Origin: Merdimmobilis hominis
Lineage (GTDB): Bacteria; Bacillota; Clostridia; Oscillospirales; Ruminococcaceae
Direction: 5' to 3'
Assembly: GCF_900104615.1 (NCBI RefSeq)
Contig: NZ_LT629939.1
Span: 1,349,001-1,413,000, forward strand
Length of the DNA: 64,000 nucleotides
Positions 1 through 64,000 of this stretch are shown in pieces; positions within the stretch are counted from its first letter, which is position 1, and each line of letters begins with the position of its first letter. The notes beneath the pieces are model-generated. The model was not told where the DNA came from. It saw nothing but the letters and a program-made list of their open reading frames with translations, and did not search any database. A program made the translations under genes and the position numbers.

Positions 1-1973
1 CCGGTGGGGAACATATTTTGATCTGCCTCTCCGGCGCCCCCTCCAACGCCAAGGTGATCCGCACCGCGGCCCGGATGGCCGATGCCTTTCACAGTGAATT
101 TACCGCTTTGTATGTGGAGTCTCCCACCGCCCAGGACATGGATGAAAAAAGCCTGGGCCAGCTTCGGGAGAACATCCGCTTGGCGGAGGATTCCGGGGCC
201 CAGATCGCCACTGTTTATGGGGACGACCTAGCCCTCCAAATTTCAGAATACGCCAAGGCCGGCGGGGTCACCAAGGTGGTCATTGGCCGTTCTGGCGGCA
301 GGCGGACCCTCGTCCATCCCCAGCGGAACCTGGCGGACCAGCTCATGGAGCTCTCCCCCAACCTGGACGTTTACATCATCCCGGACAGCCAGCCCACTGT
401 TCCCCCTCACCGGGCAGCCAGGGAGAAGTTCCGGGTCTCCCTGCCCGACCTGTTTAAAACCGCGGCGGTGGTGGCGTTCTGCTCTATGGTGGGCCTTTTT
501 TTCCACGGGGCTGGCCTGGGGGATGCCAACATCATCACCGTCTACATTTTAGGGGTGCTCATCACCTCCCTACTCACCTCTGGCCGGATGTACGGGGGAT
601 TGGCTTCCCTAGTCAGCGTGGTGCTGTTCAACTACCTGTTCACCCAGCCACGGTTCACCTTCCGCGCCTACGACGCCGGGTACCCAGTCACCTTTTTGAT
701 CATGTTCGCCGCCAGTTTTATCACCAGCACCTTGACCATGCGGGTCAAAGACCAGACCCGCATGGCGGTGCAGAAGGCCTACCGCACCCAAGTGCTGTTG
801 GAGACCAGCCAAAAGCTTCAACAGGCGGAAGGGGCTGGTGAGATCTTCTCCGCCATCGCCGGCCAGCTGGTCAAGCTGCTGGACTGTACCGTCCTCCTTT
901 ACCCAGTGGATAAGGCTGGGGAGCTCTGCGCCCCCATCGCCTACCCCGCCCCCGGCCAAGAGGATGATCCCGCCTACCAGGCGGAGCAGGAGCAAAAGGC
1001 CGCCCAGTGGGTCTATCAAAACAACAAACACGCCGGGGCCACTACCAACACCTTCCCCGATGCCCGATGCCTCTATCTGGCGGTGCGGGGGCGGAAAAAG
1101 GCCCTGGCTGTGGCGGCCATCGCCGTGGGGCCCCATGGGCTGGGGGCATTTGAAAAGAGCCTGCTCATCGCCATGTTGGGGGAATGCGGCCTCGCCCTCG
1201 AAAAAAACGCCCTGGATGAGGCCAAGCAGGAAGTGGAGATTAAGGCCAGCCAAGAGGCTCTGCGGGCCAACCTGCTGCGGTCTATCTCCCACGACCTGCG
1301 CACCCCACTCACCAGCATCAGCGGCAACGCTGGGGTGCTGATGGGCAATTCCAGTGTGCTGGATGAGGAGAAGAAACAGCAGCTGTACACGGATATCTAC
1401 GACGATTCCATCTGGCTGATCAACCTGGTGGAAAACCTCCTGTCGGTCACCCGCATTGAGAACGGCACCGTCAGCCTGTCCATGGCCCCAGAGCTGCTGG
1501 AGGATTTGGTGGGGGAGGCCCTCTCCCACCTGAGCCGCCGGGCACAGGACCACGAAATCGCCTCCCGGCTGGAGGAGGGCTTGCTGTTGGTTGACTGCGA
1601 TGCCCGGCTGATCATCCAGGTGCTGGTCAACCTGGTGGACAACGCGATGAAATACACCCCGCCGGGGTCCCACATTGAAATCTCCGCCCGGGAGGAAGGG
1701 GCGATGATCCGAGTGGAGGTGGCCGACGACGGCCCCGGTATCCCCGATGAAGCGAAAACGAAATTGTTCGAAATGTTCTACACTGCCGGCAACCACCGGG
1801 GGGACGGGCGGCGGGGGCTGGGCCTTGGCCTTTCCCTCTGCCAGTCCATTGTAATGGCCCACGGCGGATCGATTGAAGTCCGAGACAACCAGCCCCATGG
1901 GGCGGTGTTCTCCTTTACCCTGCCCGCCACCAAAATGCCGGAGCTGTCCAAAGCAAACGGGGAGGTTTTGTAA
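1..1973 (+). CDS. kdpD: KdpD-type sensor histidine kinase, 5'-truncated by the window edge
   Basis: Senses K+ limitation or turgor and phosphorylates a response regulator (KdpE in known systems). The frame is open to base 1 and residues before the first in-frame TTG at 18 still look like family sequence (GGEHI), so the true start lies outside. Counting from base 18: Usp-like domain about 1-120, four hydrophobic DUF4118 segments about 143-240, a GAF-like region about 262-400, the H-box with phospho-acceptor His425 (SISHDLRTPLTS), the N-box NLVDNAMKYTP near 538, and G boxes DDGPGIP near 571 and GLGLGL near 601. The N-terminal KdpD P-loop domain would lie upstream and cannot be judged. No kdpE follows; a NUDIX gene starts 4 bases after the stop. 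Confidence 0.9.
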   Translation, partial: GGEHILICLSGAPSNAKVIRTAARMADAFHSEFTALYVESPTAQDMDEKSLGQLRENIRLAEDSGAQIATVYGDDLALQISEYAKAGGVTKVVIGRSGGRRTLVHPQRNLADQLMELSPNLDVYIIPDSQPTVPPHRAAREKFRVSLPDLFKTAAVVAFCSMVGLFFHGAGLGDANIITVYILGVLITSLLTSGRMYGGLASLVSVVLFNYLFTQPRFTFRAYDAGYPVTFLIMFAASFITSTLTMRVKDQTRMAVQKAYRTQVLLETSQKLQQAEGAGEIFSAIAGQLVKLLDCTVLLYPVDKAGELCAPIAYPAPGQEDDPAYQAEQEQKAAQWVYQNNKHAGATTNTFPDARCLYLAVRGRKKALAVAAIAVGPHGLGAFEKSLLIAMLGECGLALEKNALDEAKQEVEIKASQEALRANLLRSISHDLRTPLTSISGNAGVLMGNSSVLDEEKKQQLYTDIYDDSIWLINLVENLLSVTRIENGTVSLSMAPELLEDLVGEALSHLSRRAQDHEIASRLEEGLLLVDCDARLIIQVLVNLVDNAMKYTPPGSHIEISAREEGAMIRVEVADDGPGIPDEAKTKLFEMFYTAGNHRGDGRRGLGLGLSLCQSIVMAHGGSIEVRDNQPHGAVFSFTLPATKMPELSKANGEVL

Positions 1974-1977
1974 CGCT

Positions 1978-2478
1978 ATGGAATACTGGGATATCTGCGA
2001 TGCAACCGGCAAACCCACCGGCTGTATCTGGCCCAAGGGGGAGCCCTTTCCTCTGGGGATGTACCACCTGGCCGCTGAAATTTGGGTGGTCAACAAAAAC
2101 GGTGAAATCCTGATTCAACGGCGGGCCGCCGGGTGCGAGATCCTCCCCGGGGTCTGGGGCCTGACCACGGGGCGGATAGCCGCTGGGGAGTCCACCCGCC
2201 AAGGGGCGGTGCGGGAACTGTGGGAGGAACTGGGCATTGCCGCCCAGCCGGAGGAGCTGGTCCCTCTGCTCCGCGCCAGGCGCACCGAGCTGATTTGGGA
2301 TGTGTACCTGCTGCGGCGGGATACGCCTCTCTCAGCCCTGCGCTTGCAGGAGGAAGAGGTGGCGGAAGCGAGATGGGTTACCCCGGATATCTTCCGCCAG
2401 ATGGCCGCCACGGGGGAACTGTATCGTTACCCAGAGTTGGAGGATGTCCTTGGCCGGGTGAAGGAACTGTGCCGGTGA
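1978..2478 (+). CDS. NUDIX hydrolase
   Basis: This 166-residue protein should hydrolyse a nucleoside diphosphate linked to another moiety; the substrate is unknown. A canonical Nudix box occupies about residues 65-87, with the pattern G-x5-E-x7-REL-x-EE-x-GI all present. The N-terminus (EYWDICDATGKPTG) resembles the isopentenyl-diphosphate-isomerase-like or YfcD-type NUDIX subgroup. The ATG at 1978 lies 4 bases beyond the kinase stop, with a GGGAGG in the end of the kinase gene, so the two are probably translated from one message. It could be a housekeeping gene that merely rides on that transcript. Confidence 0.85.
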   Translation: MEYWDICDATGKPTGCIWPKGEPFPLGMYHLAAEIWVVNKNGEILIQRRAAGCEILPGVWGLTTGRIAAGESTRQGAVRELWEELGIAAQPEELVPLLRARRTELIWDVYLLRRDTPLSALRLQEEEVAEARWVTPDIFRQMAATGELYRYPELEDVLGRVKELCR

Positions 2479-2522
2479 CCTTTCCCCCAAATGCGCGGTT
2501 GTATTTAAGGGAGAGCAACAAA

Positions 2523-2552
2523 AAAATGGACGCCAGCTTTGGCGTCCATTTT
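2523..2552. terminator. Bidirectional intrinsic terminator
   Basis: A 12-bp perfect stem (AAAATGGACGCC and its complement) with a 6-base loop carries A/T runs on both sides. It lies between the convergent NUDIX and UxaA-type genes and can serve both. Confidence 0.85.
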
Positions 2553-2593
2553 GCTTTGCGTGTATTTCCGGGGAAATCCCCGTATGCAGAATT

Positions 2594-3757
2594 TTAGAAT
2601 GTACCGGTCAGCTTGTAGATGCCGAACTCCCGGTGGCCCAGGCTTTCCGCCTTGGTGACCTGGCCATTGCAGACGTCTGCAACCATTTGGAACAGCTCTT
2701 CGCCAATTTCCTCCACCTTGGCGCCCTCGGTGATGATGCGCCCTGCATTGATGTCGATGTTGTCGCTCATCTTGCGGTAGGTGGCGTCGTTGCCGGTGAT
2801 TTTGATGACCGGGGCGATGGGGCTGCCGGTGGGGGTGCCGCGGCCGGTGGAGAAGATGACCACCTGGGCGCCGCCAGCCACCATGCCGGTGATGGAGTCA
2901 ATGTCCTGGCCGGGGGTATCCATAAAGTAGAGGCCCTTTTTCTCCAAGGGGAGAAGCTCCGCATAGTTGAGGGCGCCTTTGAAGGGGGCGGTGCCCGCCT
3001 TATACATGCAGCCCAAGGATTTTTCCTCAATGGTGGAGAGGCCGCCTTCCTTGTTGCCGGGGGTGGGCTGGCCGCTGCGCAGGTCCTCACCCAAGGCGAT
3101 GGCGCGGTTCTCCACATTTTTTACCATGTCCAGGAACTTCTGTTTCTGGTCCTCGTCCTCAAACCGGGCAGCCAGCAGGTGCTCAGCGCCGATGACCTCG
3201 GTGGTCTCGCTCAAAATGCTGCTGCCGCCCTCGGCGATGAGACGGTTGGAGCAGTAACCGATGGAGGGGTTGGAGGCCAGGCCGCTGGTGGGGTCGGAAC
3301 CGCCGCACTCCAGGGCCATGATGATCTCGCTCATATCAAACTCCACCCGCTTCTGCATAGAGAGGTCGCGGGCCATCTGGGCGGCATACAAAGCGCCCTT
3401 GGCGATGGCGGGCAGGGTGCCGCCCTCCTCCTGGATGACCACCACTTCCACCCGTTTGCCGGTGGTGCGGATCTCCTCCGCCACAGCCCGGGCCTGGATG
3501 CCGTCACAGCCCAGGCCGACTACCACACAGGCGCCCACGTTGGCATTTTTGCCAAAGCCTACAATGGTTTGCTGGGTGAGGGCCAGGTCGGAGCCGATTT
3601 GGCAGCAGCCGTGCTGGTTGGGGATGGCGATCGCCCCGGGGACCTGAGCGGCGATCTTCTCGGCGGTGTCGGTGGCACAGACCGAGGTGGGGATAATCAA
3701 TACATGGTTGCGCACGCCGAAATGGCCGTTTTCACGCTGATAACCCATCAATTTCAT
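2594..3757 (-). CDS. UxaA/SuyB-family dehydratase or lyase, large subunit
   Basis: This 387-residue protein is the C-terminal catalytic part of the altronate/galactarate dehydratase family. The N-terminus (GYQRENGHFGVRNH) and internal Cys/Gly-rich motifs such as NQHGCCQIGSD and ECGGSDPTSGLASNP are family hallmarks. In E. coli UxaA an N-terminal SAF domain is fused; here it is a separate gene 14 bases upstream. That split layout is found both for altronate dehydratases and for (2R)-sulfolactate sulfo-lyase SuyAB, and the sequence alone does not separate them. No uronate or sulfonate pathway genes are nearby. An AGGGAGG ribosome site precedes the ATG at 3757. Confidence 0.85.
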   Translation of the reverse strand: MKLMGYQRENGHFGVRNHVLIIPTSVCATDTAEKIAAQVPGAIAIPNQHGCCQIGSDLALTQQTIVGFGKNANVGACVVVGLGCDGIQARAVAEEIRTTGKRVEVVVIQEEGGTLPAIAKGALYAAQMARDLSMQKRVEFDMSEIIMALECGGSDPTSGLASNPSIGYCSNRLIAEGGSSILSETTEVIGAEHLLAARFEDEDQKQKFLDMVKNVENRAIALGEDLRSGQPTPGNKEGGLSTIEEKSLGCMYKAGTAPFKGALNYAELLPLEKKGLYFMDTPGQDIDSITGMVAGGAQVVIFSTGRGTPTGSPIAPVIKITGNDATYRKMSDNIDINAGRIITEGAKVEEIGEELFQMVADVCNGQVTKAESLGHREFGIYKLTGTF

Positions 3758-3771
3758 AGCGGTTTCCTCCC

Positions 3772-4056
3772 TTATGCCTGTTGCTGTTTGTCGCCGCGGC
3801 CGCGGGTGCTTTCCAGGTTGTGGACATGCACATGGTCGCCGGGATGGATGTCCTCGGTGGCATCGCCGATGACTTCGCCGTATTTGTAGCAGTATTCGCC
3901 TTTTTTGATTTCTGCGACCGCCATCTTGTGGAAGACGGGGATATCGCTTTGGACGGTGTAATTCTTACCCTCGAACTCGATGATCTCGCCTTTTTTCAGA
4001 GGGCGCAGGCAGGTGACCAGGTTGTCTTTTTCACTGACGTGAAGGACTGCATTCAT
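3772..4056 (-). CDS. SAF-domain small subunit of the UxaA/SuyA-family lyase
   Basis: This 94-residue protein is a stand-alone SAF domain (PLKKGEIIEFEG, HKMAVAEIKKGE, YGEVIGDATEDIHPGDHVHVHN), the substrate- and metal-organising half of altronate dehydratase-type enzymes. The final HVHVHN motif is typical. Start is the ATG at 4056 because an AGGAGG lies just upstream; a longer in-frame ATG at 4101 has no such site. It is translated directly before the large subunit and the two products presumably form one enzyme. Confidence 0.85.
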   Translation of the reverse strand: MNAVLHVSEKDNLVTCLRPLKKGEIIEFEGKNYTVQSDIPVFHKMAVAEIKKGEYCYKYGEVIGDATEDIHPGDHVHVHNLESTRGRGDKQQQA

Positions 4057-4210
4057 CTGGGGTTCCTCCTTTTTCAAAATACATGTAATATAGTATATCA
4101 TGGCGAAAAAAGTTTGTATAGAAAAGAACTGACCAAATTTTCAGCCCAGGATTTATATGAAATTATTATGATGAGAATTTTTTGTCTTGCCTGCGGCTGC
4201 GGGGATTTTC

Positions 4211-4239
4211 TGGACTTTTCCTAGGCGGCAGGGTATACT
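4211..4239 (+). promoter_or_regulatory. Sigma-A-type promoter for the miniprotein
   Basis: A -35 box TGGACT and a -10 box TATACT are separated by exactly 17 bases. The promoter points to the short open frames starting at 4276 and 4336. Confidence 0.6.
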
Positions 4240-4275
4240 GAAAATAAGAAAATCTGCCTTACGGGGAGGGGACTC

Positions 4276-4302
4276 ATGGGGCCGTGGATGTGGCATGCAT
4301 GA
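4276..4302 (+). CDS. Possible 8-codon micro-ORF with two Trp codons
   Basis: An ATG preceded 4 bases upstream by a strong GGGGAGGGG reads MGPWMWHA then TGA. It lies between the promoter at 4211 and the 34-residue miniprotein. It may be a leader peptide or chance; nothing else supports translation. Confidence 0.25.
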   Translation: MGPWMWHA

Positions 4303-4335
4303 TTGCTTTTATTTTTAGAAGTGGGAGGTGATAAG

Positions 4336-4440
4336 ATGTGGACGCTTATTTGGCAGTTATCCCAGCTGTTGTTTTTGGGCATGATCGTGTATATTGGGAT
4401 ACTGGTGATTAAGGCGCTAAAAAAATATTTGAACTCATAA
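4336..4440 (+). CDS. 34-residue single-pass membrane miniprotein
   Basis: ATG at 4336 with GGGAGGTG 5 bases upstream encodes 34 residues. Nearly the whole chain is one hydrophobic helix (residues about 4-26, including LLFLGMIVYIGILVI), followed by a positive tail KALKKYLNS that should sit in the cytoplasm. It has its own promoter and ribosome site, which argues for a real gene. I recognise no family. Such proteins often modulate a larger membrane partner, but no partner is evident here. The next gene downstream encodes an exported protein and may be co-transcribed. Confidence 0.6.
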   Translation: MWTLIWQLSQLLFLGMIVYIGILVIKALKKYLNS

Positions 4441-4516
4441 GGCGTGGGGCCCCAACAGGTTGTATCCCGATAGCCAGAAAAACCTTGGAAAGGCGTTTTG
4501 GAGGGAGGGACGTGTT

Positions 4517-5005
4517 ATGAAACTATGGATCGGTATGCTGTGTGCGGTATTGCTTTTGGCGCCTGGGAATAGGGGGAAACTCCTCGCTCAAGGGGAGCCG
4601 GATTCCCATCCGGCCCAAGAAAAGGCAAACCTGCCCGACGGTTATCAAACGGCGGTTTTCTCGGCGGAGAAGGACTTTGGAGAGGGCCGGACGGTGCGGG
4701 CCAGCGCTCTTGTGAAATGCTATGCCAAGGGGAGCTTTTTTAGCTTTGAAGAGGTGCTTGCCACCTGGACCGAAAAAACCGGCCCAGGGGAGTATGGATT
4801 CCAGGAGGCATACAGCCATGCTGCTATTAGCGAAGACCGGCAAACCCTCCAGATTCAAGCCCGAGGGGTGGTGGAAACCGGAGGGCCGGATTACACCACG
4901 GCCTCCTCCGGTTGGGGGGCGTTGCCGGATGTCTTATATGGGAGGGAACCACAACCTCTGGAGCGGGAAATCGCCTCCTGGGGCAATATCTGGACCAAGA
5001 GATGA
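4517..5005 (+). CDS. Exported protein of unknown function
   Basis: This 162-residue protein begins with a short signal peptide (MKLWIGMLCAVLLLAPG, probable cleavage shortly after the LLAQG region). The mature part contains a beta-rich stretch (TAVFSAEKDFGEGRTVRASALVKCYAKGSFFSF) and ends in a Trp-rich tail. The ATG at 4517 is chosen for the GGAGGGA ribosome site and because it places the signal peptide at the N-terminus. I do not recognise a family. It may share a transcript with the miniprotein 76 bases upstream. Confidence 0.65.
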   Translation: MKLWIGMLCAVLLLAPGNRGKLLAQGEPDSHPAQEKANLPDGYQTAVFSAEKDFGEGRTVRASALVKCYAKGSFFSFEEVLATWTEKTGPGEYGFQEAYSHAAISEDRQTLQIQARGVVETGGPDYTTASSGWGALPDVLYGREPQPLEREIASWGNIWTKR

Positions 5006-5186
5006 TTCGGCGAAAAAGGCAGACATGCGCCACTGTTCCCTTCCCCAGGGCGCACTTTTTGGATTTTGACCTCCCTTTGCAGTATCAAGGAGAGGGACTC
5101 GCGGTTCCCGCCTGAAAAAGAGGCAAAGCCGGAGGGGATGCCAAATTTGGCGGCCCTTCTGGCGGATTGGGTGCAATATTTCCCCG

Positions 5187-5729
5187 TTACAGATTGCGGC
5201 CCAGCTGGTAGGCTTCCTCCAGGGCCGGGTGCCCTGCTATCGCCCCTTTCTGGGAACAGCCGGTGGCTAAAACCACGCCCCGGTCCTGCCACTGAAGGCT
5301 CCCCTGGCAGATGCGGCGGTACACACCCACCGCCCCGTCGAACTTGGCTGGGTCGGCCACAGCGCCACACATCAGCAGCACCGATTCCCGAATGGGCAAG
5401 TTGCGGCCGGAAAAGGCTTTGAGCTTATCGATGGCCAGCTTCAGCTGGCCGGAGATATCGTACCAGTACAGCGGGGACACCAGGGCGATGGCATCGGCCT
5501 GTTCCAGCAGGGGAGCCAGCTTGTTGAAGTCGTCGTCAAAGGAACAGGCCACCCCTTTGGAAAAGCAGGTATCGCAGGCGCGGCAGGGGCCGATTTTACT
5601 GCGGCCTGCATCAAAGGTGGTGACGGTGTGCCCCGCTTCCTGGGCCCCTTTGGCGAAGGCTTTGGCCAGTTGGTCGCTGTTTCCCCCGGCGCGGGGGCTG
5701 CCGGTGACAATCAAAACCCTTTTGCTCAT
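5187..5729 (-). CDS. Flavodoxin-fold NAD(P)H-dependent FMN reductase / iron-sulfur flavoprotein-like
   Basis: This 180-residue protein opens with the FMN phosphate-binding loop VTGSPRAGGNSD (residues 8-19) of the NADPH-dependent FMN reductase family. It has a cluster of cysteines at 49, 52, 55 and 62, the spacing seen in iron-sulfur flavoproteins and related multimeric flavodoxin-like reductases, then the SPLYWYDISGQLK motif near residue 90. It probably shuttles electrons from a reduced carrier to an unknown acceptor in the cytoplasm. It is transcribed alone; GGGAGG precedes the ATG. Confidence 0.85.
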   Translation of the reverse strand: MSKRVLIVTGSPRAGGNSDQLAKAFAKGAQEAGHTVTTFDAGRSKIGPCRACDTCFSKGVACSFDDDFNKLAPLLEQADAIALVSPLYWYDISGQLKLAIDKLKAFSGRNLPIRESVLLMCGAVADPAKFDGAVGVYRRICQGSLQWQDRGVVLATGCSQKGAIAGHPALEEAYQLGRNL

Positions 5730-5818
5730 AGAAAAATCCTCCCGTCTCTAAATTGTTAGCCCCAGTATATTCCTTGAAGCCCACTCCAAGTCAAGGGGAA
5801 TTTTTCTGGGAACACAAA

Positions 5819-5851
5819 AAGTCGTCCGCCTCCTGTGGAGGTGGACGACTT
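5819..5851 (-). terminator. Intrinsic terminator of the M20/YfcC operon
   Basis: A 15-bp stem with one G-U pair and a 3-base loop, followed on the minus strand by TTTTTGTGTT. It lies just beyond the stop codon at 5864. Confidence 0.85.
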
Positions 5852-5863
5852 GGCTTTTTTGGC

Positions 5864-7036
5864 TTACAGGCCCATAGTCTGCCGGAACTCGGCGGTGATA
5901 TCCGCCAGGAGCTGGGGGTTTTCAATGATGTCTGCCGCGGTGAGGGCAAAGGCCCGAACGGTCTTGGCCATCTGCTCGTTAGCAAAGTCGGTAACCGAAG
6001 CGGCAGCAAACTCCACGGTGTGGGAGTTGCAAGCCTCTTGGGAGATGGCGAAGTGAGGGTGGATCATGGGGCAGACCTGGCTGACGTTGCCGGCGTCGGA
6101 AGAGCCGGAGCCGGGCCGGGCGGCGATGACTTCCGGCACGCCGCAGTCCAAAAGGCGCTGGGTGAACTGGTTGGAGAGGGTCTCATTGGTGACCATGTTG
6201 TCGTAGATGGCCTCAAAATTGGAGATCTTCACCGTGACCCCGTTGGAGAGGGCGGCGGCCTGGGCGCAGTTCTTCACCTGTTCCACCAGCTTGTTCAGGT
6301 AAGGCTTGGTGGCGGCGCGGACATAGAAGTCGGCGCGGGTGTAGTCAGGAACCACATTGGCCGCTTTGCCGCCGTCCAGGATGACGCCGTGCACTCGGGC
6401 GTCGCTCTGGAAATGCTCCCGCAGGGCGGCGATGTTGTTGAACAGGCTGATTACCCCATGCAGGGCATTGGCACCTTTCTCCGGTGCGGCAGCGGCGTGG
6501 GCAGTCTGGCCGAAGAACTCAAACCGCAGGGGCACGATACCCAGGGAGGTGCCGCTCTTGTAGTATTTATCGGAGGGGTGAGCCATCATAGCCACATCCA
6601 CCCCGTCAAAGCCTCCGGCGTTGACAATGGCAACCTTGCCGCCGTCCGTCTCCTCCGCGGGGGTACCGAACACGATGACCGTGCCTCCCAACTGGTCGAT
6701 CATCTCCCGCAGGACGATGCCGGAACCAGTGCTGGTGGCCCCCAGGATGTTGTGGCCACAGCCGTGGCCGATGCCGGGCAGGGCGTCATACTCGGCCAAA
6801 AAGCCGATGGTGGGGCCGGGTTTTTGGGAGGAATAGGTGGCCTTAAAGGCGGTGGGCAAACCGCAGAAGGGGCGTTCTACCGTGAAGCCGTATTTTTCCA
6901 GCAGGGCGCAGTGGGCGTCGGCGGCAAAGGTCTCCTGATGGCCCATTTCCGGATGGTCGTGGATGGATGTGCTCAGGGCTACCAGCTCGGGCTGCAAATC
7001 CTGGGCGAGCTTGGCGACTTGATCAAAATGGTTCAT
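5864..7036 (-). CDS. M20 family amidohydrolase (AbgB-like)
   Basis: This 390-residue M20D metallo-amidohydrolase should remove an acyl or amino-acyl group from an amide substrate in the cytoplasm. Visible metal ligands and catalytic residues include the GHGCGHN motif (Cys93, His95) and the glutamate pair Glu127-Glu128 (TPAEETDGG). The AEYDALPGIGHGCGH block is typical of p-aminobenzoyl-glutamate hydrolase-type enzymes. It is the second gene of an operon with a YfcC-like transporter under a lysine riboswitch, so an N-acyl- or peptide-linked lysine or diaminopimelate is a plausible substrate. That assignment is inference from context only. Confidence 0.85.
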   Translation of the reverse strand: MNHFDQVAKLAQDLQPELVALSTSIHDHPEMGHQETFAADAHCALLEKYGFTVERPFCGLPTAFKATYSSQKPGPTIGFLAEYDALPGIGHGCGHNILGATSTGSGIVLREMIDQLGGTVIVFGTPAEETDGGKVAIVNAGGFDGVDVAMMAHPSDKYYKSGTSLGIVPLRFEFFGQTAHAAAAPEKGANALHGVISLFNNIAALREHFQSDARVHGVILDGGKAANVVPDYTRADFYVRAATKPYLNKLVEQVKNCAQAAALSNGVTVKISNFEAIYDNMVTNETLSNQFTQRLLDCGVPEVIAARPGSGSSDAGNVSQVCPMIHPHFAISQEACNSHTVEFAAASVTDFANEQMAKTVRAFALTAADIIENPQLLADITAEFRQTMGL

Positions 7037-7078
7037 GAAGGTACTTCCTTTCCATCTATCAAAAGGGTGGATATTCGG

Positions 7079-8491
7079 TTAGAAGGGGCCGTAGCCAAAC
7101 ATGTTGGCCGCCACAATGAACACGCCGCCCAGGGCAATCCAGATGCCCACCAGGGGGCCGGCGAATTTGAGCCATTTTTCATAGGGGATCTTGGCCATAG
7201 CAAGGATGGCCATCATAGTGCCGGACACCGGCAGGATGGAGTTGGTGAAACCGTCGCCAAACTGGAAGCAGAGGACTGCCACCTGGCGGTTGATGTGGAG
7301 CACGTCGGCCAGCGGGACCATGATGGGCATGGTGGCCGCAGCTTGGCCGGAACCGGAGGGGATGAAGAAGTTGGTCAGGATCTGCACTGCATACATACCC
7401 AGCACCGAGATGGCAGAGGGCAGAGAGGCGATGACGCCGCTCATGGCGTGGACGGCGGTGTCGATGATCATGCTCTGTTCCATTACGATGAGGATGGCGC
7501 GGGCGATACCCACCATGATGGCGCCGTTGGCGATATCCCGGATACCGGTCTGGAAATGCTTGACGATCTCATCGGGGGTGAAGCCGTATACAAGGCCGGA
7601 GACAATGCCCATGCCCAGGAAGAGGGCGGCGATCTCACTGACATACCAACCCAGCTTCATGACGCCGTAGACCAGGAAGACAAACCCGGCGACCACGATA
7701 GCGAGGACGATCTTCTGGCGGCCGGTGATCTTCTCCACCTGGGAGAGGTCGATGCCGTTGCCCCGCTCTGCCAGTTCGGTCTCATACATCATGCCGGACT
7801 GTGGGTTGAGGCGGACCTTTTTGCCGTACCGCATCACATAGAAGGAGGTGACAGCCACCAGCACCACCCAAATCAAAATCCGGTAGGCGACGCCGGAGAA
7901 CATGGGCAGTTCCGCCAGGCCCTGGGCAACGCCAATGGTGAAGGGGTTGATGACGCCAGCGCAGAAGCCGCAGGCCGCGCCCAGCACCGCCAGGGAGGTG
8001 CCCACCATGGCGTCGTACCCCAGTGCCCGGGCCAAGGCGATGGTGATGGGGACAAAGACCACGTTTTCCTCCGACATGCCGAAGGTGGCGCCGCCGATGG
8101 AGAAGATGGCCAGGACTGCGGGGATCATCAGGTTTTCCTTGCTGCGGAAGGCCACAGCGGCCCGCCCGATGGCGGATTTGATGGCGCCGGTCTCGGTGAT
8201 GATGTTAAAAGAGGCGGACACAATCATGATGAAGAAGGTGATGGAGGCGGCGGCGGTCATGCCCGTGGGGAATGCCAGCAGGAACTCCATGACGCCGATG
8301 GGGTTGCTCTCCACCCGGGTGTAGGAGTTGGGGTCGACCACGGTGCGGCCATCCACCTGGATGCGCGCGTACTCGCCGGCGGGGACAAAGTAGCTGCACA
8401 GGGCTACAATCAGAACGATGCAGAACATCAGAACGACCGGATGAGGGAATTTAAACTTTTTCTTAGTAGCGGAAGGGTTTTGGTTGCTCAT
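7079..8491 (-). CDS. YfcC/ArcD-like 12-TM transporter under lysine riboswitch control
   Basis: This 470-residue, highly hydrophobic protein belongs to the YfcC family (DcuC/ArcD-related permeases of C4-dicarboxylates and basic amino acids). Typical segments are GGATFGMSEENVVF, the GAACGFCAGVINPFT region, and FFIPSGSGQAAATMPIM near the end. The ATG at 8491 sits 10 bases from AGGAG; an ATG at 8500 is only 1 base from it and is unlikely. The leader holds a lysine riboswitch and terminator, so lysine or a close relative is the likely substrate. Direction of transport cannot be told. The M20 gene follows 42 bases later. Confidence 0.85.
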   Translation of the reverse strand: MSNQNPSATKKKFKFPHPVVLMFCIVLIVALCSYFVPAGEYARIQVDGRTVVDPNSYTRVESNPIGVMEFLLAFPTGMTAAASITFFIMIVSASFNIITETGAIKSAIGRAAVAFRSKENLMIPAVLAIFSIGGATFGMSEENVVFVPITIALARALGYDAMVGTSLAVLGAACGFCAGVINPFTIGVAQGLAELPMFSGVAYRILIWVVLVAVTSFYVMRYGKKVRLNPQSGMMYETELAERGNGIDLSQVEKITGRQKIVLAIVVAGFVFLVYGVMKLGWYVSEIAALFLGMGIVSGLVYGFTPDEIVKHFQTGIRDIANGAIMVGIARAILIVMEQSMIIDTAVHAMSGVIASLPSAISVLGMYAVQILTNFFIPSGSGQAAATMPIMVPLADVLHINRQVAVLCFQFGDGFTNSILPVSGTMMAILAMAKIPYEKWLKFAGPLVGIWIALGGVFIVAANMFGYGPF

Positions 8492-8589
8492 CGAATTCAT
8501 TCTCCTTATTTTAGAATTAGAAGAATAAAAATTGATGGTGGGCCCTCATTTTTCCCTCGCCCTACCGCCCGCCGACGGGGTTTCCAGGA

Positions 8590-8623
8590 AAAACAAAAAG
8601 GTTGCATCCATCGATGCAACCTT
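8590..8623 (-). terminator. Riboswitch-controlled intrinsic terminator
   Basis: On the minus strand a perfect 11-bp stem (AAGGTTGCATC and its complement) with a GATG loop is followed by TTTTGTTT. It sits between the lysine aptamer and the transporter start, the normal place for the expression platform that stops transcription when lysine is bound. Confidence 0.9.
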
Positions 8624-8650
8624 ACAAAAAACGATTTGTCAGTCATCATC

Positions 8651-8804
8651 GATAGCGCCTCTGCGTTAAGCAGGAGTCTTGATGATATTCTCACCAAGCC
8701 CAGCCGGCCGTTTCACCAAACGAACCGCTTCGGCAGCTTGACCTTTCCCCGAGTTCACCGGATGTCTCCTCCATCGGGTACTGATTCGCGCTGCGCCTCT
8801 ACCA
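8651..8804 (-). promoter_or_regulatory. Lysine riboswitch (L box) aptamer
   Basis: Read on the minus strand, the segment has the conserved L-box blocks in order: GGTAGAGGCGC at the 5' side of P1, the AGTA loop region, TCCGGTGAA, GCTGCCGAAGC, GGCTGGGC, GACTCCTG and the closing GCGCTATC. P1 pairs GGTAG with CTATC. The order and spacing match the five-helix lysine aptamer. A sigma-A promoter lies directly upstream and an intrinsic terminator directly downstream, so the mechanism is most likely lysine-induced termination. Confidence 0.93.
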
Positions 8805-8825
8805 ATTTTTATTATCTTGCCTTTT

Positions 8826-8854
8826 ATCCTAGCACGGGGCTTCCCCTTTGTAAA
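8826..8854 (-). promoter_or_regulatory. Sigma-A promoter of the lysine-riboswitch operon
   Basis: On the minus strand TTTACA is followed after 17 bases by TAGGAT. It lies about 20 bases upstream of the aptamer. Confidence 0.75.
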
Positions 8855-9003
8855 GAGAAAACGGCAAATTTTGAAAAACTTTTTAAGCTATTCTGAATTC
8901 ACCGCAGAAGTTTTCTTTTATGTTGTGAAATGTGACGAATTCTCCTGATTCTTTTTGAATAAAAAGAATCCCCGCAAAGGGGCGGTAAAATGGGCTTTTT
9001 TGG

Positions 9004-9032
9004 TTGCGAAATGATTCTCAATATGCTATGCT
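9004..9032 (+). promoter_or_regulatory. Probable promoter of the solute-binding protein / GGDEF-EAL operon
   Basis: TTGCGA and TATGCT are separated by 17 bases. It leaves a leader of about 215 bases before the first gene; I recognise no known riboswitch in that leader. Confidence 0.55.
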
Positions 9033-9254
9033 AAAGCTAATCTTTGCACTGGGTTTTCAGGGCAGTTGGTCCCTATATGGCTGGGCGTGCGCCGATGCTG
9101 CCGCATCGGAGGGAAAACAGTCAAACTGACCGAATGGGCGGAAGATAGCAGCCAGAATTGGAGAATGGCCGTGGGAAGATACCTATTTAGGGGTTTTCTA
9201 GCGGCTATTTGTTGTATTTGGCGGTTGAAAAACATAAGATTTGGAGGGGATTTT

Positions 9255-10694
9255 TTGAAACATTCTGTGTTGTGCCGAGGCCTGGCACTGATTATGGCAA
9301 TGGGGCTTCTGCTGGTGGGGTGCGGCACACCGAAGGATGCCTCCTATGGCCTCAACCCCCAAGAACCGGTTGCCATCACCGTGTGGCATTACTACAACGG
9401 CTCCCAGAAGGTCGCCTTTGACAACTTGGTGGAGGCGTTCAACGAGACCACCGGCAAGGAGCTGGGCATTGTGGTGGAGGCCACCAGCAAAGGCGGGGTC
9501 AACGACCTCATCCAAGCGGTGACCGATTCCGCAGAGGGCAAGGTGGGGGCGGCAGAGATGCCCAACATTTTTTCCGCCTATTCCGACACTGCCCGGAAGA
9601 TTGACCAGATGGGCCTTTTGGCCTCCCTGGAAGGGTACTTCTCCCAGGAGGAACTGGACCAGTATGTCCCCGGCTACTTGGCGGATGGTTATATAGACGG
9701 CACAGACAGCCTCAAACTCTTCCCCGTGGCAAAATCCACCGAAATTTTGATGGTCAACAAGACCGACTGGGATACCTTCTCCCAGGCCACCGGTGCCAGC
9801 CTGGACGCCCTCTCCACCTGGGAGGGACTGTGCCAAACGGCGGCCCAATACTATGAATATTCCGGTGGCAAATCCTTTTTCGGCCGGGATGCCTACGCCA
9901 ACTATATGATCATCGGCAGCCGCCAGCTGGGCCAGGAGGTGTTCCAGGTCCAGAACGGCGAAGTCACCCTCAACCTAAACCGGGACGCCATGCGCCGTCT
10001 GTGGGACAACATGTACGTCCCCATGGTTCAAGGCCACTTCGGCAAATACGGCCGCTTTGCCTCCGATGACGCCAAAACCGGCGATATCATCGCCCTGGTG
10101 GGTTCCACCAGCGGGGCCACCTATTTCCCCGAATCGGTGGCGAAAGACGACGTGGAGCCCTACCCTATTGAGTGCCTGGTTCTCCCCCTTCCCGGCTTTG
10201 CGGGGGCTGAGCCCTTCGCCGTCCAACAGGGCGCGGGAATGGCGGTGGCCAAGACCGACGCCACCCGGGAGTATGCCAGCGTGGTGTTCCTGAAATGGCT
10301 GACCGAAGCTGACCGGAACATCCTTTTTTCCCTGAGCGCATCCTATATGCCAGTGAAGAAAGAGGCCAACGACATCGACCGGATCAAAGCGGTGATGGAG
10401 GAAAACGGCATCCAGGTCAGCCCCATTGTGGAGCAGACACTGGAGACTTCCATCCAAGAGGCCAAGACCTACCAGTTCTATACCAGCAAACCCTTTGACA
10501 ACGGCACCGAAGCCCGGGCAGTGATGGAGAACCACATGGTGGACAGGGCCCTGGCCGACAAGGCCGCTGTAGAGGCCCAAATCGCCCAAGGGGTGAGCCG
10601 CCGGGAGGCGCTGGCTCCCTATTTGAGCGACGAGAACTTCGACGCATGGTTCCAGGATTTTTCAAAGGCCCTTCGCCAGGTCGTGGGGCAGTAA
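9255..10694 (+). CDS. Family 1 extracellular solute-binding lipoprotein
   Basis: This 479-residue protein has a lipoprotein signal with lipobox LLVGC near residue 22, so it should be tethered to the outer face of the membrane. The mature start (EPVAITVWHYYNGSQKVAFDNLVEAFNE) is typical of carbohydrate-type ABC binding proteins. Start is a TTG at 9255, with GGAGGGG 5 bases upstream; the frame is open further upstream but carries no better site. No ABC permease or ATPase gene is adjacent. Instead a membrane GGDEF-EAL gene follows 41 bases later, suggesting that the protein may present a ligand to that sensor. Confidence 0.85.
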   Translation: MKHSVLCRGLALIMAMGLLLVGCGTPKDASYGLNPQEPVAITVWHYYNGSQKVAFDNLVEAFNETTGKELGIVVEATSKGGVNDLIQAVTDSAEGKVGAAEMPNIFSAYSDTARKIDQMGLLASLEGYFSQEELDQYVPGYLADGYIDGTDSLKLFPVAKSTEILMVNKTDWDTFSQATGASLDALSTWEGLCQTAAQYYEYSGGKSFFGRDAYANYMIIGSRQLGQEVFQVQNGEVTLNLNRDAMRRLWDNMYVPMVQGHFGKYGRFASDDAKTGDIIALVGSTSGATYFPESVAKDDVEPYPIECLVLPLPGFAGAEPFAVQQGAGMAVAKTDATREYASVVFLKWLTEADRNILFSLSASYMPVKKEANDIDRIKAVMEENGIQVSPIVEQTLETSIQEAKTYQFYTSKPFDNGTEARAVMENHMVDRALADKAAVEAQIAQGVSRREALAPYLSDENFDAWFQDFSKALRQVVGQ

Positions 10695-10735
10695 TCTCTT
10701 TCATCTAAATTTGTTCCGGAAAGGGGGAGTGCAGA

Positions 10736-13711
10736 ATGAGACCTGGCGCCAAACAATCCATCCGGACAAAAATTCTCATTCCCGTGGCCTTTGTGTTGGT
10801 CCTACAGGCCCTCCTCTTCTTTGGCACCATCGTGGGGGCGGACACCGCCGGCCAACTGCGGGAAAACGCCTTTTCCATGCTGGCCGATAAAGTCAGCAGC
10901 CGCGCAGCTGTGCTGGAAAACGAAATGACCCAGCGATGGGGCAAAGCGGAGAATTACCAGCGGGTGATGCAGCTCTCGCTGGCGGCATACCAGCAGGCGG
11001 AGGGCGGCGAAGTGCAAATTACCCGCCAGATGGCAGAAGAGCTGATCAGCCTGCTGCGCAACTCCACCGCCACCGGTGCTTATGTGATCTTCTGTCCCCA
11101 GCTGGGGGAAGGGGCGCCCTGGCCCGCCCTCTACCTGCGGGATATGGATCCCACCACTAGCTTGATCAACAATACCGACATCCTAGTGGAAATCGGGCCG
11201 GGCCCCTTAATTAAAGAGATGGGCCTGACTATGGATTCCCGCTGGTCCCCCTCCATCCAGCTGGACCCGATGGATGAAAACCAGCGGTATTTTTTCCGGC
11301 CCTATTTGGCTGCCCAGCAATACCAGAGCAGCCAGATCAGCGACTTGGGCTATTGGGCCGGGCCCCACCAGGTCACCAAGGACGACTTAGAGGTCATCTC
11401 TTACTCCCTGCCTCTGCTGGATAGGGACGGACAGGTCTACGGGGTGGTCGGGGTGGAGATTACCCTGGAGTACCTGGCCAACCAGATGCCCTACCGGGAG
11501 CTCTCGGCCAACCAGAAAGGGGCCTATCTCCTGGGGCTGCGGGAGGGGCAGGGCAATGAGGTGCTGGCAATGGGGGAGAGCGGCCCGCTGTTCCGCCGCA
11601 TTCTTGCTGACGACCGAAAGGTGGCCATCACTGAGGAAAAGGTCTATAAGGACACCTACCGCCTGGAAGACCAAGCCCTCACCAGTGAGACGGTGGGCGC
11701 GGTGCAGAAACTGAAGCTTTACAACGCACACACCCCCTTTGAAGAGGAGGAGTGGATGGTGATAGGGCTGATGGAGGAGCAGGAACTCCTCTACTCAGTC
11801 AACCGGCTCAACCAGTCCCTGTGGTTTGCCTCCCTCATCGCCCTGGGGGTGGGGGTGGCCGGTGCTTTTGTCATCAGCGCCAGCTTTGCCGCGCCGGTCA
11901 AGCGGCTGGCCAAATCCCTGCGGGAGAGCGACCCCGCCAAGGAGGTTCTGCTCCCCCAGACCGGAATTGTGGAAATTGACGGCCTTTCGACCGCAGTGGA
12001 GGAGCTTTCGGCCGCGGTGGCCAACTCCGCCTCCCGCCTCTCCCAGATTTTGGAGTACACCAACACCTCCCTGGGGGCCGTCGAGTACTACAAAGAACGG
12101 GGGGGACTGGTCTACTGCACCGGCAAAATTGGAGAAATGCTGGATTTTTCCCCTGAAAACCGAGAGAAATCCGAACTCCCCTACGACGAGTTCCAGCAGG
12201 AGCTGGAACGGATGAAGAAAAAGATCCTGGCAAAGACGGGTCGGCAGGAACAGGACAAAGTGGTGGAGGACATTCTGGAGCTCCACCGGGACGACGGCCG
12301 GATCTGCTGGATCAGCTTCAAACACAACGAGGGCGAGAGCCGGTATATGGTGGTGGTCCAGGATGTGACGGGCGACGTGCTGGAGAAGCGGAAGATCGAG
12401 TATGAGAGGGATTACGACGTCCTCACCGAACTGCTCAACCGCCGCTCCTTTCGCCGCAGTGTGGAGAAAGCCCTCCGCTCCATGCCCTTCCAGATGGGGG
12501 CAATGGTCATGTGGGATCTTGACAACCTCAAATACATCAACGACACCTATGGCCACGATTCCGGCGATAAATATATCATAGCAGCGGCCCGGGTATTCCA
12601 ACAGCTGCGCCAGGACGGCGCAGAGGTCGCCCGGATGAGCGGCGATGAGTTCTTCTCCTTCCTGCCTGGCGAGGACCGGAACACCCTGCTCTGCCGCATT
12701 CGGGAGGTACACAAGCTGCTGCACAGCACCAATTTCCAGCTTCCAGATGGCAAGACGGTGAAGCTGCGGGCCTCGGCCGGGGTGGCTTGGTACCCGGACA
12801 ACGGTGCCAGCTACGATTTGCTGATCAAATACGCCGACTTTGCCATGTACAGTGCCAAGAATTCCACCAAGGGGGACATTCAGGAGTTCAACCAAGATGC
12901 CTTCCAACGGGATGAACTGTTGTTTAGCGGCAAGGAGGCCCTCAACCACTTTTTGGACCACCGGCTGGCCCGGTTTGCATTCCAACCCATTGTGGATGCC
13001 CGCACCGGGGAGGTTTACGCTTATGAAGCGCTGATGCGCCCCAGCTGCGAGGGGCTCAAAACAGTATCCGACGTGATGCGGCTGGTCAGGGCCCAATCCA
13101 AACTGAACCAGATTGAAGAACTGACCTGGACCGGCGCTTTGGAAGCTTTTTCCCAACAGAAGGAGGCATTTGGGGAAGCCCGGCTGTTCATCAATTCGGT
13201 GCCCAACACCTGCCTTTCTAAGGAGGGGTTTGCGGCCTTGGAACAACAGTTTGGGAAAGACCTTTCCCGCCTGGTGGTGGAGGTCATCGAAAGTGAGCAG
13301 ACCGACTACAATTGCATGGCTATAAAGCAGTCGCTGTGTCAACGGTGGGGACTGTCCATCGCATTGGATGACTTTGGGGCAGGGTACAGCTCAGAAGGGG
13401 TGCTGCTCACCATCAACCCCAGTTATGTGAAGATCGATATGTCCATTGTCCGGGGCATTGACCGGGATAAGAGCCGGCAGACCCTGCTGGGAGGTATCCT
13501 CTCCTATTCCAAAACCCAGGACATCCGCATCATCGCCGAAGGGGTGGAGACCCGGGAGGAGATGGTTTACCTCATTGAGGCGGGTGTGGACTACATACAG
13601 GGGTATTATCTGGCTGTGCCGGATTTCCGGGTGCGGGGAATCCCTCAGGAGCGGAAGCAGGAAATTCAGGAAGCCGCTGGCAGGGCGGCACTTCCCCCCA
13701 TCGACTTGTGA
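10736..13711 (+). CDS. Membrane-bound GGDEF-EAL protein with extracytoplasmic sensor domain
   Basis: This 991-residue protein should make and/or degrade cyclic di-GMP. It has a transmembrane helix at about 13-35, a large extracytoplasmic Cache-like region to about 360, a second helix at about 362-385, a linker, a GGDEF domain with signature SGDEF near 635-639, and an EAL domain with EAL at 764-766. Phosphodiesterase residues look intact (DDFGAGYSS, VKIDMS, EGVET, and the Gln of DYIQGYY). SGDEF replaces the usual first Gly with Ser and no RxxD inhibitory site is evident upstream of it. Its gene follows the binding-protein gene, so ligand-loaded binding protein may be its input. Confidence 0.92.
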   Translation: MRPGAKQSIRTKILIPVAFVLVLQALLFFGTIVGADTAGQLRENAFSMLADKVSSRAAVLENEMTQRWGKAENYQRVMQLSLAAYQQAEGGEVQITRQMAEELISLLRNSTATGAYVIFCPQLGEGAPWPALYLRDMDPTTSLINNTDILVEIGPGPLIKEMGLTMDSRWSPSIQLDPMDENQRYFFRPYLAAQQYQSSQISDLGYWAGPHQVTKDDLEVISYSLPLLDRDGQVYGVVGVEITLEYLANQMPYRELSANQKGAYLLGLREGQGNEVLAMGESGPLFRRILADDRKVAITEEKVYKDTYRLEDQALTSETVGAVQKLKLYNAHTPFEEEEWMVIGLMEEQELLYSVNRLNQSLWFASLIALGVGVAGAFVISASFAAPVKRLAKSLRESDPAKEVLLPQTGIVEIDGLSTAVEELSAAVANSASRLSQILEYTNTSLGAVEYYKERGGLVYCTGKIGEMLDFSPENREKSELPYDEFQQELERMKKKILAKTGRQEQDKVVEDILELHRDDGRICWISFKHNEGESRYMVVVQDVTGDVLEKRKIEYERDYDVLTELLNRRSFRRSVEKALRSMPFQMGAMVMWDLDNLKYINDTYGHDSGDKYIIAAARVFQQLRQDGAEVARMSGDEFFSFLPGEDRNTLLCRIREVHKLLHSTNFQLPDGKTVKLRASAGVAWYPDNGASYDLLIKYADFAMYSAKNSTKGDIQEFNQDAFQRDELLFSGKEALNHFLDHRLARFAFQPIVDARTGEVYAYEALMRPSCEGLKTVSDVMRLVRAQSKLNQIEELTWTGALEAFSQQKEAFGEARLFINSVPNTCLSKEGFAALEQQFGKDLSRLVVEVIESEQTDYNCMAIKQSLCQRWGLSIALDDFGAGYSSEGVLLTINPSYVKIDMSIVRGIDRDKSRQTLLGGILSYSKTQDIRIIAEGVETREEMVYLIEAGVDYIQGYYLAVPDFRVRGIPQERKQEIQEAAGRAALPPIDL

Positions 13712-13767
13712 GGATAAGAGCGGTTGTTCCCCGGCGGGCTGCCGGCCCTCAAATCCATATAACGTGA

Positions 13768-13809
13768 AAAGGCCCTCCCTTGGGAAGTCTTTCCCAAGGG
13801 AGGGCCTTT
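13768..13809 (+). terminator. Strong intrinsic terminator
   Basis: A 19-bp perfect stem with a 4-base GTCT loop lies about 55 bases after the GGDEF-EAL stop. Confidence 0.85.
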
Positions 13810-13939
13810 GTGTTCCCTTATTCAGCGGGCGTTCTATGATCTGGGAGCCAGCTGGGAAATGGGGGAAAGGTTATCCAGAAAAAATTCACCTTGCCCCATA
13901 GAGGAGCGTTCAAAAGCCTTGGGCTGCCCCTAACTCCCC

Positions 13940-14689
13940 CTAATCCAGCAGTTCCTTGCGAAAGACGTATTCCTCCCCCGTGGAGAGCTGGGGGATAAAC
14001 TCATACCCTGCCCAAGAAAAATCCCGAAGCTGTTCAGGGCGGGTCCAGCGGTGTTTGACCACCGCCCGGGCCATCTGTCCCCGGGCCATCTTAGCTTCGG
14101 TGGGCAGGGTAACCCACTTCCCTTTGCGCCACTGCAAGAACCGGCAGCGGACAAAGGGTTCCCGCCCGGTGCGGTAAGGGTCGAAGGCCCGGCTGTATTC
14201 CCCGGAGCAAAGGTCGGCCACCGGCTCGCCAGAGGAGAATATCTCCTGGTAAATCCGATCCCCCCAGTAGGAGTAAAGGCGCTTTCCCTCCACCTTGACC
14301 GGGCAGAGGAAGTCCAGCCGGTAGGGCAGCATCCCATCCAGGGGGCGGAGCACCCCATAAAAGGCGCTTAAAAACCGCAGGCTCTGTTGGGCGAAGGCGA
14401 AGTCCTCCCCGGTAAAGCTGGCGGCGTCCAGATTTTGGTATGCAAGGCCGTGGTAGCTGAGGGCTGCCGGGGAACCAGGCAGGGCCGGGTCGAACTTTTG
14501 GTAAAAATCAAAGGTCTTAAGGGCGATTTCTGGATTGACCTTCATCAGCGATTCTAACTGCCAAGGGCTGTAAGCCCGCAGGGCGCGGAGGATGGGGCCG
14601 GTCTCCGGGAGGAACACCGGCCCAGTGAGGGGGAGCCCCTCCCCGGTGGCGTCGGCCATATTTTTGGCTGGAGACAAAAGAACCAGCAT
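13940..14689 (-). CDS. yaaA: Peroxide stress protein YaaA (UPF0246)
   Basis: This 249-residue protein matches the family length and has the hallmark N-terminus MLVLLSPAKNM and the motifs ALSYHGLAYQNLDA, SAFYGVLRPLDGMLPYRLDF and YWGDRIYQEI. In E. coli YaaA limits intracellular iron and DNA damage during peroxide stress and binds DNA; its exact chemistry is not settled. GAGGTG precedes the ATG at 14689. Two copies of a hairpin-rich repeat lie upstream. Confidence 0.92.
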   Translation of the reverse strand: MLVLLSPAKNMADATGEGLPLTGPVFLPETGPILRALRAYSPWQLESLMKVNPEIALKTFDFYQKFDPALPGSPAALSYHGLAYQNLDAASFTGEDFAFAQQSLRFLSAFYGVLRPLDGMLPYRLDFLCPVKVEGKRLYSYWGDRIYQEIFSSGEPVADLCSGEYSRAFDPYRTGREPFVRCRFLQWRKGKWVTLPTEAKMARGQMARAVVKHRWTRPEQLRDFSWAGYEFIPQLSTGEEYVFRKELLD

Positions 14690-14806
14690 GGTTTCACCTC
14701 ATAATCCCAACCCACAGCGGCAGAAGCCGGGGAAGTTGGGGGGATATAAAATAGAGAACAGCCCACAAAGGCGATATCGCGGCGAAAGGCCGTGTCAGAG
14801 CGGATG

Positions 14807-14946
14807 AATCCCGGTGCCGCTTTGCGGCGGGAGGGCAGCCCCTCAAAATTGCATTGCCGCTGTACGGCAAAAAGCAATTTTGCGCATGTTACAAGCGGTG
14901 CTTGTAACAATGGAGAGAGGATTTCTTCCCCAATAATCGCCCCGCG
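14807..14946. repeat. Hairpin-rich intergenic repeat, copy 1
   Basis: This 140-base unit is repeated nearly identically at 14981-15120 (174-base period). It contains three possible stem-loops: GCCGC/GCGGC at the start, AAAATTGC/GCAATTTT enclosing TTGCCG/CGGCAA, and a perfect 10-bp TGTTACAAGC/GCTTGTAACA stem with a 3-base loop. It ends in TCGCCCCGCG. Confidence 0.9.
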
Positions 14947-14980
14947 GCTGCCAAGCCATAAAGTTTGGTTAAACCGGAAA

Positions 14981-15120
14981 AATCCCGGTGCCGCTTGGCG
15001 GCGGGAGGGCAGCCCCTCAAAATTGCGTTGCCGCTGTACGGCAAAAAGCAATTTTGCGCATGTTACAAGCGATGCTTGTAACAATGGAGAGAGGATTTCT
15101 TCCCCAATAATCGCCCCGCG
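14981..15120. repeat. Hairpin-rich intergenic repeat, copy 2
   Basis: Second copy of the 140-base unit at 14807-14946, with only a few base differences. The loop of the TGTTACAAGC stem changes (GGT to GAT) while all stems are kept, which suggests that structure is conserved. The two copies are separated by 34 unrelated bases. Confidence 0.9.
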
Positions 15121-15353
15121 ATTATTGTAGCACATCCCAACCTACCTTTTCTAGTGAAAGGGTTCAAAACCGGTGCAGGAGGATGGAAGCCCAGGCGCAC
15201 TTTTTGCCCCCTTGCGATTGCACCCCATTTTGTTTCGCGCTATAATAGGGAAAAACAGCCTGTTCCCAAGTAGAAGAGGCACGGTTCCCTGTCCGGCCGG
15301 CGGCGGCAGGGGAAATCCCCATGATTTACCGCTGGAGAAATGGCGGGTACCCC

Positions 15354-16301
15354 ATGAAGAAATATCTCCCCCTGGCGGCCAGTTTGGCGTCAGCCACCTT
15401 GTTCGGCCTGGCCCTGCTCTTTATCAAGCAAGGCATGGCGGTGGTCAACCAGGATACCATCAAATTCCTGGCCTTCCGCTTCACCACCGGTTTTGTGGTG
15501 ATGACCCTCCTCCTGCTCTTTAAGGTGCAGAAGGTGGACTACGCAGGCAAACCCATCGGTCTTCTGCTGTTGTGCGGCCTCCTCAACCCCTTGATCAGCC
15601 AGATTTTGGAGACTACCTCTACCAGCTACGCCCCCACCAGCCTGATCGCCTGCGTCAGCAGTATCACCCCTATTTTGGTCGTGGTGCTGTCGGTGCTGAT
15701 CAACAAAGACCCCCTGCCATCCAAAATGCAGATGGCTTTTATGGGGGTGACAGTGCTGGGCGTGTTTGTGGTCAACTTTGTGGGCCGTGACCTTTCGGGA
15801 GCTACCGGCATCGGAATGGCGCTGATCTTTGCGGCAGTGGTGACCATCGCCTTCAACCGCACCTTTGTGCGCCGGGCTGGCCGGCATTTTACCTCCTTTG
15901 AGACCGTTTATCTGACCACCGGCATGGGCGCCTTGGGCTTTTCCATCGAAACGGTGATCATGCATGCCATGCGGGGGGATCTTCCCCACTTCTTTGACGG
16001 CCTGTGGAACAAGGACTTCATCATCTCGGTGCTGTATATGGGCATAGGCTCCTGTGTGCTGGCCTTCCTGTTCATGACCTACTCCCTGGCCCATCTGCCC
16101 ATTGCCATTTCCACCTCCACTTCCACGGTCAGCACGGTCATCTCCATTTTAGCGGGCGTCCTGATCCTCCACGAGCCTTTCCGCTGGGTGGATGTGGCAG
16201 GTGTGGCGCTGATTTTGGGCGGCGTGTTTGGCCTTAGTTACTGTTACAGCAAAGAATCTGCCCCTGCGGCCCCTGCCCCGGAGGAAGAAGCCCAAAGCTG
16301 A
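15354..16301 (+). CDS. EamA-family (DMT superfamily) transporter
   Basis: This protein of about 315 residues has ten predicted hydrophobic helices and the duplicated EamA layout; the second half ends in a typical block (STSTVSTVISILAGVLILHEPF). Members export amino acids or other metabolites; the substrate is not evident. The ATG at 15354 starts directly with a signal-like KKYLPLAASLASATLFG. An upstream in-frame ATG at 15321 has a nearer AGGGG and cannot be excluded. The D-cysteine desulfhydrase-like gene follows after 97 bases, so it may export a product or protect against a toxic amino acid. Confidence 0.85.
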   Translation: MKKYLPLAASLASATLFGLALLFIKQGMAVVNQDTIKFLAFRFTTGFVVMTLLLLFKVQKVDYAGKPIGLLLLCGLLNPLISQILETTSTSYAPTSLIACVSSITPILVVVLSVLINKDPLPSKMQMAFMGVTVLGVFVVNFVGRDLSGATGIGMALIFAAVVTIAFNRTFVRRAGRHFTSFETVYLTTGMGALGFSIETVIMHAMRGDLPHFFDGLWNKDFIISVLYMGIGSCVLAFLFMTYSLAHLPIAISTSTSTVSTVISILAGVLILHEPFRWVDVAGVALILGGVFGLSYCYSKESAPAAPAPEEEAQS

Positions 16302-16398
16302 TAAAATCCGCTTTGGGGCCTTGCGCCCCTATGGGAAATGGCGTAGAATAGGAGTACTGAATTACCACAATTTTCCCAGAAAAAAGGAGCGATTGGCT

Positions 16399-17430
16399 AT
16401 GAAACTGTGCGAATTGGAAAAAGCTTCCCTGGGTATTTTCCCCACACCCCTGCAAAAAATGGAGAATCTGACCAAGGAGATCGGCTGCGGCGACCTGTAC
16501 ATCAAGCGGGATGACCTGACCGATGTGGGCCTTTCCGGCAACAAAATCCGCAAACTGGAGTATTTGGTGGCACAGGCTAAGGCAGAGGGCTGCAACACCC
16601 TGTTGACCTTTGGCGGCCCCCAGACCAACCATGGCCGGCTGACGGCAGCGGCCGCAGTGCGGTGCGGGATGAAATGCATCCTCATCCTCACCGGGGAACG
16701 CCCCGATTATATGAGCGGCAACCTGTTGCTGGATAAACTGATGGGGGCGGACCTCTATTTTACCACCGGCGACCCGGAAGAGGCGGCTAAGAAGGTCATC
16801 GCCCAATATGAGGCCAAGGGGGACAAAGTCTATGTGATCCCCACCGGCGGCAGCAATGAGCTGGGTGCGGTGGGCTACATCCAGATGGTGCCGGAACTGA
16901 TGGCCCAGTGCAAAGAGATGGGCATTGCTCCCAAATACTTGGTCTGTGGTTCCGGTTCCCAGGGCACCTTTGGAGGCCTGTGGCTGGGCGCGAAATACTA
17001 TGGCGCGCCCTTTGAAGTGCTGGGTGTCACCATCAACCCTGCCACCCCCCGCACCCCCGATTCCTGCGCTGAATACATCAACCGGATGAGCGAGATGTAC
17101 GGCCTGGGCGTCACCGCCAAAGGGGAGGAAATCCGCCTGTTCAAAGGCAACAGGGAAGAGAATTACTCCGGTGTTGCCTACAATACCCCCGACCCTGTCA
17201 CCCGGGCCCACATCGCGCTGCTGGCCCGCACCGAAGCCATCTTCCTGGACCCCTGCTACACCGGCAAGGTGTTCCACGGGTTTGTGGACATGGTCAAATC
17301 GGGGATCATCCCCAAGGGGGAGAGCGCCATCTTCCTGCACACTGGCGGAATCCCCGCCCTGTGGACCAAAGAGCATCTGGACTCCTTCCAGGAGGAGCTT
17401 TGGGGTGAGGGCAGTTCCCACACCATTTAA
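16399..17430 (+). CDS. D-cysteine desulfhydrase / ACC deaminase family PLP enzyme
   Basis: This 343-residue fold-type II pyridoxal-phosphate enzyme should break down a D-amino acid such as D-cysteine into pyruvate, ammonia and sulfide, or deaminate a related substrate. The PLP lysine is expected in SGNKIRKLEY (Lys49), followed by the family motif FGGPQTNHGR and the Gly-rich phosphate site (PTGGSNELGAVGY, CGSGSQGTFGGL). Start is the ATG at 16399 with AAGGAGC upstream. It sits between an EamA transporter and an M20 amidohydrolase on the same strand, consistent with release, breakdown and efflux of an amino-acid derivative. The true substrate needs assay. Confidence 0.87.
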   Translation: MKLCELEKASLGIFPTPLQKMENLTKEIGCGDLYIKRDDLTDVGLSGNKIRKLEYLVAQAKAEGCNTLLTFGGPQTNHGRLTAAAAVRCGMKCILILTGERPDYMSGNLLLDKLMGADLYFTTGDPEEAAKKVIAQYEAKGDKVYVIPTGGSNELGAVGYIQMVPELMAQCKEMGIAPKYLVCGSGSQGTFGGLWLGAKYYGAPFEVLGVTINPATPRTPDSCAEYINRMSEMYGLGVTAKGEEIRLFKGNREENYSGVAYNTPDPVTRAHIALLARTEAIFLDPCYTGKVFHGFVDMVKSGIIPKGESAIFLHTGGIPALWTKEHLDSFQEELWGEGSSHTI

Positions 17431-17493
17431 TCCATTGGTTTTATAGGAGGAATCAAAATCTCATTGACAGCCCTACAACAGGAGGTGCCATCT

Positions 17494-18798
17494 ATGCAGA
17501 TTACTACCCTTGCCAAGGAAGTACAACCCTATGTCGTTGAGATGCGCCGGTACTTCCACCAGCATCCTGAACTCTCCAACCGGGAGGATAAGACCATCCA
17601 GCGCATTGCCCAGGAGCTGACCGACATGGATATCCCCTATGAGGAGATCCCCAAAGGGGGTATTTTGGCCACCATCCAGGGTCTGGACCCCGGAAAGGGG
17701 AAAACCGTGTTGCTGCGGGCGGACATCGATGCCCTGCCGGTGCAAGAGCAGCCCTGCAACCTATCCCAGCCCCGGGTCTGCCAAAGCCAGGAGGACGGGG
17801 TGATGCACGCCTGTGGCCACGACGGCCACATCGCCATGCTGTTGGGAGCCGCTAAAATCCTTTCCTCCCACCGGGAGGCCATCCACGGAACCGTGCTGCT
17901 GCTGTTTGAGCGCGGGGAGGAAAACGGCGGGGGGATCGGCTATATCCTGGCCTATATGGATCGCCATGGCATCCGTCCAGACACCGTCTATGGGACCCAT
18001 ATGTCCGCTTCCCTGGAGTCCGGGAAGGTGGGGGTTATCACTGGAGGGGCCGCCTCCACCGCCATGGGGTTTGACATCACCCTCCACGGCCGGGGAGGCC
18101 ATGGTTCCCGGCCAGATTTAGCGGTCAATCCGGTGGATTGCTTTGTGGCCATCTACAACGGGCTGCAAGCCGCCCGCTTGACCAAGGTCACCCCCTTTGC
18201 GCCGCTGACCCTCTCCATCGGCTTGGTGGAGGCCGGCACCGCGAAAAACATCATTCCAAGCGACCTGCGGTTTGCCGGGACGGTGCGGCTGTTTGACCGG
18301 GAAAAGGTGGGCCTTCCCTTCCGGGAGGAGATGCGCCGGTTGGTGGATTCCACCGCGGCGGCCTACGGCTGTACCGTCACCTACAACAGCTTCACCCAGC
18401 CGGGATTCCCGGTGGACAACGACCCTGTGTGCGCCGCCTTTGCCCGCCAGGTGATCGGGGCGGAAATCGGGGAGGATGCCATTTGCCAGCCGGAGCCTTG
18501 GATGGCGTCGGAGAGCTTCTCCCAGCTGCAAAAGATGTGGTCGGGTGTGTTTGTCTACCTGGGGGTCAACAACCCGGAGAAAGGCACTGGGGCCGACCAC
18601 CACAACGAATATTTTGACCTGGACGAGGATGTTCTGGCCTTGGGGGTTACCGGAGCGGTGGTCTATGCCCTCCAGTTCCTGGACAGCGGCATCGACACCT
18701 TGGGCAGCCAGTGGAAAGGCACTTTGCCGGAGTTGTATGACACCCGCGGGGTGGACGGCGCGACGGTCCAGAGCTATTACGACGGCATCCAGCTGTAA
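17494..18798 (+). CDS. M20D family amidohydrolase
   Basis: This 434-residue protein is a metal-dependent aminoacylase or amidohydrolase of the IAA-amino-acid hydrolase type. Metal ligands are visible in HACGHDGH (Cys107, His109, His112), with LLRADIDALPV before it, a glutamate pair in ERGEENGGG, and a dimerisation-domain motif GRGGHGSRPD. The ATG at 17494 is chosen for the AGGAGGTG 7 bases upstream; an earlier in-frame TTG at 17464 has no site. It closes a possible three-gene operon with the EamA transporter and the D-cysteine desulfhydrase-like enzyme. Confidence 0.87.
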   Translation: MQITTLAKEVQPYVVEMRRYFHQHPELSNREDKTIQRIAQELTDMDIPYEEIPKGGILATIQGLDPGKGKTVLLRADIDALPVQEQPCNLSQPRVCQSQEDGVMHACGHDGHIAMLLGAAKILSSHREAIHGTVLLLFERGEENGGGIGYILAYMDRHGIRPDTVYGTHMSASLESGKVGVITGGAASTAMGFDITLHGRGGHGSRPDLAVNPVDCFVAIYNGLQAARLTKVTPFAPLTLSIGLVEAGTAKNIIPSDLRFAGTVRLFDREKVGLPFREEMRRLVDSTAAAYGCTVTYNSFTQPGFPVDNDPVCAAFARQVIGAEIGEDAICQPEPWMASESFSQLQKMWSGVFVYLGVNNPEKGTGADHHNEYFDLDEDVLALGVTGAVVYALQFLDSGIDTLGSQWKGTLPELYDTRGVDGATVQSYYDGIQL

Positions 18799-18850
18799 GG
18801 GTGCTGTGGGGAGAGAGGGCCCGGTTGCTCTCACCTGCATGGGAATAGAA

Positions 18851-18880
18851 AAAAAGGAGACGCATCTGCGTCTCCTTTTT
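18851..18880. terminator. Bidirectional intrinsic terminator
   Basis: A perfect 14-bp stem (AAAAAGGAGACGCA and complement) with a 2-base spacer lies between the convergent M20 and DUF134 genes. Confidence 0.85.
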
Positions 18881-18894
18881 TGGCCTTGGATGAG

Positions 18895-19260
18895 TTAATG
18901 AGGGCAGTTCCCATGTTTTTTGCAGCAGTGGCGGTGATGGCAGCGGGAAGCTTCGCCGCGGGGACCGTCGCTTCCGCAGATGCGGTAATCTCCCCCGGCG
19001 ATCTCCAGCCGGCCGCCGCCGACCAAGAACTGGGCCACCTTTTTGCGGGCGCTGTTGTAAAGCAGCTGCACCGTAGGCCGGGAGACCTCCATCTGAGCGG
19101 CGCATTCTTCCTGAGTCATATCCTCCAAATCGATGAGGCGGATGGCTTCATATTCCTCCACATTCAGGAGGATGGGGGCATCATGGCCGTTCCACCCGCC
19201 GGAAAAGCTCTCCACCGGGGGGAGGCCGCAGACTCGTTTCCATTTTCTTGGACGTCCCAT
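18895..19260 (-). CDS. DUF134 putative DNA-binding protein
   Basis: This 121-residue protein starts with the family signature MGRPRKWKRVC and contains a sigma70-region-4-like helix-turn-helix (EEYEAIRLIDLEDMTQEECA followed by MEVSRPTVQLLYNSARKKVA). DUF134 proteins are predicted transcription regulators, often next to iron-sulfur or NifX/NifB-like genes. The C-terminus is rich in His and Cys (RCHHRHCCKKHGNCPH), which suggests metal sensing. The ATG at 19260 has GAGGTG upstream. It is second in an operon with the Cys/His-rich gene 24 bases upstream. Confidence 0.85.
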   Translation of the reverse strand: MGRPRKWKRVCGLPPVESFSGGWNGHDAPILLNVEEYEAIRLIDLEDMTQEECAAQMEVSRPTVQLLYNSARKKVAQFLVGGGRLEIAGGDYRICGSDGPRGEASRCHHRHCCKKHGNCPH

Positions 19261-19284
19261 GGGAAAAAGCACCTCGTTTCGTTT

Positions 19285-19590
19285 TTACTGTGCAGGCTGT
19301 TCTGTTGGCTCGGCGGGCAGATGGCTCAGCTGTTCTTCCACCTCTGCCAGCCGCTGGGCCAAAAACTCCTTCTGCTGAAGCAGCAGCTCCCGAGTGGGAG
19401 CCTCCTGGCAGTTCATCCGACGGCAGGAGCCATCTTTGCCATGAGGTCCGCAGCCATCCCGTCTGGGGCTGCATCTGTTCATCCAGCAGGAGCTCCCTTT
19501 GCCGTGGGATTCGCAGCTGTCATGCACCATTTTTTCCTGGCGGCGTCCGCAGCCGCCCATTCCATTTTGACAATTGGCATGATTTCTCAT
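19285..19590 (-). CDS. Small Cys/His-rich protein with C-terminal coiled coil (DUF5320-like)
   Basis: This 101-residue protein has about ten cysteines and several histidines in its first 60 residues (including NCQNGMGGCGRRQ and SSCWMNRCSPRRDGCG), then a Leu/Glu/Gln-rich helix (TRELLLQQKEFLAQRLAEVE) likely to form a coiled coil. This layout resembles DUF5320 proteins that accompany DUF134 regulators. A metal- or cluster-binding role is inferred from composition only. AGGAGAG precedes the ATG. Confidence 0.7.
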   Translation of the reverse strand: MRNHANCQNGMGGCGRRQEKMVHDSCESHGKGSSCWMNRCSPRRDGCGPHGKDGSCRRMNCQEAPTRELLLQQKEFLAQRLAEVEEQLSHLPAEPTEQPAQ

Positions 19591-19763
19591 TTGTGTAGCT
19601 CTCCTTTCTTGTGGACAGATAGGTTTTTATCATATGCTAATTACCTTGCAACCTTAGCATACTATTATTTTTGGCATATGTCAATAACTATCTGCGAAAA
19701 AATAGCCGCTGGTATGCAAAAAAGGCGGGAGAACACCGTTCCCCGCCCTCTTGTGTGTTTTGG

Positions 19764-20036
19764 CTACCGCCCCTTGGATTCCCGTTCCTTGAGCCGTTCA
19801 TACTTGGATTTGGTGGCCATTCCGCCGCGGATATGCCGCTCGCTTTTGTTTTTCTCCAGCACCTGTTTCACCTGTTGGTACAGCTGTGGGCTGATGGCTT
19901 TTAAACGTTCCGAAACATCTTTATGTACCGTTGATTTGCTGATATTGAATTCCTTCGCGGCCTGCCGCACGGTGGCATCGTGTTCGATAATATAGTTTCC
20001 CAGCGTAATGGCACGCTCCTCGGGCAACCCTTTCAA
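19764..20036 (-). CDS. spoIIID: Sporulation transcription factor SpoIIID
   Basis: This 90-residue DNA-binding protein acts in the mother cell during sporulation, switching the sigma-E programme toward sigma-K. The core EERAITLGNYIIEHDATVRQ, then AAKEFNISKSTVHKDVSERL and the later HIRGGMATKSKYERLKE match the family closely; the helix-turn-helix covers about residues 20-42. Start is a TTG at 20036 because GGGGAGGG lies 7 bases upstream and this is where family members begin; the ATG at 20081 lacks a site. Its presence indicates an endospore former. Confidence 0.93.
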   Translation of the reverse strand: MKGLPEERAITLGNYIIEHDATVRQAAKEFNISKSTVHKDVSERLKAISPQLYQQVKQVLEKNKSERHIRGGMATKSKYERLKERESKGR

Positions 20037-20069
20037 CCCAGTTCCCTCCCCGTGTCTAGTGTTTAACAC

Positions 20070-20099
20070 ATGAGTATGCACTGGGAAAAGGGTTTATGC
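20070..20099 (-). promoter_or_regulatory. Sigma-E-like promoter of spoIIID
   Basis: On the minus strand GCATAAA (-35) is followed after 14 bases by CATACTCAT (-10). This resembles the Bacillus sigma-E consensus KMATATT-N14-CATACANT, and spoIIID is a known sigma-E target in B. subtilis. Confidence 0.55.
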
Positions 20100-20156
20100 G
20101 GTTGTCTGGCGCTTTGGGCGGGAAAAGGAAAAAATCTTGGGGTTCCCCAATAAGAG

Positions 20157-20190
20157 AAGCCGCCCTCCCCAGATGTGGGGAAGGCGGCTT
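20157..20190 (-). terminator. Hairpin after eutH
   Basis: A 14-bp stem with one mismatch follows directly after the eutH stop, preceded by an A-run on that strand. The U-tract on the minus strand is weak, so efficiency is uncertain. Confidence 0.6.
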
Positions 20191-20195
20191 TTTTA

Positions 20196-21281
20196 TTATT
20201 GTTGAGGAAGGGCGCTGGATTTGGGGGTGAAGGCCATGGCGGCAACCACCGCACAGATGCCCCCGGTCAACTTGGCCGCCATGTAGGCAGAGACCACCGA
20301 GGAGGGTTCTACACTGGCCATAAAGGCCAATTGTCCCCCCAGAACAAAGGCCCCGCTGACTGCAAAGGCAGCATTCATCACCTTGCCCCGCTGGTCCATC
20401 TTATCCAGCATGGGGATCATGGAGATACAGGTGGCCAGGCTGGCGATCAGCCCCACCACCGAATAGGCGTTGATGCCCAGCCGGTCGGCGATGCGGGCGA
20501 TGGCGTTGTAGAAATACCGCAGGATGAGGGAAGCGGCCACCATCGACCCAGCCACCACCACCGCGATTTTGATGACGATGGTGAGGGATTCGAAGAACAG
20601 ATCGTCGGAAACTATCTGATAAGAGGGAAGAAACACCCCCAGCATCACCAGGGCAAAGAGGAGGAGGCTGGCAATCCGCACCAGGTTGCCCAAGGCGGAC
20701 AGCACCCGGATGGTGACGTCCTTGGCCTTGAGGAGGCAAAGGCAGATGCCGGCGCACAGAAGGAGGATGGGCAGAAGGTTGCGGATAAGATCCCCCATGG
20801 GCAGGCCGGTGAGCAGCGCACCCGCCACCACCCCGGCGGGAATGGTGACGATCCCCCAGACGATGCCCTGCATAAAGGGGGCAGTGTCCTCCTTGCGGAT
20901 GGTGGTCAGGGCCACCGGCAGGGTGAAGGAGATGGTGGCGCCCAGGCTGGAAGCCACCATTACCCCGGAGAAAATCCCCAGGGCGGGGGTAGCGGCCATC
21001 TCCTTGGCGATGGCATAGCCACCCATGTCTGGGGCCAGCAGGCTGCCGATGAGGATGGAGGCGTCAAAGGGCAGGTGGGCGGCAAAGGCGGCGATGGCCT
21101 CCGGGTTGCTTTTGACCGCGGTGACCCCGATGCAGTAGACCCCCACGATGGAAAGGGCCAGGGAGGCCATCGACTCCAGGCCGGAATCGAATTCGGCGGC
21201 CAGGCCCAGTTTCCCCCCAAAGAGTTTATCAAATAGGCCCAGGAGGGCGAAGATCAGCAGGATGCCGATGAAGATATTCAT
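20196..21281 (-). CDS. eutH: EutH-family ethanolamine permease-like protein
   Basis: This 361-residue, ten-to-eleven-helix membrane protein matches EutH (N-terminus MNIFIGILLIFALLGLFDKL, then LLAPDMGGYAIAKEMA and SFTLPVALTTIRKED). EutH admits ethanolamine in eut-operon organisms. No other eut gene is present here. Instead the gene begins 6 bases after an aminopeptidase P stop on the same strand, with GGAGAAG inside that gene's end. The orphan context makes the substrate uncertain; a different small amine is possible. Confidence 0.87.
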   Translation of the reverse strand: MNIFIGILLIFALLGLFDKLFGGKLGLAAEFDSGLESMASLALSIVGVYCIGVTAVKSNPEAIAAFAAHLPFDASILIGSLLAPDMGGYAIAKEMAATPALGIFSGVMVASSLGATISFTLPVALTTIRKEDTAPFMQGIVWGIVTIPAGVVAGALLTGLPMGDLIRNLLPILLLCAGICLCLLKAKDVTIRVLSALGNLVRIASLLLFALVMLGVFLPSYQIVSDDLFFESLTIVIKIAVVVAGSMVAASLILRYFYNAIARIADRLGINAYSVVGLIASLATCISMIPMLDKMDQRGKVMNAAFAVSGAFVLGGQLAFMASVEPSSVVSAYMAAKLTGGICAVVAAMAFTPKSSALPQQ

Positions 21282-21287
21282 GCAGGT

Positions 21288-23075
21288 TTACTTCTCCAAT
21301 GGTTTTGTTTTTTCTTTGAGCCAGGCTTTCTCCCGGTCGTCCATGCGGGGGCTCAAGGTGTCATAGACCATCTGATGGTAGTCGTTGAGCCAGCCCAGTT
21401 CCTCCTCGTTCATCAACTCCAGCACCACCGGTGTAGTGTCGATGGGCAGGTAGGTGATGGGCTGGAAGGCGAAGAACCGGCCGTATTTGGTCTCCATATG
21501 CTCCACCACCAAAAGCTCGTTTTCGGTGCGGATACCCACAATGCCCTCCTCATAAATGCCGGGTTCGTCGGTGATGGTCATGCCGGGCTGGAAGGGAACG
21601 TGGTTGGTCATCCGCATGCTCTGAGGGCCTTCGTGGATGGGGCCTACAAACCCGACGCCGTGGCCGGTGCCGCAGCGGTAGTCGATGCCGTAGCGCCACA
21701 CCTGGTTCCGGGCCATGATGTCCAGGTTGGCCCCGGAACAGCCCTCCATAAAGACGGTGCGGGCCATGGCGATGTTGGATTTGAGGACATAGGTGTAATA
21801 CCGGCGCTCCTCGTCGGTCAGTTCGCCCAGGGCGTAGGTGCGGGTGGTGTCGGTGGTTCCGTCGATGTACTGGGCCCCGGTGTCCAAGAGGAGGAAGCCC
21901 TTCTTTTGCAGCACCGCGTGGTTCTCCTTTGTGGGATGGTAGTGCATCATGGCGGCGTTGGGGCCGTAGGCCGCGATCACCGCAAAGCTGTCCTCCAGGT
22001 AACCCTCCTGCTGGCGGCGGAACTCCACGAGCTTTTCGCCCACATCCACCTCGGAGATGGTCTCCCCGGCGGCCAAGGCTTTTTCCAGCCACATCTGAAG
22101 CCGGGCCATAGCCACGCCCTCCTTGATGTGGGCGTTTTTGGTGTTGGCGATCTCGGTGGGGTTTTTGACGGCCTTCAGGCAGAAGGCGGGCTCCTCCCCT
22201 TCCAAAATGGTCAGGTTGGGGTTTTCCTCCATGGCAAGGTACAGCCGGTAGTTGACATCTTCCACGCTGACCAGCATGACGGTGGGCTTGGAGATGGCGG
22301 CGACACCCTCCAAAATCCCCTCATAGGGGCGGATGGCTACCCCGTTTTTCTCCAGGTAGGCGAGGGCCTCCGGGGAGATGCGGCTGGAGTTGACATAGAC
22401 AGCCGCTTCCTCCTGGGTCAGGAGGGCATAGGCCACAAAGGAGGTATTGTACGCCACGTCAGAGGCCCGCAGGTTGAGGAGCCAGGCCACGCTGTCCAGC
22501 CGGGTGACCACCATGGCGCCGGCGCCGTTCTCCCGGAGACAGGCGCGGACCTGGGCGATCTTCTCGGCGGCGGAAAGGCCGGCGTATTTCTCCTCCAGCA
22601 GATAGACAGGGCTTTGGGGGATGGCGGGACGGCCTTCCCAGATGGGGGCGATTAGGTCCACTGCCCGGATGCCGATCTCCCGCTCCACAAACTGAGCCTC
22701 CATATCCAGCACGATGCTGGTGGCGGTGACCATGCCGTCCAGGCCCAAGGTCTCTCCGGCTTTCAGGCGGGAGAGCAGGAATTCCTGCACAGTGGGGACC
22801 CCTTTCTCCCCCATGCGGTAGAGGACAATTTCACTGCCCTCCATCTGCCGCTGGGCTTGGATGAAGTACCGGCCGTCGGTCCACAGGCCGCTTTCCGTCT
22901 CGGTGACCACCAGGGTGCCGGCGGAACCGTCAAACCCGGAGAGCCAGGCCCGGGCTCGCCAATGGTCGGGGAGATATTCGCTGATGTGGGGGTCGGAAGA
23001 GGGGATCAGGTAGGCTTGTACCCCAGCTTCTTTCATGTGCACGCGCAAAAGAGATAGTTTCTCATTGGTTGTCAT
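21288..23075 (-). CDS. Aminopeptidase P family (M24) Xaa-Pro peptidase, three-domain type
   Basis: This 595-residue cytoplasmic enzyme should remove an N-terminal residue preceding proline. It has two creatinase-like N-terminal domains (IPSSDPHISEYLPDHW, then a second repeat) and a C-terminal pita-bread domain. The metal ligands are visible: two Asp in DTGAQYIDGTTDTTRTYALG, His in GTGHGVGFVGPIHEGP, and Glu in ITDEPGIYEEG and TENELLVV. The length equals the long eukaryote-like class of about 600 residues. The ATG at 23075 has AGAGG upstream; the frame stays open further upstream but through a repeat-containing intergenic region. It heads an operon with eutH. Confidence 0.9.
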   Translation of the reverse strand: MTTNEKLSLLRVHMKEAGVQAYLIPSSDPHISEYLPDHWRARAWLSGFDGSAGTLVVTETESGLWTDGRYFIQAQRQMEGSEIVLYRMGEKGVPTVQEFLLSRLKAGETLGLDGMVTATSIVLDMEAQFVEREIGIRAVDLIAPIWEGRPAIPQSPVYLLEEKYAGLSAAEKIAQVRACLRENGAGAMVVTRLDSVAWLLNLRASDVAYNTSFVAYALLTQEEAAVYVNSSRISPEALAYLEKNGVAIRPYEGILEGVAAISKPTVMLVSVEDVNYRLYLAMEENPNLTILEGEEPAFCLKAVKNPTEIANTKNAHIKEGVAMARLQMWLEKALAAGETISEVDVGEKLVEFRRQQEGYLEDSFAVIAAYGPNAAMMHYHPTKENHAVLQKKGFLLLDTGAQYIDGTTDTTRTYALGELTDEERRYYTYVLKSNIAMARTVFMEGCSGANLDIMARNQVWRYGIDYRCGTGHGVGFVGPIHEGPQSMRMTNHVPFQPGMTITDEPGIYEEGIVGIRTENELLVVEHMETKYGRFFAFQPITYLPIDTTPVVLELMNEEELGWLNDYHQMVYDTLSPRMDDREKAWLKEKTKPLEK

Positions 23076-23226
23076 ATGTGGTGTTCCTCTTTTCTTTTCA
23101 GATAGGGCATATACCCCTATTGTAGCAAAGTTCTGTGTGGTTTCAAGGGGGGAAGGCATGGCAAATCCAACATTTTTGAAGGGGAAGAATCGCCTCGCCT
23201 TGTTTTTGCAGGGGGAGTATGGTACC

Positions 23227-23311
23227 ATAGTCACAGCAAAGCTGTGCCATCTGTGCAGACTTTCCGTTGGGATAGTCACAGCCAAGCTGTGCCATTCGAA
23301 GAATTGCTTGC
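23227..23311. repeat. Dispersed palindromic repeat, copies 1a and 1b
   Basis: ATAGTCACAGC(A/C)AAGCTGTGCCAT occurs at 23227-23250 and again at 23272-23295. The second copy continues as TCGAAGAATTGCTTGC to 23311. The core CACAGC...GCTGTG is a small hairpin. The longer 40-base form recurs at 25082-25121 with 3 differences. It lies between aminopeptidase P and the DUF4438 gene. Confidence 0.85.
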
Positions 23312-23383
23312 AGGGCATCTCTCACAAGGGCTGCAACCGGCCCTTGCCACCATAGAGAAATTGAATTGTAGGAGGACACCCCC

Positions 23384-24238
23384 ATGCTTAGAACCAACCG
23401 CGACCAAGTGGTAAAAATCTCCGTCCAGGGGGAGATCAGCGCCCCCATCTACAGCAACCCCGGAAAACTGGATTCCGAGGGCCGGATCTTTGTTCTGCCC
23501 GGAACCGGCGGCATCACTTACAACGTCAAGATCGGCGACCCGGCCTGCGGGTTTGAGTGCGACCATGTGGAGCCCGGTGTCTCCACCAAAAACTACGATG
23601 AGATGAAGAACAACGCTTACAACTACCTGTCCTGCATCGGCAATGAGGCGACCATCATCACCGGCGATGGCAAGGGGGCCAAAGGTTTTGTCACCGGCAC
23701 CCACGGCGGCATCGAACACGTCATTATGTACTTTGACCCCGCTATCCTGGACACCCTCAACATCGGGGACAAAGTCAATGTCAAAGCCTATGGACAGGGC
23801 CTCAAACTGCTGGATTACCCCGAAATCACCGTGAAAAACCTGGACCCTGACCTGCTGGACAAGCTGAACATTGAGGAAAAGAGCGGCAAACTGATCGTCC
23901 CGGTGGCCAAAAAGGTGCCCGCCAAGATCATGGGTTCCGGCCTTGGCTCCAACACCACCAACAAAGGCGATTACGACATCTGCTTGTTTGACGATGCCAC
24001 GGTGGCGGAATATGGCCTGCGGGATCTGCGGCTGGGGGATATCGTTCTCCTGGAGGACTGCGACAACACCCACGGACGCAACTACCTCAGCGGCGCCTGC
24101 ACCATCGGTGTGGTAGTCCACAGCGACTGCCGCATCATGGGCCACGGCCCCGGTGTCACCACCCTGTTGACCAGCAAACGGCCGCTGATCGAGGGCAAGA
24201 TCGACCCCAAAGCCAACTTGGCGGACATCCTGCTGTAA
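23384..24238 (+). CDS. DUF4438 family protein
   Basis: This 284-residue protein covers the whole family. Recognisable blocks are GRIFVLPGTGGITYNVKIGD, the GVSTKN region, TGTHGGIEHVIMYF and MGSGLGSNTTNKGDYDI. The function is unknown; the conserved Gly-, Asp- and His-rich loops could form an active site. It is transcribed alone, with GGAGGACACC before the ATG and a terminator after it. A dispersed repeat lies in its upstream region. Confidence 0.8.
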   Translation: MLRTNRDQVVKISVQGEISAPIYSNPGKLDSEGRIFVLPGTGGITYNVKIGDPACGFECDHVEPGVSTKNYDEMKNNAYNYLSCIGNEATIITGDGKGAKGFVTGTHGGIEHVIMYFDPAILDTLNIGDKVNVKAYGQGLKLLDYPEITVKNLDPDLLDKLNIEEKSGKLIVPVAKKVPAKIMGSGLGSNTTNKGDYDICLFDDATVAEYGLRDLRLGDIVLLEDCDNTHGRNYLSGACTIGVVVHSDCRIMGHGPGVTTLLTSKRPLIEGKIDPKANLADILL

Positions 24239-24252
24239 GTAGGGCGTTCCAG

Positions 24253-24281
24253 AAGCCCCCCTCCGGTGAGAGGCGGGGCTT
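24253..24281 (+). terminator. Intrinsic terminator of the DUF4438 gene
   Basis: The stem AAGCCCC/GGGGCTT has a long loop and is followed by TTTGTTATT. Confidence 0.7.
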
Positions 24282-24525
24282 TTGTTATTCTGACCGGGTT
24301 TTATAAGGGAAAACCGCCTTTTCCTGTCGGTAGTTTCAGCCAGCTCCACGGAAGGAGAAGAACAATATGCCAGGCAAGGAAACAATTCTGTGAAAAAACG
24401 AAGAAAAACAAGACAATTGCCAGTAATTACATCCTATTCTGACATTTAAATTTTCTTTATTTACAGAATGTGACAGTATAGCTCGACTCCATTTCCATAC
24501 AATTTTTCTGTAAAGGAGGAATTCT

Positions 24526-24843
24526 ATGGAAATCTTTGATTTCGGTCTCCGGCTGCGGGAACTTCGGGAGAAAAAGCGCCTGTCACAGCAGCAATTGGCC
24601 GACTGGCTGGGATTGACCCGTTCCAGTATCAGCAATTATGAAAACAACACTCAAACTCCTCCCGCAGACACCCTGGTTCGCTTGGCCGACATTTACGGCG
24701 TATCGGTGGATTACCTTTTAGGGGTAAAAAACGACCGGAAACGGGTTTTGGTGATTGAAGGCCTAACCCCTTCCCAGGAGAAGGCTCTGGAAATACTGGC
24801 GGAGGAATTCCGGGAGGCCAACAGCAAATCCATCCAACGTTGA
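24526..24843 (+). CDS. XRE-family transcription regulator
   Basis: This 105-residue protein has an HTH_3 domain at about residues 6-62 (LRELREKKRLSQQQLADWLG, then LTRSSISNYENNTQTPPAD and GVSVDYLLGV). The remaining 40 residues form a charged helix (TPSQEKALEILAEEFREANS) that may aid dimerisation. AAGGAGG precedes the ATG. The target is unknown; no gene is immediately co-transcribed. The AT-rich upstream region contains imperfect repeats of TCTGACATT/AGAATGTGAC that could be an autoregulatory site. Confidence 0.88.
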   Translation: MEIFDFGLRLRELREKKRLSQQQLADWLGLTRSSISNYENNTQTPPADTLVRLADIYGVSVDYLLGVKNDRKRVLVIEGLTPSQEKALEILAEEFREANSKSIQR

Positions 24844-24882
24844 CCGGGGAATGCCGGCTCCCGCTGGGCTTTTCGGCGGGAA

Positions 24883-24908
24883 AGGGAAGAAGGCCCACCT
24901 TCTTCCCT
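24883..24908 (+). terminator. Intrinsic terminator of the XRE gene
   Basis: A perfect 11-bp AGGGAAGAAGG stem with a CCCA loop is followed by CTTTTAC. Confidence 0.75.
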
Positions 24909-25081
24909 CTTTTACTGTGGGCTTTTTTGGACGGGTTAAGAATATTGTAAGAAAGAAACCCTTTGGTTTGTAAGAAGGAATTTTTATACTGATGCTGTAG
25001 GGCCCTTTGGGTTCCCCGAAGCCAATCCTTTCGGTGACACAATAAACGCAGGGCGTCCACAGGGGAAGACTTTGTGGTATA

Positions 25082-25121
25082 ATAGCCACAGCAAAGCTGT
25101 GGCATTCGAAGAATTGCTTGC
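25082..25121. repeat. Dispersed palindromic repeat, copy 2
   Basis: This 40-base stretch matches 23272-23311 at 37 positions by eye. The flanking TGTGCAGACTTT found near copy 1 is also present here at about 25169. It lies in the leader region of the response-regulator gene and overlaps a possible TATAAT at 25079. Confidence 0.85.
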
Positions 25122-25249
25122 CGGGCGAAGCCCTTTGCGGCAACAGCCGCACCGCAATTCTTGCCGTTTGTGCAGACTTTGTGATATGGCCCAGCGGACT
25201 GGGGATTGGCAAACAAAAAGCGCCGGGAACACAATGGAGGTGTCAAAGC

Positions 25250-25954
25250 ATGGATAAATACAACATTTTGGTGGTGGATGACGACCGGGAGATTGTGTCG
25301 GCCATCGCTATCTATCTGGAGAACGAGGGGATGCATGTCGTCAAAGCTTACGACGGTTTGGAGGCCCTGGAGGCAGTTGCACAGGGGAACATCCACCTTA
25401 TTGTCATGGACATTATGATGCCCAAGCTGGACGGCATGAAAGCCACCATGCGCCTGCGGGAGGAGAACAATATCCCTATCATATTGCTTTCCGCCAAAAG
25501 CGAAGACACCGACAAAATCCTCGGCCTCAACATGGGGGCGGACGACTACATCACCAAACCTTTCAATCCCTTGGAGCTGATCGCCCGGGTAAAATCCCAG
25601 CTGCGCCGGTACGTTAAGCTGGGAACTTTGCCCCAGGAACAGCCCGATGAGGAGATTCTCCGCTCCGGCGGATTGGTGATGGACTGCCGCAGCAAGACAG
25701 TCACAGTGGATGGGGAACCGGTGAAACTGACCCCCATTGAACTGAAGATCACCGAGCTTTTGCTGCGCAACCAGAACCGGGTGTTCTCCATCGATGAAAT
25801 TTATGAACGGGTGTGGAACGAGCCCAGCTTCGCGCCGGAAAACACAGTGGCTGTCCACATCCGCCGCATTCGGGAAAAGATTGAGATCAACCCCAAGGAC
25901 CCCAAATATCTGAAGGTGGTGTGGGGCATCGGCTATAAGATTGAAAAATTATAG
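25250..25954 (+). CDS. OmpR/PhoB-family response regulator
   Basis: This 234-residue protein has a receiver domain with acidic pocket Asp10-Asp12, phospho-acceptor Asp54 (LIVMDIMMPKLDG) and Lys103 (YITKPFNP). A C-terminal winged helix follows (TPIELKITELLLRNQNRVFS, VAVHIRRIREKIE). It resembles the VanR-type subgroup. The ATG at 25250 has GGAGGTG upstream. Its cognate kinase gene starts 51 bases after the stop. The signal and regulon are unknown. Confidence 0.93.
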   Translation: MDKYNILVVDDDREIVSAIAIYLENEGMHVVKAYDGLEALEAVAQGNIHLIVMDIMMPKLDGMKATMRLREENNIPIILLSAKSEDTDKILGLNMGADDYITKPFNPLELIARVKSQLRRYVKLGTLPQEQPDEEILRSGGLVMDCRSKTVTVDGEPVKLTPIELKITELLLRNQNRVFSIDEIYERVWNEPSFAPENTVAVHIRRIREKIEINPKDPKYLKVVWGIGYKIEKL

Positions 25955-26005
25955 CCGGTGTCTGCCCGCCTCATTCATCTGGAAACAAAGAAGGAGGATG
26001 GCGCC

Positions 26006-28177
26006 ATGAATACGCAACAAACTGGCCGCCGTTCCGCATTTTTGCCCGCCGTCGCTTGGATGGCGGGAATATCGCTGCTCATCGTCTCGCTGTTTGGGTG
26101 CCTGCATATCTCTGGGATGGGGTATTTAAGCAACTGGTTCCTCTCCACCCCCAGCCTTTACATCATCGAAGCGAATGTACAGAATGCCTTGGACACCATC
26201 TGGGGCAACCAAGTCCTGGTGCCGGATGGTGCGCAGGAGTACAGCTTCGGCCAGGTGGAGGTCTCCACCCAGCCGGCCCCGCCCACCATCCAGATCCGCG
26301 GCACCACCATCAGCGATTACCAGGAGTACAGCGGCTCCTTCCAGTATATCGCCTACTCCTCCATCTACCAGGCAGTGAGCAGCAATACCGGCATTTACAA
26401 CCCCCAGCAGTTTTTACAGGAATACCAGGATGGCAGCGCCATCCTCATCGAGCTAAAAAATGGTACCTACCAGGTGACGATCCCCAACTATCAGCCCACC
26501 CTGTGGGAACAGGTGCAGATGCTCTTCGGCCTGGCCCAGAGGGACGGCCTTGCGGAGGAACAGGAGGCCGCTCTTGCCAACCGGTTGCAGCACAACACCT
26601 ATGTGCGGGACAGCGGCGCCTCTGGGCGCAATATCCGGGATGCCTACCTGTTGTTCTGTGTGCCATTGGTTCCCACCGGAGCTGGGCGGTTGACCCAGGT
26701 GTACACAGGGTATCTCAGCGGCCGTGGGAGTATCCTCAACCTGACTGGCTTGTGCGCCGCTGCTGGCGCGGGGCTGGTCGCCGTCGCCATGGCGGGCCGC
26801 AAACGTCTGTGGATTCTCCACCAAAGGATGGCCCAAAAATCCAGCCGGGTCTTTGCCGAGGTCAAGGTGGTGTGGTTGATTTTCACCGCCGGGTGGTTGT
26901 ATACCTTGGTTGGGGAACTGAGCAGCTACTGGAACTCCGATGCCATCCGCTGGTTCCTCGTCTATTTTTGGCTGTGTTATCCCATGCTGTGTGAACTCTT
27001 TTTGCAGCGGGAAGGTTTTTTGAAGCGCAACACCGTCTCCTCCATCAAGGGGATGTGGCACCGCGGCCAGCTCAAATACCGCTTTGGGCGGCGGATGCGC
27101 AATCAATTGCTCTTCCTCATCTTCAGCGAAGGGGCGCTGATCTTCTTTGGGGGGCTGTTTTTTGTCACCGCCATCACTACCAGCAATTTTGGCTCCTTTG
27201 TCTGTGATTTTTTCTTTCTGCTCTGTTTGGGGATGGGCATTTTGCTGCCTGTGCTCTACCTGCGCAGCTACACCGGGACTCTCAAGCAGTTTGAGGCGAT
27301 CATCGACCAGGTGGAACGGATCCGGGAGGGGGACTTTTCCCATCCCCTGGAATTCACCGAGGACCAGATCCTCTATCCGGCGGCAGACAGCCTCAATTAT
27401 GTGCAGAACGGTATGCGCCGGGCGGTGGATGAACAGGTCCGGAGTGAGAAGATGAAGGTGGAGCTGATCACCAACGTCTCCCACGATCTGAAAACCCCGC
27501 TGACCTCGATCATCAATTATGCGGACCTCCTCTCTAAAGAAGACCTGACCCCGGATTACGCCAACGATTATGTGCGCATTTTGAAACAGAAAGCAGACCG
27601 GCTCAAAACCCTAGTACAGGATCTGTTTGACATCTCCAAGGCAAACAGCGGGGAAATCCGCATTCAAAAAAATAAGATTGACGTCCAGGAACTGCTGGAA
27701 CAGACCATTGCGGAGCTGGACAACCGGATTTCCCAAAGCGGTCTTTCGGTGAAAACCGAATTCCCCGCCCAGCGGCTGTGGATTCTGGCCGACGGCCACC
27801 GCATCCACCGGGTGTTTGAAAACCTGCTGGTCAACGCACTCAACTACTCGCTGGCTGGAAGCCGGGTGTATGTCTCCCTTTCCGCCGAGGAAAATTGGGT
27901 CAAGATTGCCTTCAAAAACGTGGCCGGATATGAGATGAACTTCTCCGCTGATGAGATCACCGAGCGGTTTGTCCGGGGGGATTCCTCCCGGACTACCGAA
28001 GGCTCCGGCCTGGGCCTTGCCATCGTGAAAAGTTTTGTTGCCCTCCATGAGGGGGAGTTTGCCGTCTCTATCGATGGGGATCTCTTCAAGGCGACGGTGC
28101 TGCTGCCCCGATTTGTGCCCAAAGATGATTTGGAATCGCCCTCAAAGGAAGGGCCTTTGACTGTGGGAAAAGAATAA
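26006..28177 (+). CDS. Sensor histidine kinase, partner of the upstream regulator
   Basis: This 723-residue membrane kinase has an N-terminal helix (about 15-35), an extracytoplasmic region to about 230, then a block of further hydrophobic segments (about 235-430), a HAMP-like linker, an H-box with His493 (NVSHDLKTPLTSI), and an ATPase domain with an N-box (ENLLVNALNYS) and GSGLGLAIVKSF. The G1 box is degenerate (AFKNVAGYEMNFSADEI instead of DxGxG), as in VanS-like kinases. AAGGAGG precedes the ATG. The large multi-helix sensor is unusual; its ligand is unknown. Confidence 0.9.
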   Translation: MNTQQTGRRSAFLPAVAWMAGISLLIVSLFGCLHISGMGYLSNWFLSTPSLYIIEANVQNALDTIWGNQVLVPDGAQEYSFGQVEVSTQPAPPTIQIRGTTISDYQEYSGSFQYIAYSSIYQAVSSNTGIYNPQQFLQEYQDGSAILIELKNGTYQVTIPNYQPTLWEQVQMLFGLAQRDGLAEEQEAALANRLQHNTYVRDSGASGRNIRDAYLLFCVPLVPTGAGRLTQVYTGYLSGRGSILNLTGLCAAAGAGLVAVAMAGRKRLWILHQRMAQKSSRVFAEVKVVWLIFTAGWLYTLVGELSSYWNSDAIRWFLVYFWLCYPMLCELFLQREGFLKRNTVSSIKGMWHRGQLKYRFGRRMRNQLLFLIFSEGALIFFGGLFFVTAITTSNFGSFVCDFFFLLCLGMGILLPVLYLRSYTGTLKQFEAIIDQVERIREGDFSHPLEFTEDQILYPAADSLNYVQNGMRRAVDEQVRSEKMKVELITNVSHDLKTPLTSIINYADLLSKEDLTPDYANDYVRILKQKADRLKTLVQDLFDISKANSGEIRIQKNKIDVQELLEQTIAELDNRISQSGLSVKTEFPAQRLWILADGHRIHRVFENLLVNALNYSLAGSRVYVSLSAEENWVKIAFKNVAGYEMNFSADEITERFVRGDSSRTTEGSGLGLAIVKSFVALHEGEFAVSIDGDLFKATVLLPRFVPKDDLESPSKEGPLTVGKE

Positions 28178-28218
28178 AAAACGGGGAATCGAAAATTTTT
28201 TTCAATTCCCCGTTTTTT
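28176..28218 (+). terminator. Intrinsic terminator of the two-component operon
   Basis: AAAAAACGGGGAAT pairs with ATTCCCCGTTTTTT around an AT-rich loop directly after the kinase stop. Confidence 0.85.
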
Positions 28219-28221
28219 CTC

Positions 28222-28250
28222 TTGACAAACAAACAACGCCTTGGTATAAT
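28222..28250 (+). promoter_or_regulatory. Consensus sigma-A promoter of tRNA-Leu
   Basis: TTGACA and TATAAT, both perfect, are separated by 17 bases and lie 36 bases upstream of the tRNA. Confidence 0.92.
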
Positions 28251-28286
28251 AAAAAAGCTTTCTCCGGTAGAAAGCAAATGGAATAT

Positions 28287-28374
28287 GCGGATATGGCGGA
28301 ATCGGCAGACGCGCTAGATTCAGGTTCTAGTCGGGGTCAACTCGGTGGAGGTTCAAGTCCTCTTATCCGCACCA
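28287..28374 (+). tRNA. tRNA-Leu (anticodon CAG)
   Basis: The acceptor arms GCGGATA and TATCCGC pair, the D arm is GCG/CGC, the anticodon stem CTAGA/TCTAG encloses loop TTCAGGT with anticodon CAG, a long class II variable arm follows, and the T loop is TTCAAGT. The discriminator A and an encoded CCA end at 28374. It reads CUG leucine codons. Confidence 0.95.
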
Positions 28375-28375
28375 A

Positions 28376-28407
28376 GAAAAAACCAGTCAGAAATGGCTGG
28401 TTTTTTC
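28376..28407 (+). terminator. Intrinsic terminator of tRNA-Leu
   Basis: GAAAAAACCAG pairs with CTGGTTTTTTC immediately after the CCA end. Confidence 0.88.
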
Positions 28408-28680
28408 TTTTGTAATTGCTCAAAAATCGCGTCACAATGCGGTTTTTCAGCGATCATCTATTTGATTCCCCCCGCCTGTAACATCAGATACCTCCTGGTC
28501 TATCGCATCACCCTGGAATAAAAAGCCCCCCCAGCTCTTCTAAGAAGGAGGGGCGTTTGGACAATGAAACTGTGGGAAATGCAACGGATGGGAAAATGGG
28601 CGAGGCTTGCAGCAAACTCGCAACCCTTTGTGAACAATATGAACGCCCTGTAAATATTGGGGAGAAGGAGTAGGAAGACA
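28408..28680. other. Gene-free stretch before marR
   Basis: I see no coding sequence. A hairpin of GCCCCCCC with GGAGGGGC near 28525-28556 is followed on the minus strand by TTTTTATT and looks like a minus-strand terminator, but no minus-strand gene feeds into it. Confidence 0.4.
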
Positions 28681-28709
28681 TTGACAAATATCCGAACTCG
28701 GACTATAAT
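28681..28709 (+). promoter_or_regulatory. Consensus sigma-A promoter of the marR-MATE operon
   Basis: TTGACA and TATAAT, both perfect, are 17 bases apart, ending 35 bases before the marR start. Confidence 0.9.
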
Positions 28710-28744
28710 TCCTACTATCGCCAAAACAGCAGGAGGTAGGGAAG

Positions 28745-29203
28745 ATGCAGGAGGTACACCCGTGGAAATTTGGGCTGATTATGCGCAAAATGCGGGAGAT
28801 TGACGCCATCTACCGCGGGGCGGCTGCCAGGGCAAATATTCCGGAGGGGGAGCTCGCCATTTGGTTAGTGTTACTCCACCTAGAAAAGGAATGCTCCCAG
28901 CAGGATATCTGCGACTTTTTCTCCCTGCCGCGCCAGACGGTCAATTCGCTGATCGCCAATCTCAGGAAGAAGGGGTATGTCTGCCTAAAGCCCGCCCCAA
29001 ACAGCCGCAACCGAAAGCTCATCTGCCTAACCGAAAGTGGACGCGCCTTTGGACAGCAGAAGGTTGCCTGGATTTTCCAGGCGGAGCATAGGGTGCGAGA
29101 GGCTGCCACCCCCGAGGAGCTGCAAATGGTGCTTTCTCTGCTGGAGAAGTATATTCAGAACTTTCGTGCGGAGATTGACGCGGCCAACCCTACGGGCGAA
29201 TAG
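28745..29203 (+). CDS. MarR-family transcription regulator
   Basis: This 152-residue winged-helix protein has the MarR layout: an N-terminal dimerisation helix, an HTH at about 55-85 (CSQQDICDFFSLPRQTVNSL), a wing (KKGYVCLKPAPNSRNRKLI) and C-terminal helices. GGTAGGG precedes the ATG. It heads an operon with a MATE efflux gene 73 bases downstream and probably represses both until a drug or metabolite binds. Confidence 0.88.
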   Translation: MQEVHPWKFGLIMRKMREIDAIYRGAAARANIPEGELAIWLVLLHLEKECSQQDICDFFSLPRQTVNSLIANLRKKGYVCLKPAPNSRNRKLICLTESGRAFGQQKVAWIFQAEHRVREAATPEELQMVLSLLEKYIQNFRAEIDAANPTGE

Positions 29204-29276
29204 GGTGCGCAGAACTTTATAGATGCAAAAGCTACAAGCATCGCAGTTATTCTGTTAGGTAGGTGGATTTGTAAAA

Positions 29277-30665
29277 ATGGAACAGAAAAATGATTTTTTA
29301 GGGAAAGAACCCGTTGGCAAGCTGTTGTTAAGGCTGTCGCTGCCCGCGATTGCGGCACAGATTGTCAACCTGCTGTACAACATGGTCGACCGCATCTATA
29401 TCGGTCATATGCCCGAGGTCGGTGACCTGGCGCTCACGGGCGTGGGCGTATGCATGTCGGTCATTATGATTGTATCGGCCTTTGCCGCATTTGTGGGAAG
29501 CGGCGCTGCCCCACGTGCTTCGATGGCAATGGGACGCGGGGACCATGAGGAGGCAGAGAAAATTCTGGGCAACAGCTTCTGTGTACAGCTGCTGATTTCG
29601 GCGGCACTCACCATAGCCCTGTTGCTGTTTAACCGCCCCCTTCTGCTGGCGTTTGGCGCCAGTGAAAACACCATCGGCTATGCGACCGACTATATGAATA
29701 TCTATGCAATCGGCACGGTTTTTGTACAGCTCACCCTGGGCATGAATATGTTCATCACCGCACAGGGCTTTGCCACCACCGGTATGCTGAGTGTGCTGAT
29801 CGGCGCCGTATGCAACATCATCCTCGACCCCATCTTCATCTACGGAATGGATATGGGTGTCAAGGGTGCAGCGCTGGCGACGATCCTCTCCCAGGCGATG
29901 TCAACCCTCTGGGTACTGCGTTTTTTGACTGGGAAAAAGACCACCTTGCGCATCCGACGCAAAAATATGCGGCTGGAGGGACGCATCCTCAAGCCCATCT
30001 TCACACTGGGCCTTTCGGCCTTTATCATGCAGGCAAGTGAGAGCATCATTCTAGTCTGCTTCAACTCCTCGCTGCTCAAGTACGGCGGCGATGTGGCGGT
30101 GGGCGCCATGACCATTCTCTCGAGCATCATGCAGTTCTCCAACCTGCCCGCACAGGGGTTGGCCCAGGGTGCACAGCCCATCACCAGCTACAACTACGGA
30201 GCGGGCAACGCGGACCGTGTGCGCAAGACCTTTAAAATTCTGCTTTGCTGTACGCTGGGTTATACCATGGTTGTCTGGACGCTGGTTATGGCCTTCCCAC
30301 AGATGTTTGCCAAGATTTTTGTGCCACAACCTGAGCTCATTGACTTTACAAGCTGGGCGCTACGGATCTACTGTGCTGGTATGGGTATCTTTGGTGCGCA
30401 GGTTGCCTGCCAGATGACCTTTACTTCCATTGGCAACGCCAAGGCATCGATTATGGTGGCTGTTATGCGGAAGTTCATCCTGCTTGTGCCGCTTATCTAC
30501 ATTCTGCCACACTTGGTGTCTAACCCCACCATGGGCGTCTACCTGGCAGAGCCAGTTGCAGATGTGCTTGCGGTCGCATTTACCCTTGTGCTCTTCTCCC
30601 GTCAGTTTGGCAAAGCGATGCGTGAACTGGAGTCAGGCAAAAAATCTCAGCCTGAACAGATTTAA
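29277..30665 (+). CDS. MATE-family efflux transporter
   Basis: This 462-residue, twelve-helix protein matches the DinF/NorM-like MATE family (LLLRLSLPAIAAQIVNLLYN, YIGHMPEVGDLALTGVG, and PAQGLAQGAQPITSYNYGAG). It should export cationic compounds in exchange for H+ or Na+. Gene order with marR suggests ligand-inducible efflux. Codon choice looks slightly less G/C-ending than in neighbours (many GTA, ACA and CTT codons), which might reflect later acquisition; this is by eye only. Confidence 0.9.
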   Translation: MEQKNDFLGKEPVGKLLLRLSLPAIAAQIVNLLYNMVDRIYIGHMPEVGDLALTGVGVCMSVIMIVSAFAAFVGSGAAPRASMAMGRGDHEEAEKILGNSFCVQLLISAALTIALLLFNRPLLLAFGASENTIGYATDYMNIYAIGTVFVQLTLGMNMFITAQGFATTGMLSVLIGAVCNIILDPIFIYGMDMGVKGAALATILSQAMSTLWVLRFLTGKKTTLRIRRKNMRLEGRILKPIFTLGLSAFIMQASESIILVCFNSSLLKYGGDVAVGAMTILSSIMQFSNLPAQGLAQGAQPITSYNYGAGNADRVRKTFKILLCCTLGYTMVVWTLVMAFPQMFAKIFVPQPELIDFTSWALRIYCAGMGIFGAQVACQMTFTSIGNAKASIMVAVMRKFILLVPLIYILPHLVSNPTMGVYLAEPVADVLAVAFTLVLFSRQFGKAMRELESGKKSQPEQI

Positions 30666-30721
30666 GAGAAGGACCATTGTTCCCTAGAGGGAAAGGGTAA
30701 TCCCAGAAAAATAAGAATAAG

Positions 30722-30765
30722 AGAAAGCCCCCAGCCAGGCGATGGAGCCTGGCTGGGGGTTTTCT
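30722..30765 (+). terminator. Intrinsic terminator of the marR-MATE operon
   Basis: A 19-bp stem with one G-U pair and a 6-base loop, ending in TTTTCTCTTG. Confidence 0.88.
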
Positions 30766-31017
30766 CTTGCTATTGAAAGGCAAAGGGAGGCTTCCACTTC
30801 AAGGCAGCTCTACCCACTTTTTGCAGCTTGGGTACCCAAGGAATGCAGAATTGCCTCCCTTGAAAAAGATTGGCGAAACAAGGTGGGATTTTCCTCTAAA
30901 ATGAAGAAAGAAATTCATGTTTTAGCAGAATAAACAGCAGAATATCTAAATTGATAATTGAAATTTTACGAATGTTGAACAAAAGCCTGATTCTGAAAAT
31001 TTTTGTTGCAATCCCTG
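30766..31017. other. Gene-free stretch before the YitT gene
   Basis: This stretch is moderately AT-rich with no credible coding frame and no structure I recognise. The direct repeat TGTTGCAATCCC lies at its right end, next to the promoter. Confidence 0.4.
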
Positions 31018-31046
31018 TTGCAATCCCCGAGGGGCTGTGCTATTTT
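31018..31046 (+). promoter_or_regulatory. Probable promoter of the YitT-family gene
   Basis: TTGCAA and TATTTT are 17 bases apart. The -35 box lies in the second copy of a TGTTGCAATCCC direct repeat. Confidence 0.5.
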
Positions 31047-31095
31047 AGATGGGCCATCCAAGGGTATTTTAAAATAGTTTATAAAGAGGGATTGT

Positions 31096-31956
31096 ATGAG
31101 CCAGCAAAACAGCTCCAAGTTTCGGGAATTCCTGCTTTTGAATCTTGGGATTCTCCCCGTCATCATCGGTGTGTATTTCTTCAAATTTCCCAATAACTTT
31201 TCCATCGGCGGCGTCAGCGGCCTGTCGGTGGTGGTCGCCCCTTTCCTTCCAGGGATTTCCCCTGGATCCCTGGTGTTCGGCATCAACATGGCCCTCTTGG
31301 TGGTGGGCTACCTGATGCTGGGAAAGGGCTTCGGCATTAAAACTGCCTACACCAGTACCGTCCTTTCCGCCGGGGTGTGGGTGTTGGAGCGCATATTCCC
31401 CATGGACGGCCCCATGACCGATGAACCCCTTTTGGAATTGATCTTCGCGGTGATGCTGCCCGCCATCGGTTCGGCGATCCTGTTCCGCATCGACGCTTCT
31501 ACCGGCGGCACCGACATTGTGGCGATGATCGTCCGCAAATACACCCACATGGACATTGGCCAGTGCCTGCTGGCCAGCGATATCCTCATCACCTTGGCCG
31601 CCTTTTTTGTATTTGGGCCCAAGACAGGGCTCCTCTCCATCCTCGGCCTATCCGCCAAGTCCATTGCAGTGGATGCCATTATGGAGAATATGAACCGCAA
31701 CAAATACTTTACCATCATCACCACCGAGCCCCAAGCTATCTGCGACTACATCGTCGGGGAGCTGCACCGGGGTGCCACCATCTATAAAGGCGAGGGTTAC
31801 TACACCCATGAGGACCGGACCATCGTCCTCACCGCCCTGTACCGCCGCCAGGCATCCCAGCTGCAAAAATATGCCCGGGAAGTGGACCCCAAGGCGTTTA
31901 TCCTCATCACCAACAGCAGCGAGATCGTGGGCAAAGGGTTCCGCGGCAGCATCTAA
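31096..31956 (+). CDS. YitT-family membrane protein (DUF161 + DUF2179)
   Basis: This 286-residue protein has about five membrane helices in two DUF161 units (NNFSIGGVSGLSVVV is a family motif, and later FRIDASTGGTDIVAMIV) and a C-terminal cytoplasmic DUF2179 domain (YTHEDRTIVLTALYRRQ, DPKAFILITNSSEIVGKGF). Function is unproven; some relatives have been linked to transport. An AGAGGGA precedes the ATG, and a terminator follows. Confidence 0.9.
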   Translation: MSQQNSSKFREFLLLNLGILPVIIGVYFFKFPNNFSIGGVSGLSVVVAPFLPGISPGSLVFGINMALLVVGYLMLGKGFGIKTAYTSTVLSAGVWVLERIFPMDGPMTDEPLLELIFAVMLPAIGSAILFRIDASTGGTDIVAMIVRKYTHMDIGQCLLASDILITLAAFFVFGPKTGLLSILGLSAKSIAVDAIMENMNRNKYFTIITTEPQAICDYIVGELHRGATIYKGEGYYTHEDRTIVLTALYRRQASQLQKYAREVDPKAFILITNSSEIVGKGFRGSI

Positions 31957-31981
31957 GGGCGAAACAATCTTCCGATCTAGG

Positions 31982-32005
31982 ACGGCGCGGTCGAAGCCGC
32001 GCCGT
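31982..32005 (+). terminator. Intrinsic terminator of the YitT-family gene
   Basis: ACGGCGCGG/CCGCGCCGT stem with a 6-base loop followed by TTTTC. Confidence 0.88.
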
Positions 32006-32110
32006 TTTTCATTGGCGTTGCCCCGGCAAGGCCCCCTTTTTGTAAGGCGCCGCCATTCCCAGGAAGGCCAGTGTAAAGACAGCTCAAGCAAGAAGGAAAT
32101 GCCAGAAAAT

Positions 32111-32144
32111 AGCAAAAGAGACGCCTGCAGGCGTCTCTTTTGCT
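32111..32144. terminator. Perfect 34-base palindrome, likely back-up terminator
   Basis: AGCAAAAGAGACGCCTG is directly followed by its exact complement. With the A/T-rich flanks inside the stem it can act in both directions. It lies between YitT and ridA, which already have their own terminators. Confidence 0.6.
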
Positions 32145-32305
32145 GGTATGGAACGAGTAAACTCTGTCTTACAACGGGAAGTGCTGGGGGACTCCCCCTG
32201 CACTTCCCTTACGATACCAAACGTCGAGGGGAAAATCCAATTGTTTTTTTCAATTGGATGGAGCGGGAAAATCGGGTTTCCCGATAAAGTCACTTTGAAA
32301 AAGAA

Positions 32306-32337
32306 AAAACCGGCGGGAAGGGTTCCCCGCCGGTTTT
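32306..32337 (-). terminator. Intrinsic terminator of ridA
   Basis: A 12-bp AAAACCGGCGGG stem; on the minus strand it is followed by a TTCTTTTTC tract, just after the ridA stop. Confidence 0.85.
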
Positions 32338-32353
32338 ATAATTATGGCAATAA

Positions 32354-32734
32354 TTAGTCTTTGTAGGCAATCAGCTCAATTTCAACCTTGGCGCCTTTGG
32401 GCAGTTTGTCGACAGCAAAGCAAGCTCTGGCAGGGCAGTCCTTCACAAAGTACTCGGCATAGACGTCATTGACAGCGGCAAAGTCGTTGATGTCTTCCAG
32501 CAGGACGGTGGTTTTAACCGCATCGTCCATGGTGTAGCCCTCAGAAGCCAGGATGGCTTTCAGGTTCTCCAAGGACTGTCTGGCCTGGGCGCAAACGTCA
32601 CCTTCCACAATGGCGCCGGTGGAAGGAACCAGGGGGATCTGGCCGGAGATGAACAGCAGGCCGCCTACGCGGATTGCCTGGGAATAGGCGCCAACTGCAG
32701 CGGGTGCGTTGGGGGTAGAAACTACTTTTTTCAT
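32354..32734 (-). CDS. ridA: RidA-family enamine/imine deaminase
   Basis: This 126-residue protein hydrolyses reactive 2-aminoacrylate and related enamines released by PLP enzymes to keto acids and ammonia. Family motifs are clear: GAYSQAIRVGGLLFISGQIP, EGDVCAQARQSLENLKAIL, KTTVLLEDINDFAAVNDVY and the substrate-binding Arg in CPARACFAVDKLPKGAKVEIE. The ATG at 32734 has AGGAAGAT upstream. It is divergent from a YheO-like regulator gene and has a perfect palindrome in its promoter. Confidence 0.93.
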   Translation of the reverse strand: MKKVVSTPNAPAAVGAYSQAIRVGGLLFISGQIPLVPSTGAIVEGDVCAQARQSLENLKAILASEGYTMDDAVKTTVLLEDINDFAAVNDVYAEYFVKDCPARACFAVDKLPKGAKVEIELIAYKD

Positions 32735-32844
32735 GATGCATCTTCCTTTTCTTAAATTAGCCATTTGGCCGTACTAAAACCACCGGCCTGCCCAAAGGCC
32801 GGTCGGTTGCTTGTCTATGGACGGAAAACATTTCCGTTAATTCA

Positions 32845-32873
32845 AGAGTACCAAATTTGGTACAGGCTGTCAA
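32845..32873 (-). promoter_or_regulatory. ridA promoter
   Basis: On the minus strand TTGACA is followed after 17 bases by TACTCT. The spacer and -10 are overlapped by a perfect palindrome at 32848-32863. Confidence 0.75.
32848..32863. promoter_or_regulatory. Perfect 16-base palindromic operator in the ridA promoter
   Basis: GTACCAAATTTGGTAC is an exact inverted repeat that covers part of the -10 box and the spacer. Binding there would block RNA polymerase. The divergent YheO-like regulator is the obvious candidate ligand-binding protein; this is inferred from position. Confidence 0.6.
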
Positions 32874-32968
32874 TAGAAAAAGCCACTAATTGGAAAATAA
32901 TGTAACAAATCAGGGGCAAAATAATAAAAAATTATTGTATATCATGTGGTGAAAAATGCGGATGGAGC

Positions 32969-32998
32969 TTTACAGTATGGGGGAAAAGATAGTATAAT
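32969..32998 (+). promoter_or_regulatory. Probable promoter of the YheO-like gene
   Basis: TTTACA and a perfect TATAAT are 18 bases apart. This gives a leader of about 410 bases before the gene. Confidence 0.6.
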
Positions 32999-33413
32999 GA
33001 TGTAAAAATACTAGGAACATAATAAAAAATAGTCACAAAATGGGCCATCGCTTTACAAAGTGCAGGAACGCCCGGTTTCCTGCGCATTTGCCCCTTTTAT
33101 GGAAAGGCGTACCCGCAGTTCTAGGGAGGTATCTCCCCCAAGGATAATTTTTATCGCCTTACGGTCAAAACTTGTGCAATTGGATAGCAAATTCTGTTGG
33201 AATCGCGGGCCATTTGTAGTCCGGGGAAATAGTTTTGTCGCCATTTGGTCTGCCTGCAAGCCCTGCCTACACAGGAGGGCTGTCTGTGCCATGCTCAAGG
33301 GAGAGAGGCTCCTGCCATTCCACCTTGCCCGTGTGGCTCCGGGGAATCCTTGTGTGTGTGAGAACACCAGTATTCTCCCAGCAAAATGAAAACACCTAGG
33401 GGAGGTTTTGAAG
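32999..33413 (+). other. Long leader of the YheO-like gene
   Basis: The region contains no convincing coding frame. A 109-codon open frame at 33060 has no ribosome site and no recognisable product. Small inverted repeats are present (GCAGGAACGC...GTTTCCTGC at 33061-33081 and GGGAGGTATCTCCC at 33124-33137), but no known riboswitch is recognised. Confidence 0.4.
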
Positions 33414-34091
33414 ATGAATAAAGTCAAGCTTGCCCAATACACCGCGCTGGTCAAGTTCCTAGGCGCGGCGCTGGGCCCAGACTATGAAATTGTCCTGCAT
33501 GACATCAACGGAAAGGACCAGTCGGTGGCAGCTATCGCCAATGGCCGAATCAGCGGGCGGAATGTGGGCGCGCCCCTAACAGACAAAGCCCTTCGGTTTA
33601 TCGCCGACAAAACCTACCAGGACCAGGACTTCCTGTGCAACTACACCGGCCGCTCTAAGGACGAGCGGACGTTGCGGGCCTCCACCATGTTTATCAAAGA
33701 CGATGGGGGAAGGCTCATCGGCATGCTGTGTATCAACTTTGACCCCAGCCGCTATCAAAAAGCCTCCCAAGACATCCTGAAGCTCTGCGGCCTGGATGGG
33801 GAGATCTTCCTGGAGGACAACCACCTCCACCCGGCGGGCGAGGTGGAGAATTTCTCCGATTCCATTTCCGAGGTCACCGACACTGTCCTCAAACGGTATT
33901 TGAAGGATGGCATCCCGCCCGAACGGTTGACCCAGGAGGAGAAGATGGCCATCGTCAAGCAGCTGGAGGAGCGGGGCATCTTCTTATTAAAAGGTGCGGT
34001 CAACGAGGTGGCCACCCGGCTCCACTGTTCTGCGGCCAGCATCTACCGGTATCTGGGCAAGATCAACAAGCAGAACGAATCAGGGAACTGA
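33414..34091 (+). CDS. YheO-family PAS/HTH transcription regulator
   Basis: This 225-residue protein has a YheO-like PAS domain at about 10-120 (ALGPDYEIVLHDINGKDQSV, DERTLRASTMFIKDDGGRLIG) and a C-terminal helix-turn-helix at about 180-218 (GAVNEVATRLHCSAASIYRY). Such proteins are found beside ridA and other amino-acid catabolic genes. The ATG at 33414 lies 8 bases from GGGGAGG. The PAS pocket probably binds a small metabolite, and the target is likely the ridA promoter palindrome. Confidence 0.87.
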   Translation: MNKVKLAQYTALVKFLGAALGPDYEIVLHDINGKDQSVAAIANGRISGRNVGAPLTDKALRFIADKTYQDQDFLCNYTGRSKDERTLRASTMFIKDDGGRLIGMLCINFDPSRYQKASQDILKLCGLDGEIFLEDNHLHPAGEVENFSDSISEVTDTVLKRYLKDGIPPERLTQEEKMAIVKQLEERGIFLLKGAVNEVATRLHCSAASIYRYLGKINKQNESGN

Positions 34092-34097
34092 TTGGAG

Positions 34098-34118
34098 GGA
34101 GAGGGCTCTGCCCTCTCC
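34098..34118 (+). terminator. Intrinsic terminator of the YheO-like gene
   Basis: GGAGAGGGC/GCCCTCTCC stem with a TCT loop followed by TTTTTG. Confidence 0.88.
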
Positions 34119-34186
34119 TTTTTGTTGTCTAATGTGCGGATTGGGTGACAAAAAGGGATATTTTCCCCTTTTTTTCCCATACTGAA

Positions 34187-34215
34187 TTTACACGCCATGG
34201 GAATTGGGCTATAAT
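34187..34215 (+). promoter_or_regulatory. Sigma-A promoter of the flippase gene
   Basis: TTTACA and a perfect TATAAT are 17 bases apart, about 90 bases before the gene. Confidence 0.8.
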
Positions 34216-34303
34216 GTTCCCATAGCCTGGGGACAGGCTGGCAAAGACATCTTGGGGGAGGGCGGCATCCCTCCCTTTTCGATGGGAGCGGAAAGGTGAA
34301 CCG

Positions 34304-35707
34304 ATGAACAAATACAAAAAGCTGATAGGGAATACCGTCATTTTTGCCATCGGCAGCTTCAGTTCCAAGCTGCTGGTGTTTTTGCTGATGCCGTTGTACA
34401 CCCGGGTGCTGACCACCTCGGACTATGGGGTGATGGACATTATTGTCAACACCTCCAACCTGCTGATCCCCATTGTGATGGTCAGCATCAACGAGGGGAT
34501 CATCCGCTTCGGCTTGGACCGGTCGGTCCGCAAGAGCGACGTCCTCTCCACCGGGCTGGGGGTGTGCCTGGCGGGGTTTCTTGTCTTTGGCCTGTTTATC
34601 CCTTTGATGAAGTGGGTGGAGTTCATCTCCAGCTATACCATGCTGATCTATGCCTATGTGCTGGCGGGCTGCCTCAAATCGGTGGTGTCCCAGTTTGTGC
34701 GGGCCATCGGCTATGTGAAGCTCTACGCCTTCGACGGCATCCTCTCCACCTTCACCACCGTGGTGTTCAACATCCTGCTTCTGGTGGTCTTTAAATGGGG
34801 AATCAACGGCTATGTGCTGTCCACCGTCCTCTCCAATGTGCTGTCGGTGCTGTTCCTCTTCTGGATTGCCAATCTGAAAAAGTTCGTCAAGCCCCGGCAG
34901 GTCTCCCCCGCCATTGCCAAGGCGATGCTGGTCTACTCCCTGCCCTTGATCCCCACCACCATCTTTTGGTGGATCACCAACGTCTCCGGCCGGTACATGG
35001 TCACCTACTTCTTAGGGGAGAGCGCCAACGGCCTTTTCTCGGTGGCTTACAAAATCCCCACGGTGATCACCATGATCTCGGGCATCTTCTCCCAGGCGTG
35101 GCAGATCTCCGCCGTCACCGAGGCAGATGACCCGGGTCAGTCCCGGTTTTACTCCGACATCTTTTCCAGCTATCAGACGGTGGTTTTCATGTGTGCTTCG
35201 GGGGTTTTGCTGCTCATCAAGCCCATCACCGCCATCCTGGTGTCGGAGGCGTTTTACCCCTCCTGGAAGTATGTCCCCTTTTTGGTGCTGTCGGTCATCT
35301 TCTCCTGCTTTGTCACCTTTTTGGGCACTTTTTACATGGTCGCCAAAAAGAACGCCATGGCCCTGGTCACCACCTGCGTGGGCGCTGGGCTCAACCTGGT
35401 GCTCAACTACTTTTTGATCCCTAAATATGGGGTCAATGGGGCGGCCTTCGCCACCTTTGCCTGCTACTTCACTGTGTTTGTGCTGCGTGCGGTGGACACC
35501 CGGAGGATCGTCCGGCTGGACCTGGGGCTGGGCCGCATGGCCCTCAACACCCTGGGGGTGGCCGCACAGGCCCTCTGCCTCCTCTATGAGGTCAAGTTCC
35601 TCTACCCGATCCAGATTGGCATTGTGCTGCTGCTCTGCCTGGTCAACTTAAAATCCATCGGCCGCCTTCTCTTCCAAGCCCTGCGGATGGTGGGAATCCG
35701 CCTGTAG
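34304..35707 (+). CDS. Polysaccharide flippase (MVF/MATE-fold, Wzx-like)
   Basis: This 467-residue protein has about fourteen hydrophobic helices and the flippase N-terminus NTVIFAIGSFSSKLLVFLLM, then PLYTRVLTTSDYGVMDIIV. It should flip lipid-linked glycans across the membrane. No glycosyltransferase genes are adjacent, so its glycan is unknown; SpoVB-like or capsule roles are both possible. GAAAGGTG precedes the ATG. The small exporter gene follows after 41 bases. Confidence 0.87.
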   Translation: MNKYKKLIGNTVIFAIGSFSSKLLVFLLMPLYTRVLTTSDYGVMDIIVNTSNLLIPIVMVSINEGIIRFGLDRSVRKSDVLSTGLGVCLAGFLVFGLFIPLMKWVEFISSYTMLIYAYVLAGCLKSVVSQFVRAIGYVKLYAFDGILSTFTTVVFNILLLVVFKWGINGYVLSTVLSNVLSVLFLFWIANLKKFVKPRQVSPAIAKAMLVYSLPLIPTTIFWWITNVSGRYMVTYFLGESANGLFSVAYKIPTVITMISGIFSQAWQISAVTEADDPGQSRFYSDIFSSYQTVVFMCASGVLLLIKPITAILVSEAFYPSWKYVPFLVLSVIFSCFVTFLGTFYMVAKKNAMALVTTCVGAGLNLVLNYFLIPKYGVNGAAFATFACYFTVFVLRAVDTRRIVRLDLGLGRMALNTLGVAAQALCLLYEVKFLYPIQIGIVLLLCLVNLKSIGRLLFQALRMVGIRL

Positions 35708-35748
35708 AAAACGATGCAAAACCAATTCTGTTTATAAGGAGCACCTGT

Positions 35749-36213
35749 ATGCTGAAGCATCTCCTCTTCCTGTTTGTCCTCTCCATGGTCCCGGTGGTAG
35801 AACTGCGGGGGGCCATCCCCCTGGGCGCCGCCTGGGGCATACCCTTTTGGCTCAACTACCTGGTTTGTGTGCTGGGCAACATCCTGCCGGTGCCGGTGCT
35901 GATCCTCTTTGCCCGGCGGGTGCTGTTCTTCCTGGCCAAACAGCCAAAGATCGGCAAGTACTTCCAAAAGATTATTGACATCGGCCAGAGTAAGATTGAT
36001 AAACTGGGCAACTATGAATACCTGGGCCTCTACTTATTTGTGGCCGTTCCCATGCCGGGCACTGGCGCCTGGACCGGTTCCCTCATCGCCACCCTGCTCC
36101 AGATGCGGCTGTGGAAGGCGTTTTTGGTCATCGCCCTTGGAGTGATGACCAGCGGCATCCTCATGGGCATCGGCTCCTGGGGGATTCTAGGCCTTTTGGG
36201 AATCGGGGGTTAA
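35749..36213 (+). CDS. Small multi-drug export protein (COG2426)
   Basis: This 154-residue, four-helix membrane protein matches the Sm_multidrug_ex family: VVELRGAIPLGAAWGIPFW, NILPVPVLILFAR, and VAVPMPGTGAWTGSLIA are hallmark blocks. The conserved Glu-Leu-Arg-Gly and Pro-Gly-Thr-Gly loops resemble half of a DedA-type re-entrant fold. The family's transport role is weakly supported, so the name should be taken loosely. AAGGAG precedes the ATG, and it probably shares a transcript with the flippase. Confidence 0.87.
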   Translation: MLKHLLFLFVLSMVPVVELRGAIPLGAAWGIPFWLNYLVCVLGNILPVPVLILFARRVLFFLAKQPKIGKYFQKIIDIGQSKIDKLGNYEYLGLYLFVAVPMPGTGAWTGSLIATLLQMRLWKAFLVIALGVMTSGILMGIGSWGILGLLGIGG

Positions 36214-36217
36214 CCGA

Positions 36218-36241
36218 TTTGTGACACTCCATTCACACAAA
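36218..36241. other. Inverted repeat after the small exporter gene
   Basis: TTTGTGA and TCACACAAA form an interrupted palindrome around 8 bases, just after the stop codon and about 55 bases upstream of the next promoter. It could be an operator for the AbrB-like pair. No named regulator fits well. Confidence 0.35.
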
Positions 36242-36296
36242 GTGCGAAATTCTAAAAAACGGCTTGAAATAGCCAAAAGTTTGTGGAAAAAACTAC

Positions 36297-36325
36297 TTGC
36301 GGCCATAAGTTTACCAAGGTATACT
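36297..36325 (+). promoter_or_regulatory. Promoter of the AbrB/zinc-ribbon pair
   Basis: TTGCGG and TATACT are 17 bases apart, leaving a leader of about 155 bases. Confidence 0.65.
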
Positions 36326-36489
36326 AAAAGGGTAATCCAAGGGAGGGCCGCCTCCTAAAGGGGTTTCCGCTTGGGCTATCCCCAAAGGGATAGTAGGCGT
36401 ATGGAATGAACGGGCCGCCATGGAGTGGGTTCTGCGGCATAGATCCGATTTTGTGGAGGCTCTACTGGCAACTGAATGGAGGAACTGTA

Positions 36490-36768
36490 ATGAGCGAATT
36501 GAACATGATGGCTAAAGTCAATGAAAACGGCATTTTAGAGGTTCCCAAAGAAGCCATGGATAAATTGGGCTTGAAAGTCGGCGACAAGGTGAGCATTGTC
36601 GAGCGGTCTGGCCACATCGTCATTGAAAAACACATCGACCACTGCATTTTGTGTGGTTCCACCGAAAACCTGTTGCCGCCGCTGTACTGCGTCTGCGAGG
36701 AATGTGCTGCCAAGATTAAGAGCGGCAGTGCGCTGACCAGCGGTGCCAACCGGATTGATATCTTTTAG
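36490..36768 (+). CDS. AbrB-like DNA-binding domain fused to a zinc-ribbon motif, paralog 1
   Basis: This 92-residue protein has a SpoVT/AbrB swapped-hairpin domain at residues 8-48 (MAKVNENGILEVPKEAMDKL then GDKVSIVERSGHIVI). A Cys cluster follows (Cys52-x2-Cys55, then Cys67-x-Cys69-x2-Cys72), a likely zinc knuckle. The ATG at 36490 has GGAGGAAC upstream. The downstream gene encodes a near copy. AbrB-type domains bind DNA as dimers or tetramers, often as transition-state regulators or antitoxins; no toxin gene is next to this one. Confidence 0.8.
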   Translation: MSELNMMAKVNENGILEVPKEAMDKLGLKVGDKVSIVERSGHIVIEKHIDHCILCGSTENLLPPLYCVCEECAAKIKSGSALTSGANRIDIF

Positions 36769-36870
36769 CAACTGGACTGTAAGGGAAAAACCCATCGAGT
36801 ACAGGGAACCGCAGCAGGACAAAAGGCTTAGGCACATGGTTCCCACAGGCAGCTGAATGGAGGAACTGTC

Positions 36871-37137
36871 ATGAGCGAATTGAGCAGGATGGCAAAGGTC
36901 AACGAAAACGGCGTTTTGGAAGTGCCAAAAGAGGTTATGGACAAATTGGGCTTGAAAGCCGGCGACAACGTGAGCGTCGTCGAGCGGTCTGGCCACATTG
37001 TCATTGAGAAGCACATCGACCACTGCGTGCTGTGCGGCTCCACCGAAAACTTGGTGCCCCCGCTGTACTGTGTCTGTGACAAGTGCATGGCCAAGATCAA
37101 AGACGGCCGTCTCATGACCACTGGTATGGATTTCTAA
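36871..37137 (+). CDS. AbrB-like DNA-binding domain fused to a zinc-ribbon motif, paralog 2
   Basis: This 88-residue protein matches paralog 1 at 61 of the first 72 positions by eye, including all five cysteines (52, 55, 67, 69, 72), and then diverges at the C-terminus. The last 18 bases before the start codons are also nearly the same (CTGAATGGAGGAACTGT), so the duplication includes the ribosome site. The two proteins probably form homo- or heterodimers. A strong palindromic terminator follows. Confidence 0.8.
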   Translation: MSELSRMAKVNENGVLEVPKEVMDKLGLKAGDNVSVVERSGHIVIEKHIDHCVLCGSTENLVPPLYCVCDKCMAKIKDGRLMTTGMDF

Positions 37138-37157
37138 CCCATCGCCAAGGGAAAGCG

Positions 37158-37191
37158 AAAAAGCCCCGGTCCCATGGGACCGGGGCTTTTT
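37158..37191 (+). terminator. Intrinsic terminator of the AbrB-like pair
   Basis: A perfect 34-base palindrome (AAAAAGCCCCGGTCCCA plus its complement) ends in TTTTT. Confidence 0.88.
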
Positions 37192-37353
37192 GCCGTCTGC
37201 TCTTATTAGACAGAATAGCCAAATCGAGAAAGAATTCTCCGGCGGCAGGCGGCAAAAAAGTGAAATGACGCAGGAGAACTAAAGAGATTGGGGCCAAAAT
37301 CAAGAGAAATTGGAAGATCGGCGGCATTAAATTAAAAAATTGGGAAAAACCTA

Positions 37354-37382
37354 TTGACAGAACCCGTCCCGTTTACTATAAT
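37354..37382 (+). promoter_or_regulatory. Consensus sigma-A promoter of rplM-rpsI
   Basis: Perfect TTGACA and TATAAT with a 17-base spacer, about 160 bases before rplM. Confidence 0.92.
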
Positions 37383-37389
37383 AAGTCTT

Positions 37390-37530
37390 GCTGATCTAAG
37401 CCATGCTGCGCTTTTTTGCGGGAATTTCCCTGACAAAAGCAAGTGTGGAGCATCCATCCCATGCCTTCCTGGCCCTGCGGCTTAGGATGCCGCAAGGGCA
37501 TGGTTTCGATATGTGATCAAAAGAATTAGG
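37390..37530 (+). promoter_or_regulatory. Probable L13-type ribosomal protein leader
   Basis: The 5' leader between promoter and rplM has complementary GC segments, such as CATGCTGCGC, CCATGCCTTCCTGGCCCTGCGG and CCGCAAGGGCATGG, that can form a compact structure. Firmicute rplM leaders are known autoregulatory RNAs; I infer the same role from position and structure, without a model match. Confidence 0.4.
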
Positions 37531-37540
37531 AGGTAAGACT

Positions 37541-37969
37541 ATGTCCACTTTTATGCCTAAGGCACAAGAGATTAGCCGTAAATGGTATATTCTCGACGCA
37601 GCTGATAAGCCGCTTGGCCACACCGCAGCGACTGCTGCCATGATCCTGCGCGGCAAACACAAAACCACCTTTGCCCCTCACGTTGACTGCGGTGACCATG
37701 TGATCATCCTCAACGCCAGCAAAGCGGTTCTGACCGGTAAAAAACTGGAGCAGAAGGTGTACCGTCATCATTCCGGTTGGGTTGGCGGCCTGAAGGAGGT
37801 CAAATACTCCAAACTGATGGCTGAGAACCCCGAAAAAGCCATGATGCTGGCTGTCAAAGGCATGCTGCCTGACACCACCATCGGCCGCAAAGCTCTGACC
37901 AGATGCAAAATCTACAGAGACGCCACCCACAACCAGCAGGCTCAGAAACCTGAGGCCTGGACCCTGTAA
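37541..37969 (+). CDS. rplM: 50S ribosomal protein L13
   Basis: This 142-residue protein matches L13 over its full length: [58 protein letters not shown] and [24 protein letters not shown] precedes the ATG. It is followed after 20 bases by rpsI in the universal L13-S9 order. It assembles early into the large ribosomal subunit. Confidence 0.97.
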
Positions 37970-37989
37970 CCGGAAGGAGGACAAATTTG

Positions 37990-38388
37990 ATGTACGATTC
38001 CAAACCTTATTTCTACGGAACTGGTAGAAGAAAGAATTCCGTTGCCCGTGTCCGTGTTTACCCCGGCACCGGCGCGATCACCATCAATGGCCGCGATATT
38101 GACAATTACTTTGGCCTGGAGACTTTGAAGCTCATCGTCCGCCAGCCCCTGGAGCTGATTGAAGCCACTGGCCGCTTTGATGTCATCTGCACCGTTGCAG
38201 GCGGCGGCGTTACCGGCCAGGCTGGTGCCATCCGTCACGGTCTTGCCAGAGCTCTGCTGCAGCAGGATGAGAACAACCGCCCCATCCTGAAAAAAGCCGG
38301 CTTCCTGACCCGTGACCCCAGAATGAAGGAGAGAAAGAAGTACGGCCTCAAAGCCGCACGTCGCGCTCCTCAGTTCTCCAAGAGATAG
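37990..38388 (+). CDS. rpsI: 30S ribosomal protein S9
   Basis: This 132-residue protein matches S9: [51 protein letters not shown] and the basic C-terminal tail ending APQFSKR, which reaches the P-site tRNA. The ATG at 37990 is chosen over the TTG directly before it; GGAAGGAGG lies upstream. A terminator follows the stop. Confidence 0.97.
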
Positions 38389-38408
38389 TTTTATCCTTCC
38401 TGCCAATC

Positions 38409-38434
38409 AGTCCGCTCCAGCAATGGGGCGGACT
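38409..38434 (+). terminator. Intrinsic terminator of rplM-rpsI
   Basis: AGTCCGCTCC pairs with GGGGCGGACT (one G-U) and is followed by TTTTTG. Confidence 0.87.
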
Positions 38435-38922
38435 TTTTGCATATATCCCCTGTCCCCCCTGTGGGGAAAAAGGGTCTTTTGGGTATTTTCACAACAAAAA
38501 GGCATCTCCCGGCGGGCGGCACAATGGGAGGCTTCCAAATGCGGAAGGTGGAAAAGTGGGGCCAAAAAGAGGGAAAGGTGTTGTTTTTTCCCACGGATAT
38601 GCCGAAAACGGACGCTGTTTACTCAAAAAGTGGAGGACATAAGGGGAACGACAATTCATGGAACTGGTGAAAATGAATTTTTGCTGCAAAGGAAATGCAT
38701 GGAAAATTTCACAAACTATTTATGTATTTACAATAAAACAGAAAGGATATTAAATAGTAAAACTGTTTAAAATAAACAGATACAGAAACTTCTTAAAATT
38801 TTGTTCATTTTCCACAGAAAGACAACGGATTTTTCCGGCGATAATTTGTCAGGTGGTGGAAATTCACCCGGAAAAACCCGAAAAAAGGGCATGAGAAAGC
38901 CTCTTTTCGTCGACCTAAAAAC
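38435..38922. other. Gene-free stretch upstream of the G5/3D gene
   Basis: About 490 bases without a credible gene. The right half is AT-rich and includes a small inverted repeat CTGTTTAAAATAAACAG at 38763-38779. I recognise no RNA family in it. Confidence 0.45.
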
Positions 38923-38951
38923 TTGACAGCGGATAGACCACTGCATATAAT
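38923..38951 (+). promoter_or_regulatory. Consensus sigma-A promoter of the G5/3D gene
   Basis: Perfect TTGACA and TATAAT separated by 17 bases, about 80 bases before the start codon. Confidence 0.9.
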
Positions 38952-39032
38952 GGCAACTAATCTGGTAAAAATAAGACTGGCGGGCTTGTCCCAAGCCTTG
39001 CAAGAATTTGATTTACCATGAAGGAGAAGTGT

Positions 39033-40073
39033 ATGGATAAGGTTGCCAATTGGGTGATCGTGCTGCTGCGCAAGCTGAAAAGCAGAACTTTTGCAGCAGT
39101 TCTTCTGACCCTATCGCTGGCGCTGACCGTGATTCAGCTCACCGTCCTCACCCGCGCAGTGTATATCCGCGATGGAGAGGAAACCATTTTGAAATTTACC
39201 ATCCGCCAGGACGCCGATGATATCCTTGAAGAGAACGGCATCGCCACCATGGCCTGTGATATTGTCGACTTTGACGGGTTCCACGGCCGGGTAGGGGAAA
39301 TCAGCATCACCCGAGCTTTCCCAGTGGAGATCACCGCGGACGGTTCCACCCAAACGGTGATGGTCACCGGTGGCACAGTGGGCGATGCCATGGATCAGGT
39401 GGGTCTTTCCATCGATTCGGATGACCTCATCAACTACCGGCCGGGCAAACCGGTGGAGGAAGGGGACCGGATCGTCATCCAGCGGGTAGAATACACCACT
39501 GTCACCGAGGAGAGCGACATCCCCTATGAAACCATCACCAAAAGCACCAGCCTGATCCCCAACGGGCGCACCCGGGTGCTGACCCGGGGGGAGAACGGCC
39601 ATAAGGTCACCACCTATATTGATATGTCCATCGATGGGGTGCCTCAAGAGCGGGAGCTTGTGGGGGAGAATATCACCAAGCGCCCAGTCACCGAAGAGAT
39701 CCTAGTGGGGGACAATTCCCCAATATCTCCCTTGCAGTTTGGCACCGTGGGGGCAAACGGCGTGCCCACCAATTACCGCACGGTTCTCACCGGCCAGCGG
39801 GCCACCGGCTACAGTGCCAAGCGGGGTGCCTGGGGGGCCAGCGGCATGCGGCTTTCCCCTGGATATGTGGCCACCAACCCCAATGAGATTCCCTATGGCA
39901 CCAAAATGTACATCGCCAGCCCAGACGGCAGCTTTGTCTATGGGTATGCCATTGCGGCGGACACAGGAACCGGCCTTATGCAGGACGTCATCGATGTGGA
40001 CTTGTTCTATGACACCTATACCGAGAGCTGCCTGAGCAGCCACCGCATCGTCAATATTTATATTTTGGATTAA
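39033..40073 (+). CDS. YabE-like cell-wall protein with DUF348, G5 and 3D domains
   Basis: This 346-residue protein has a membrane anchor or signal helix at about 16-42 and two DUF348 repeats (about 45-90 and 95-140). A G5 domain follows at about 148-225 (TVTEESDIPYETITKSTSLI, TRGENGHKVTTYIDMSIDG), then a C-terminal 3D domain at about 262-346 (RATGYSAKRGAWGASGM, AADTGTG, VIDVDLFYDTY). The layout matches YabE/Rpf-like proteins, where 3D is a lytic-transglycosylase-like fold acting on peptidoglycan during growth or spore outgrowth. The start at 39033 has AAGGAG 6 bases upstream. It is transcribed alone. Confidence 0.88.
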   Translation: MDKVANWVIVLLRKLKSRTFAAVLLTLSLALTVIQLTVLTRAVYIRDGEETILKFTIRQDADDILEENGIATMACDIVDFDGFHGRVGEISITRAFPVEITADGSTQTVMVTGGTVGDAMDQVGLSIDSDDLINYRPGKPVEEGDRIVIQRVEYTTVTEESDIPYETITKSTSLIPNGRTRVLTRGENGHKVTTYIDMSIDGVPQERELVGENITKRPVTEEILVGDNSPISPLQFGTVGANGVPTNYRTVLTGQRATGYSAKRGAWGASGMRLSPGYVATNPNEIPYGTKMYIASPDGSFVYGYAIAADTGTGLMQDVIDVDLFYDTYTESCLSSHRIVNIYILD

Positions 40074-40094
40074 GGGGAAATCCCTGAGAAAAGG

Positions 40095-40124
40095 AACAGG
40101 ATGGAGCAGCTTCTCCATCCTGTT
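40095..40124 (+). terminator. Intrinsic terminator of the G5/3D gene
   Basis: AACAGGATGGAG/CTCCATCCTGTT stem with a 6-base loop and TTTGTTTG after it. Confidence 0.87.
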
Positions 40125-40261
40125 TTTGTTTGCAGTTAGAGGCGGATTTCTGGGAGAATTTGGAGATGGAGGAAACAATCCCGCAATGCAGTAAACTTTG
40201 CCAGGAGCAACACTTAATCTATGACAGAGCTTCCAAATCGAGGGGTAACAGCGCCCCAAAA

Positions 40262-40291
40262 TTGGAAACTATCCTGGGTTTATGTTACAAT
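40262..40291 (+). promoter_or_regulatory. Possible promoter of the Ser-rich surface protein gene
   Basis: TTGGAA and TACAAT are 18 bases apart. The remainder of 40125-40499 contains no other gene that I can support. Confidence 0.45.
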
Positions 40292-40499
40292 GATTTCAGA
40301 GAGATCATCTTGACAGGCAGAGGTGTTGCCGTCATGGCGGGAATTTTCTTTGCCCGCCATGCGGCCCCCGCTATGAGGGCGTCGGCCCCGGTCCAGGGAA
40401 TCGCGGCCTGGATGCGGCACACCGCACGCAACAATGGGGGGAAACCGGTTCCGTGGGAGGGACGGGGAACCTCAGAATCCCTGTGAAGGAGGGAACAAT

Positions 40500-42830
40500 A
40501 TGAGTGAGATGGATAAAAACAAAAACAGTTTGCTCATGGTGATTATCACCTTGCTGGTTATCACCATCATCTTGTTGGTGGCGGTGATCGGCATGATGTT
40601 TGCCCGGAACAATGGCGACCAGCCAGTGTCGGGGAACCTGCCGACCAGCAGCCAGGAGGAGAGTTCCTCCAGTGAACCGGAGGAAAGCGACCCGGAGGAA
40701 GAGGAAGAATCCTCCTCGTCCTCTACCGTCAGTTCCTCCCGGCCGGTGAGCGGAGGGAGCACCACGCCGGTGAGCCGGCCCACTTATCCCACGCCCCCAT
40801 CCTCCGCCCCCAGCAGTTCCAGCCAAGCCCCAGCACAGACGGTGCAGAACAAGCTGACCTACAACTCCAAGGGCACCTATGACGATTCTCAGATCTGCAA
40901 ATCCCTCTCCATCGGCGCCAGCGGCGTCACCGTCAAAAACAAGACGGTCAAAGGGGATTTGACCATCCAAAGCGGAGTGGGCAAAAGCGGGACCGTCAAG
41001 CTGGAAAATGTGATCGTAGAAGGGAAACTCTATGTCTACGGCGGCGGGGAGATCGAACTGAAAGATGTGGTCGCCCCCAATATGACGGTGCAGCGCAGTT
41101 CCGATGGGTTCCACATCACGGCGACAGGCAATACCAAAATCAACAATACAGTCCTCAAAGCCCATGCCACCCTGGAAGAAAAAAGGTTGGCGGATGACGC
41201 GGAGGGCTTTATGCGGGTGACTTTGATGGAGTCCACCCAGATTTGGTACGAAGTCTCCATCAAAAATGCCGTGCTGACCGAGATTGCAGTTTATAGTCCC
41301 GCCAACATCAACCTGTCCAGCAACACCAAGGTGGGGACGGTTGTGGCGGCGGCCAATGTCCACTTTACCGGCAAAGGCCAGATCGGCACTTTGCAGGTGA
41401 AGGCGGACCGGGTTTCCTACTCGGTGAAACCCAAGAAAATCCAGGTAAAAGGGGACTATGAAGAACCCAAACTGGGAGGCTATCCCATCGGCACACCAGA
41501 ACCCGATGAAGGGGGAGGCGGCGGAAGCCATAAGCCCAGCAGTTCCAGTTCCTCCAGCTCCAGCAGCACCCCCACACCGGTGAAGACACCGGTGGCGATG
41601 CCTTCTGCCAGTGTGCCGGAGGCAAAATTGAAGAACGACAACAGCGCGGAGGCAGAAAGCTGGACCTTTTCTTTCTCCATGTCCAATACAACGGGAGTGA
41701 CCGGTTATGTGGTTACTCCCATTGTGGATGGCGCCCTGCTGACCGATAAGGCAAAAACACTTGGCGTCGGGGATCGGAGCGCGGTGTTTACCTCCAGCGA
41801 AATCAATCCACAAAATACCATTGCCTACCAGGTGGTGGCCAAAGGCGACAGCGCTCAGAACCGCACCGACTCTGCACCGGGCACAAGCGCCACCTATCAG
41901 GTGACTTTGCGGCTGTCTTATGACGGCGGTACCCAAAAGATCACCGCCCACAAAGGCCAGCTGGCTGGCAGCGGGACGTTGACGGTGAACCAGCACCGCA
42001 GCGACGGCTCAAAAACAAGCTATGAGCTGGCTGTTTTAGAGGATGGTTCCGCGGTGGTTGCCAGCAGCGATGGTGTTGCCAAGCCCCTTACCCCCAGCGC
42101 CTATGTGCAGCTGGTGTATGGAAGCCATCAATCGCCACGCTATATCCTCCCCGATTGGAAGGTGCCGCAGCCCGCTAAGGTTAGCGCCCCCATTGATGTC
42201 AAGCTATCAGCCATTCCCTTGGATGCCGATGGGAATATTGACACTAAGAAAGATGCCCAGTTGACCATTACCCCGCCCAGTGATATTACAGGGATTGCCA
42301 GCTATCAGGTGACTGTTGTAAGCGGTGGCTCGCCCTTGAGCCCAACGTATACCATCGCAGCCGGCAGTACGACCTGCAATATTCCACTGTCTGTGCTGAA
42401 TGGGGTGGATACCTTTAGTATTTCGGTGCTCTCCAGAGGCGATGGAAACCTGAACCTGGACAGCGACCCAATTTCCACCCAAACATGGGATTTACGGCTG
42501 AAATTTGGGTATGATTCTGTTGCTAAGTGTATTAAAGCTGTTTGGAGTGGGATGAATACCCCTGCCCAATTGACAGTCACCGAAGATAAGGCGGATGCCC
42601 CTGGCCTTTATACGTTTAATTCTTTAAGTGAAAGTTTTGTAGAGCTCAAATGGGACAATACCGCCCTGGATTTGGGCGGCAAAACATGGCGGCTGACATT
42701 GACCGATGCAGCCGGATCCCACAATTCTCCCTGGTATACCTTGCCGGCAGAGTGGGTGGTGGATACTGCCAGCTCAACTTCCCCGGAAGAGGTTCCTTCT
42801 TCGCAGGGTTCTTCTTCCAGTGAAGAATAG
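40500..42830 (+). CDS. Membrane-anchored Ser-rich surface protein with a pectin-lyase-like repeat domain
   Basis: This 776-residue protein has one N-terminal transmembrane helix (about 10-34) and a low-complexity Ser/Glu/Pro linker (about 48-115). A beta-strand-repeat domain follows (about 118-320, with KTVKGDLTIQSGVG and GKLYVYGGGEIELKDVV), then a second Ser linker near 350 and three or so fibronectin-like modules to the end. The beta-repeat resembles parallel-helix segments of surface and S-layer proteins. A related domain is in the protein at 47788-48465. Part of the C-terminal region (about 42190-42680) is visibly more AT-rich. No enzymatic motif is seen; an envelope or adhesion role is inferred. 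Confidence 0.75.
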   Translation: MSEMDKNKNSLLMVIITLLVITIILLVAVIGMMFARNNGDQPVSGNLPTSSQEESSSSEPEESDPEEEEESSSSSTVSSSRPVSGGSTTPVSRPTYPTPPSSAPSSSSQAPAQTVQNKLTYNSKGTYDDSQICKSLSIGASGVTVKNKTVKGDLTIQSGVGKSGTVKLENVIVEGKLYVYGGGEIELKDVVAPNMTVQRSSDGFHITATGNTKINNTVLKAHATLEEKRLADDAEGFMRVTLMESTQIWYEVSIKNAVLTEIAVYSPANINLSSNTKVGTVVAAANVHFTGKGQIGTLQVKADRVSYSVKPKKIQVKGDYEEPKLGGYPIGTPEPDEGGGGGSHKPSSSSSSSSSSTPTPVKTPVAMPSASVPEAKLKNDNSAEAESWTFSFSMSNTTGVTGYVVTPIVDGALLTDKAKTLGVGDRSAVFTSSEINPQNTIAYQVVAKGDSAQNRTDSAPGTSATYQVTLRLSYDGGTQKITAHKGQLAGSGTLTVNQHRSDGSKTSYELAVLEDGSAVVASSDGVAKPLTPSAYVQLVYGSHQSPRYILPDWKVPQPAKVSAPIDVKLSAIPLDADGNIDTKKDAQLTITPPSDITGIASYQVTVVSGGSPLSPTYTIAAGSTTCNIPLSVLNGVDTFSISVLSRGDGNLNLDSDPISTQTWDLRLKFGYDSVAKCIKAVWSGMNTPAQLTVTEDKADAPGLYTFNSLSESFVELKWDNTALDLGGKTWRLTLTDAAGSHNSPWYTLPAEWVVDTASSTSPEEVPSSQGSSSSEE

Positions 42831-42866
42831 CCTATGGGTGAACCGGTTGAATATAGGATGAATCGC

Positions 42867-42900
42867 AAACCACCCCGGAGGCATGCCTCCGGGGTGGTTT
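42867..42900. terminator. Bidirectional palindromic terminator
   Basis: A perfect 34-base palindrome (AAACCACCCCGGAGGCA plus its complement) lies between the convergent surface-protein and enolase genes. Confidence 0.87.
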
Positions 42901-42914
42901 GTTATCCCATAAGT

Positions 42915-44216
42915 TTACTGCTGCTGTGCCAGGCAGGCGAATGCCTCCCGCCCGGCGTAGCGGGCACGGCGGCCCAGGTGCTCCTCGATCCGCAAAAGCC
43001 GGTTGTATTTGGCGGTGCGGTCGCTTCGGCAGGGGGCGCCCGCTTTGATCTGCCCAGCGGCTGTCGCCACCGCCAAATCGGCGATAAAGCTGTCCTCCGT
43101 CTCTCCGGAACGGTGGGAGATCACCGCCCGGTATCCGGCGTTCTGGGCGATGGAGACCGCCTCCAATGTCTCGGTCAAGGTGCCGATTTGGTTGGGCTTG
43201 ATCAGCGCGGCATTTGCCGCCTTCTTCTGGATACCTTGGCGGATGCGCCCTGGGTTGGTGACGAACAGATCATCCCCCACCAGCTGAACCCGGTCGCCGA
43301 TGCGGCGGGTCAGCTCCTGCCAGGAGGGCCAGTCCTCCTCCCCCAAGGGATCTTCGATGGACACGACGGGGTAGCGGCGGGAGAGGTCGTCCCAATAGCT
43401 GATCAGCTCTTCGCAGGAAAGGGAACGGCCCTGCTTGGGCAAAGTGTACCCTTCGGCGGTTTTCCAGCCGGAGGCCGCGGCATCCAAGGCGATCATGAAC
43501 TGCTTGCCAGGCTGGTAGCCGCAAAGGCTGATGGCCTCCAAAATCCACTGGATGGCCTCCTCGTTGCTGGCAAGGTCGGGGGCGAACCCGCCCTCATCCC
43601 CTACGGCAGTGGATTTGCCCCGGCTGCGCAGCAGGTCCCCCAGGGTGTGGTAGACCTCGCAGCTCCAGCGCAGGGCGTCCCGGTAACTGGGGGCGCCCAC
43701 CGGGACAATCATGAATTCCTGGATGTCCAGGTTGTTGGAGGCGTGCAGCCCGCCGTTGATGATGTTGAGCAGGGGAACCGGCAGGGTGCGCTTATCACAA
43801 CCGCCCAAAAATTGGTACAGAGATAGGCCGGTGGAGGCAGCCATGGCCCGGCTTGCGGCCAGGGAGACTGCCAGGATGGCGTTGGCCCCCAGGTTCCTTT
43901 TGTCCGCAGTGGCGTCCAGCACCCGCATGGCGTGGTCGATGGCGGGGATGTTGGATGCGTCCATCCCCACCAGGCCGTGGGCAATTTCCCGGTTGACCCC
44001 CAGGACGGCGGTCATCACCCCCTTGCCCTTCCAAAGCTTGTCCACATGGTCCCGCAGTTCCACTGCCTCCCGGCTGCCGGTGGACGCCCCCGAGGGCACC
44101 GAGGCCAGGCCCGCAGAGCCATCCTCCAAGGTGACAGCGCATTCCACTGTGGGGTTGCCCCGGCTGTCAATGATCTGCCGGGCGTGCACCGATGCGATCT
44201 GCTGCAAATATCCCAT
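42915..44216 (-). CDS. eno: Enolase
   Basis: This 433-residue enzyme interconverts 2-phosphoglycerate and phosphoenolpyruvate in glycolysis. Diagnostic segments are [32 protein letters not shown], the [12 protein letters not shown] loop, [10 protein letters not shown], metal ligands in [10 protein letters not shown] and [12 protein letters not shown], the catalytic Lys in LIKPNQIGT, and [17 protein letters not shown]. Small departures (the final [19 protein letters not shown]) are within the family range. AGGAGG precedes the ATG. It stands alone, without other glycolytic genes. Confidence 0.96.
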
Positions 44217-44485
44217 ATTTCAATTCCTCCTATGTGACTTGGTAAACATGCAAACTTCCCCGTTATTCTATCCCAAATCCGGTGGGATTTGCGGCCGGCA
44301 TCAAATTTCGCCGATTGTCAAAAAGATGCAGTGATGGACTGCCTTTTTTGGCACATACTAGAGGGGAAAGCGAGGGATTGGAGCAAAATTTACAATTCCA
44401 CCTCGATTTTCCACCGGATTTGGAGTATGCTGAAAACAGTCGAAATCCACCGAAATCCGGTGATTGAATAACGGAGGATAGTTTT

Positions 44486-45448
44486 ATGAAACGTTTTGCA
44501 ACCTTGGCTTTGGCCGCAGCGCTTGTATTGTCCGTCACCGCCTGCAGTTCCCGCGATGGGGATGGAAGCAGTTCTTCCTCCCTGCCGATGAGCTCTTCGG
44601 TCCCGGAGCCCAGCAGTTCTATGGATGAAGAGTCCTCCTCTTCCTCCCTGCCTATGGAGCCGGAGGGCAGCAGCGAAGCCGAGTCCGCCATGAGTACCGA
44701 TTTGGAGCAAATCGGTACTCTGGACGGCACCAAGCTGGGCTGGGGGCCCGGCACCAACAAAGATGAGCGGGGGCGGCCCTATGGCGCCATCCAGTACCAG
44801 GAAAAATACGGCAAGTACAATGCCCACTACATTGCGCCGGACAGCCAAAACATCTACTTAACCTTTGACGAAGGGTATGAAAACGGCTATACCGAAAAGA
44901 TTTTGGACGCCCTCAAAGAGAAGGACGCCCACGCGGTCTTCTTTGTCACCCTGCCCTATGTCAAACAAAACACCGCACTGGTGCAGCGGATGATCGACGA
45001 AGGACATATAGTAGGCAACCACAGCGACAAGCACCTTTCCTACCCCGACCTCTCCTTGGAGGATGCCCGTGCGGATGTGCTGCGGCTCCACGACTACATG
45101 AAGGAGAATTTTAACTACGAGATGACCCTTTTCCGCTTCCCTATGGGGGAATTCTGTGAAAAGGATTTGGCCCTCCTGCAGTCCATGGGTTACAAAACGG
45201 TGTTCTGGAGCTTCGCCTACCGGGATTGGGAGGTGGACAAGCAGATGGGCGCTGAGGCCGCCTTCCAGAAGGTGACCGAGAACCTCCACCCCGGTGAGAT
45301 TATGCTGCTTCACGCCGTATCCAAGGACAATGCGGAAATTCTGCCCCGGCTGATTGACTACATCCGGGCCGAGGGGTATACCATAGCCGACTACGACGTG
45401 GATTACACCGTTCAGGATTCCCCAGCTGAGGAGTCCAGCAGCAAATAA
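44486..45448 (+). CDS. PdaA-like polysaccharide deacetylase lipoprotein
   Basis: This 320-residue protein has a lipoprotein signal with lipobox SVTAC near residue 20, a Ser-rich spacer (about 28-70), and a NodB deacetylase domain at about 110-300. Motifs match the delta-lactam-type PdaA subgroup: NIYLTFDEGYENGYT (metal Asp, here DE), the GNHSDKHLSYPDL histidine motif, FRFPMGEF, and a final LLHAVS. PdaA removes acetyl from muramic acid during spore cortex formation. A sporulation role is likely given spoIIID in the same window. AACGGAGG precedes the ATG. Confidence 0.87.
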   Translation: MKRFATLALAAALVLSVTACSSRDGDGSSSSSLPMSSSVPEPSSSMDEESSSSSLPMEPEGSSEAESAMSTDLEQIGTLDGTKLGWGPGTNKDERGRPYGAIQYQEKYGKYNAHYIAPDSQNIYLTFDEGYENGYTEKILDALKEKDAHAVFFVTLPYVKQNTALVQRMIDEGHIVGNHSDKHLSYPDLSLEDARADVLRLHDYMKENFNYEMTLFRFPMGEFCEKDLALLQSMGYKTVFWSFAYRDWEVDKQMGAEAAFQKVTENLHPGEIMLLHAVSKDNAEILPRLIDYIRAEGYTIADYDVDYTVQDSPAEESSSK

Positions 45449-45745
45449 ACGGAAATGTCACCTGGGAAATAATACACAAATAATTTTCCACCAAACGGGG
45501 GGTACACTGACACTGTGCCCTCCGATTTTTGCTCCCACTGGGGAAAAACCGCGGATTTTGCGGTGGTAGAGCCGGTTTTTTTAAAGAAATCCATAGAAAA
45601 GCTTACAGGTACTTTACCTTCCTTTTACATACAAAAGGCACCGCCCAATGCTATAATGGGGTCGAACAATGGGAAAAGCCTGCGCTGTTTTGGCCAGAGG
45701 GTCAAAGGGGAGCGGCGCAAATACAACCGGTAACGGAGGAACACG

Positions 45746-47533
45746 ATGGATATTTTTGGCGTCATCAGTCTGTTGGGCGGGTTGGCCCTCTTTTTGTACG
45801 GCATGAGCGTGCTGGGTTCCGGTCTGGAGAGGACCAGTGGCGGCCGCCTAGAAAAAACACTGGAAAAATTGACCAACAGCGTCCTCAAAAGCGTCCTGTT
45901 CGGCGCGGTAGTGACCGCTGCTGTACAGAGTTCATCCGCCACCACCGTCATTGTGGTGGGCCTGGTCAACTCCCGGATTTTGGGCCTGCGCCAAGCCATT
46001 GGGGTCATCATGGGGGCCAACATCGGCACCACCATCACCGCCCACATCCTGCGCTTGGCGGACCTTTCCGGCGGCGGGTTCCTGCTTCAGATGTTGAAAC
46101 CTACCACCTTAGCCCCGCTGGTTGCGGTCATCGGCATTATTTTGTATATGACTGCCCGCAAAAGCAGCCATAAGGAGATCGGCCAGGTGATGCTGGGCTT
46201 CAGCATCCTGTTCACCGGCCTCTTCGCCATGGAGGCCGCAGTGGCCCCCCTCAAAGACGTGCCGGAGTTTACCGCCCTCTTTGCTAAGTTCCAGAACCCC
46301 ATTTTAGGCGTGCTGGTGGGCGCAGTAGTGACAGGCATCATCCAGTCCTCTTCGGCCTCGGTGGGCATTCTGCAGGCGCTGAGTTCCACCGGTATGATCA
46401 CCTATGCCTCCGCTTTTCCCATCATTATGGGCCAGAACATCGGCACCTGCGTCACTCCGCTGATCGCCAGCATCGGCGCTTCTAAAAACGCCAAGCGGAC
46501 TGCGGTGGTTCACCTCTCCTTCAACGTCATCGGCACAATAGTGTTTTTGATTGGCACCTACACCATTCAGGCGCTGATCGGCTTCCCCTTCTGGCTTGAC
46601 CCCATCGACAAGGGGGGCATCGCCAACTTCCACACATTGTTTAATGTGGTGGTTACCCTTCTCTTTTTGCCCTTCACGAAACAGTTGGAGAAATTGGCCT
46701 GCGCCATTGTCAAGGACTCCCCCGAGGATATGGACAGCGACGACGTCGCCCTCGAGCTGGACGAACGCTTTATGCGGTCCCCCGGCCTGGCCATCCAGCA
46801 AGGGAGGAAGATCATTGTAAAGATGGGCTTTTTGGCCAAGGAGAATTTTGTCTCCGCCATGGGCCTAATGCGCCACTACGACTCCAAAAAGGTGGAGCGG
46901 ATCAATGAAGTGGAGGATATGCTGGACCGGATGGAGGACCGCCTGAGCGCCTATCTGTTGATGGTTTCCGCCCAGGAGCTGAGCGAGAAGGACAGCCGCG
47001 CGGTTTCCGAGCTGCTCCACGTAGTCAGCGAATACGAGCGGGTGGGCGACTATTCGGTCAATGTGATGGAAGCGGCTGAAACCATGTATCAGCGGGGCTC
47101 CAAATTCTCCAAGGCCGCCCAAGCGGAGATGGATACCATCGGTCAGGCGGTATATGAGATTTTGGACATTTCAGTCAGCGCCTTTGAGTCGGAGGACGTC
47201 CAGGTGGCCACCAACATTGAGCCCTTGGAGGAGGTCATCGACCTGATGGAGGAGACCCTGAAAGACCGGCACATTGAGCGGCTGCGTCAAGGCAAATGCA
47301 CCCCCGACGCCGCTTTCCCCTTTGTAGAGGCCCTCTCCTGCCTGGAGCGGATTGCCGACCACTGTTCCAATGTGGGGACCTACATCATCAGCCATGAGGG
47401 CGAGAAAGACGGTGATTTCGACCGCCACGAGTACCTGCGGATGATACACAAAGGGGAAACCGAACACTACGCCGAACACTTTTCTGCCTATGAGAAAAAA
47501 TACTACGACCGCATTGCCCTTGCGGAAGACTAA
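45746..47533 (+). CDS. Na/Pi cotransporter family protein with C-terminal PhoU-like domain
   Basis: This 595-residue protein has two Na_Pi_cotrans repeats (about 8-150 and 175-300). Each carries a QSSSA motif (VTAAVQSSSATTVIVVGLVN and VTGIIQSSSASVGILQALS) that forms the substrate site. A cytoplasmic helical PhoU-like domain follows (about 345-555, ending in IADHCSNVGTYII). It should import phosphate with sodium or modulate phosphate signalling. TAACGGAGGAAC precedes the ATG. It is transcribed alone and followed by two hairpins. Confidence 0.92.
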   Translation: MDIFGVISLLGGLALFLYGMSVLGSGLERTSGGRLEKTLEKLTNSVLKSVLFGAVVTAAVQSSSATTVIVVGLVNSRILGLRQAIGVIMGANIGTTITAHILRLADLSGGGFLLQMLKPTTLAPLVAVIGIILYMTARKSSHKEIGQVMLGFSILFTGLFAMEAAVAPLKDVPEFTALFAKFQNPILGVLVGAVVTGIIQSSSASVGILQALSSTGMITYASAFPIIMGQNIGTCVTPLIASIGASKNAKRTAVVHLSFNVIGTIVFLIGTYTIQALIGFPFWLDPIDKGGIANFHTLFNVVVTLLFLPFTKQLEKLACAIVKDSPEDMDSDDVALELDERFMRSPGLAIQQGRKIIVKMGFLAKENFVSAMGLMRHYDSKKVERINEVEDMLDRMEDRLSAYLLMVSAQELSEKDSRAVSELLHVVSEYERVGDYSVNVMEAAETMYQRGSKFSKAAQAEMDTIGQAVYEILDISVSAFESEDVQVATNIEPLEEVIDLMEETLKDRHIERLRQGKCTPDAAFPFVEALSCLERIADHCSNVGTYIISHEGEKDGDFDRHEYLRMIHKGETEHYAEHFSAYEKKYYDRIALAED

Positions 47534-47547
47534 TCCAATTGAGCCAA

Positions 47548-47577
47548 GGCCCCTTTGGCAGAGATGCCAAAGGGGCC
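47548..47577 (+). terminator. Intrinsic terminator of the Na/Pi transporter gene
   Basis: A perfect 13-bp GGCCCCTTTGGCA stem with a GAGA tetraloop is followed by ATTTTG. Confidence 0.87.
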
Positions 47578-47704
47578 ATTTTGCACCCCAGGGGGAAAAG
47601 GGGCCCGCCTTCCAGTGGATTCCCCGCCGGGGGGACAGAAGGCGCAAACATCTGGCGCTAACTCCCTATAATCCGCAAACCTTTATGCCATTGGATCGAG
47701 AAAG

Positions 47705-47738
47705 CAGAACACCCCCGCTCAACAGCGGGGGTGTTCTG
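47705..47738. terminator. Strong hairpin between convergent genes
   Basis: A perfect 15-bp stem (CAGAACACCCCCGCT) with a CAAC loop. It lies beyond the stop of the minus-strand exported-protein gene. The U-tract is poor on both sides. Confidence 0.55.
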
Positions 47739-47787
47739 CCTGTGAGAATGTGATGGAGATTTATCGCGAAGAAGTAGTCTAGCAAAT

Positions 47788-48465
47788 TTAGTTGTCATCA
47801 TTTCCGGTGACGCTGCCAGTGGATTCCACTACCTCCACCCCGGAGAGGGAGGTGGTGCGGTTCGCGGTCAGCTGGGTGATTTTACAGCTTCCAGTGCCGG
47901 AAATCTCTGTGGGGGAATGGACGGTCATGGAATCCAAGCGGCAATGGGTAAAAGTCAGTGGAAGGAGGGTGCAGGTGGTGTCCGCAGGGACTTCCAATGC
48001 CTTGAGGCCGCCGTACCCGGAGGAGAGCATATTTTCAGTGATGGAGAGGTCGGTTTTCACCTGGGCCAATGCAATTTCGCTTTTTCCCCGGATAGTCAGC
48101 TCCACCTCCGTGTCTGGGGAGTCCACCACCATTTGGGCGGCCGTCACCCCGTTTAAGGTGATTTCCCCTCCGCCGTAGATGTATAGGGTGCCGCCGATGG
48201 AGACGTTTTTCAGATCCACAGGGCCTTCTCCCACCATGGAGTCGATGGTCAGGTCACCGGTGATGGCTTTGTTTTCCAGCTCCACCCGTTCGGCGGAGAT
48301 GACGGCGGTGTCCAGCGTTTCCTCCCGGTCGTACTCCCCGCGGATCAAATACCGGTGGGAGGTGGTTCGCTGCACCGTGGGGAGCATATCGTCCCCCAAT
48401 GCGGCATAGGTGGGCAGGCTGCACAGCAGCAGACCGGCCAACAGAAGAGCGGGCAATCGTCTCAA
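47788..48465 (-). CDS. Exported protein with the same beta-repeat domain as the surface protein at 40500
   Basis: This 225-residue protein has a clear signal peptide (RRLPALLLAGLLLCSLPTYAA) and a mature beta-repeat region. The block AITGDLTIDSMVG then TLYIYGGGEITLNGV closely parallels the surface protein at 40500-42830. The start is a TTG at 48465, chosen for AGGAGG 9 bases upstream and for placing the signal at the N-terminus. It lacks the Ser linkers and extra modules and looks like a secreted, minimal version of the domain. Function is unknown; a structural role at the envelope is inferred. Confidence 0.72.
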   Translation of the reverse strand: MRRLPALLLAGLLLCSLPTYAALGDDMLPTVQRTTSHRYLIRGEYDREETLDTAVISAERVELENKAITGDLTIDSMVGEGPVDLKNVSIGGTLYIYGGGEITLNGVTAAQMVVDSPDTEVELTIRGKSEIALAQVKTDLSITENMLSSGYGGLKALEVPADTTCTLLPLTFTHCRLDSMTVHSPTEISGTGSCKITQLTANRTTSLSGVEVVESTGSVTGNDDN

Positions 48466-48580
48466 CTCTGGATTCCTCCTTTTTGGTTGCTGTCCACAGA
48501 ATACCCCCCTCCCCTGTTGGATGGGGGAAGGGAGTGTGATGATTTTATGAAAATTGCCACTACCCAATTGGCTGGGACTG

Positions 48581-48589
48581 TGTTATACT
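48581..48589 (+). promoter_or_regulatory. Extended -10 promoter of brnQ
   Basis: TGTTATACT is an extended -10 element (TGn before TATACT). No good -35 box is seen, which fits an extended -10 promoter. Confidence 0.5.
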
Positions 48590-48610
48590 TGCTTTAGTTT
48601 ATGAAAGCAT

Positions 48611-48640
48611 CGGGGCGAGAGAGAAAGAGCCCCGGTTTTT
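48611..48640 (+). terminator. Possible attenuator hairpin in the brnQ leader
   Basis: CGGGGC pairs with GCCCCG and is followed by GTTTTT, between the promoter and the brnQ start. The GCCCC arm can pair instead with GGGGC at about 48645-48649, giving a competing structure. This looks like a terminator/antiterminator switch, but no known regulator motif is recognised. Confidence 0.45.
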
Positions 48641-48699
48641 ACGAGGGGCCATTTTGGAGGAATCCCCACAGGGGCTTCTCCCGTGGGATGAGGTGCAGT

Positions 48700-50013
48700 A
48701 TGAAAGAAAAATTGACGGCTTCCCAGATGATTTCCCTTTCATTTATGTTGTTCGCCATCTTTTTTGGCGCTGGAAACATGATCTTCCCCCCGGCGCTGGG
48801 CCAGCAGGCCGGGGACAAATACCTGTGGGGGATCATGGGATTTGTGGCCACCGACGTGGGGATTTCCCTATTGGGGATCATGGCGGTGGTGCGGGTCGGC
48901 TCCACCTTGGAGGATTTGGCCGGCCGGATCGGGCCCCGGTTTTCCGTCGGGTTTTCCCTGCTCATCTACCTGATGCTGGGGCCGTTGTTCGCCATGCCCC
49001 GGACCGGTGCAGTCTCCTTTGAGCTGGCGATGCTCCCCTTTTTGGGCGCCCTCCCCGTTTCTCCGGGAATGGGCTCCCTCCTGTTTACCCTGGCATTTTT
49101 TGGGTGTTCCATCTTTTTGTCCCTCAACCCCTCCAAGGTAGTGGACATTGTGGGCAAGGTGCTCACCCCCATCCTTCTGTTGGCCATTGGGGCGTTGACG
49201 GTGGCGTCCATCCTCCACCCCCTGGGGGCCATTGTCCCCACCACAGGGCCCTATGCCGAAATCCCCTTTTTCAAGGGCCTGGTGGAGGGGTATTTGGCGC
49301 TGGACGGCTTTGCCTCGCTGATCTTCGCGGGGATTGTCATCAACTCCATGAAGGGGTACGGCATCACCGACAAAAAGCTGTTGCAGAAAAATACCTTCTG
49401 GGTGGGGCTTATCGCTTCCGCCGCATTGGCGCTGGTCTATGTGGCGCTGGGGTACATCGGGGCCAGCTGCTCCAGCCTTCCCCTCTTTGAGAACGGGGGT
49501 CAGCTGCTCACCATGGGCGCCCGGCAGCTGTTTGGCCCCTATGGGCAGATGATTTTGGGCCTGGCAGTGCTGTTCGCCTGCCTGACCACTTCCATCGGCC
49601 TGACCACTTCCTTCGCCGAGTATTTCCACAAGGCATTCCCACGGTTCACCTACCGCCAGGTGGTGGTAGCGGTCAACCTGTTCAGCTTCGCTGTATCCAA
49701 TGTTGGCCTCTCCACCATGATCTATTACACCCTGCCGGTGCTGGTGACCTTATATCCCGCTGTGGTGGTGATGATTGTCCTCTCCTACTTTCACGACGCC
49801 TTTGGCGGGCGCAAGCCGGTCTATCTGTGCGGGATGGGCTTTGCGCTGGCAGTGGGGGGGATCAGCGGCCTAGAAAGCTTAAAAATCACCCTGGGACCCA
49901 TCACCGCCTTGGCGAAGATGCTCCCCTTCTATGATTTGGGGGTGGGATGGATTCTGCCGGCCATAGCGGGCTGCCTGTTAGGCCTTTTGATCCCCGCCAA
50001 ACAGGAGGGGTAG
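48700..50013 (+). CDS. brnQ: Branched-chain amino acid carrier (LIV-II)
   Basis: This 437-residue, twelve-helix protein matches BrnQ, which imports Leu, Ile and Val with Na+. Hallmarks are FAIFFGAGNMIFPPALGQQAG near the N-terminus, LGPLFAMPRTGAVSFELA, and the LDGFASLIFAGIVINSMKG segment. The ATG at 48700 has GAGGTG upstream; the frame is open to an ATG at 48601, but that one has no ribosome site and lies over the leader hairpin. It is transcribed alone. Confidence 0.93.
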   Translation: MKEKLTASQMISLSFMLFAIFFGAGNMIFPPALGQQAGDKYLWGIMGFVATDVGISLLGIMAVVRVGSTLEDLAGRIGPRFSVGFSLLIYLMLGPLFAMPRTGAVSFELAMLPFLGALPVSPGMGSLLFTLAFFGCSIFLSLNPSKVVDIVGKVLTPILLLAIGALTVASILHPLGAIVPTTGPYAEIPFFKGLVEGYLALDGFASLIFAGIVINSMKGYGITDKKLLQKNTFWVGLIASAALALVYVALGYIGASCSSLPLFENGGQLLTMGARQLFGPYGQMILGLAVLFACLTTSIGLTTSFAEYFHKAFPRFTYRQVVVAVNLFSFAVSNVGLSTMIYYTLPVLVTLYPAVVVMIVLSYFHDAFGGRKPVYLCGMGFALAVGGISGLESLKITLGPITALAKMLPFYDLGVGWILPAIAGCLLGLLIPAKQEG

Positions 50014-50095
50014 CTGGAATTTTGCTGGGGATGGCTGCCCCGCCGGGCTGCGGGGCATACTCTCCCCAAAACGATGTATGAAAAGGAGAGTACCT

Positions 50096-50347
50096 ATGCT
50101 GGAATACAAGTTTGACACCCAGCTCCTCATCGAGGGGGAAGCCCTTTCGGAGGACGCTATCCACGATTATATTGTGGCCAATATCCCCGGTGACTGCCTT
50201 TTGGTGGTGGGGGATGAAACGCTGATCAAAATCCATTTCCACACCAACGCCCCCTGGAAGGTGCTGGAGTACGGCGCCTCGCTGGGGGACATCCACGATG
50301 TGGTGGTAGAAAATATGGAGCGGCAGGAAAACGGCCTCCAGGGCTGA
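50096..50347 (+). CDS. Stand-alone FakA C-terminal (DAK2/DegV-associated) domain protein
   Basis: This 83-residue protein corresponds to the C-terminal domain of FakA-type fatty acid kinases. The run VVGDETLIKIHFHTNAPWKV and the surrounding YKFDTQLLIEGEALSEDAI and VVVENMERQ are characteristic. The kinase DhaL domain and the middle domain are absent, and no remnant of them lies upstream. ATG at 50096 has AGGAGAG before it and a terminator follows, so it looks like a deliberate small gene rather than debris. It might bind a partner such as FakA or a DegV protein, neither of which is encoded here. Confidence 0.75.
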   Translation: MLEYKFDTQLLIEGEALSEDAIHDYIVANIPGDCLLVVGDETLIKIHFHTNAPWKVLEYGASLGDIHDVVVENMERQENGLQG

Positions 50348-50369
50348 TGCCCTCCCGCTAGGCCGTAAG

Positions 50370-50397
50370 ATCCCCCAGGGGGCATTCCCCGGGGGAT
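50370..50397 (+). terminator. Intrinsic terminator of the FakA-C-like gene
   Basis: An ATCCCCC/GGGGGAT stem with an inner G/C stem is followed by TTTTTGC. Confidence 0.75.
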
Positions 50398-50458
50398 TTT
50401 TGCATCCCCTGACAGGCGCAGCGGTCGTGAACAATCTTAAAACAATTGGTGCTTTGGA

Positions 50459-50487
50459 TTGTGAAAACCCAAAATTTGGGGTATACT
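50459..50487 (+). promoter_or_regulatory. Promoter of the rhomboid-like gene with a palindromic spacer
   Basis: TTGTGA and TATACT are 17 bases apart. The spacer contains CCCAAAATTTGGG, an inverted repeat with the same AAATTT core as the ridA operator. Confidence 0.6.
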
Positions 50488-50544
50488 ATGGAACACAATC
50501 ACTCTATGGGCAGCTGCCCAACTCGATGAACGGAGGCGTTTTCC

Positions 50545-51213
50545 TTGAACAACTGGCTGGACCGGCTGGAGCGGAGATATGGCCGCTACAAAATTCCGGA
50601 TCTGATGCTCTATATCACCAGCACCATGCTGGTGCTCTACCTTTTTCAAAATGTATTGGGGCTGTTCCCGGTCAACCAATGGCTGTCCCTGGTGCCCTCC
50701 TTGGTGTTGCGGGGGCAGGTCTGGCGGCTGATCACCTTTGTGTTCCTGCCGCCCTCCTCCTCCATCCTCACCGTGCTGCTGATGCTGTACTTCTATTACT
50801 TTATCGGCAGTGCTCTGGAGAGCCATTGGGGATCCTTCCGGTTTAACGTCTACTACCTGTGTGGAGTGCTGGGGACCATCGTGGCGGCGATGATCACCGG
50901 CTATGCCACCAACAATTACCTGAACATGTCGCTGTTCCTCGCCTTTGCCGCCCTCTTCCCCGAGGAGGAGGTTCTGCTCTTCTTTGTCATCCCCATGAAG
51001 GTCAAGTATCTGGCTTATCTGGATTTGGGCTACTTTGCCATAGGGCTCCTGTTTGGGAGCTGGTCCATGCGGGCAGCCGCAGTGGCCTCCCTGATCAACT
51101 TCTTCCTGTTCTTTGGGCCGGATTACCTGCGCCGGGAGCGGGAGCGGCGGAAGTTCAAGGCGGTCCGGGATAATTTTCGCCGGCAGATGAACGATGACCG
51201 CCGGGGCTGGTAA
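50545..51213 (+). CDS. Rhomboid-like membrane protein lacking the catalytic serine motif
   Basis: This 222-residue protein has six hydrophobic helices and a rhomboid-type core: GQVWRLITFVFLPPSSS, then GSALESHWGSFRFNVYYLCGV. The GxSG catalytic serine motif of active rhomboids is not found; the corresponding helix reads MSLFLAFAALFPEEE. It ends in a basic cytoplasmic tail (RRERERRKFKAVRDNFRRQ). It resembles inactive rhomboids or derlin-like proteins. Start is a TTG at 50545 with GGAGG upstream. Confidence 0.75.
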   Translation: MNNWLDRLERRYGRYKIPDLMLYITSTMLVLYLFQNVLGLFPVNQWLSLVPSLVLRGQVWRLITFVFLPPSSSILTVLLMLYFYYFIGSALESHWGSFRFNVYYLCGVLGTIVAAMITGYATNNYLNMSLFLAFAALFPEEEVLLFFVIPMKVKYLAYLDLGYFAIGLLFGSWSMRAAAVASLINFFLFFGPDYLRRERERRKFKAVRDNFRRQMNDDRRGW

Positions 51214-51221
51214 CTCGGTGA

Positions 51222-51257
51222 AAAAAGGCCGGGCGCTTTGAGGCGCCCGGCCTTTTT
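51222..51257. terminator. Bidirectional intrinsic terminator
   Basis: A perfect 15-bp stem (AAAAAGGCCGGGCGC) with a 6-base loop lies between the convergent rhomboid-like and antiporter genes. Confidence 0.88.
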
Positions 51258-51264
51258 GTGTGGT

Positions 51265-52512
51265 TCAGTTGTGGGCAGCTCCCTCCTGCTGGACAGGGTG
51301 GGCATCCTCTTTTTCAATGGTGTGGGAGAGGAAAAGGGAAGCCTTGGCACAAGCCGGGCCAACCATTTCATACAGCACACCGGAAGAGAGGATGATGGTG
51401 GAGAGCATAAGGCCGGTCTCGGGGGAGAGGAGCCGCTGCCCCAGCACCGCCAAGCCGATGGAGACGCCGGCCTGGGGGATCAGTGCCAAGCCCAGGTAAT
51501 TGCGGATGTTGGCAGAGTAACCGCAGATCCGCGCCCCGGCGTAAGCGCCGGTGTATTTGCCCAGGATGCGGATGAAGAAGTAAAATATGCCGATGACCCC
51601 GGCTGTCGCCAGGGAGGGCAGGTTGAGACGCATGCCCGACAGGACGAAGAACATGAGAAGGATGGGCGGGGTGAAGCTGTTTACCTGGGTGAATACCCGG
51701 TCGTTGTCGCTGACGTTGGTGTAAACAGCGCCCAGGGCCATGCAGGAGAGCAGGGGCGAAATGTCAAAGCAGGTGCAAAAGCCGGTGATGAACAAGAGGA
51801 TCGCAGTGGTGAGGATCAGCCGGTGGTCAGAGGAACGGCGCTCGTTGTCGATCAGACGGTGCAGGACATAGCCTAAGGCCCCGCCGGCGATAACGGTGAC
51901 CGCGTTGAGGATGACCGGCAGAATCACTACGCCAAAATCCAAGGCTTTGGAACTGTCCTCCATGGCGCTGACCACGGCGGCGCAGACACTGAAGGCGATG
52001 AGGGCCACAGCGTCATCCAAGGCCACCACCTGGAGGATGGTGTTTACAAACTCCCCTTTGGCTTGGTACTGGCGGATGGTCATGATGGTGGACGCGGGTG
52101 CAGTGGCCGACCCGATGGCCCCCAGCAAGAGGCAGAAGGGCATGGGCAGGTGGAAAATCAAAGCCATGGAGGCGGTGACCAGCACGGCGGCAGCCAACGA
52201 TTCAAACAGGGTGAGGATGACGATTTTGCTCCCGCTGGCCCGCAGGGTGGACAGTTTGAAATACCGCCCCACGCCAAAGGCGATGAAGGCGAGGGCCACA
52301 TCGGTGACAAACTCCATGTGCTCTACAATCTCGCCGGGGATCAGGTCCAATACGTAGGGCCCGATCAGCACGCCGGACAGGATGTAGCCGGTGACGTTGG
52401 GCAGGCGCAGTTTTTTGGTGATCCGGGTGATGACAAACCCGGCGAATAGAATGATCGACAGGCCAAGAATGACTTGGGCGGACGCGTTGGTAATGGACGA
52501 CAGATGGAACAT
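51265..52512 (-). CDS. CPA2-family cation:proton antiporter
   Basis: This 415-residue protein has about twelve hydrophobic helices and matches the Na_H_Exchanger domain of KefB/NapA-type antiporters. Visible blocks include LRLPNVTGYILSGVLIGPYV, the discontinuous helix LLLGAIGSATAPASTIMTIR, and VVALDDAVALIAFSV with the conserved acidic pair. The NAD-binding TrkA-N tail of KefB/KefC is absent. ATG at 52512 with AAGGAG upstream is preferred to an ATG at 52635. It is divergent from a LysR regulator that probably controls it. Confidence 0.9.
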   Translation of the reverse strand: MFHLSSITNASAQVILGLSIILFAGFVITRITKKLRLPNVTGYILSGVLIGPYVLDLIPGEIVEHMEFVTDVALAFIAFGVGRYFKLSTLRASGSKIVILTLFESLAAAVLVTASMALIFHLPMPFCLLLGAIGSATAPASTIMTIRQYQAKGEFVNTILQVVALDDAVALIAFSVCAAVVSAMEDSSKALDFGVVILPVILNAVTVIAGGALGYVLHRLIDNERRSSDHRLILTTAILLFITGFCTCFDISPLLSCMALGAVYTNVSDNDRVFTQVNSFTPPILLMFFVLSGMRLNLPSLATAGVIGIFYFFIRILGKYTGAYAGARICGYSANIRNYLGLALIPQAGVSIGLAVLGQRLLSPETGLMLSTIILSSGVLYEMVGPACAKASLFLSHTIEKEDAHPVQQEGAAHN

Positions 52513-52686
52513 GATGTCGGGGCTCCTTTCGATGGTGTTTGAGGTGTTCTGGCCTTGTAGAAGATCGGGCGATTCCTCGGTCACGGGGGGAGGAAGGAGG
52601 CAAAAAAACGAGCCTCCCTGTATAGGAAAAAACAAACCTAGATAGCAGTTTTAACGGTTTTTTGTTTACACGATCTTGATTTACTG

Positions 52687-52715
52687 TTGATTATAACGGT
52701 CAACTGTGCTAATAT
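52687..52715 (+). promoter_or_regulatory. Promoter of the LysR gene
   Basis: TTGATT and TAATAT are 17 bases apart in the AT-rich divergent intergenic region, where LysR-type sites are expected. Confidence 0.6.
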
Positions 52716-52781
52716 CAAATAATAATTGATTGGGTTTTTATAAATTAAATTTATAATCCTTCCTTAAAAGGAGTAATTCCT

Positions 52782-53690
52782 ATGATTGATACCAAAATCC
52801 GCACCCTGTTGACCCTGGTCAATGTGGGAAGCTATACCCGTGCGGCGGAAGAACTCCACCTGACCCAGCCGGCGGTGAGCAACCACATCCGCCAGCTGGA
52901 AAAGGAGTTTTCAATAAAAATTTTTTATCCGGATAAAAAAGAGCTTAAAATCACCCCTGAAGGGGAGATTTTGGTGAAGTATGCTCGGCGGATTATGGCT
53001 TTATACAACACCGCCCGCCAGGTGATCGACGATTCCAGGCGGCAGCTGACCCACCTCTCCATCGGCATGACCCGCACCGCCGGTGAGAATATCATGCCCC
53101 AGGTCATCGCCGCCTACTGCGCTGAACACCCGGGCACACAAATAAATATTTATACCGATTCTATAAAAAATCTTTATAATAGGCTCCGCTCCTTCGAGCT
53201 GGATATGGCGGTTGTGGAGGGGGTTTTGCCCGATGACGAGTTCCAGTCGGTGCTGCTGGACACCGATTTCCTCTGTGTCATCGCCTCCCCCAAACACCCC
53301 TTTGCCAAACGGCAGAGCGTCTCCCTGCAGGAGCTCAAAGAGGAGAATATGATCCTGCGCTCCAGCTCGGCTGGCACCCGGCAGCTGTTTGACAACTACC
53401 TGTACAACCAGTCGGAGAACATCAAAAACTTCCATGTGATCATGGAGGTGGACAATGTGGCCATGATCAAGGATCTGGTGGCCCTCAATATGGGGGTCTC
53501 TATCATCGCACGCAGCGCCTGCCGCCAGGAGGAGGCCCAGGGCCGCCTGGCTGTGGTGCCCATCGAGAACGCCCGGATGACCCGGGACATCGTCATGGTC
53601 TATCAAAAGGACTTTTCCCATCTGGAGCTGTTGGAGGAGCTGTGCAAACTGTATTCGCGGCTTTCCTGGCCCGCCAGTGCCACCGATTGA
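52782..53690 (+). CDS. LysR-family transcription regulator
   Basis: This 302-residue protein has the LysR winged HTH at residues 1-60 (VGSYTRAAEELHLTQPAVSN, HIRQLEKEFSIKIFYPDK) and a type 2 periplasmic-binding-like effector domain from about 90 to 295. AAAGGAG precedes the ATG. Divergence from the CPA2 antiporter suggests direct control of that gene, but the effector is unknown. The DNA-proximal part has several AAA-rich codons unlike the neighbours. Confidence 0.92.
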   Translation: MIDTKIRTLLTLVNVGSYTRAAEELHLTQPAVSNHIRQLEKEFSIKIFYPDKKELKITPEGEILVKYARRIMALYNTARQVIDDSRRQLTHLSIGMTRTAGENIMPQVIAAYCAEHPGTQINIYTDSIKNLYNRLRSFELDMAVVEGVLPDDEFQSVLLDTDFLCVIASPKHPFAKRQSVSLQELKEENMILRSSSAGTRQLFDNYLYNQSENIKNFHVIMEVDNVAMIKDLVALNMGVSIIARSACRQEEAQGRLAVVPIENARMTRDIVMVYQKDFSHLELLEELCKLYSRLSWPASATD

Positions 53691-53815
53691 GCGGGGCTCC
53701 CGCCCGCAGGGCTGGAAGGCCGTGTAGAAGGAGCGCCCCTTTTGAAAGAAGCACTGTGACCCACAGAGGGGAAAGATTGTGCGGTCTTGCTTTTTTGATA
53801 AGTGGTAAAAGAAAA

Positions 53816-53849
53816 GGAGCGGCGCATGGCAGATGCCATGCGCCGCTCC
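53816..53849. terminator. Intrinsic terminator between convergent genes
   Basis: A perfect 16-bp stem (GGAGCGGCGCATGGCA) with a 2-base loop. Its T-rich flank (CTTTTCTTTT on the minus strand) favours the minus-strand gene; it may also stop the LysR transcript. Confidence 0.8.
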
Positions 53850-53904
53850 CCCTTTGATGTTCACGCCGGACGCCCCTCTTCAAAAGGCCGGCACCAAGGG
53901 ATGG

Positions 53905-54234
53905 CTATAGCGGGGCTCCAGCGCCCTCCTGCTGGAAAAGCAGTTCGCCCCGGTCTAAAATCTCATGGGCAAAGCTGCCAGGGCAGCGGCAGAGAACGTC
54001 CCACTCCTCAGGGGTGTAGACTAAAAGGCCAAAGGTAACTGGACAATCTACAGCCAAGTACAGCCGCCGCTCCAGCTCCACCGGGTCGGCGACTTGTGTC
54101 ACCACGCAGAACTTGAACCCCACCGTCTCCCCCTGGTCGGAGATCCGGTGCTTGTACAGGTAGACCAGCTTGGGCCGGACTGTGGCCAGAAGGTGCTGGA
54201 GGGCCGCTTCTATCTTTGGGCATTGCTGCTCCAT
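53905..54234 (-). CDS. Degenerate nucleotidyltransferase-fold protein
   Basis: This 109-residue protein resembles small MNT-type nucleotidyltransferases in its second half: KFCVVTQVADPVELERRLYL, then FGLLVYTPEEWDVLCRCPGSF and AHEILDRGELLFQ, which match the usual helix, strand and TPEEW block. The catalytic GSxxRG and DxD motifs are not found; the equivalent strand reads LVYLYKHRISDQGETVGFKF. A nucleotide-binding-dead scaffold is possible. No HEPN partner is adjacent. Start at 54234 has GGGAGGG 8 bases upstream; upstream in-frame sequence is non-coding. Confidence 0.6.
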   Translation of the reverse strand: MEQQCPKIEAALQHLLATVRPKLVYLYKHRISDQGETVGFKFCVVTQVADPVELERRLYLAVDCPVTFGLLVYTPEEWDVLCRCPGSFAHEILDRGELLFQQEGAGAPL

Positions 54235-54397
54235 GTCAAAATCCCTCCCGTCAATTCTACGGTGTAGCATGCCTAAAAATGGGGCAAAATATGGGCAGCA
54301 GGGCAAATCTTTCCGCCCGCTGGGGGCAATTTTCGGAAAAATCCCTTGGGAACTATTGTTGGACACAGAAAATTAAGAATATAATACCCAAAGTCGT

Positions 54398-54426
54398 TTG
54401 ACAAAGCAAGAGACGAAGGGTAAAAT
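54398..54426 (+). promoter_or_regulatory. Sigma-A promoter of secA
   Basis: Perfect TTGACA and TAAAAT separated by 17 bases, about 70 bases before secA. Confidence 0.82.
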
Positions 54427-54497
54427 GTTAATGTTAATCTAAAATGGGTTTTCATATGCAATGATAGTCCTGCAAATAACATACAGAGGTGAAATGA

Positions 54498-57233
54498 ATG
54501 GGGCTTTTTGATAAGCTGTTTGGTACCTACTCACAGCGAGAGCTGAAACATATATATCCCATCCGGGACAAGGTGCTGGCTCTGGACGAGACCTACGCCG
54601 CCATGAGCGATGCGGACTTGCGGGCCATGACCCCTAAACTGAAAGACCGGCTGGCTGCCGGTGAAACGCTGGACGACATTCTGCCCGACGCTTTCGCCGT
54701 CTGCCGGGAAGCGGCCCAGCGGGTGCTGGGGATGAAACACTACCCGGTGCAGATCATCGGCGGCATCGTGCTCCACCAGGGGCGCATCGCCGAGATGAAG
54801 ACCGGTGAAGGCAAGACCTTGGTGGCCACCCTGCCCGCCTACCTGAACGGCCTTTCCGGCAAGGGCGTCCACATTGTCACCGTCAACGACTACCTGGCCA
54901 AGCGGGACAGCGAATGGATGGGCAAGCTGTACAACTACCTGGGGCTTTCGGTGGGCCTGATCATCAGCGGCATGGACAACGCCGCCAAGAAAAAGGCCTA
55001 TGCCTGTGATATCATCTACGGCACCAACAACGAGTTCGGGTTTGACTACCTGCGGGACAACATGGTCACCTACAAGGAGAACCAGGTCCAGCGGGGCCAT
55101 GCCTACGCCATTGTGGACGAGGTGGACTCCATCCTCATCGACGAGGCCAGAACCCCCTTGATCATCTCCGGCCAGGGGGATAAATCTACCGACCTGTACG
55201 AGATCGCCGACAAGTTTGCCCGCACCCTGACCATGACCAAGGTCAAGGAGCTGGACGACAAACAGGACAACGACGACATCGAAGGCGACTATATTGTGGA
55301 TGAAAAGGCCCGCACCTGCACCCTCACCCCCGAGGGCGTGCGCAAGGCTGAAAAATACTTCAACCTGGAAAACCTGACCGACCCGGAGAACATGACCATC
55401 TCCCACCACATCAACCAGGCCATCCGGGCCCACGGCATTATGAAGCGGGACATCGACTATGTGGTCAAGGACGGCGAGGTCATCATTGTGGACGAGTTCA
55501 CCGGCCGCTTGATGATCGGCCGCCGGTACAATGAGGGCCTGCACCAAGCCATCGAGGCCAAGGAAGGGGTCACCGTGGCCCGGGAGTCCAAAACCCTGGC
55601 TACCATCACCTTCCAGAACTATTTCCGCATGTACAAGAAGCTGGCCGGCATGACCGGTACCGCCCTCACCGAGGAGAACGAGTTCCGGGAGATCTATAAG
55701 CTGGACGTCATTGAGATCCCCACCAACCGCCCCATCCAGCGGATCGACATGGAGGACGTGATCTACAAGACTGAGGATGGCAAGTTCAACGCGGTCATCG
55801 AGCAGATCATCGAGTGCCACAACATCGGCCAGCCAGTGCTGGTGGGCACCGTATCCATTGAAAAATCCGAGCACCTGTCCTCCATGCTGCGCCGCCGGGG
55901 CATCAAGCACGAGGTGCTCAACGCTAAGTACCATGAAAAAGAGGCGGAGATTGTCGCCCAGGCCGGTAAATTCGGCGCGGTGACCATCGCCACCAACATG
56001 GCCGGCCGCGGCACCGACATCATGTTGGGCGGTAACGCCGAGTACTTGGCCAAAGCAGACCTGCGCAAACTGGATTACAGCGATGAATTGATCGCTGAGG
56101 CGGAGGGCTACTCCAACACCGACGACGAGGAGATCCTCGCCGCCCGGGAGAAATTCCGGGAACTGTTGGCCAAACACAAAGAGGAGATCAAAGGCGAGGC
56201 CGAAAAGGTCCGGGATGCGGGCGGACTGTTCATCATCGGCACCGAGCGCCACGAATCCCGCCGGATCGACAACCAGCTGCGGGGCCGTTCCGGCCGGCAG
56301 GGCGACCCGGGCAAGACCCGGTTCTTCCTCTCCCTGGAAGACGACCTGATGCGCCTCTTCGGCGGCGACCGGATCCAGAACCTGATGGACACCCTGAAGA
56401 TTGAGGACGACATGCCCATCGAGGCCAAACTCCTCTCCGGCACCATCGAAAGCGCCCAGAGCAAGGTGGAAGGCCGCAACTTCGCCATCCGCAAAAATGT
56501 GCTCCAGTTCGACGACGTCATGAACCGCCAGCGGGAGATTATCTACGGCCAGCGGGAAAAGGTGCTGGACGGCGAAGACTTGGGAGAGATTATCTCCAAA
56601 ATGGTGGACGACGTGGTCAGCGAAGGGGTGGCACGGTACCTGCCCGAAGGGGTGGAACACAAGGATTGGAACCTCTCCGGCCTGCGGGAATACTTCCGCG
56701 GCTGGATCACCACCGAGGACGACCTGCGGTTTGACGACGAGGCCCTCCAGAAGACCAGCCGGGAGGAGATCACCCAGCAGCTGACCGAAAAAGCCCATGA
56801 GCTCTATGCCAGCCGGGAGGAGAAGTTCTCCAGCAATATCATGCGGGAGCTGGAGCGGATCATCCTCTTGAAAAACGTGGACTCCAAGTGGATGGATCAC
56901 ATTGACGCCATGGATGAGCTGAAGAAGGGCATCTACCTGCGCTCCTACGGCCAGAAGGACCCGGTTGTGGAGTACCGCATTGAGGGCTTTGAGATGTTCG
57001 ACGAGCTGATCGCCTCCATCCGGGAAGATACTGTCAAGATGCTGCTCACCGTACAAATCCGCACCAGCGAGCCCCCAAAACGGGAACAGGTGGCAAAACC
57101 CTTGACCACCAACCAAGGGGATGGCACGGTGAAATCCACCCCGGCCAAGAAGGGCCATAAGGTGGGGCGCAACGATCCCTGCCCCTGCGGCAGCGGTAAG
57201 AAATACAAAAAATGCTGCGGCAAGGATGAGTAA
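54498..57233 (+). CDS. secA: Preprotein translocase ATPase SecA
   Basis: This 911-residue motor drives unfolded preproteins through SecYEG by ATP hydrolysis. The DEAD-type motor is visible: Walker [16 protein letters not shown] near residue 100, [13 protein letters not shown], the preprotein cross-linking region, the second ATPase fold ([24 protein letters not shown]) and the helical scaffold. The C-terminal SEC-C zinc-binding tail is intact with Cys895, Cys897, Cys906 and Cys907 ([14 protein letters not shown]), used for SecB or ribosome contact. Length is usual for the family. AGAGGTGAAATG marks the start. Confidence 0.97.
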
Positions 57234-57256
57234 TCCCAGCCTAACACAGGTGTGAG

Positions 57257-57289
57257 AAAAGCGGAGCTGTTTTATGCAGCTCCGCTTTT
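57257..57289 (+). terminator. Intrinsic terminator of secA
   Basis: A perfect 13-bp AAAAGCGGAGCTG stem with a 7-base loop is followed by TTTTTTTC. Confidence 0.88.
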
Positions 57290-57307
57290 TTTCATGGTGG
57301 AGGTATG

Positions 57308-57545
57308 GGTTTCTTTTGCCCCCTTTCCTTATCTTGAGAGAGGGGAGGGGTGAAACCCTGCCTGGATTTCAGGGAAACCTGGCCCCAAAGGGGTGCGCGG
57401 TTTTTATGTCCCCCCTTTCTTGTCCCGAGAGAGGGGAGGGGTGAAACCCTGCCTGGATTTCGGAGAAACCTGATCCCAAAGCGGGTGCGCGGTTTCTTTT
57501 GTCCTCCTTTTCTTTTCCCCAAAGAAAAGGAGGGAAGGTTGAAAA
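57308..57545. repeat. 91-base tandem repeat, two full copies plus a diverged part
   Basis: Units begin with GGTTTCTTTTG or GGTTTTTATG at 57308, 57399 and 57491 (period 91-92 bases). Units 1 and 2 share long identical segments (GAGAGGGGAGGGGTGAAACC, then CTGCCTGGATTTC). The third is cut short and replaced by a perfect hairpin CCTCCTTTTCTTT/AAAGAAAAGGAGG. The region separates secA from the M20 peptidase gene. Confidence 0.85.
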
Positions 57546-57608
57546 ATCGGCCTTCTGCGTGTAGAATGGAGGATGTACATGAAATCCCAGACGATGAGGA
57601 GGACAATT

Positions 57609-58787
57609 ATGGATAAAATGATGGAGAAAACCGCCGCGTACATCGACGCCCACCGGCAGGAAATGCTGGATTTGTGGGAAGAACTGGTGATGATTGAAAG
57701 CGGCAGTCAGCAGAAGGCCGGGGTGGATAAAGTCTGCGCCCGCCTGAAAGAGGAGATGGAAAAGGCCGGGGTCAAGACCCGGGTGGAGGAGATGGAAAAG
57801 GCTGGGAACTCCTTGATCGGATTGTGGGGAGAGGGCCGGCCGGAGAAACCCCTTCTGTTCCTGGGCCATATGGACACGGTATTCAATGAGGACGGTGTCA
57901 CCAAAGAACGCCCCTTTACCATCAAGGACGGCATGGCTTACGGCCCCGGCGTGCTGGATATGAAGTCCGGCCTGATTATTGGCCTCTACGCCATGAAGGC
58001 ACTGAAAGAAGCAGGCTATGACCAGCGGCCCATCAAGTTCCTCTACACCGGCGACGAGGAGCCCGGCCATGTCAACTCCACCGGCACCCAGCTTCACCTG
58101 GACGAGTGCGAAGGGGCGATGGCCGCCCTCAATTTTGAGACCGGCTATCCCCACGACGGCATCGTGGTGGAGCGCAAAGGCTCGGCCAACTTCACCGTAG
58201 AGGTGGAGGGGGTGGCCGCCCATGCGGGCAACTCCCCGGAAAAAGGCCGCAGCGCCATCCTGGAAATGGCCCACAAGATCATCGAGCTCCAGGCCCTCAA
58301 TGATTTTGAGAAGGGTACCACCGTCAATGTGGGCCTCATCACCGGCGGCACCGTGGTCAATGCCGTTCCCAATTGCTGCACGGTAAAGGTCGATGTGCGA
58401 TATGTCACCATGGATGCCCTAGAGGAGCTGCGGCCTAAGGTGGAGGCCATCTGCGCCAAAACTTTTGTGGACGGCACCAAAACTACCCTCACCTGGGAAA
58501 GGGCCGCCACTCCCATGCCCTGCAGCGAAGGCAATATGAAACTGCTGGAGGTTTTAAAGGCCACTGCCGAGGAGATCGGCTATCCCGGCCAGCTCTCCGC
58601 CCACAAGGTGGGAGGCTGGTCCGATTCCTGTATTGTCGCTTCCAAGGGGATCCCGGTGGTGGACGCCCTGGGCACCAAGGGTTCCTGGAACCACGCTCCC
58701 AATGAGTATGCCGAGGTGGAGTCCCTCTTTACCAGGGCCAAACTGGCAGCGGCGTTTGTCATCAACCTGAAAGACGACATCCAGTAG
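57609..58787 (+). CDS. M20 family metallopeptidase (glutamate carboxypeptidase-like)
   Basis: This 392-residue zinc peptidase resembles carboxypeptidase G2/ArgE-type M20A enzymes. Metal and catalytic residues are visible: LLFLGHMDTVFNEDG (His), YGPGVLDMKSGL (bridging Asp), LYTGDEEPGH (catalytic and metal Glu) and the final KGSWNHAPNEYAEVESL (His). A lid dimerisation domain lies in the middle (GVAAHAGNSPEKGRSAI). ATG at 57609 has GAGGAGG upstream. A cupin-type regulator begins 4 bases after its stop and may adjust its expression. Confidence 0.9.
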   Translation: MDKMMEKTAAYIDAHRQEMLDLWEELVMIESGSQQKAGVDKVCARLKEEMEKAGVKTRVEEMEKAGNSLIGLWGEGRPEKPLLFLGHMDTVFNEDGVTKERPFTIKDGMAYGPGVLDMKSGLIIGLYAMKALKEAGYDQRPIKFLYTGDEEPGHVNSTGTQLHLDECEGAMAALNFETGYPHDGIVVERKGSANFTVEVEGVAAHAGNSPEKGRSAILEMAHKIIELQALNDFEKGTTVNVGLITGGTVVNAVPNCCTVKVDVRYVTMDALEELRPKVEAICAKTFVDGTKTTLTWERAATPMPCSEGNMKLLEVLKATAEEIGYPGQLSAHKVGGWSDSCIVASKGIPVVDALGTKGSWNHAPNEYAEVESLFTRAKLAAAFVINLKDDIQ

Positions 58788-58791
58788 GCCA

Positions 58792-59361
58792 ATGGAAAAA
58801 CGGGAATTGGACGCCGTCAACATCGGGGAGAAGATCCAGGCATACCGGCAGCAGAAGGGGCTCAACATCAAGGAGCTCTCCCGGCTGGTGGGGATTTCCC
58901 CCTCAATGCTCAGCCAGATGGAGCGCAACCTAGCCAACCCCTCCATCAACACGTTAAAAGCCCTCTCCGCCGCGCTGGAGACCCCCCTCTATTACTTTTT
59001 TATGGGGGAGAGCCACAAAGAGGAAGTGGTGGTCCGCCCCCAGGACCGGAAGACTGTCGTCACCCCCCAGATCACCGAAGGGTCGTACCGTCTGCTGACC
59101 CCCGATGCCTCGGGGGAACTCTCCTTTTATGAAATGTACCTATCCCCTTTCCACGGCTCCACCGACCGCTCCATGGTCAGTGAGAGCGAGAAGGTCTGCC
59201 TGGTACAGGCCGGGGAGGTCACCCTGTTTATGGACGACCAGGAGTACCATCTCCTGCCGGGGGACAGTGCCCGCATCCCTCCCCGCAGCCGCCACGGGTG
59301 GCTGAACCGGGGGAAGGAGGAGGCCCGGGTGGTCATCGCCACAGCGGCCCCCTTGCTGTAG
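58792..59361 (+). CDS. XRE-family regulator with C-terminal cupin domain
   Basis: This 189-residue protein has an HTH_3 domain at about 10-66 (IQAYRQQKGLNIKELSRLVG, then ISPSMLSQMERNLANPSINT) and a small cupin sensor at about 105-185 (AGEVTLFMDDQEYHLLPGDS, ARIPPRSRHGWLN). This architecture is typical for regulators of amino-acid and polyamine metabolism. It starts 4 bases beyond the M20 stop, so translation is probably coupled. It may sense the product of the peptidase; that is inference. Confidence 0.9.
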   Translation: MEKRELDAVNIGEKIQAYRQQKGLNIKELSRLVGISPSMLSQMERNLANPSINTLKALSAALETPLYYFFMGESHKEEVVVRPQDRKTVVTPQITEGSYRLLTPDASGELSFYEMYLSPFHGSTDRSMVSESEKVCLVQAGEVTLFMDDQEYHLLPGDSARIPPRSRHGWLNRGKEEARVVIATAAPLL

Positions 59362-59369
59362 ACAACGAG

Positions 59370-59414
59370 AAAAAGCCCCCCTACTTAGCCTTGGCGGCGG
59401 TGGGGGAGCTTTTT
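59370..59414 (+). terminator. Intrinsic terminator of the M20-regulator operon
   Basis: AAAAAGCCCCCC pairs imperfectly with GGGGGAGCTTTTT; a T run is included. Confidence 0.75.
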
Positions 59415-60036
59415 GCGTATTGGAAAGGGGGCTTTCCCGCGGTTTAGGTCTGGACAGCTCTGGTTTTGTTGAGGGAACTACCCGGCCCCTTAGGGGAGTT
59501 GCCGACAGAGAGAGGGAAATGGAGCCATCCGCCAGGGCAGGAAGGGAGATGGATGCGAAATTTGCAGGTCTGTTGCATCCGGGCAGATACCGGTGCCGGG
59601 TGAGAGCACCTTTTGTGGCGGATGCCAGGGCACACATTGGGACATCGGGCTTTCCCTTTTCCTGGAAGGCAGATTGCACAGAAGGAAAACACCAAATTTG
59701 ACGAAACCAACATCGATTTAATGTGATTTAATTTGAACGTAAAAACGTAAGAATGGGTGCAGTCGGTTTGTTCCCAGAAAACATACAAAGTTGGTGCATT
59801 CTGTCAGCGGAGTATGGACAGAGGCCGGGAAAATGCAGCAGAATCCCCTGTCGAAAAAGAGAGAATCTCGTTCAAGGGCAAAAAACTGCCAAAACCATCC
59901 AGCTATGCAGGGCGGAGGGGAAGTAGTAGAGAAAAAGGAACCGTCGGTTTAAACAGGGAATATCGCTGAAATTGGAAGAAAACAGTCGAATTTGACAACG
60001 AATGGAAGGGCCGGGGGATAGATTCCCCTTGCGCCC
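59415..60036. other. Gene-free stretch before the por operon
   Basis: Open frames here are short, lack ribosome sites and look non-coding. An AT-rich segment at 59715-59732 has two direct GATTTAAT copies 10 bases apart (one helical turn), similar to the half-sites of the palindrome at 60076. No RNA family is recognised. Confidence 0.5.
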
Positions 60037-60064
60037 TTGACAAGTCAAAAATATCGTGTAGAAT
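60037..60064 (+). promoter_or_regulatory. Promoter of the por operon
   Basis: A perfect TTGACA and TAGAAT are 16 bases apart, directly upstream of a palindrome that could be an operator. Confidence 0.7.
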
Positions 60065-60075
60065 AGAATTAAATT

Positions 60076-60097
60076 ATTAAATTTCATTGAATTTAAT
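60076..60097. promoter_or_regulatory. Inverted-repeat operator candidate of the por operon
   Basis: ATTAAATT and AATTTAAT, exact complements, flank 6 bases just after the -10 box. A repressor bound here would block the start. The two GATTTAAT copies about 360 bases upstream carry the same core. Confidence 0.55.
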
Positions 60098-60131
60098 AGG
60101 CTAAAAACCATTCATGGAAAGGGGAAACATG

Positions 60132-60713
60132 ATGAAAAAGCTAACAGAAATTCGTTGGCATGGCAGAGGCGGACAGGGCGCTAAGACCGCGTCTCTCCTG
60201 CTGGCAGACGTTGCTTTCAGCACCGGTCTTTACATCCAGGGCTTCCCAGAGTACGGCCCGGAGAGAATGGGCGCGCCCATCACCGCCTACAACCGCCTCT
60301 CCAATGAGCCCATCCGCGTACACTCCAACATTTACGAGCCCGACTACGTGGTGGTTGTGGATGAGACCCTGCTGGACTCTGTCGACGTCACCGCTGGCCT
60401 GAAACCGGAGGGCGGTATCGTCATCAACTCCGCCAAAGACCCCGCCGAGCTGCGCGCCAAGCTGAAGGGCTACACCGGCAAGGTGTATACCATCGACGCC
60501 AAGAAGATCTCCATCGAGTGCATCGGCAGAAACATGCCCAACACCCCCATGCTGGCTGCTGCGGTGAAAGCGAGCGGCTTCATGGATGAGAAGCTGTTCC
60601 TGGAGAACATGGAAGCTTCCTTCAAACACAAATTCGCTTCCAAACCCGAAGTCATCGCGGGCAATATGAAGGCCCTCGAAGTCTCCCTGAAGGAGGTTCA
60701 GTGCAATGGCTAA
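60132..60713 (+). CDS. porC: 2-oxoacid (pyruvate):ferredoxin oxidoreductase, gamma subunit
   Basis: This 193-residue protein (194 if the ATG at 60129 is used) is the gamma subunit of the four-subunit enzyme that oxidises pyruvate to acetyl-CoA and CO2 and reduces ferredoxin. The start EIRWHGRGGQGAKTASLLLA and the PEYGPERMGAP motif are family hallmarks. The ATG at 60132 is 7 bases from AGGGG and fits the family length best. It overlaps the delta gene by 8 bases. Confidence 0.93.
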   Translation: MKKLTEIRWHGRGGQGAKTASLLLADVAFSTGLYIQGFPEYGPERMGAPITAYNRLSNEPIRVHSNIYEPDYVVVVDETLLDSVDVTAGLKPEGGIVINSAKDPAELRAKLKGYTGKVYTIDAKKISIECIGRNMPNTPMLAAAVKASGFMDEKLFLENMEASFKHKFASKPEVIAGNMKALEVSLKEVQCNG

Positions 60714-61011
60714 AGAAAATTTGATGAAAGATATCCACGAAAAAAGTGCCTACGCCGATCTCACCCCCGGTGGTGACATCTACGGTTCCGGCAACTCCCA
60801 CTTCTTCAACACCGGCGAGTGGAGAACCGCTACCCCCGTGTTCGTTCCTGAAAACTGCAAACAGTGCCTCTTGTGCGTACCGGTCTGCCCCGACAGCGCT
60901 ATCCCGGTGGTAGACGGCAAGAGAGGGGACTTTGATTATGACCACTGCAAAGGCTGCGGCATCTGCTTCAAAGTCTGCCCCTTCAAGGCAATTACCTTTA
61001 ACAAAGACTAA
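60706..61011 (+). CDS. porD: 2-oxoacid:ferredoxin oxidoreductase, delta (ferredoxin) subunit
   Basis: This 101-residue protein carries two [4Fe-4S] clusters with cysteines 51, 54, 57 and 61, and 81, 84, 87 and 91 (CKQCLLCVPVCP and CKGCGICFKVCP). It passes electrons from the catalytic subunits to free ferredoxin. AAGGAGG inside the end of porC serves as the ribosome site. The alpha gene follows after 12 bases. Confidence 0.93.
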   Translation: MAKENLMKDIHEKSAYADLTPGGDIYGSGNSHFFNTGEWRTATPVFVPENCKQCLLCVPVCPDSAIPVVDGKRGDFDYDHCKGCGICFKVCPFKAITFNKD

Positions 61012-61023
61012 GGAGGAGAGAAC

Positions 61024-62205
61024 ATGGCAATCAGAGAGAGATTATCGGGCAACGAGGCGGTCTCCTATGCCATCCGGCAGGTAAACCCCGATGTTATGCC
61101 CGCATTCCCCATCACCCCTTCCACCGAGATTCCACAGTTTATCTCCCAGTATGTCGCCAACGGCCAGATCGACACCATCTTTGTCCCCGTTGAGTCGGAG
61201 CACAGCGCAATGTCCGCTTCCATCGGCTCCGAGGCCGCCGGCGCCAGAACCATCACCGCCACCTCTTCCTGTGGTTTGGCCCTGATGTGGGAGATGCTGT
61301 ATGTGGCCGCTTCCTGCCGCCTGCCCATCGTGCTGGCTTGCATCAACCGCGCCCTGTCCGGCCCCATCAACATCAACAACGACCATTCCGACTCCATGGG
61401 CGCCCGGGATGCCGGCTGGATCCAGATCTATGCTGAGAACGCCCAGGAGGCCTACGACAACTACATCATGAGCTTCCGCATCGGTGAGCACAAAGACGTT
61501 CTGCTGCCGGTTATGGCCTGCCAGGACGGCTTTATCACCAGCCACGCTGTGGACAACATCACCCTGTTGGAGGATGAGAAGGTCAAGGCGTTTGTCGGCG
61601 AGTACAAGCCGGAGAAATGCCTCCTGAACCCCGCCGAGGCCCTGTCTGTCGGCCCCTACGACACCGTCCATTACTACATGGAGCATAAAAAACAGCAGGC
61701 TGTCGCCATGCACAACGCCAAGAAGGTCATCCTGGACGTCGCCAAGGAATACGAGGAGCTGACCGGCCGCAAATACGGCTTCATCGAGAAGTACAAGATG
61801 GAAGATGCCGAGTATGCCATGGTCATCATCGGCTCCTCTGCCGGCACTGCTAAGGACGCTGTGGATGAGCTCAGAGCCCAGGGCGTCAAAGCCGGCCTGA
61901 TCAAAGTCCGCGTGTACCGCCCCTTCCCCGGCGAGGAGATCGCCGCCGCCCTGAAGAACGTCAAGGCTGTGGCTATCATGGACAAGGCGGAGAGCTTCTC
62001 CGACATCGGCGGCCCCTTGGGCGCTGACGTCCGCGCTTCTATGTTCGGCGTCTGCAACAATGTGAAGGCCATCAACTTTGTCTACGGCCTGGGCGGCCGC
62101 GACGTGAAGGTGGACGACATCAAGTGCGCCTTCGGCAAGCTGGAAGAGGTTGTCAAAACCGATGCAATCCCCACAGGTTACCAGTACCTGGGAGTAAGAG
62201 AATAA
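61024..62205 (+). CDS. porA: 2-oxoacid:ferredoxin oxidoreductase, alpha subunit
   Basis: This 393-residue alpha subunit holds the pyrimidine-binding half of the TPP site. Recognisable blocks are GNEAVSYAIRQVNPDVMPAF then PITPSTEIPQ, EAAGARTITATSSCGLALMW and SDSMGARDAGWIQ. AGGAGGAG precedes the ATG. Gene order gamma-delta-alpha-beta matches the classic anaerobic four-subunit type. Substrate is most likely pyruvate, though other 2-oxoacids cannot be excluded by sequence alone. Confidence 0.93.
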   Translation: MAIRERLSGNEAVSYAIRQVNPDVMPAFPITPSTEIPQFISQYVANGQIDTIFVPVESEHSAMSASIGSEAAGARTITATSSCGLALMWEMLYVAASCRLPIVLACINRALSGPININNDHSDSMGARDAGWIQIYAENAQEAYDNYIMSFRIGEHKDVLLPVMACQDGFITSHAVDNITLLEDEKVKAFVGEYKPEKCLLNPAEALSVGPYDTVHYYMEHKKQQAVAMHNAKKVILDVAKEYEELTGRKYGFIEKYKMEDAEYAMVIIGSSAGTAKDAVDELRAQGVKAGLIKVRVYRPFPGEEIAAALKNVKAVAIMDKAESFSDIGGPLGADVRASMFGVCNNVKAINFVYGLGGRDVKVDDIKCAFGKLEEVVKTDAIPTGYQYLGVRE

Positions 62206-62218
62206 GGAGGCGACAGGC

Positions 62219-63157
62219 ATGGCTTACAACTTTAAAGAAGAGATGAGCAAACCCGAGCGTCTGTCGGGCGGCCACAGATTGTGTGCCGGCTGCGGCGCCG
62301 GTATCGCCGTAAGAGGTGTGCTTCGTGCGCTGGACGCCGATGAAAAAGCGGTTATCACCAGCGCCACCGGATGCCTGGAGGTATCCACCTGCATGTATCC
62401 CTATACCTCTTGGAACGATTCCTTTATCCACGCGGCGTTTGAGAACTCCGGCGCCACCTGCAGCGGTGTGGAATCCGCCTACCGCGCGCTGACCCAGAGA
62501 GGCAAGCTGAACGAGAAATATAAATTCATCGCCTTCGGCGGCGACGGCGGCACCTACGACATCGGCTTCCAGTCCCTGTCCGGCGCCATGGAGCGCGGCC
62601 ACGATATGGTGTATGTCTGCTACGACAACGAAGCATACATGAACACCGGTATCCAGAGAGCCTCCTCCACCCCCAAATATGCCGAGACCACCACTTCTGC
62701 CGTGGGCAAATGCAGCCCTGGTAAGGCTCAGTCCCGCAAAGACCTGGCTGCGGTGATCGCCGCCCACGACATCCCCTATGTGGCCCAGACCACCTTTATC
62801 GGCAACTTCAAAGACCTGCATGAGAAGGCTTACAAGGCCATCCACACCCCTGGTGCGGCTTTCCTGAACGTCATGGCTCCCTGCCCCAGAGGTTGGAGAT
62901 ACCCCTCTGAGGACATGATGACCGTCTGCAAGATGGCTGTAGAGACCTGCTTCTGGCCTCTGTTTGAGGTGGAGAACGGCGTTTGGAAGCTGTCCTACCG
63001 TCCCAAGAACAAGCTGCCCATCGAGGAGTTCCTGAAGCTCCAGGGCCGGTTCAGACACCTGTTCAAACCCGGCAACGAAGCTCTGATCGCCGAGATCCAG
63101 AAGGATGTTGACGAGAAGTGGGCCCAGCTGCTGAAAAAATGCGGCGAAGAGCTGTAA
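62219..63157 (+). CDS. porB: 2-oxoacid:ferredoxin oxidoreductase, beta (TPP) subunit
   Basis: This 312-residue subunit binds TPP and a proximal [4Fe-4S] cluster. Cysteines 22 and 25 (CAGCGAG), Cys52 (ATGCLEVS) and a distal Cys in MAPCPRGW supply the cluster. TPP binding is seen in GDGGTYDIG (108-116), ending at Asn137 in CYDNEAYMNTG. The segment TGCLEVSTCMYPYTSWNDSF is typical of pyruvate-specific PorB rather than KorB. GGAGGCG precedes the ATG. Confidence 0.94.
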   Translation: MAYNFKEEMSKPERLSGGHRLCAGCGAGIAVRGVLRALDADEKAVITSATGCLEVSTCMYPYTSWNDSFIHAAFENSGATCSGVESAYRALTQRGKLNEKYKFIAFGGDGGTYDIGFQSLSGAMERGHDMVYVCYDNEAYMNTGIQRASSTPKYAETTTSAVGKCSPGKAQSRKDLAAVIAAHDIPYVAQTTFIGNFKDLHEKAYKAIHTPGAAFLNVMAPCPRGWRYPSEDMMTVCKMAVETCFWPLFEVENGVWKLSYRPKNKLPIEEFLKLQGRFRHLFKPGNEALIAEIQKDVDEKWAQLLKKCGEEL

Positions 63158-63196
63158 CTGCAAATAGGATACTACCCAACCGTTTCCCAATGGAGA

Positions 63197-63226
63197 AAAA
63201 GGGCCAGGCTTTTGCCTGGCCCTTTT
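63197..63226 (+). terminator. Intrinsic terminator of the por operon
   Basis: A perfect 13-bp AAAAGGGCCAGGC stem with a T-rich loop, followed by TGTTC. Confidence 0.87.
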
Positions 63227-63260
63227 GTTCTATTATGGGGAAACGCTGATTGGGGGGATA

Positions 63261-63293
63261 GAAAGAGCCCGGCAACAATTGCCGGGCTCTTTC
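63261..63293. terminator. Intrinsic terminator of hsp20
   Basis: A perfect 15-bp GAAAGAGCCCGGCAA stem with a 3-base loop, directly after the hsp20 stop. Confidence 0.87.
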
Positions 63294-63296
63294 TTG

Positions 63297-63743
63297 TTAG
63301 CCTTCGATGGAAATGTACTGGCTGGATTCGATGGCCTTGGGCTGTTTCTTGGGGACAGACAGCTTCAAGATGCCGTCCTCAAATTTGGCGCGGATCTCTT
63401 CTTGGGAGATGCCGTCCCCCACATAGAAGGTGCGGCAGCACTGGCCGGTGTAACGCTCTTGACGGATGTAACGGCCTTCTTTGTCGGTCTCATCTTTATC
63501 AAGACCCTTGGATGCGCTGATGGTTAGGTAACCATTTTTCAGCTGGGCCTGAATGTCCTCTTTCTTAAAACCAGGCAGGTCGATGGCCAGCTCATAGCTG
63601 GAATCGGTCTCCCGTACATCGGTTTTCATCAAGTTCTTGGCGTGTTTGCCATACAGAGGGTTGCGTTCCCCAAAAAAGGTTTTTTCAATGGGGGATTCAA
63701 ACCAATCATCAAACAAGTTTTCTCCAAAGATGCTAGGCAACAT
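63297..63743 (-). CDS. Hsp20/alpha-crystallin small heat-shock protein
   Basis: This 148-residue chaperone prevents aggregation of unfolded proteins. It has the alpha-crystallin domain at about 38-135 (MKTDVRETDSSYELAIDLPG, FKKEDIQAQLKNGYLTISAS, EDGILKLSVPKKQPKAI) and a short hydrophobic N-terminal arm (MLPSIFGENLFDDWF). AGGAGG precedes the ATG. The promoter carries a CIRCE element, so HrcA should repress it until heat stress. Confidence 0.93.
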   Translation of the reverse strand: MLPSIFGENLFDDWFESPIEKTFFGERNPLYGKHAKNLMKTDVRETDSSYELAIDLPGFKKEDIQAQLKNGYLTISASKGLDKDETDKEGRYIRQERYTGQCCRTFYVGDGISQEEIRAKFEDGILKLSVPKKQPKAIESSQYISIEG

Positions 63744-63820
63744 ACTTCATTCCTCCTATTCACGATGGATATTGCCTGCCAGGGGGGACCTTTCTGGGCC
63801 CCTTTCCTTGGTACGCCTTT

Positions 63821-63849
63821 AGAATACCACCGGGATTTAGCACTGTCAA
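63821..63849 (-). promoter_or_regulatory. hsp20 promoter
   Basis: On the minus strand TTGACA is followed after 17 bases by TATTCT. The -35 box lies inside the CIRCE element. Confidence 0.85.
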
Positions 63850-63863
63850 CACTAGAGTGCTAA
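63837..63863. promoter_or_regulatory. CIRCE operator (HrcA site)
   Basis: TTAGCACTG and GAGTGCTAA flank 9 bases, matching the CIRCE consensus TTAGCACTC-N9-GAGTGCTAA with one mismatch. Its position over the -35 box of hsp20 gives direct repression by HrcA. Confidence 0.92.
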
Positions 63864-63928
63864 AATTAACATTTTCCTCAAAAATTGTTTTCATTTCATG
63901 CAATAAGAGACAAGAGGGCCTAGGCGCA

Positions 63929-63964
63929 GCAAAAGGGCACCCGTAGAAACGGGTGCCCTTTTGC
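63929..63964. terminator. Intrinsic terminator near the window end
   Basis: A perfect 15-bp GCAAAAGGGCACCCG stem with a 6-base loop. It lies upstream of hsp20, so it probably ends a transcript coming from beyond the right edge. Confidence 0.8.
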
Positions 63965-64000
63965 CTTTTAGACTACTGGCTCTATATGACGTGACAGCCA

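Follow-up and report, generated by a model that had tools for sequence, protein, structure and literature searches.

What does a lysine riboswitch control when it stands in front of a YfcC-like permease gene and an M20 amidohydrolase gene? The lysine riboswitch class has been known since 2003, and here we analyse one of its members (an L-box) on the reverse strand of a 64,000-nucleotide stretch of DNA from Merdimmobilis hominis, hereafter the window. We put at roughly 60% the probability that this leader is a variant L-box, with lysine as its most likely ligand, that acts as an OFF switch on a permease-hydrolase operon scavenging lysine. Computation gives the RNA family, the pairing potential of the expression platform, the gene families, the association between box and hydrolase and the lack of a lysA match in the genome.

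Based on an Rfam search, the leader contains a full-length match to RF00168 at 8645-8809 (-), with 84.6 bits (E 1.1e-20) against a gathering score of 30, and the alignment places this aptamer in a variant 'ACUCC' type. Upstream, at 8826-8854 (-), a consensus match identifies a promoter-like site (TTTACA-17-TAGGAT with an extended TG). Downstream, at 8598-8623 (-), a hairpin scan finds the riboswitch intrinsic terminator, which is also present in the MFE structure. Since shuffled sequence of the scanned stretch holds on average 1.0 promoter-like and 0.9 terminator-like sites, about one chance site is expected per scan and both elements count through their position alone. The initial annotation had proposed that aptamer, promoter and terminator lie in the right order, and had pointed to the Rfam Lysine covariance model as a check; the match above the gathering score and the placement of the two sites bear this out. 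The leader as a whole folds with a z of -2.48 relative to shuffles, 2 of 200 being equally stable.

In the fold of a transcript that stops short of the terminator's 3′ arm, AUCGAUG (8647-8653, -), the P1 3′ strand, forms the 5′ arm of an antiterminator and pairs with CAUCGAU (8610-8616, -) within the 5′ arm of the terminator. In sequence, the leader is thus laid out as an OFF switch that would act by transcription termination. While ligand is scarce, the pairing of P1 with the terminator arm would let the operon be transcribed; with ligand bound, P1 would form, the terminator would fold and transcription would stop. When a strict pairing rule was applied to the 32 variant leaders, 17 combined a perfect terminator stem with at least six complementary bases in P1, 4 had the stem with only five complementary P1 bases, and 11 had no perfect stem.

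The window box shares with the canonical lysine riboswitch (RF00168; T. maritima aptamer 3DIL) the whole model, the tested core and the terminator platform, but it differs at the floor of the lysine pocket. According to PMC3764141, G141 takes part there in a G11-G163-G141-A162 purine quartet. Where canonical boxes read G141 U142 ... G160 G161 A162 G163 (T. maritima numbering), the variant reads C141 C142 ... G160 A161 G162 G163, at 8658-8677 (-) with coordinates counted by eye. The window box therefore has C for G141 and C for U142, and lacks the G141 of the purine quartet, a base that is present in all 36 aligned canonical boxes and whose loss the initial annotation had overlooked. With the pocket floor of this variant box changed, that annotation overstated the case in calling control by lysine close to certain.

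The search pattern with which the variants were collected fixes positions 141-142 and 160-163; the pairing of P5 and the ten positions 9-12, 23, 28, 69, 114, 126 and 127, conserved in 32/32 variant and 36/36 canonical boxes, are not. In all 32 variants, P5 starts at C142-G160 and continues inward with A161 left out, giving at least four pairs, and it shows two-sided changes such as U-A to C-G at 143/159. The canonical P5 register yields no stem in any of the 32. From this register we infer that C141 can pair with G162 in place of the purine quartet. Five variant boxes of another family read otherwise at positions 14 and 15, seemingly with an extra base. Seven further variant boxes tested against RF00168 all pass, with 64.7 to 99.1 bits.

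The assignment of the two genes to a YfcC-like transporter and an M20 amidohydrolase holds. The permease (7079-8500, -) belongs to the DcuC/YfcC family (PF03606, 331.4 bits against a gathering score of 23.1), and by eye its more probable start codon is the ATG at 8491, where AAGGAG is better spaced. Against the YfcC equivalog model NF008611 it reaches 345.6 bits, below the curated cut-off of 500. The permease also gives a weak match to Pfam AbgT (36.5 bits), and its best PDB match is an AbgT-family structure (E 4e-4). The AbgT-AbgAB system serves the uptake of p-aminobenzoyl-glutamate; the likeness to the window lies in these weak AbgT matches and in the pairing of a permease with an M20 hydrolase, whereas the window has a DcuC/YfcC-type permease, one hydrolase gene and an L-box in front. 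By this analogy, we propose that the operon may work like AbgT-AbgAB.

The hydrolase gene (5864-7036, -) lies outside the stretch 7079-8854 described in the initial annotation and is followed by a hairpin and T run (5816-5850, -, by eye) that is the probable end of the operon. The protein scores 203 bits against TIGR01891 (cut-off 153.75). Its nearest solved relatives by sequence are S. aureus HmrA (300.7 bits) and PM20D2, a human cytosolic beta-alanyl-lysine dipeptidase (223.7 bits); the next other protein scores 54.4 bits. An AlphaFold2 model (pLDDT 72, from a three-sequence alignment) superposes on HmrA with a Z of 41.9 (rmsd 5.3, 386 residues) and on PM20D2 with a Z of 39.5-40.3 (rmsd 5.3, 377-380 residues); the structure ranked next has a Z of 28.6 (rmsd 6.6, 359 residues). 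Tyr278 aligns by eye with the PM20D2 tyrosine that is mutated in the Tyr314Phe structures. Unlike PM20D2, the window enzyme is bacterial and operon-borne, and it is 33-39% identical to HmrA and PM20D2. Based on profiles, sequence and model, we predict an Xaa-Lys dipeptidase or N-acyl-lysine hydrolase of the HmrA/PM20D2 group. For the activity of PM20D2 we rely on PDB titles and on how a cited paper is titled, and kinship with it would give the hydrolase a substrate class, not a substrate.

Elsewhere in the window, an altronate/galactarate-dehydratase-like enzyme is split at 2594-4101 (-) between one gene for a SAF-domain protein and another for a GD_AH protein. An open frame of 1047 codons (5753-8896, +) runs antisense to the whole operon and most likely reflects nothing more than GC-rich codon use.

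The initial annotation had suggested a search across genomes for L-boxes before YfcC-M20 pairs. A YfcC relative (E up to 1e-60) occurs in 35 of 297 family genomes, our own included, and from these 35 we surveyed 30 loci, each with some 1.5 kb of flanking sequence in both directions, a reach that would miss a more distant hydrolase. An L-box lies just upstream of YfcC in 9 of the 30, and each of these nine has a hydrolase of the PM20D2 type directly downstream on the same strand. We count a neighbour as PM20D2-type at 180 bits or more to the window hydrolase; distant M20 neighbours score 49-87. Of the 21 box-less loci, 4 have a PM20D2-type hydrolase, located upstream; a distant M20 protein lies downstream in 6, and in the other 11 the surveyed stretch holds none. 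The difference (9/9 vs 4/21) gives a p value of 5e-5, which overstates independence since the loci are related. The search model, R1, was built from an L-box alignment that includes the boxes of the window, L040 and L043, so these three match by construction. When named genomes were scanned with the permease, an L-box was found at only one of 22 loci, L063, which we take to be the same genome as L035 and count once.

The hydrolase of one tested canonical-box operon from another genus falls in the same HmrA/PM20D2 group, and one tested distant M20 protein beside a box-less YfcC is ILR1/YxeP-like. An HmrA/PM20D2-type hydrolase also stands beside a box-less YfcC in a Synergistales genome.

A tree of the YfcC proteins, built without L063, L078 and L083, places the four variant-box proteins in one strongly supported clade. 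The five canonical-box proteins group together with modest support (88/57) and sit in another strongly supported clade, which includes the box-less L057. Strongly supported branches thereby force at least two changes of box state. Two separate recruitments of the box types to YfcC are the plain reading of this sequence-based tree, and the same analysis is compatible with a single origin of the hydrolases.

What would such an operon serve? Searches of the Merdimmobilis genome returned no match for lysA, DapF or lysine 2,3-aminomutase. We considered lysine fermentation as the purpose of the operon and rejected it on the missing aminomutase match. The genome keeps dapA (L207, G000:C3 around 89014-89856), and by eye asd- and dapB-like frames adjoin it. 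It has two L-boxes in all, neither of them before these genes; relatives belonging to genus g42 have a canonical L-box in front of asd-dapA-dapB. The second L-box (G000:C3:2289255-2289424; L088 6256-6425, -) is of the same variant type and precedes an operon that pairs an APC permease with Amidohydro_3. About 1.4 kb upstream of it lies a second HmrA/PM20D2-like M20 gene (L088 7809-9176). Most simply, this organism would be auxotrophic for lysine, its pathway no longer under lysine control and its L-boxes retained only on uptake. Across the family, lysA hits occur in 351 of 396 genomes (199 over the curated cut-off). Such a hit is lacking in 6 of 25 variant-box genomes compared to 39 of 371 others; auxotrophy is thus not the rule for the subtype.

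An HmrA/PM20D2-type hydrolase, its association with the L-box and the lack of lysA together point to an operon that recovers lysine from Xaa-Lys or N-acyl-lysine. The YfcC/DcuC-family permease would bring in lysine held in a small amide, such as an Xaa-Lys dipeptide, beta-alanyl-lysine or an N-acyl-lysine, and the cytoplasmic M20 hydrolase would release the lysine from it. Of the roles first suggested for this locus, uptake of a lysine peptide or N-acyl-lysine with subsequent cleavage in the cytoplasm is, given the type of hydrolase, the best supported. The substrate and the direction of transport, like the ligand of the box, are what we infer from these data.

Next, we investigated the spread of the variant. 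The variant pattern, which is exact and so misses diverged variants, matches 27 sites in 26 of 396 family genomes, and a reversed control gives no match. One of these sites (L101, G323) was dropped as a chance match because by eye the rest of the aptamer is absent, leaving the variant box in 25 of 396 genomes and 14 of 126 genera. In a sample of the class, the pattern occurs in 1 of 291 genomes, our own; in a sample of the order it occurs in 7 of 197, our own and six from two other families.

The genes behind the two box types differ. The first gene after the 32 variant sites is an APC permease in 15 cases, Amidohydro_3 in 10, YfcC in 4 and NhaC in 3, and in all 12 of the 15 APC operons that were read further downstream, Amidohydro_3 follows the permease. 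Canonical boxes come from a sample of 90 RF00168 sites, the 30 best-scoring and 60 hand-picked from the next among the matches listed, which is therefore biased towards high scores. It comprises 89 canonical boxes plus one variant (L187, identical to site L096); nine boxes missed by the regular expression were called canonical by eye. Their first genes are asd (66, with L019 and L153 by distant similarity only), NhaC (9), ABC transporters (8, named by eye) and YfcC (4), with two (L015 and L023) having no readable first gene. With these two left out, lysine biosynthesis targets amount to 0/32 for the variant vs 66/87 for canonical boxes (p value = 3e-15, the events not being independent). The variant box is a subtype found so far only on uptake and hydrolysis genes, with the conserved core mostly kept and the pocket floor rebuilt.

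Both types coexist, with different targets, in at least six genomes (G041, G146, G100, G241, G283 and G168). In G100 and G241 (L133, L134), a canonical box precedes YfcC-M20D, and a variant about 2.3 kb away on the opposite strand precedes Amidohydro_3. Downstream of the YfcC-M20D operon of G146, an L-box-like match of 20.7 bits (L090 7567-7690, -) is possibly a decayed or divergent second box.

We favour lysine as the ligand of the variant, since operons of the same kinds stand under canonical boxes elsewhere and the tested core nucleotides are intact. Nonetheless, the lack of any biosynthesis gene behind 32 variant boxes is odd for a plain lysine sensor, and the altered floor together with the clean split of targets may leave room for a different threshold or ligand. 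One version of this idea makes the ACUCC type a distinct class within RF00168, sensing, in place of free lysine, a lysine-containing compound or conjugate or another basic amino-acid derivative. The replacement of G141 and the shifted P5 register in all 32 boxes speak for it, as do the separate targets of the two types in at least six shared genomes, the biosynthesis counts, and the main target, an APC permease for which FrlA (fructoselysine permease) is among the better models (185.5 bits, under its cut-off of 800), paired with Amidohydro_3. We nevertheless hold it unlikely, as the ten conserved positions are unchanged and YfcC-M20D and NhaC operons are under canonical boxes in other genera. 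If it were true, a nested class would control a regulon for scavenging, made up of YfcC-M20D, APC-Amidohydro_3 and NhaC, in Oscillospiraceae and families related to it. Another reading, compatible with lysine scavenging under an OFF switch, is that the rebuilt floor makes no difference to function: the variant would have originated a single time, in front of uptake genes, and its targets would reflect descent and horizontal spread without any shift in sensing. The restriction of the variant to its own family and two others of the order fits this, and so does the share of the APC/Amidohydro_3 module (25 of 32 sites). Against it, the variant is also found on YfcC-M20D and NhaC, yet before no examined asd-dapA, the commonest canonical target; we regard neutrality as possible, at somewhat less than even odds.

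The remaining alternatives concern the proteins. YfcC could be a plain lysine importer or exchanger with the M20 hydrolase riding along as a general peptidase, as the annotation of YfcC as a basic amino acid antiporter would suggest, and canonical L-boxes do also precede transporters (NhaC 9 and ABC 8 of 87 classified). A PM20D2-type hydrolase downstream in nine of nine L-box loci, from two parts of the YfcC tree, argues against a chance passenger and makes this quite unlikely in our view. The hydrolase was also suggested to be an N-acetyl-diaminopimelate deacetylase, with the operon part of lysine biosynthesis. M20D relatives include such deacetylases, and most sampled canonical L-boxes (66/87) precede lysine biosynthesis genes. 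We give this suggestion hardly any credence: DapE/ArgE-type models, none of them specific for that deacetylase, score 41.5, 38.8 and 32.8 bits, far below their cut-offs of 289, 217.6 and 304.2; DapE structures reach a Z of 23.4 against the hydrolase model, compared to 40 for PM20D2; and the genome has no match for lysA or DapF and no L-box before dapA.

The gene arrangement itself is already known. In Clostridioides difficile, a 2024 review (PMC11477304) notes an L-box upstream of CD3100-3099 (yfcC and an M20D amidohydrolase), in the same order as in the window and in an apparent operon. The main text of a 2017 survey of lysine riboswitches does not mention YfcC or DcuC. Rare members of riboswitch classes with changed ligands are described as 'snugglers' in PMC7266159 and PMC10043782, whose parts on lysine name none for this class, and we found no description of a variant lysine riboswitch in the open-licence literature. 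What looks new here is therefore a variant riboswitch subtype with targets of its own.

For the proteins, lysine scavenging under an OFF switch would give two poorly defined families, the YfcC-like permeases and the HmrA/PM20D2-like hydrolases, a testable joint role. The APC permease and Amidohydro_3 targets of the variant would likewise gain a lysine-related substrate.
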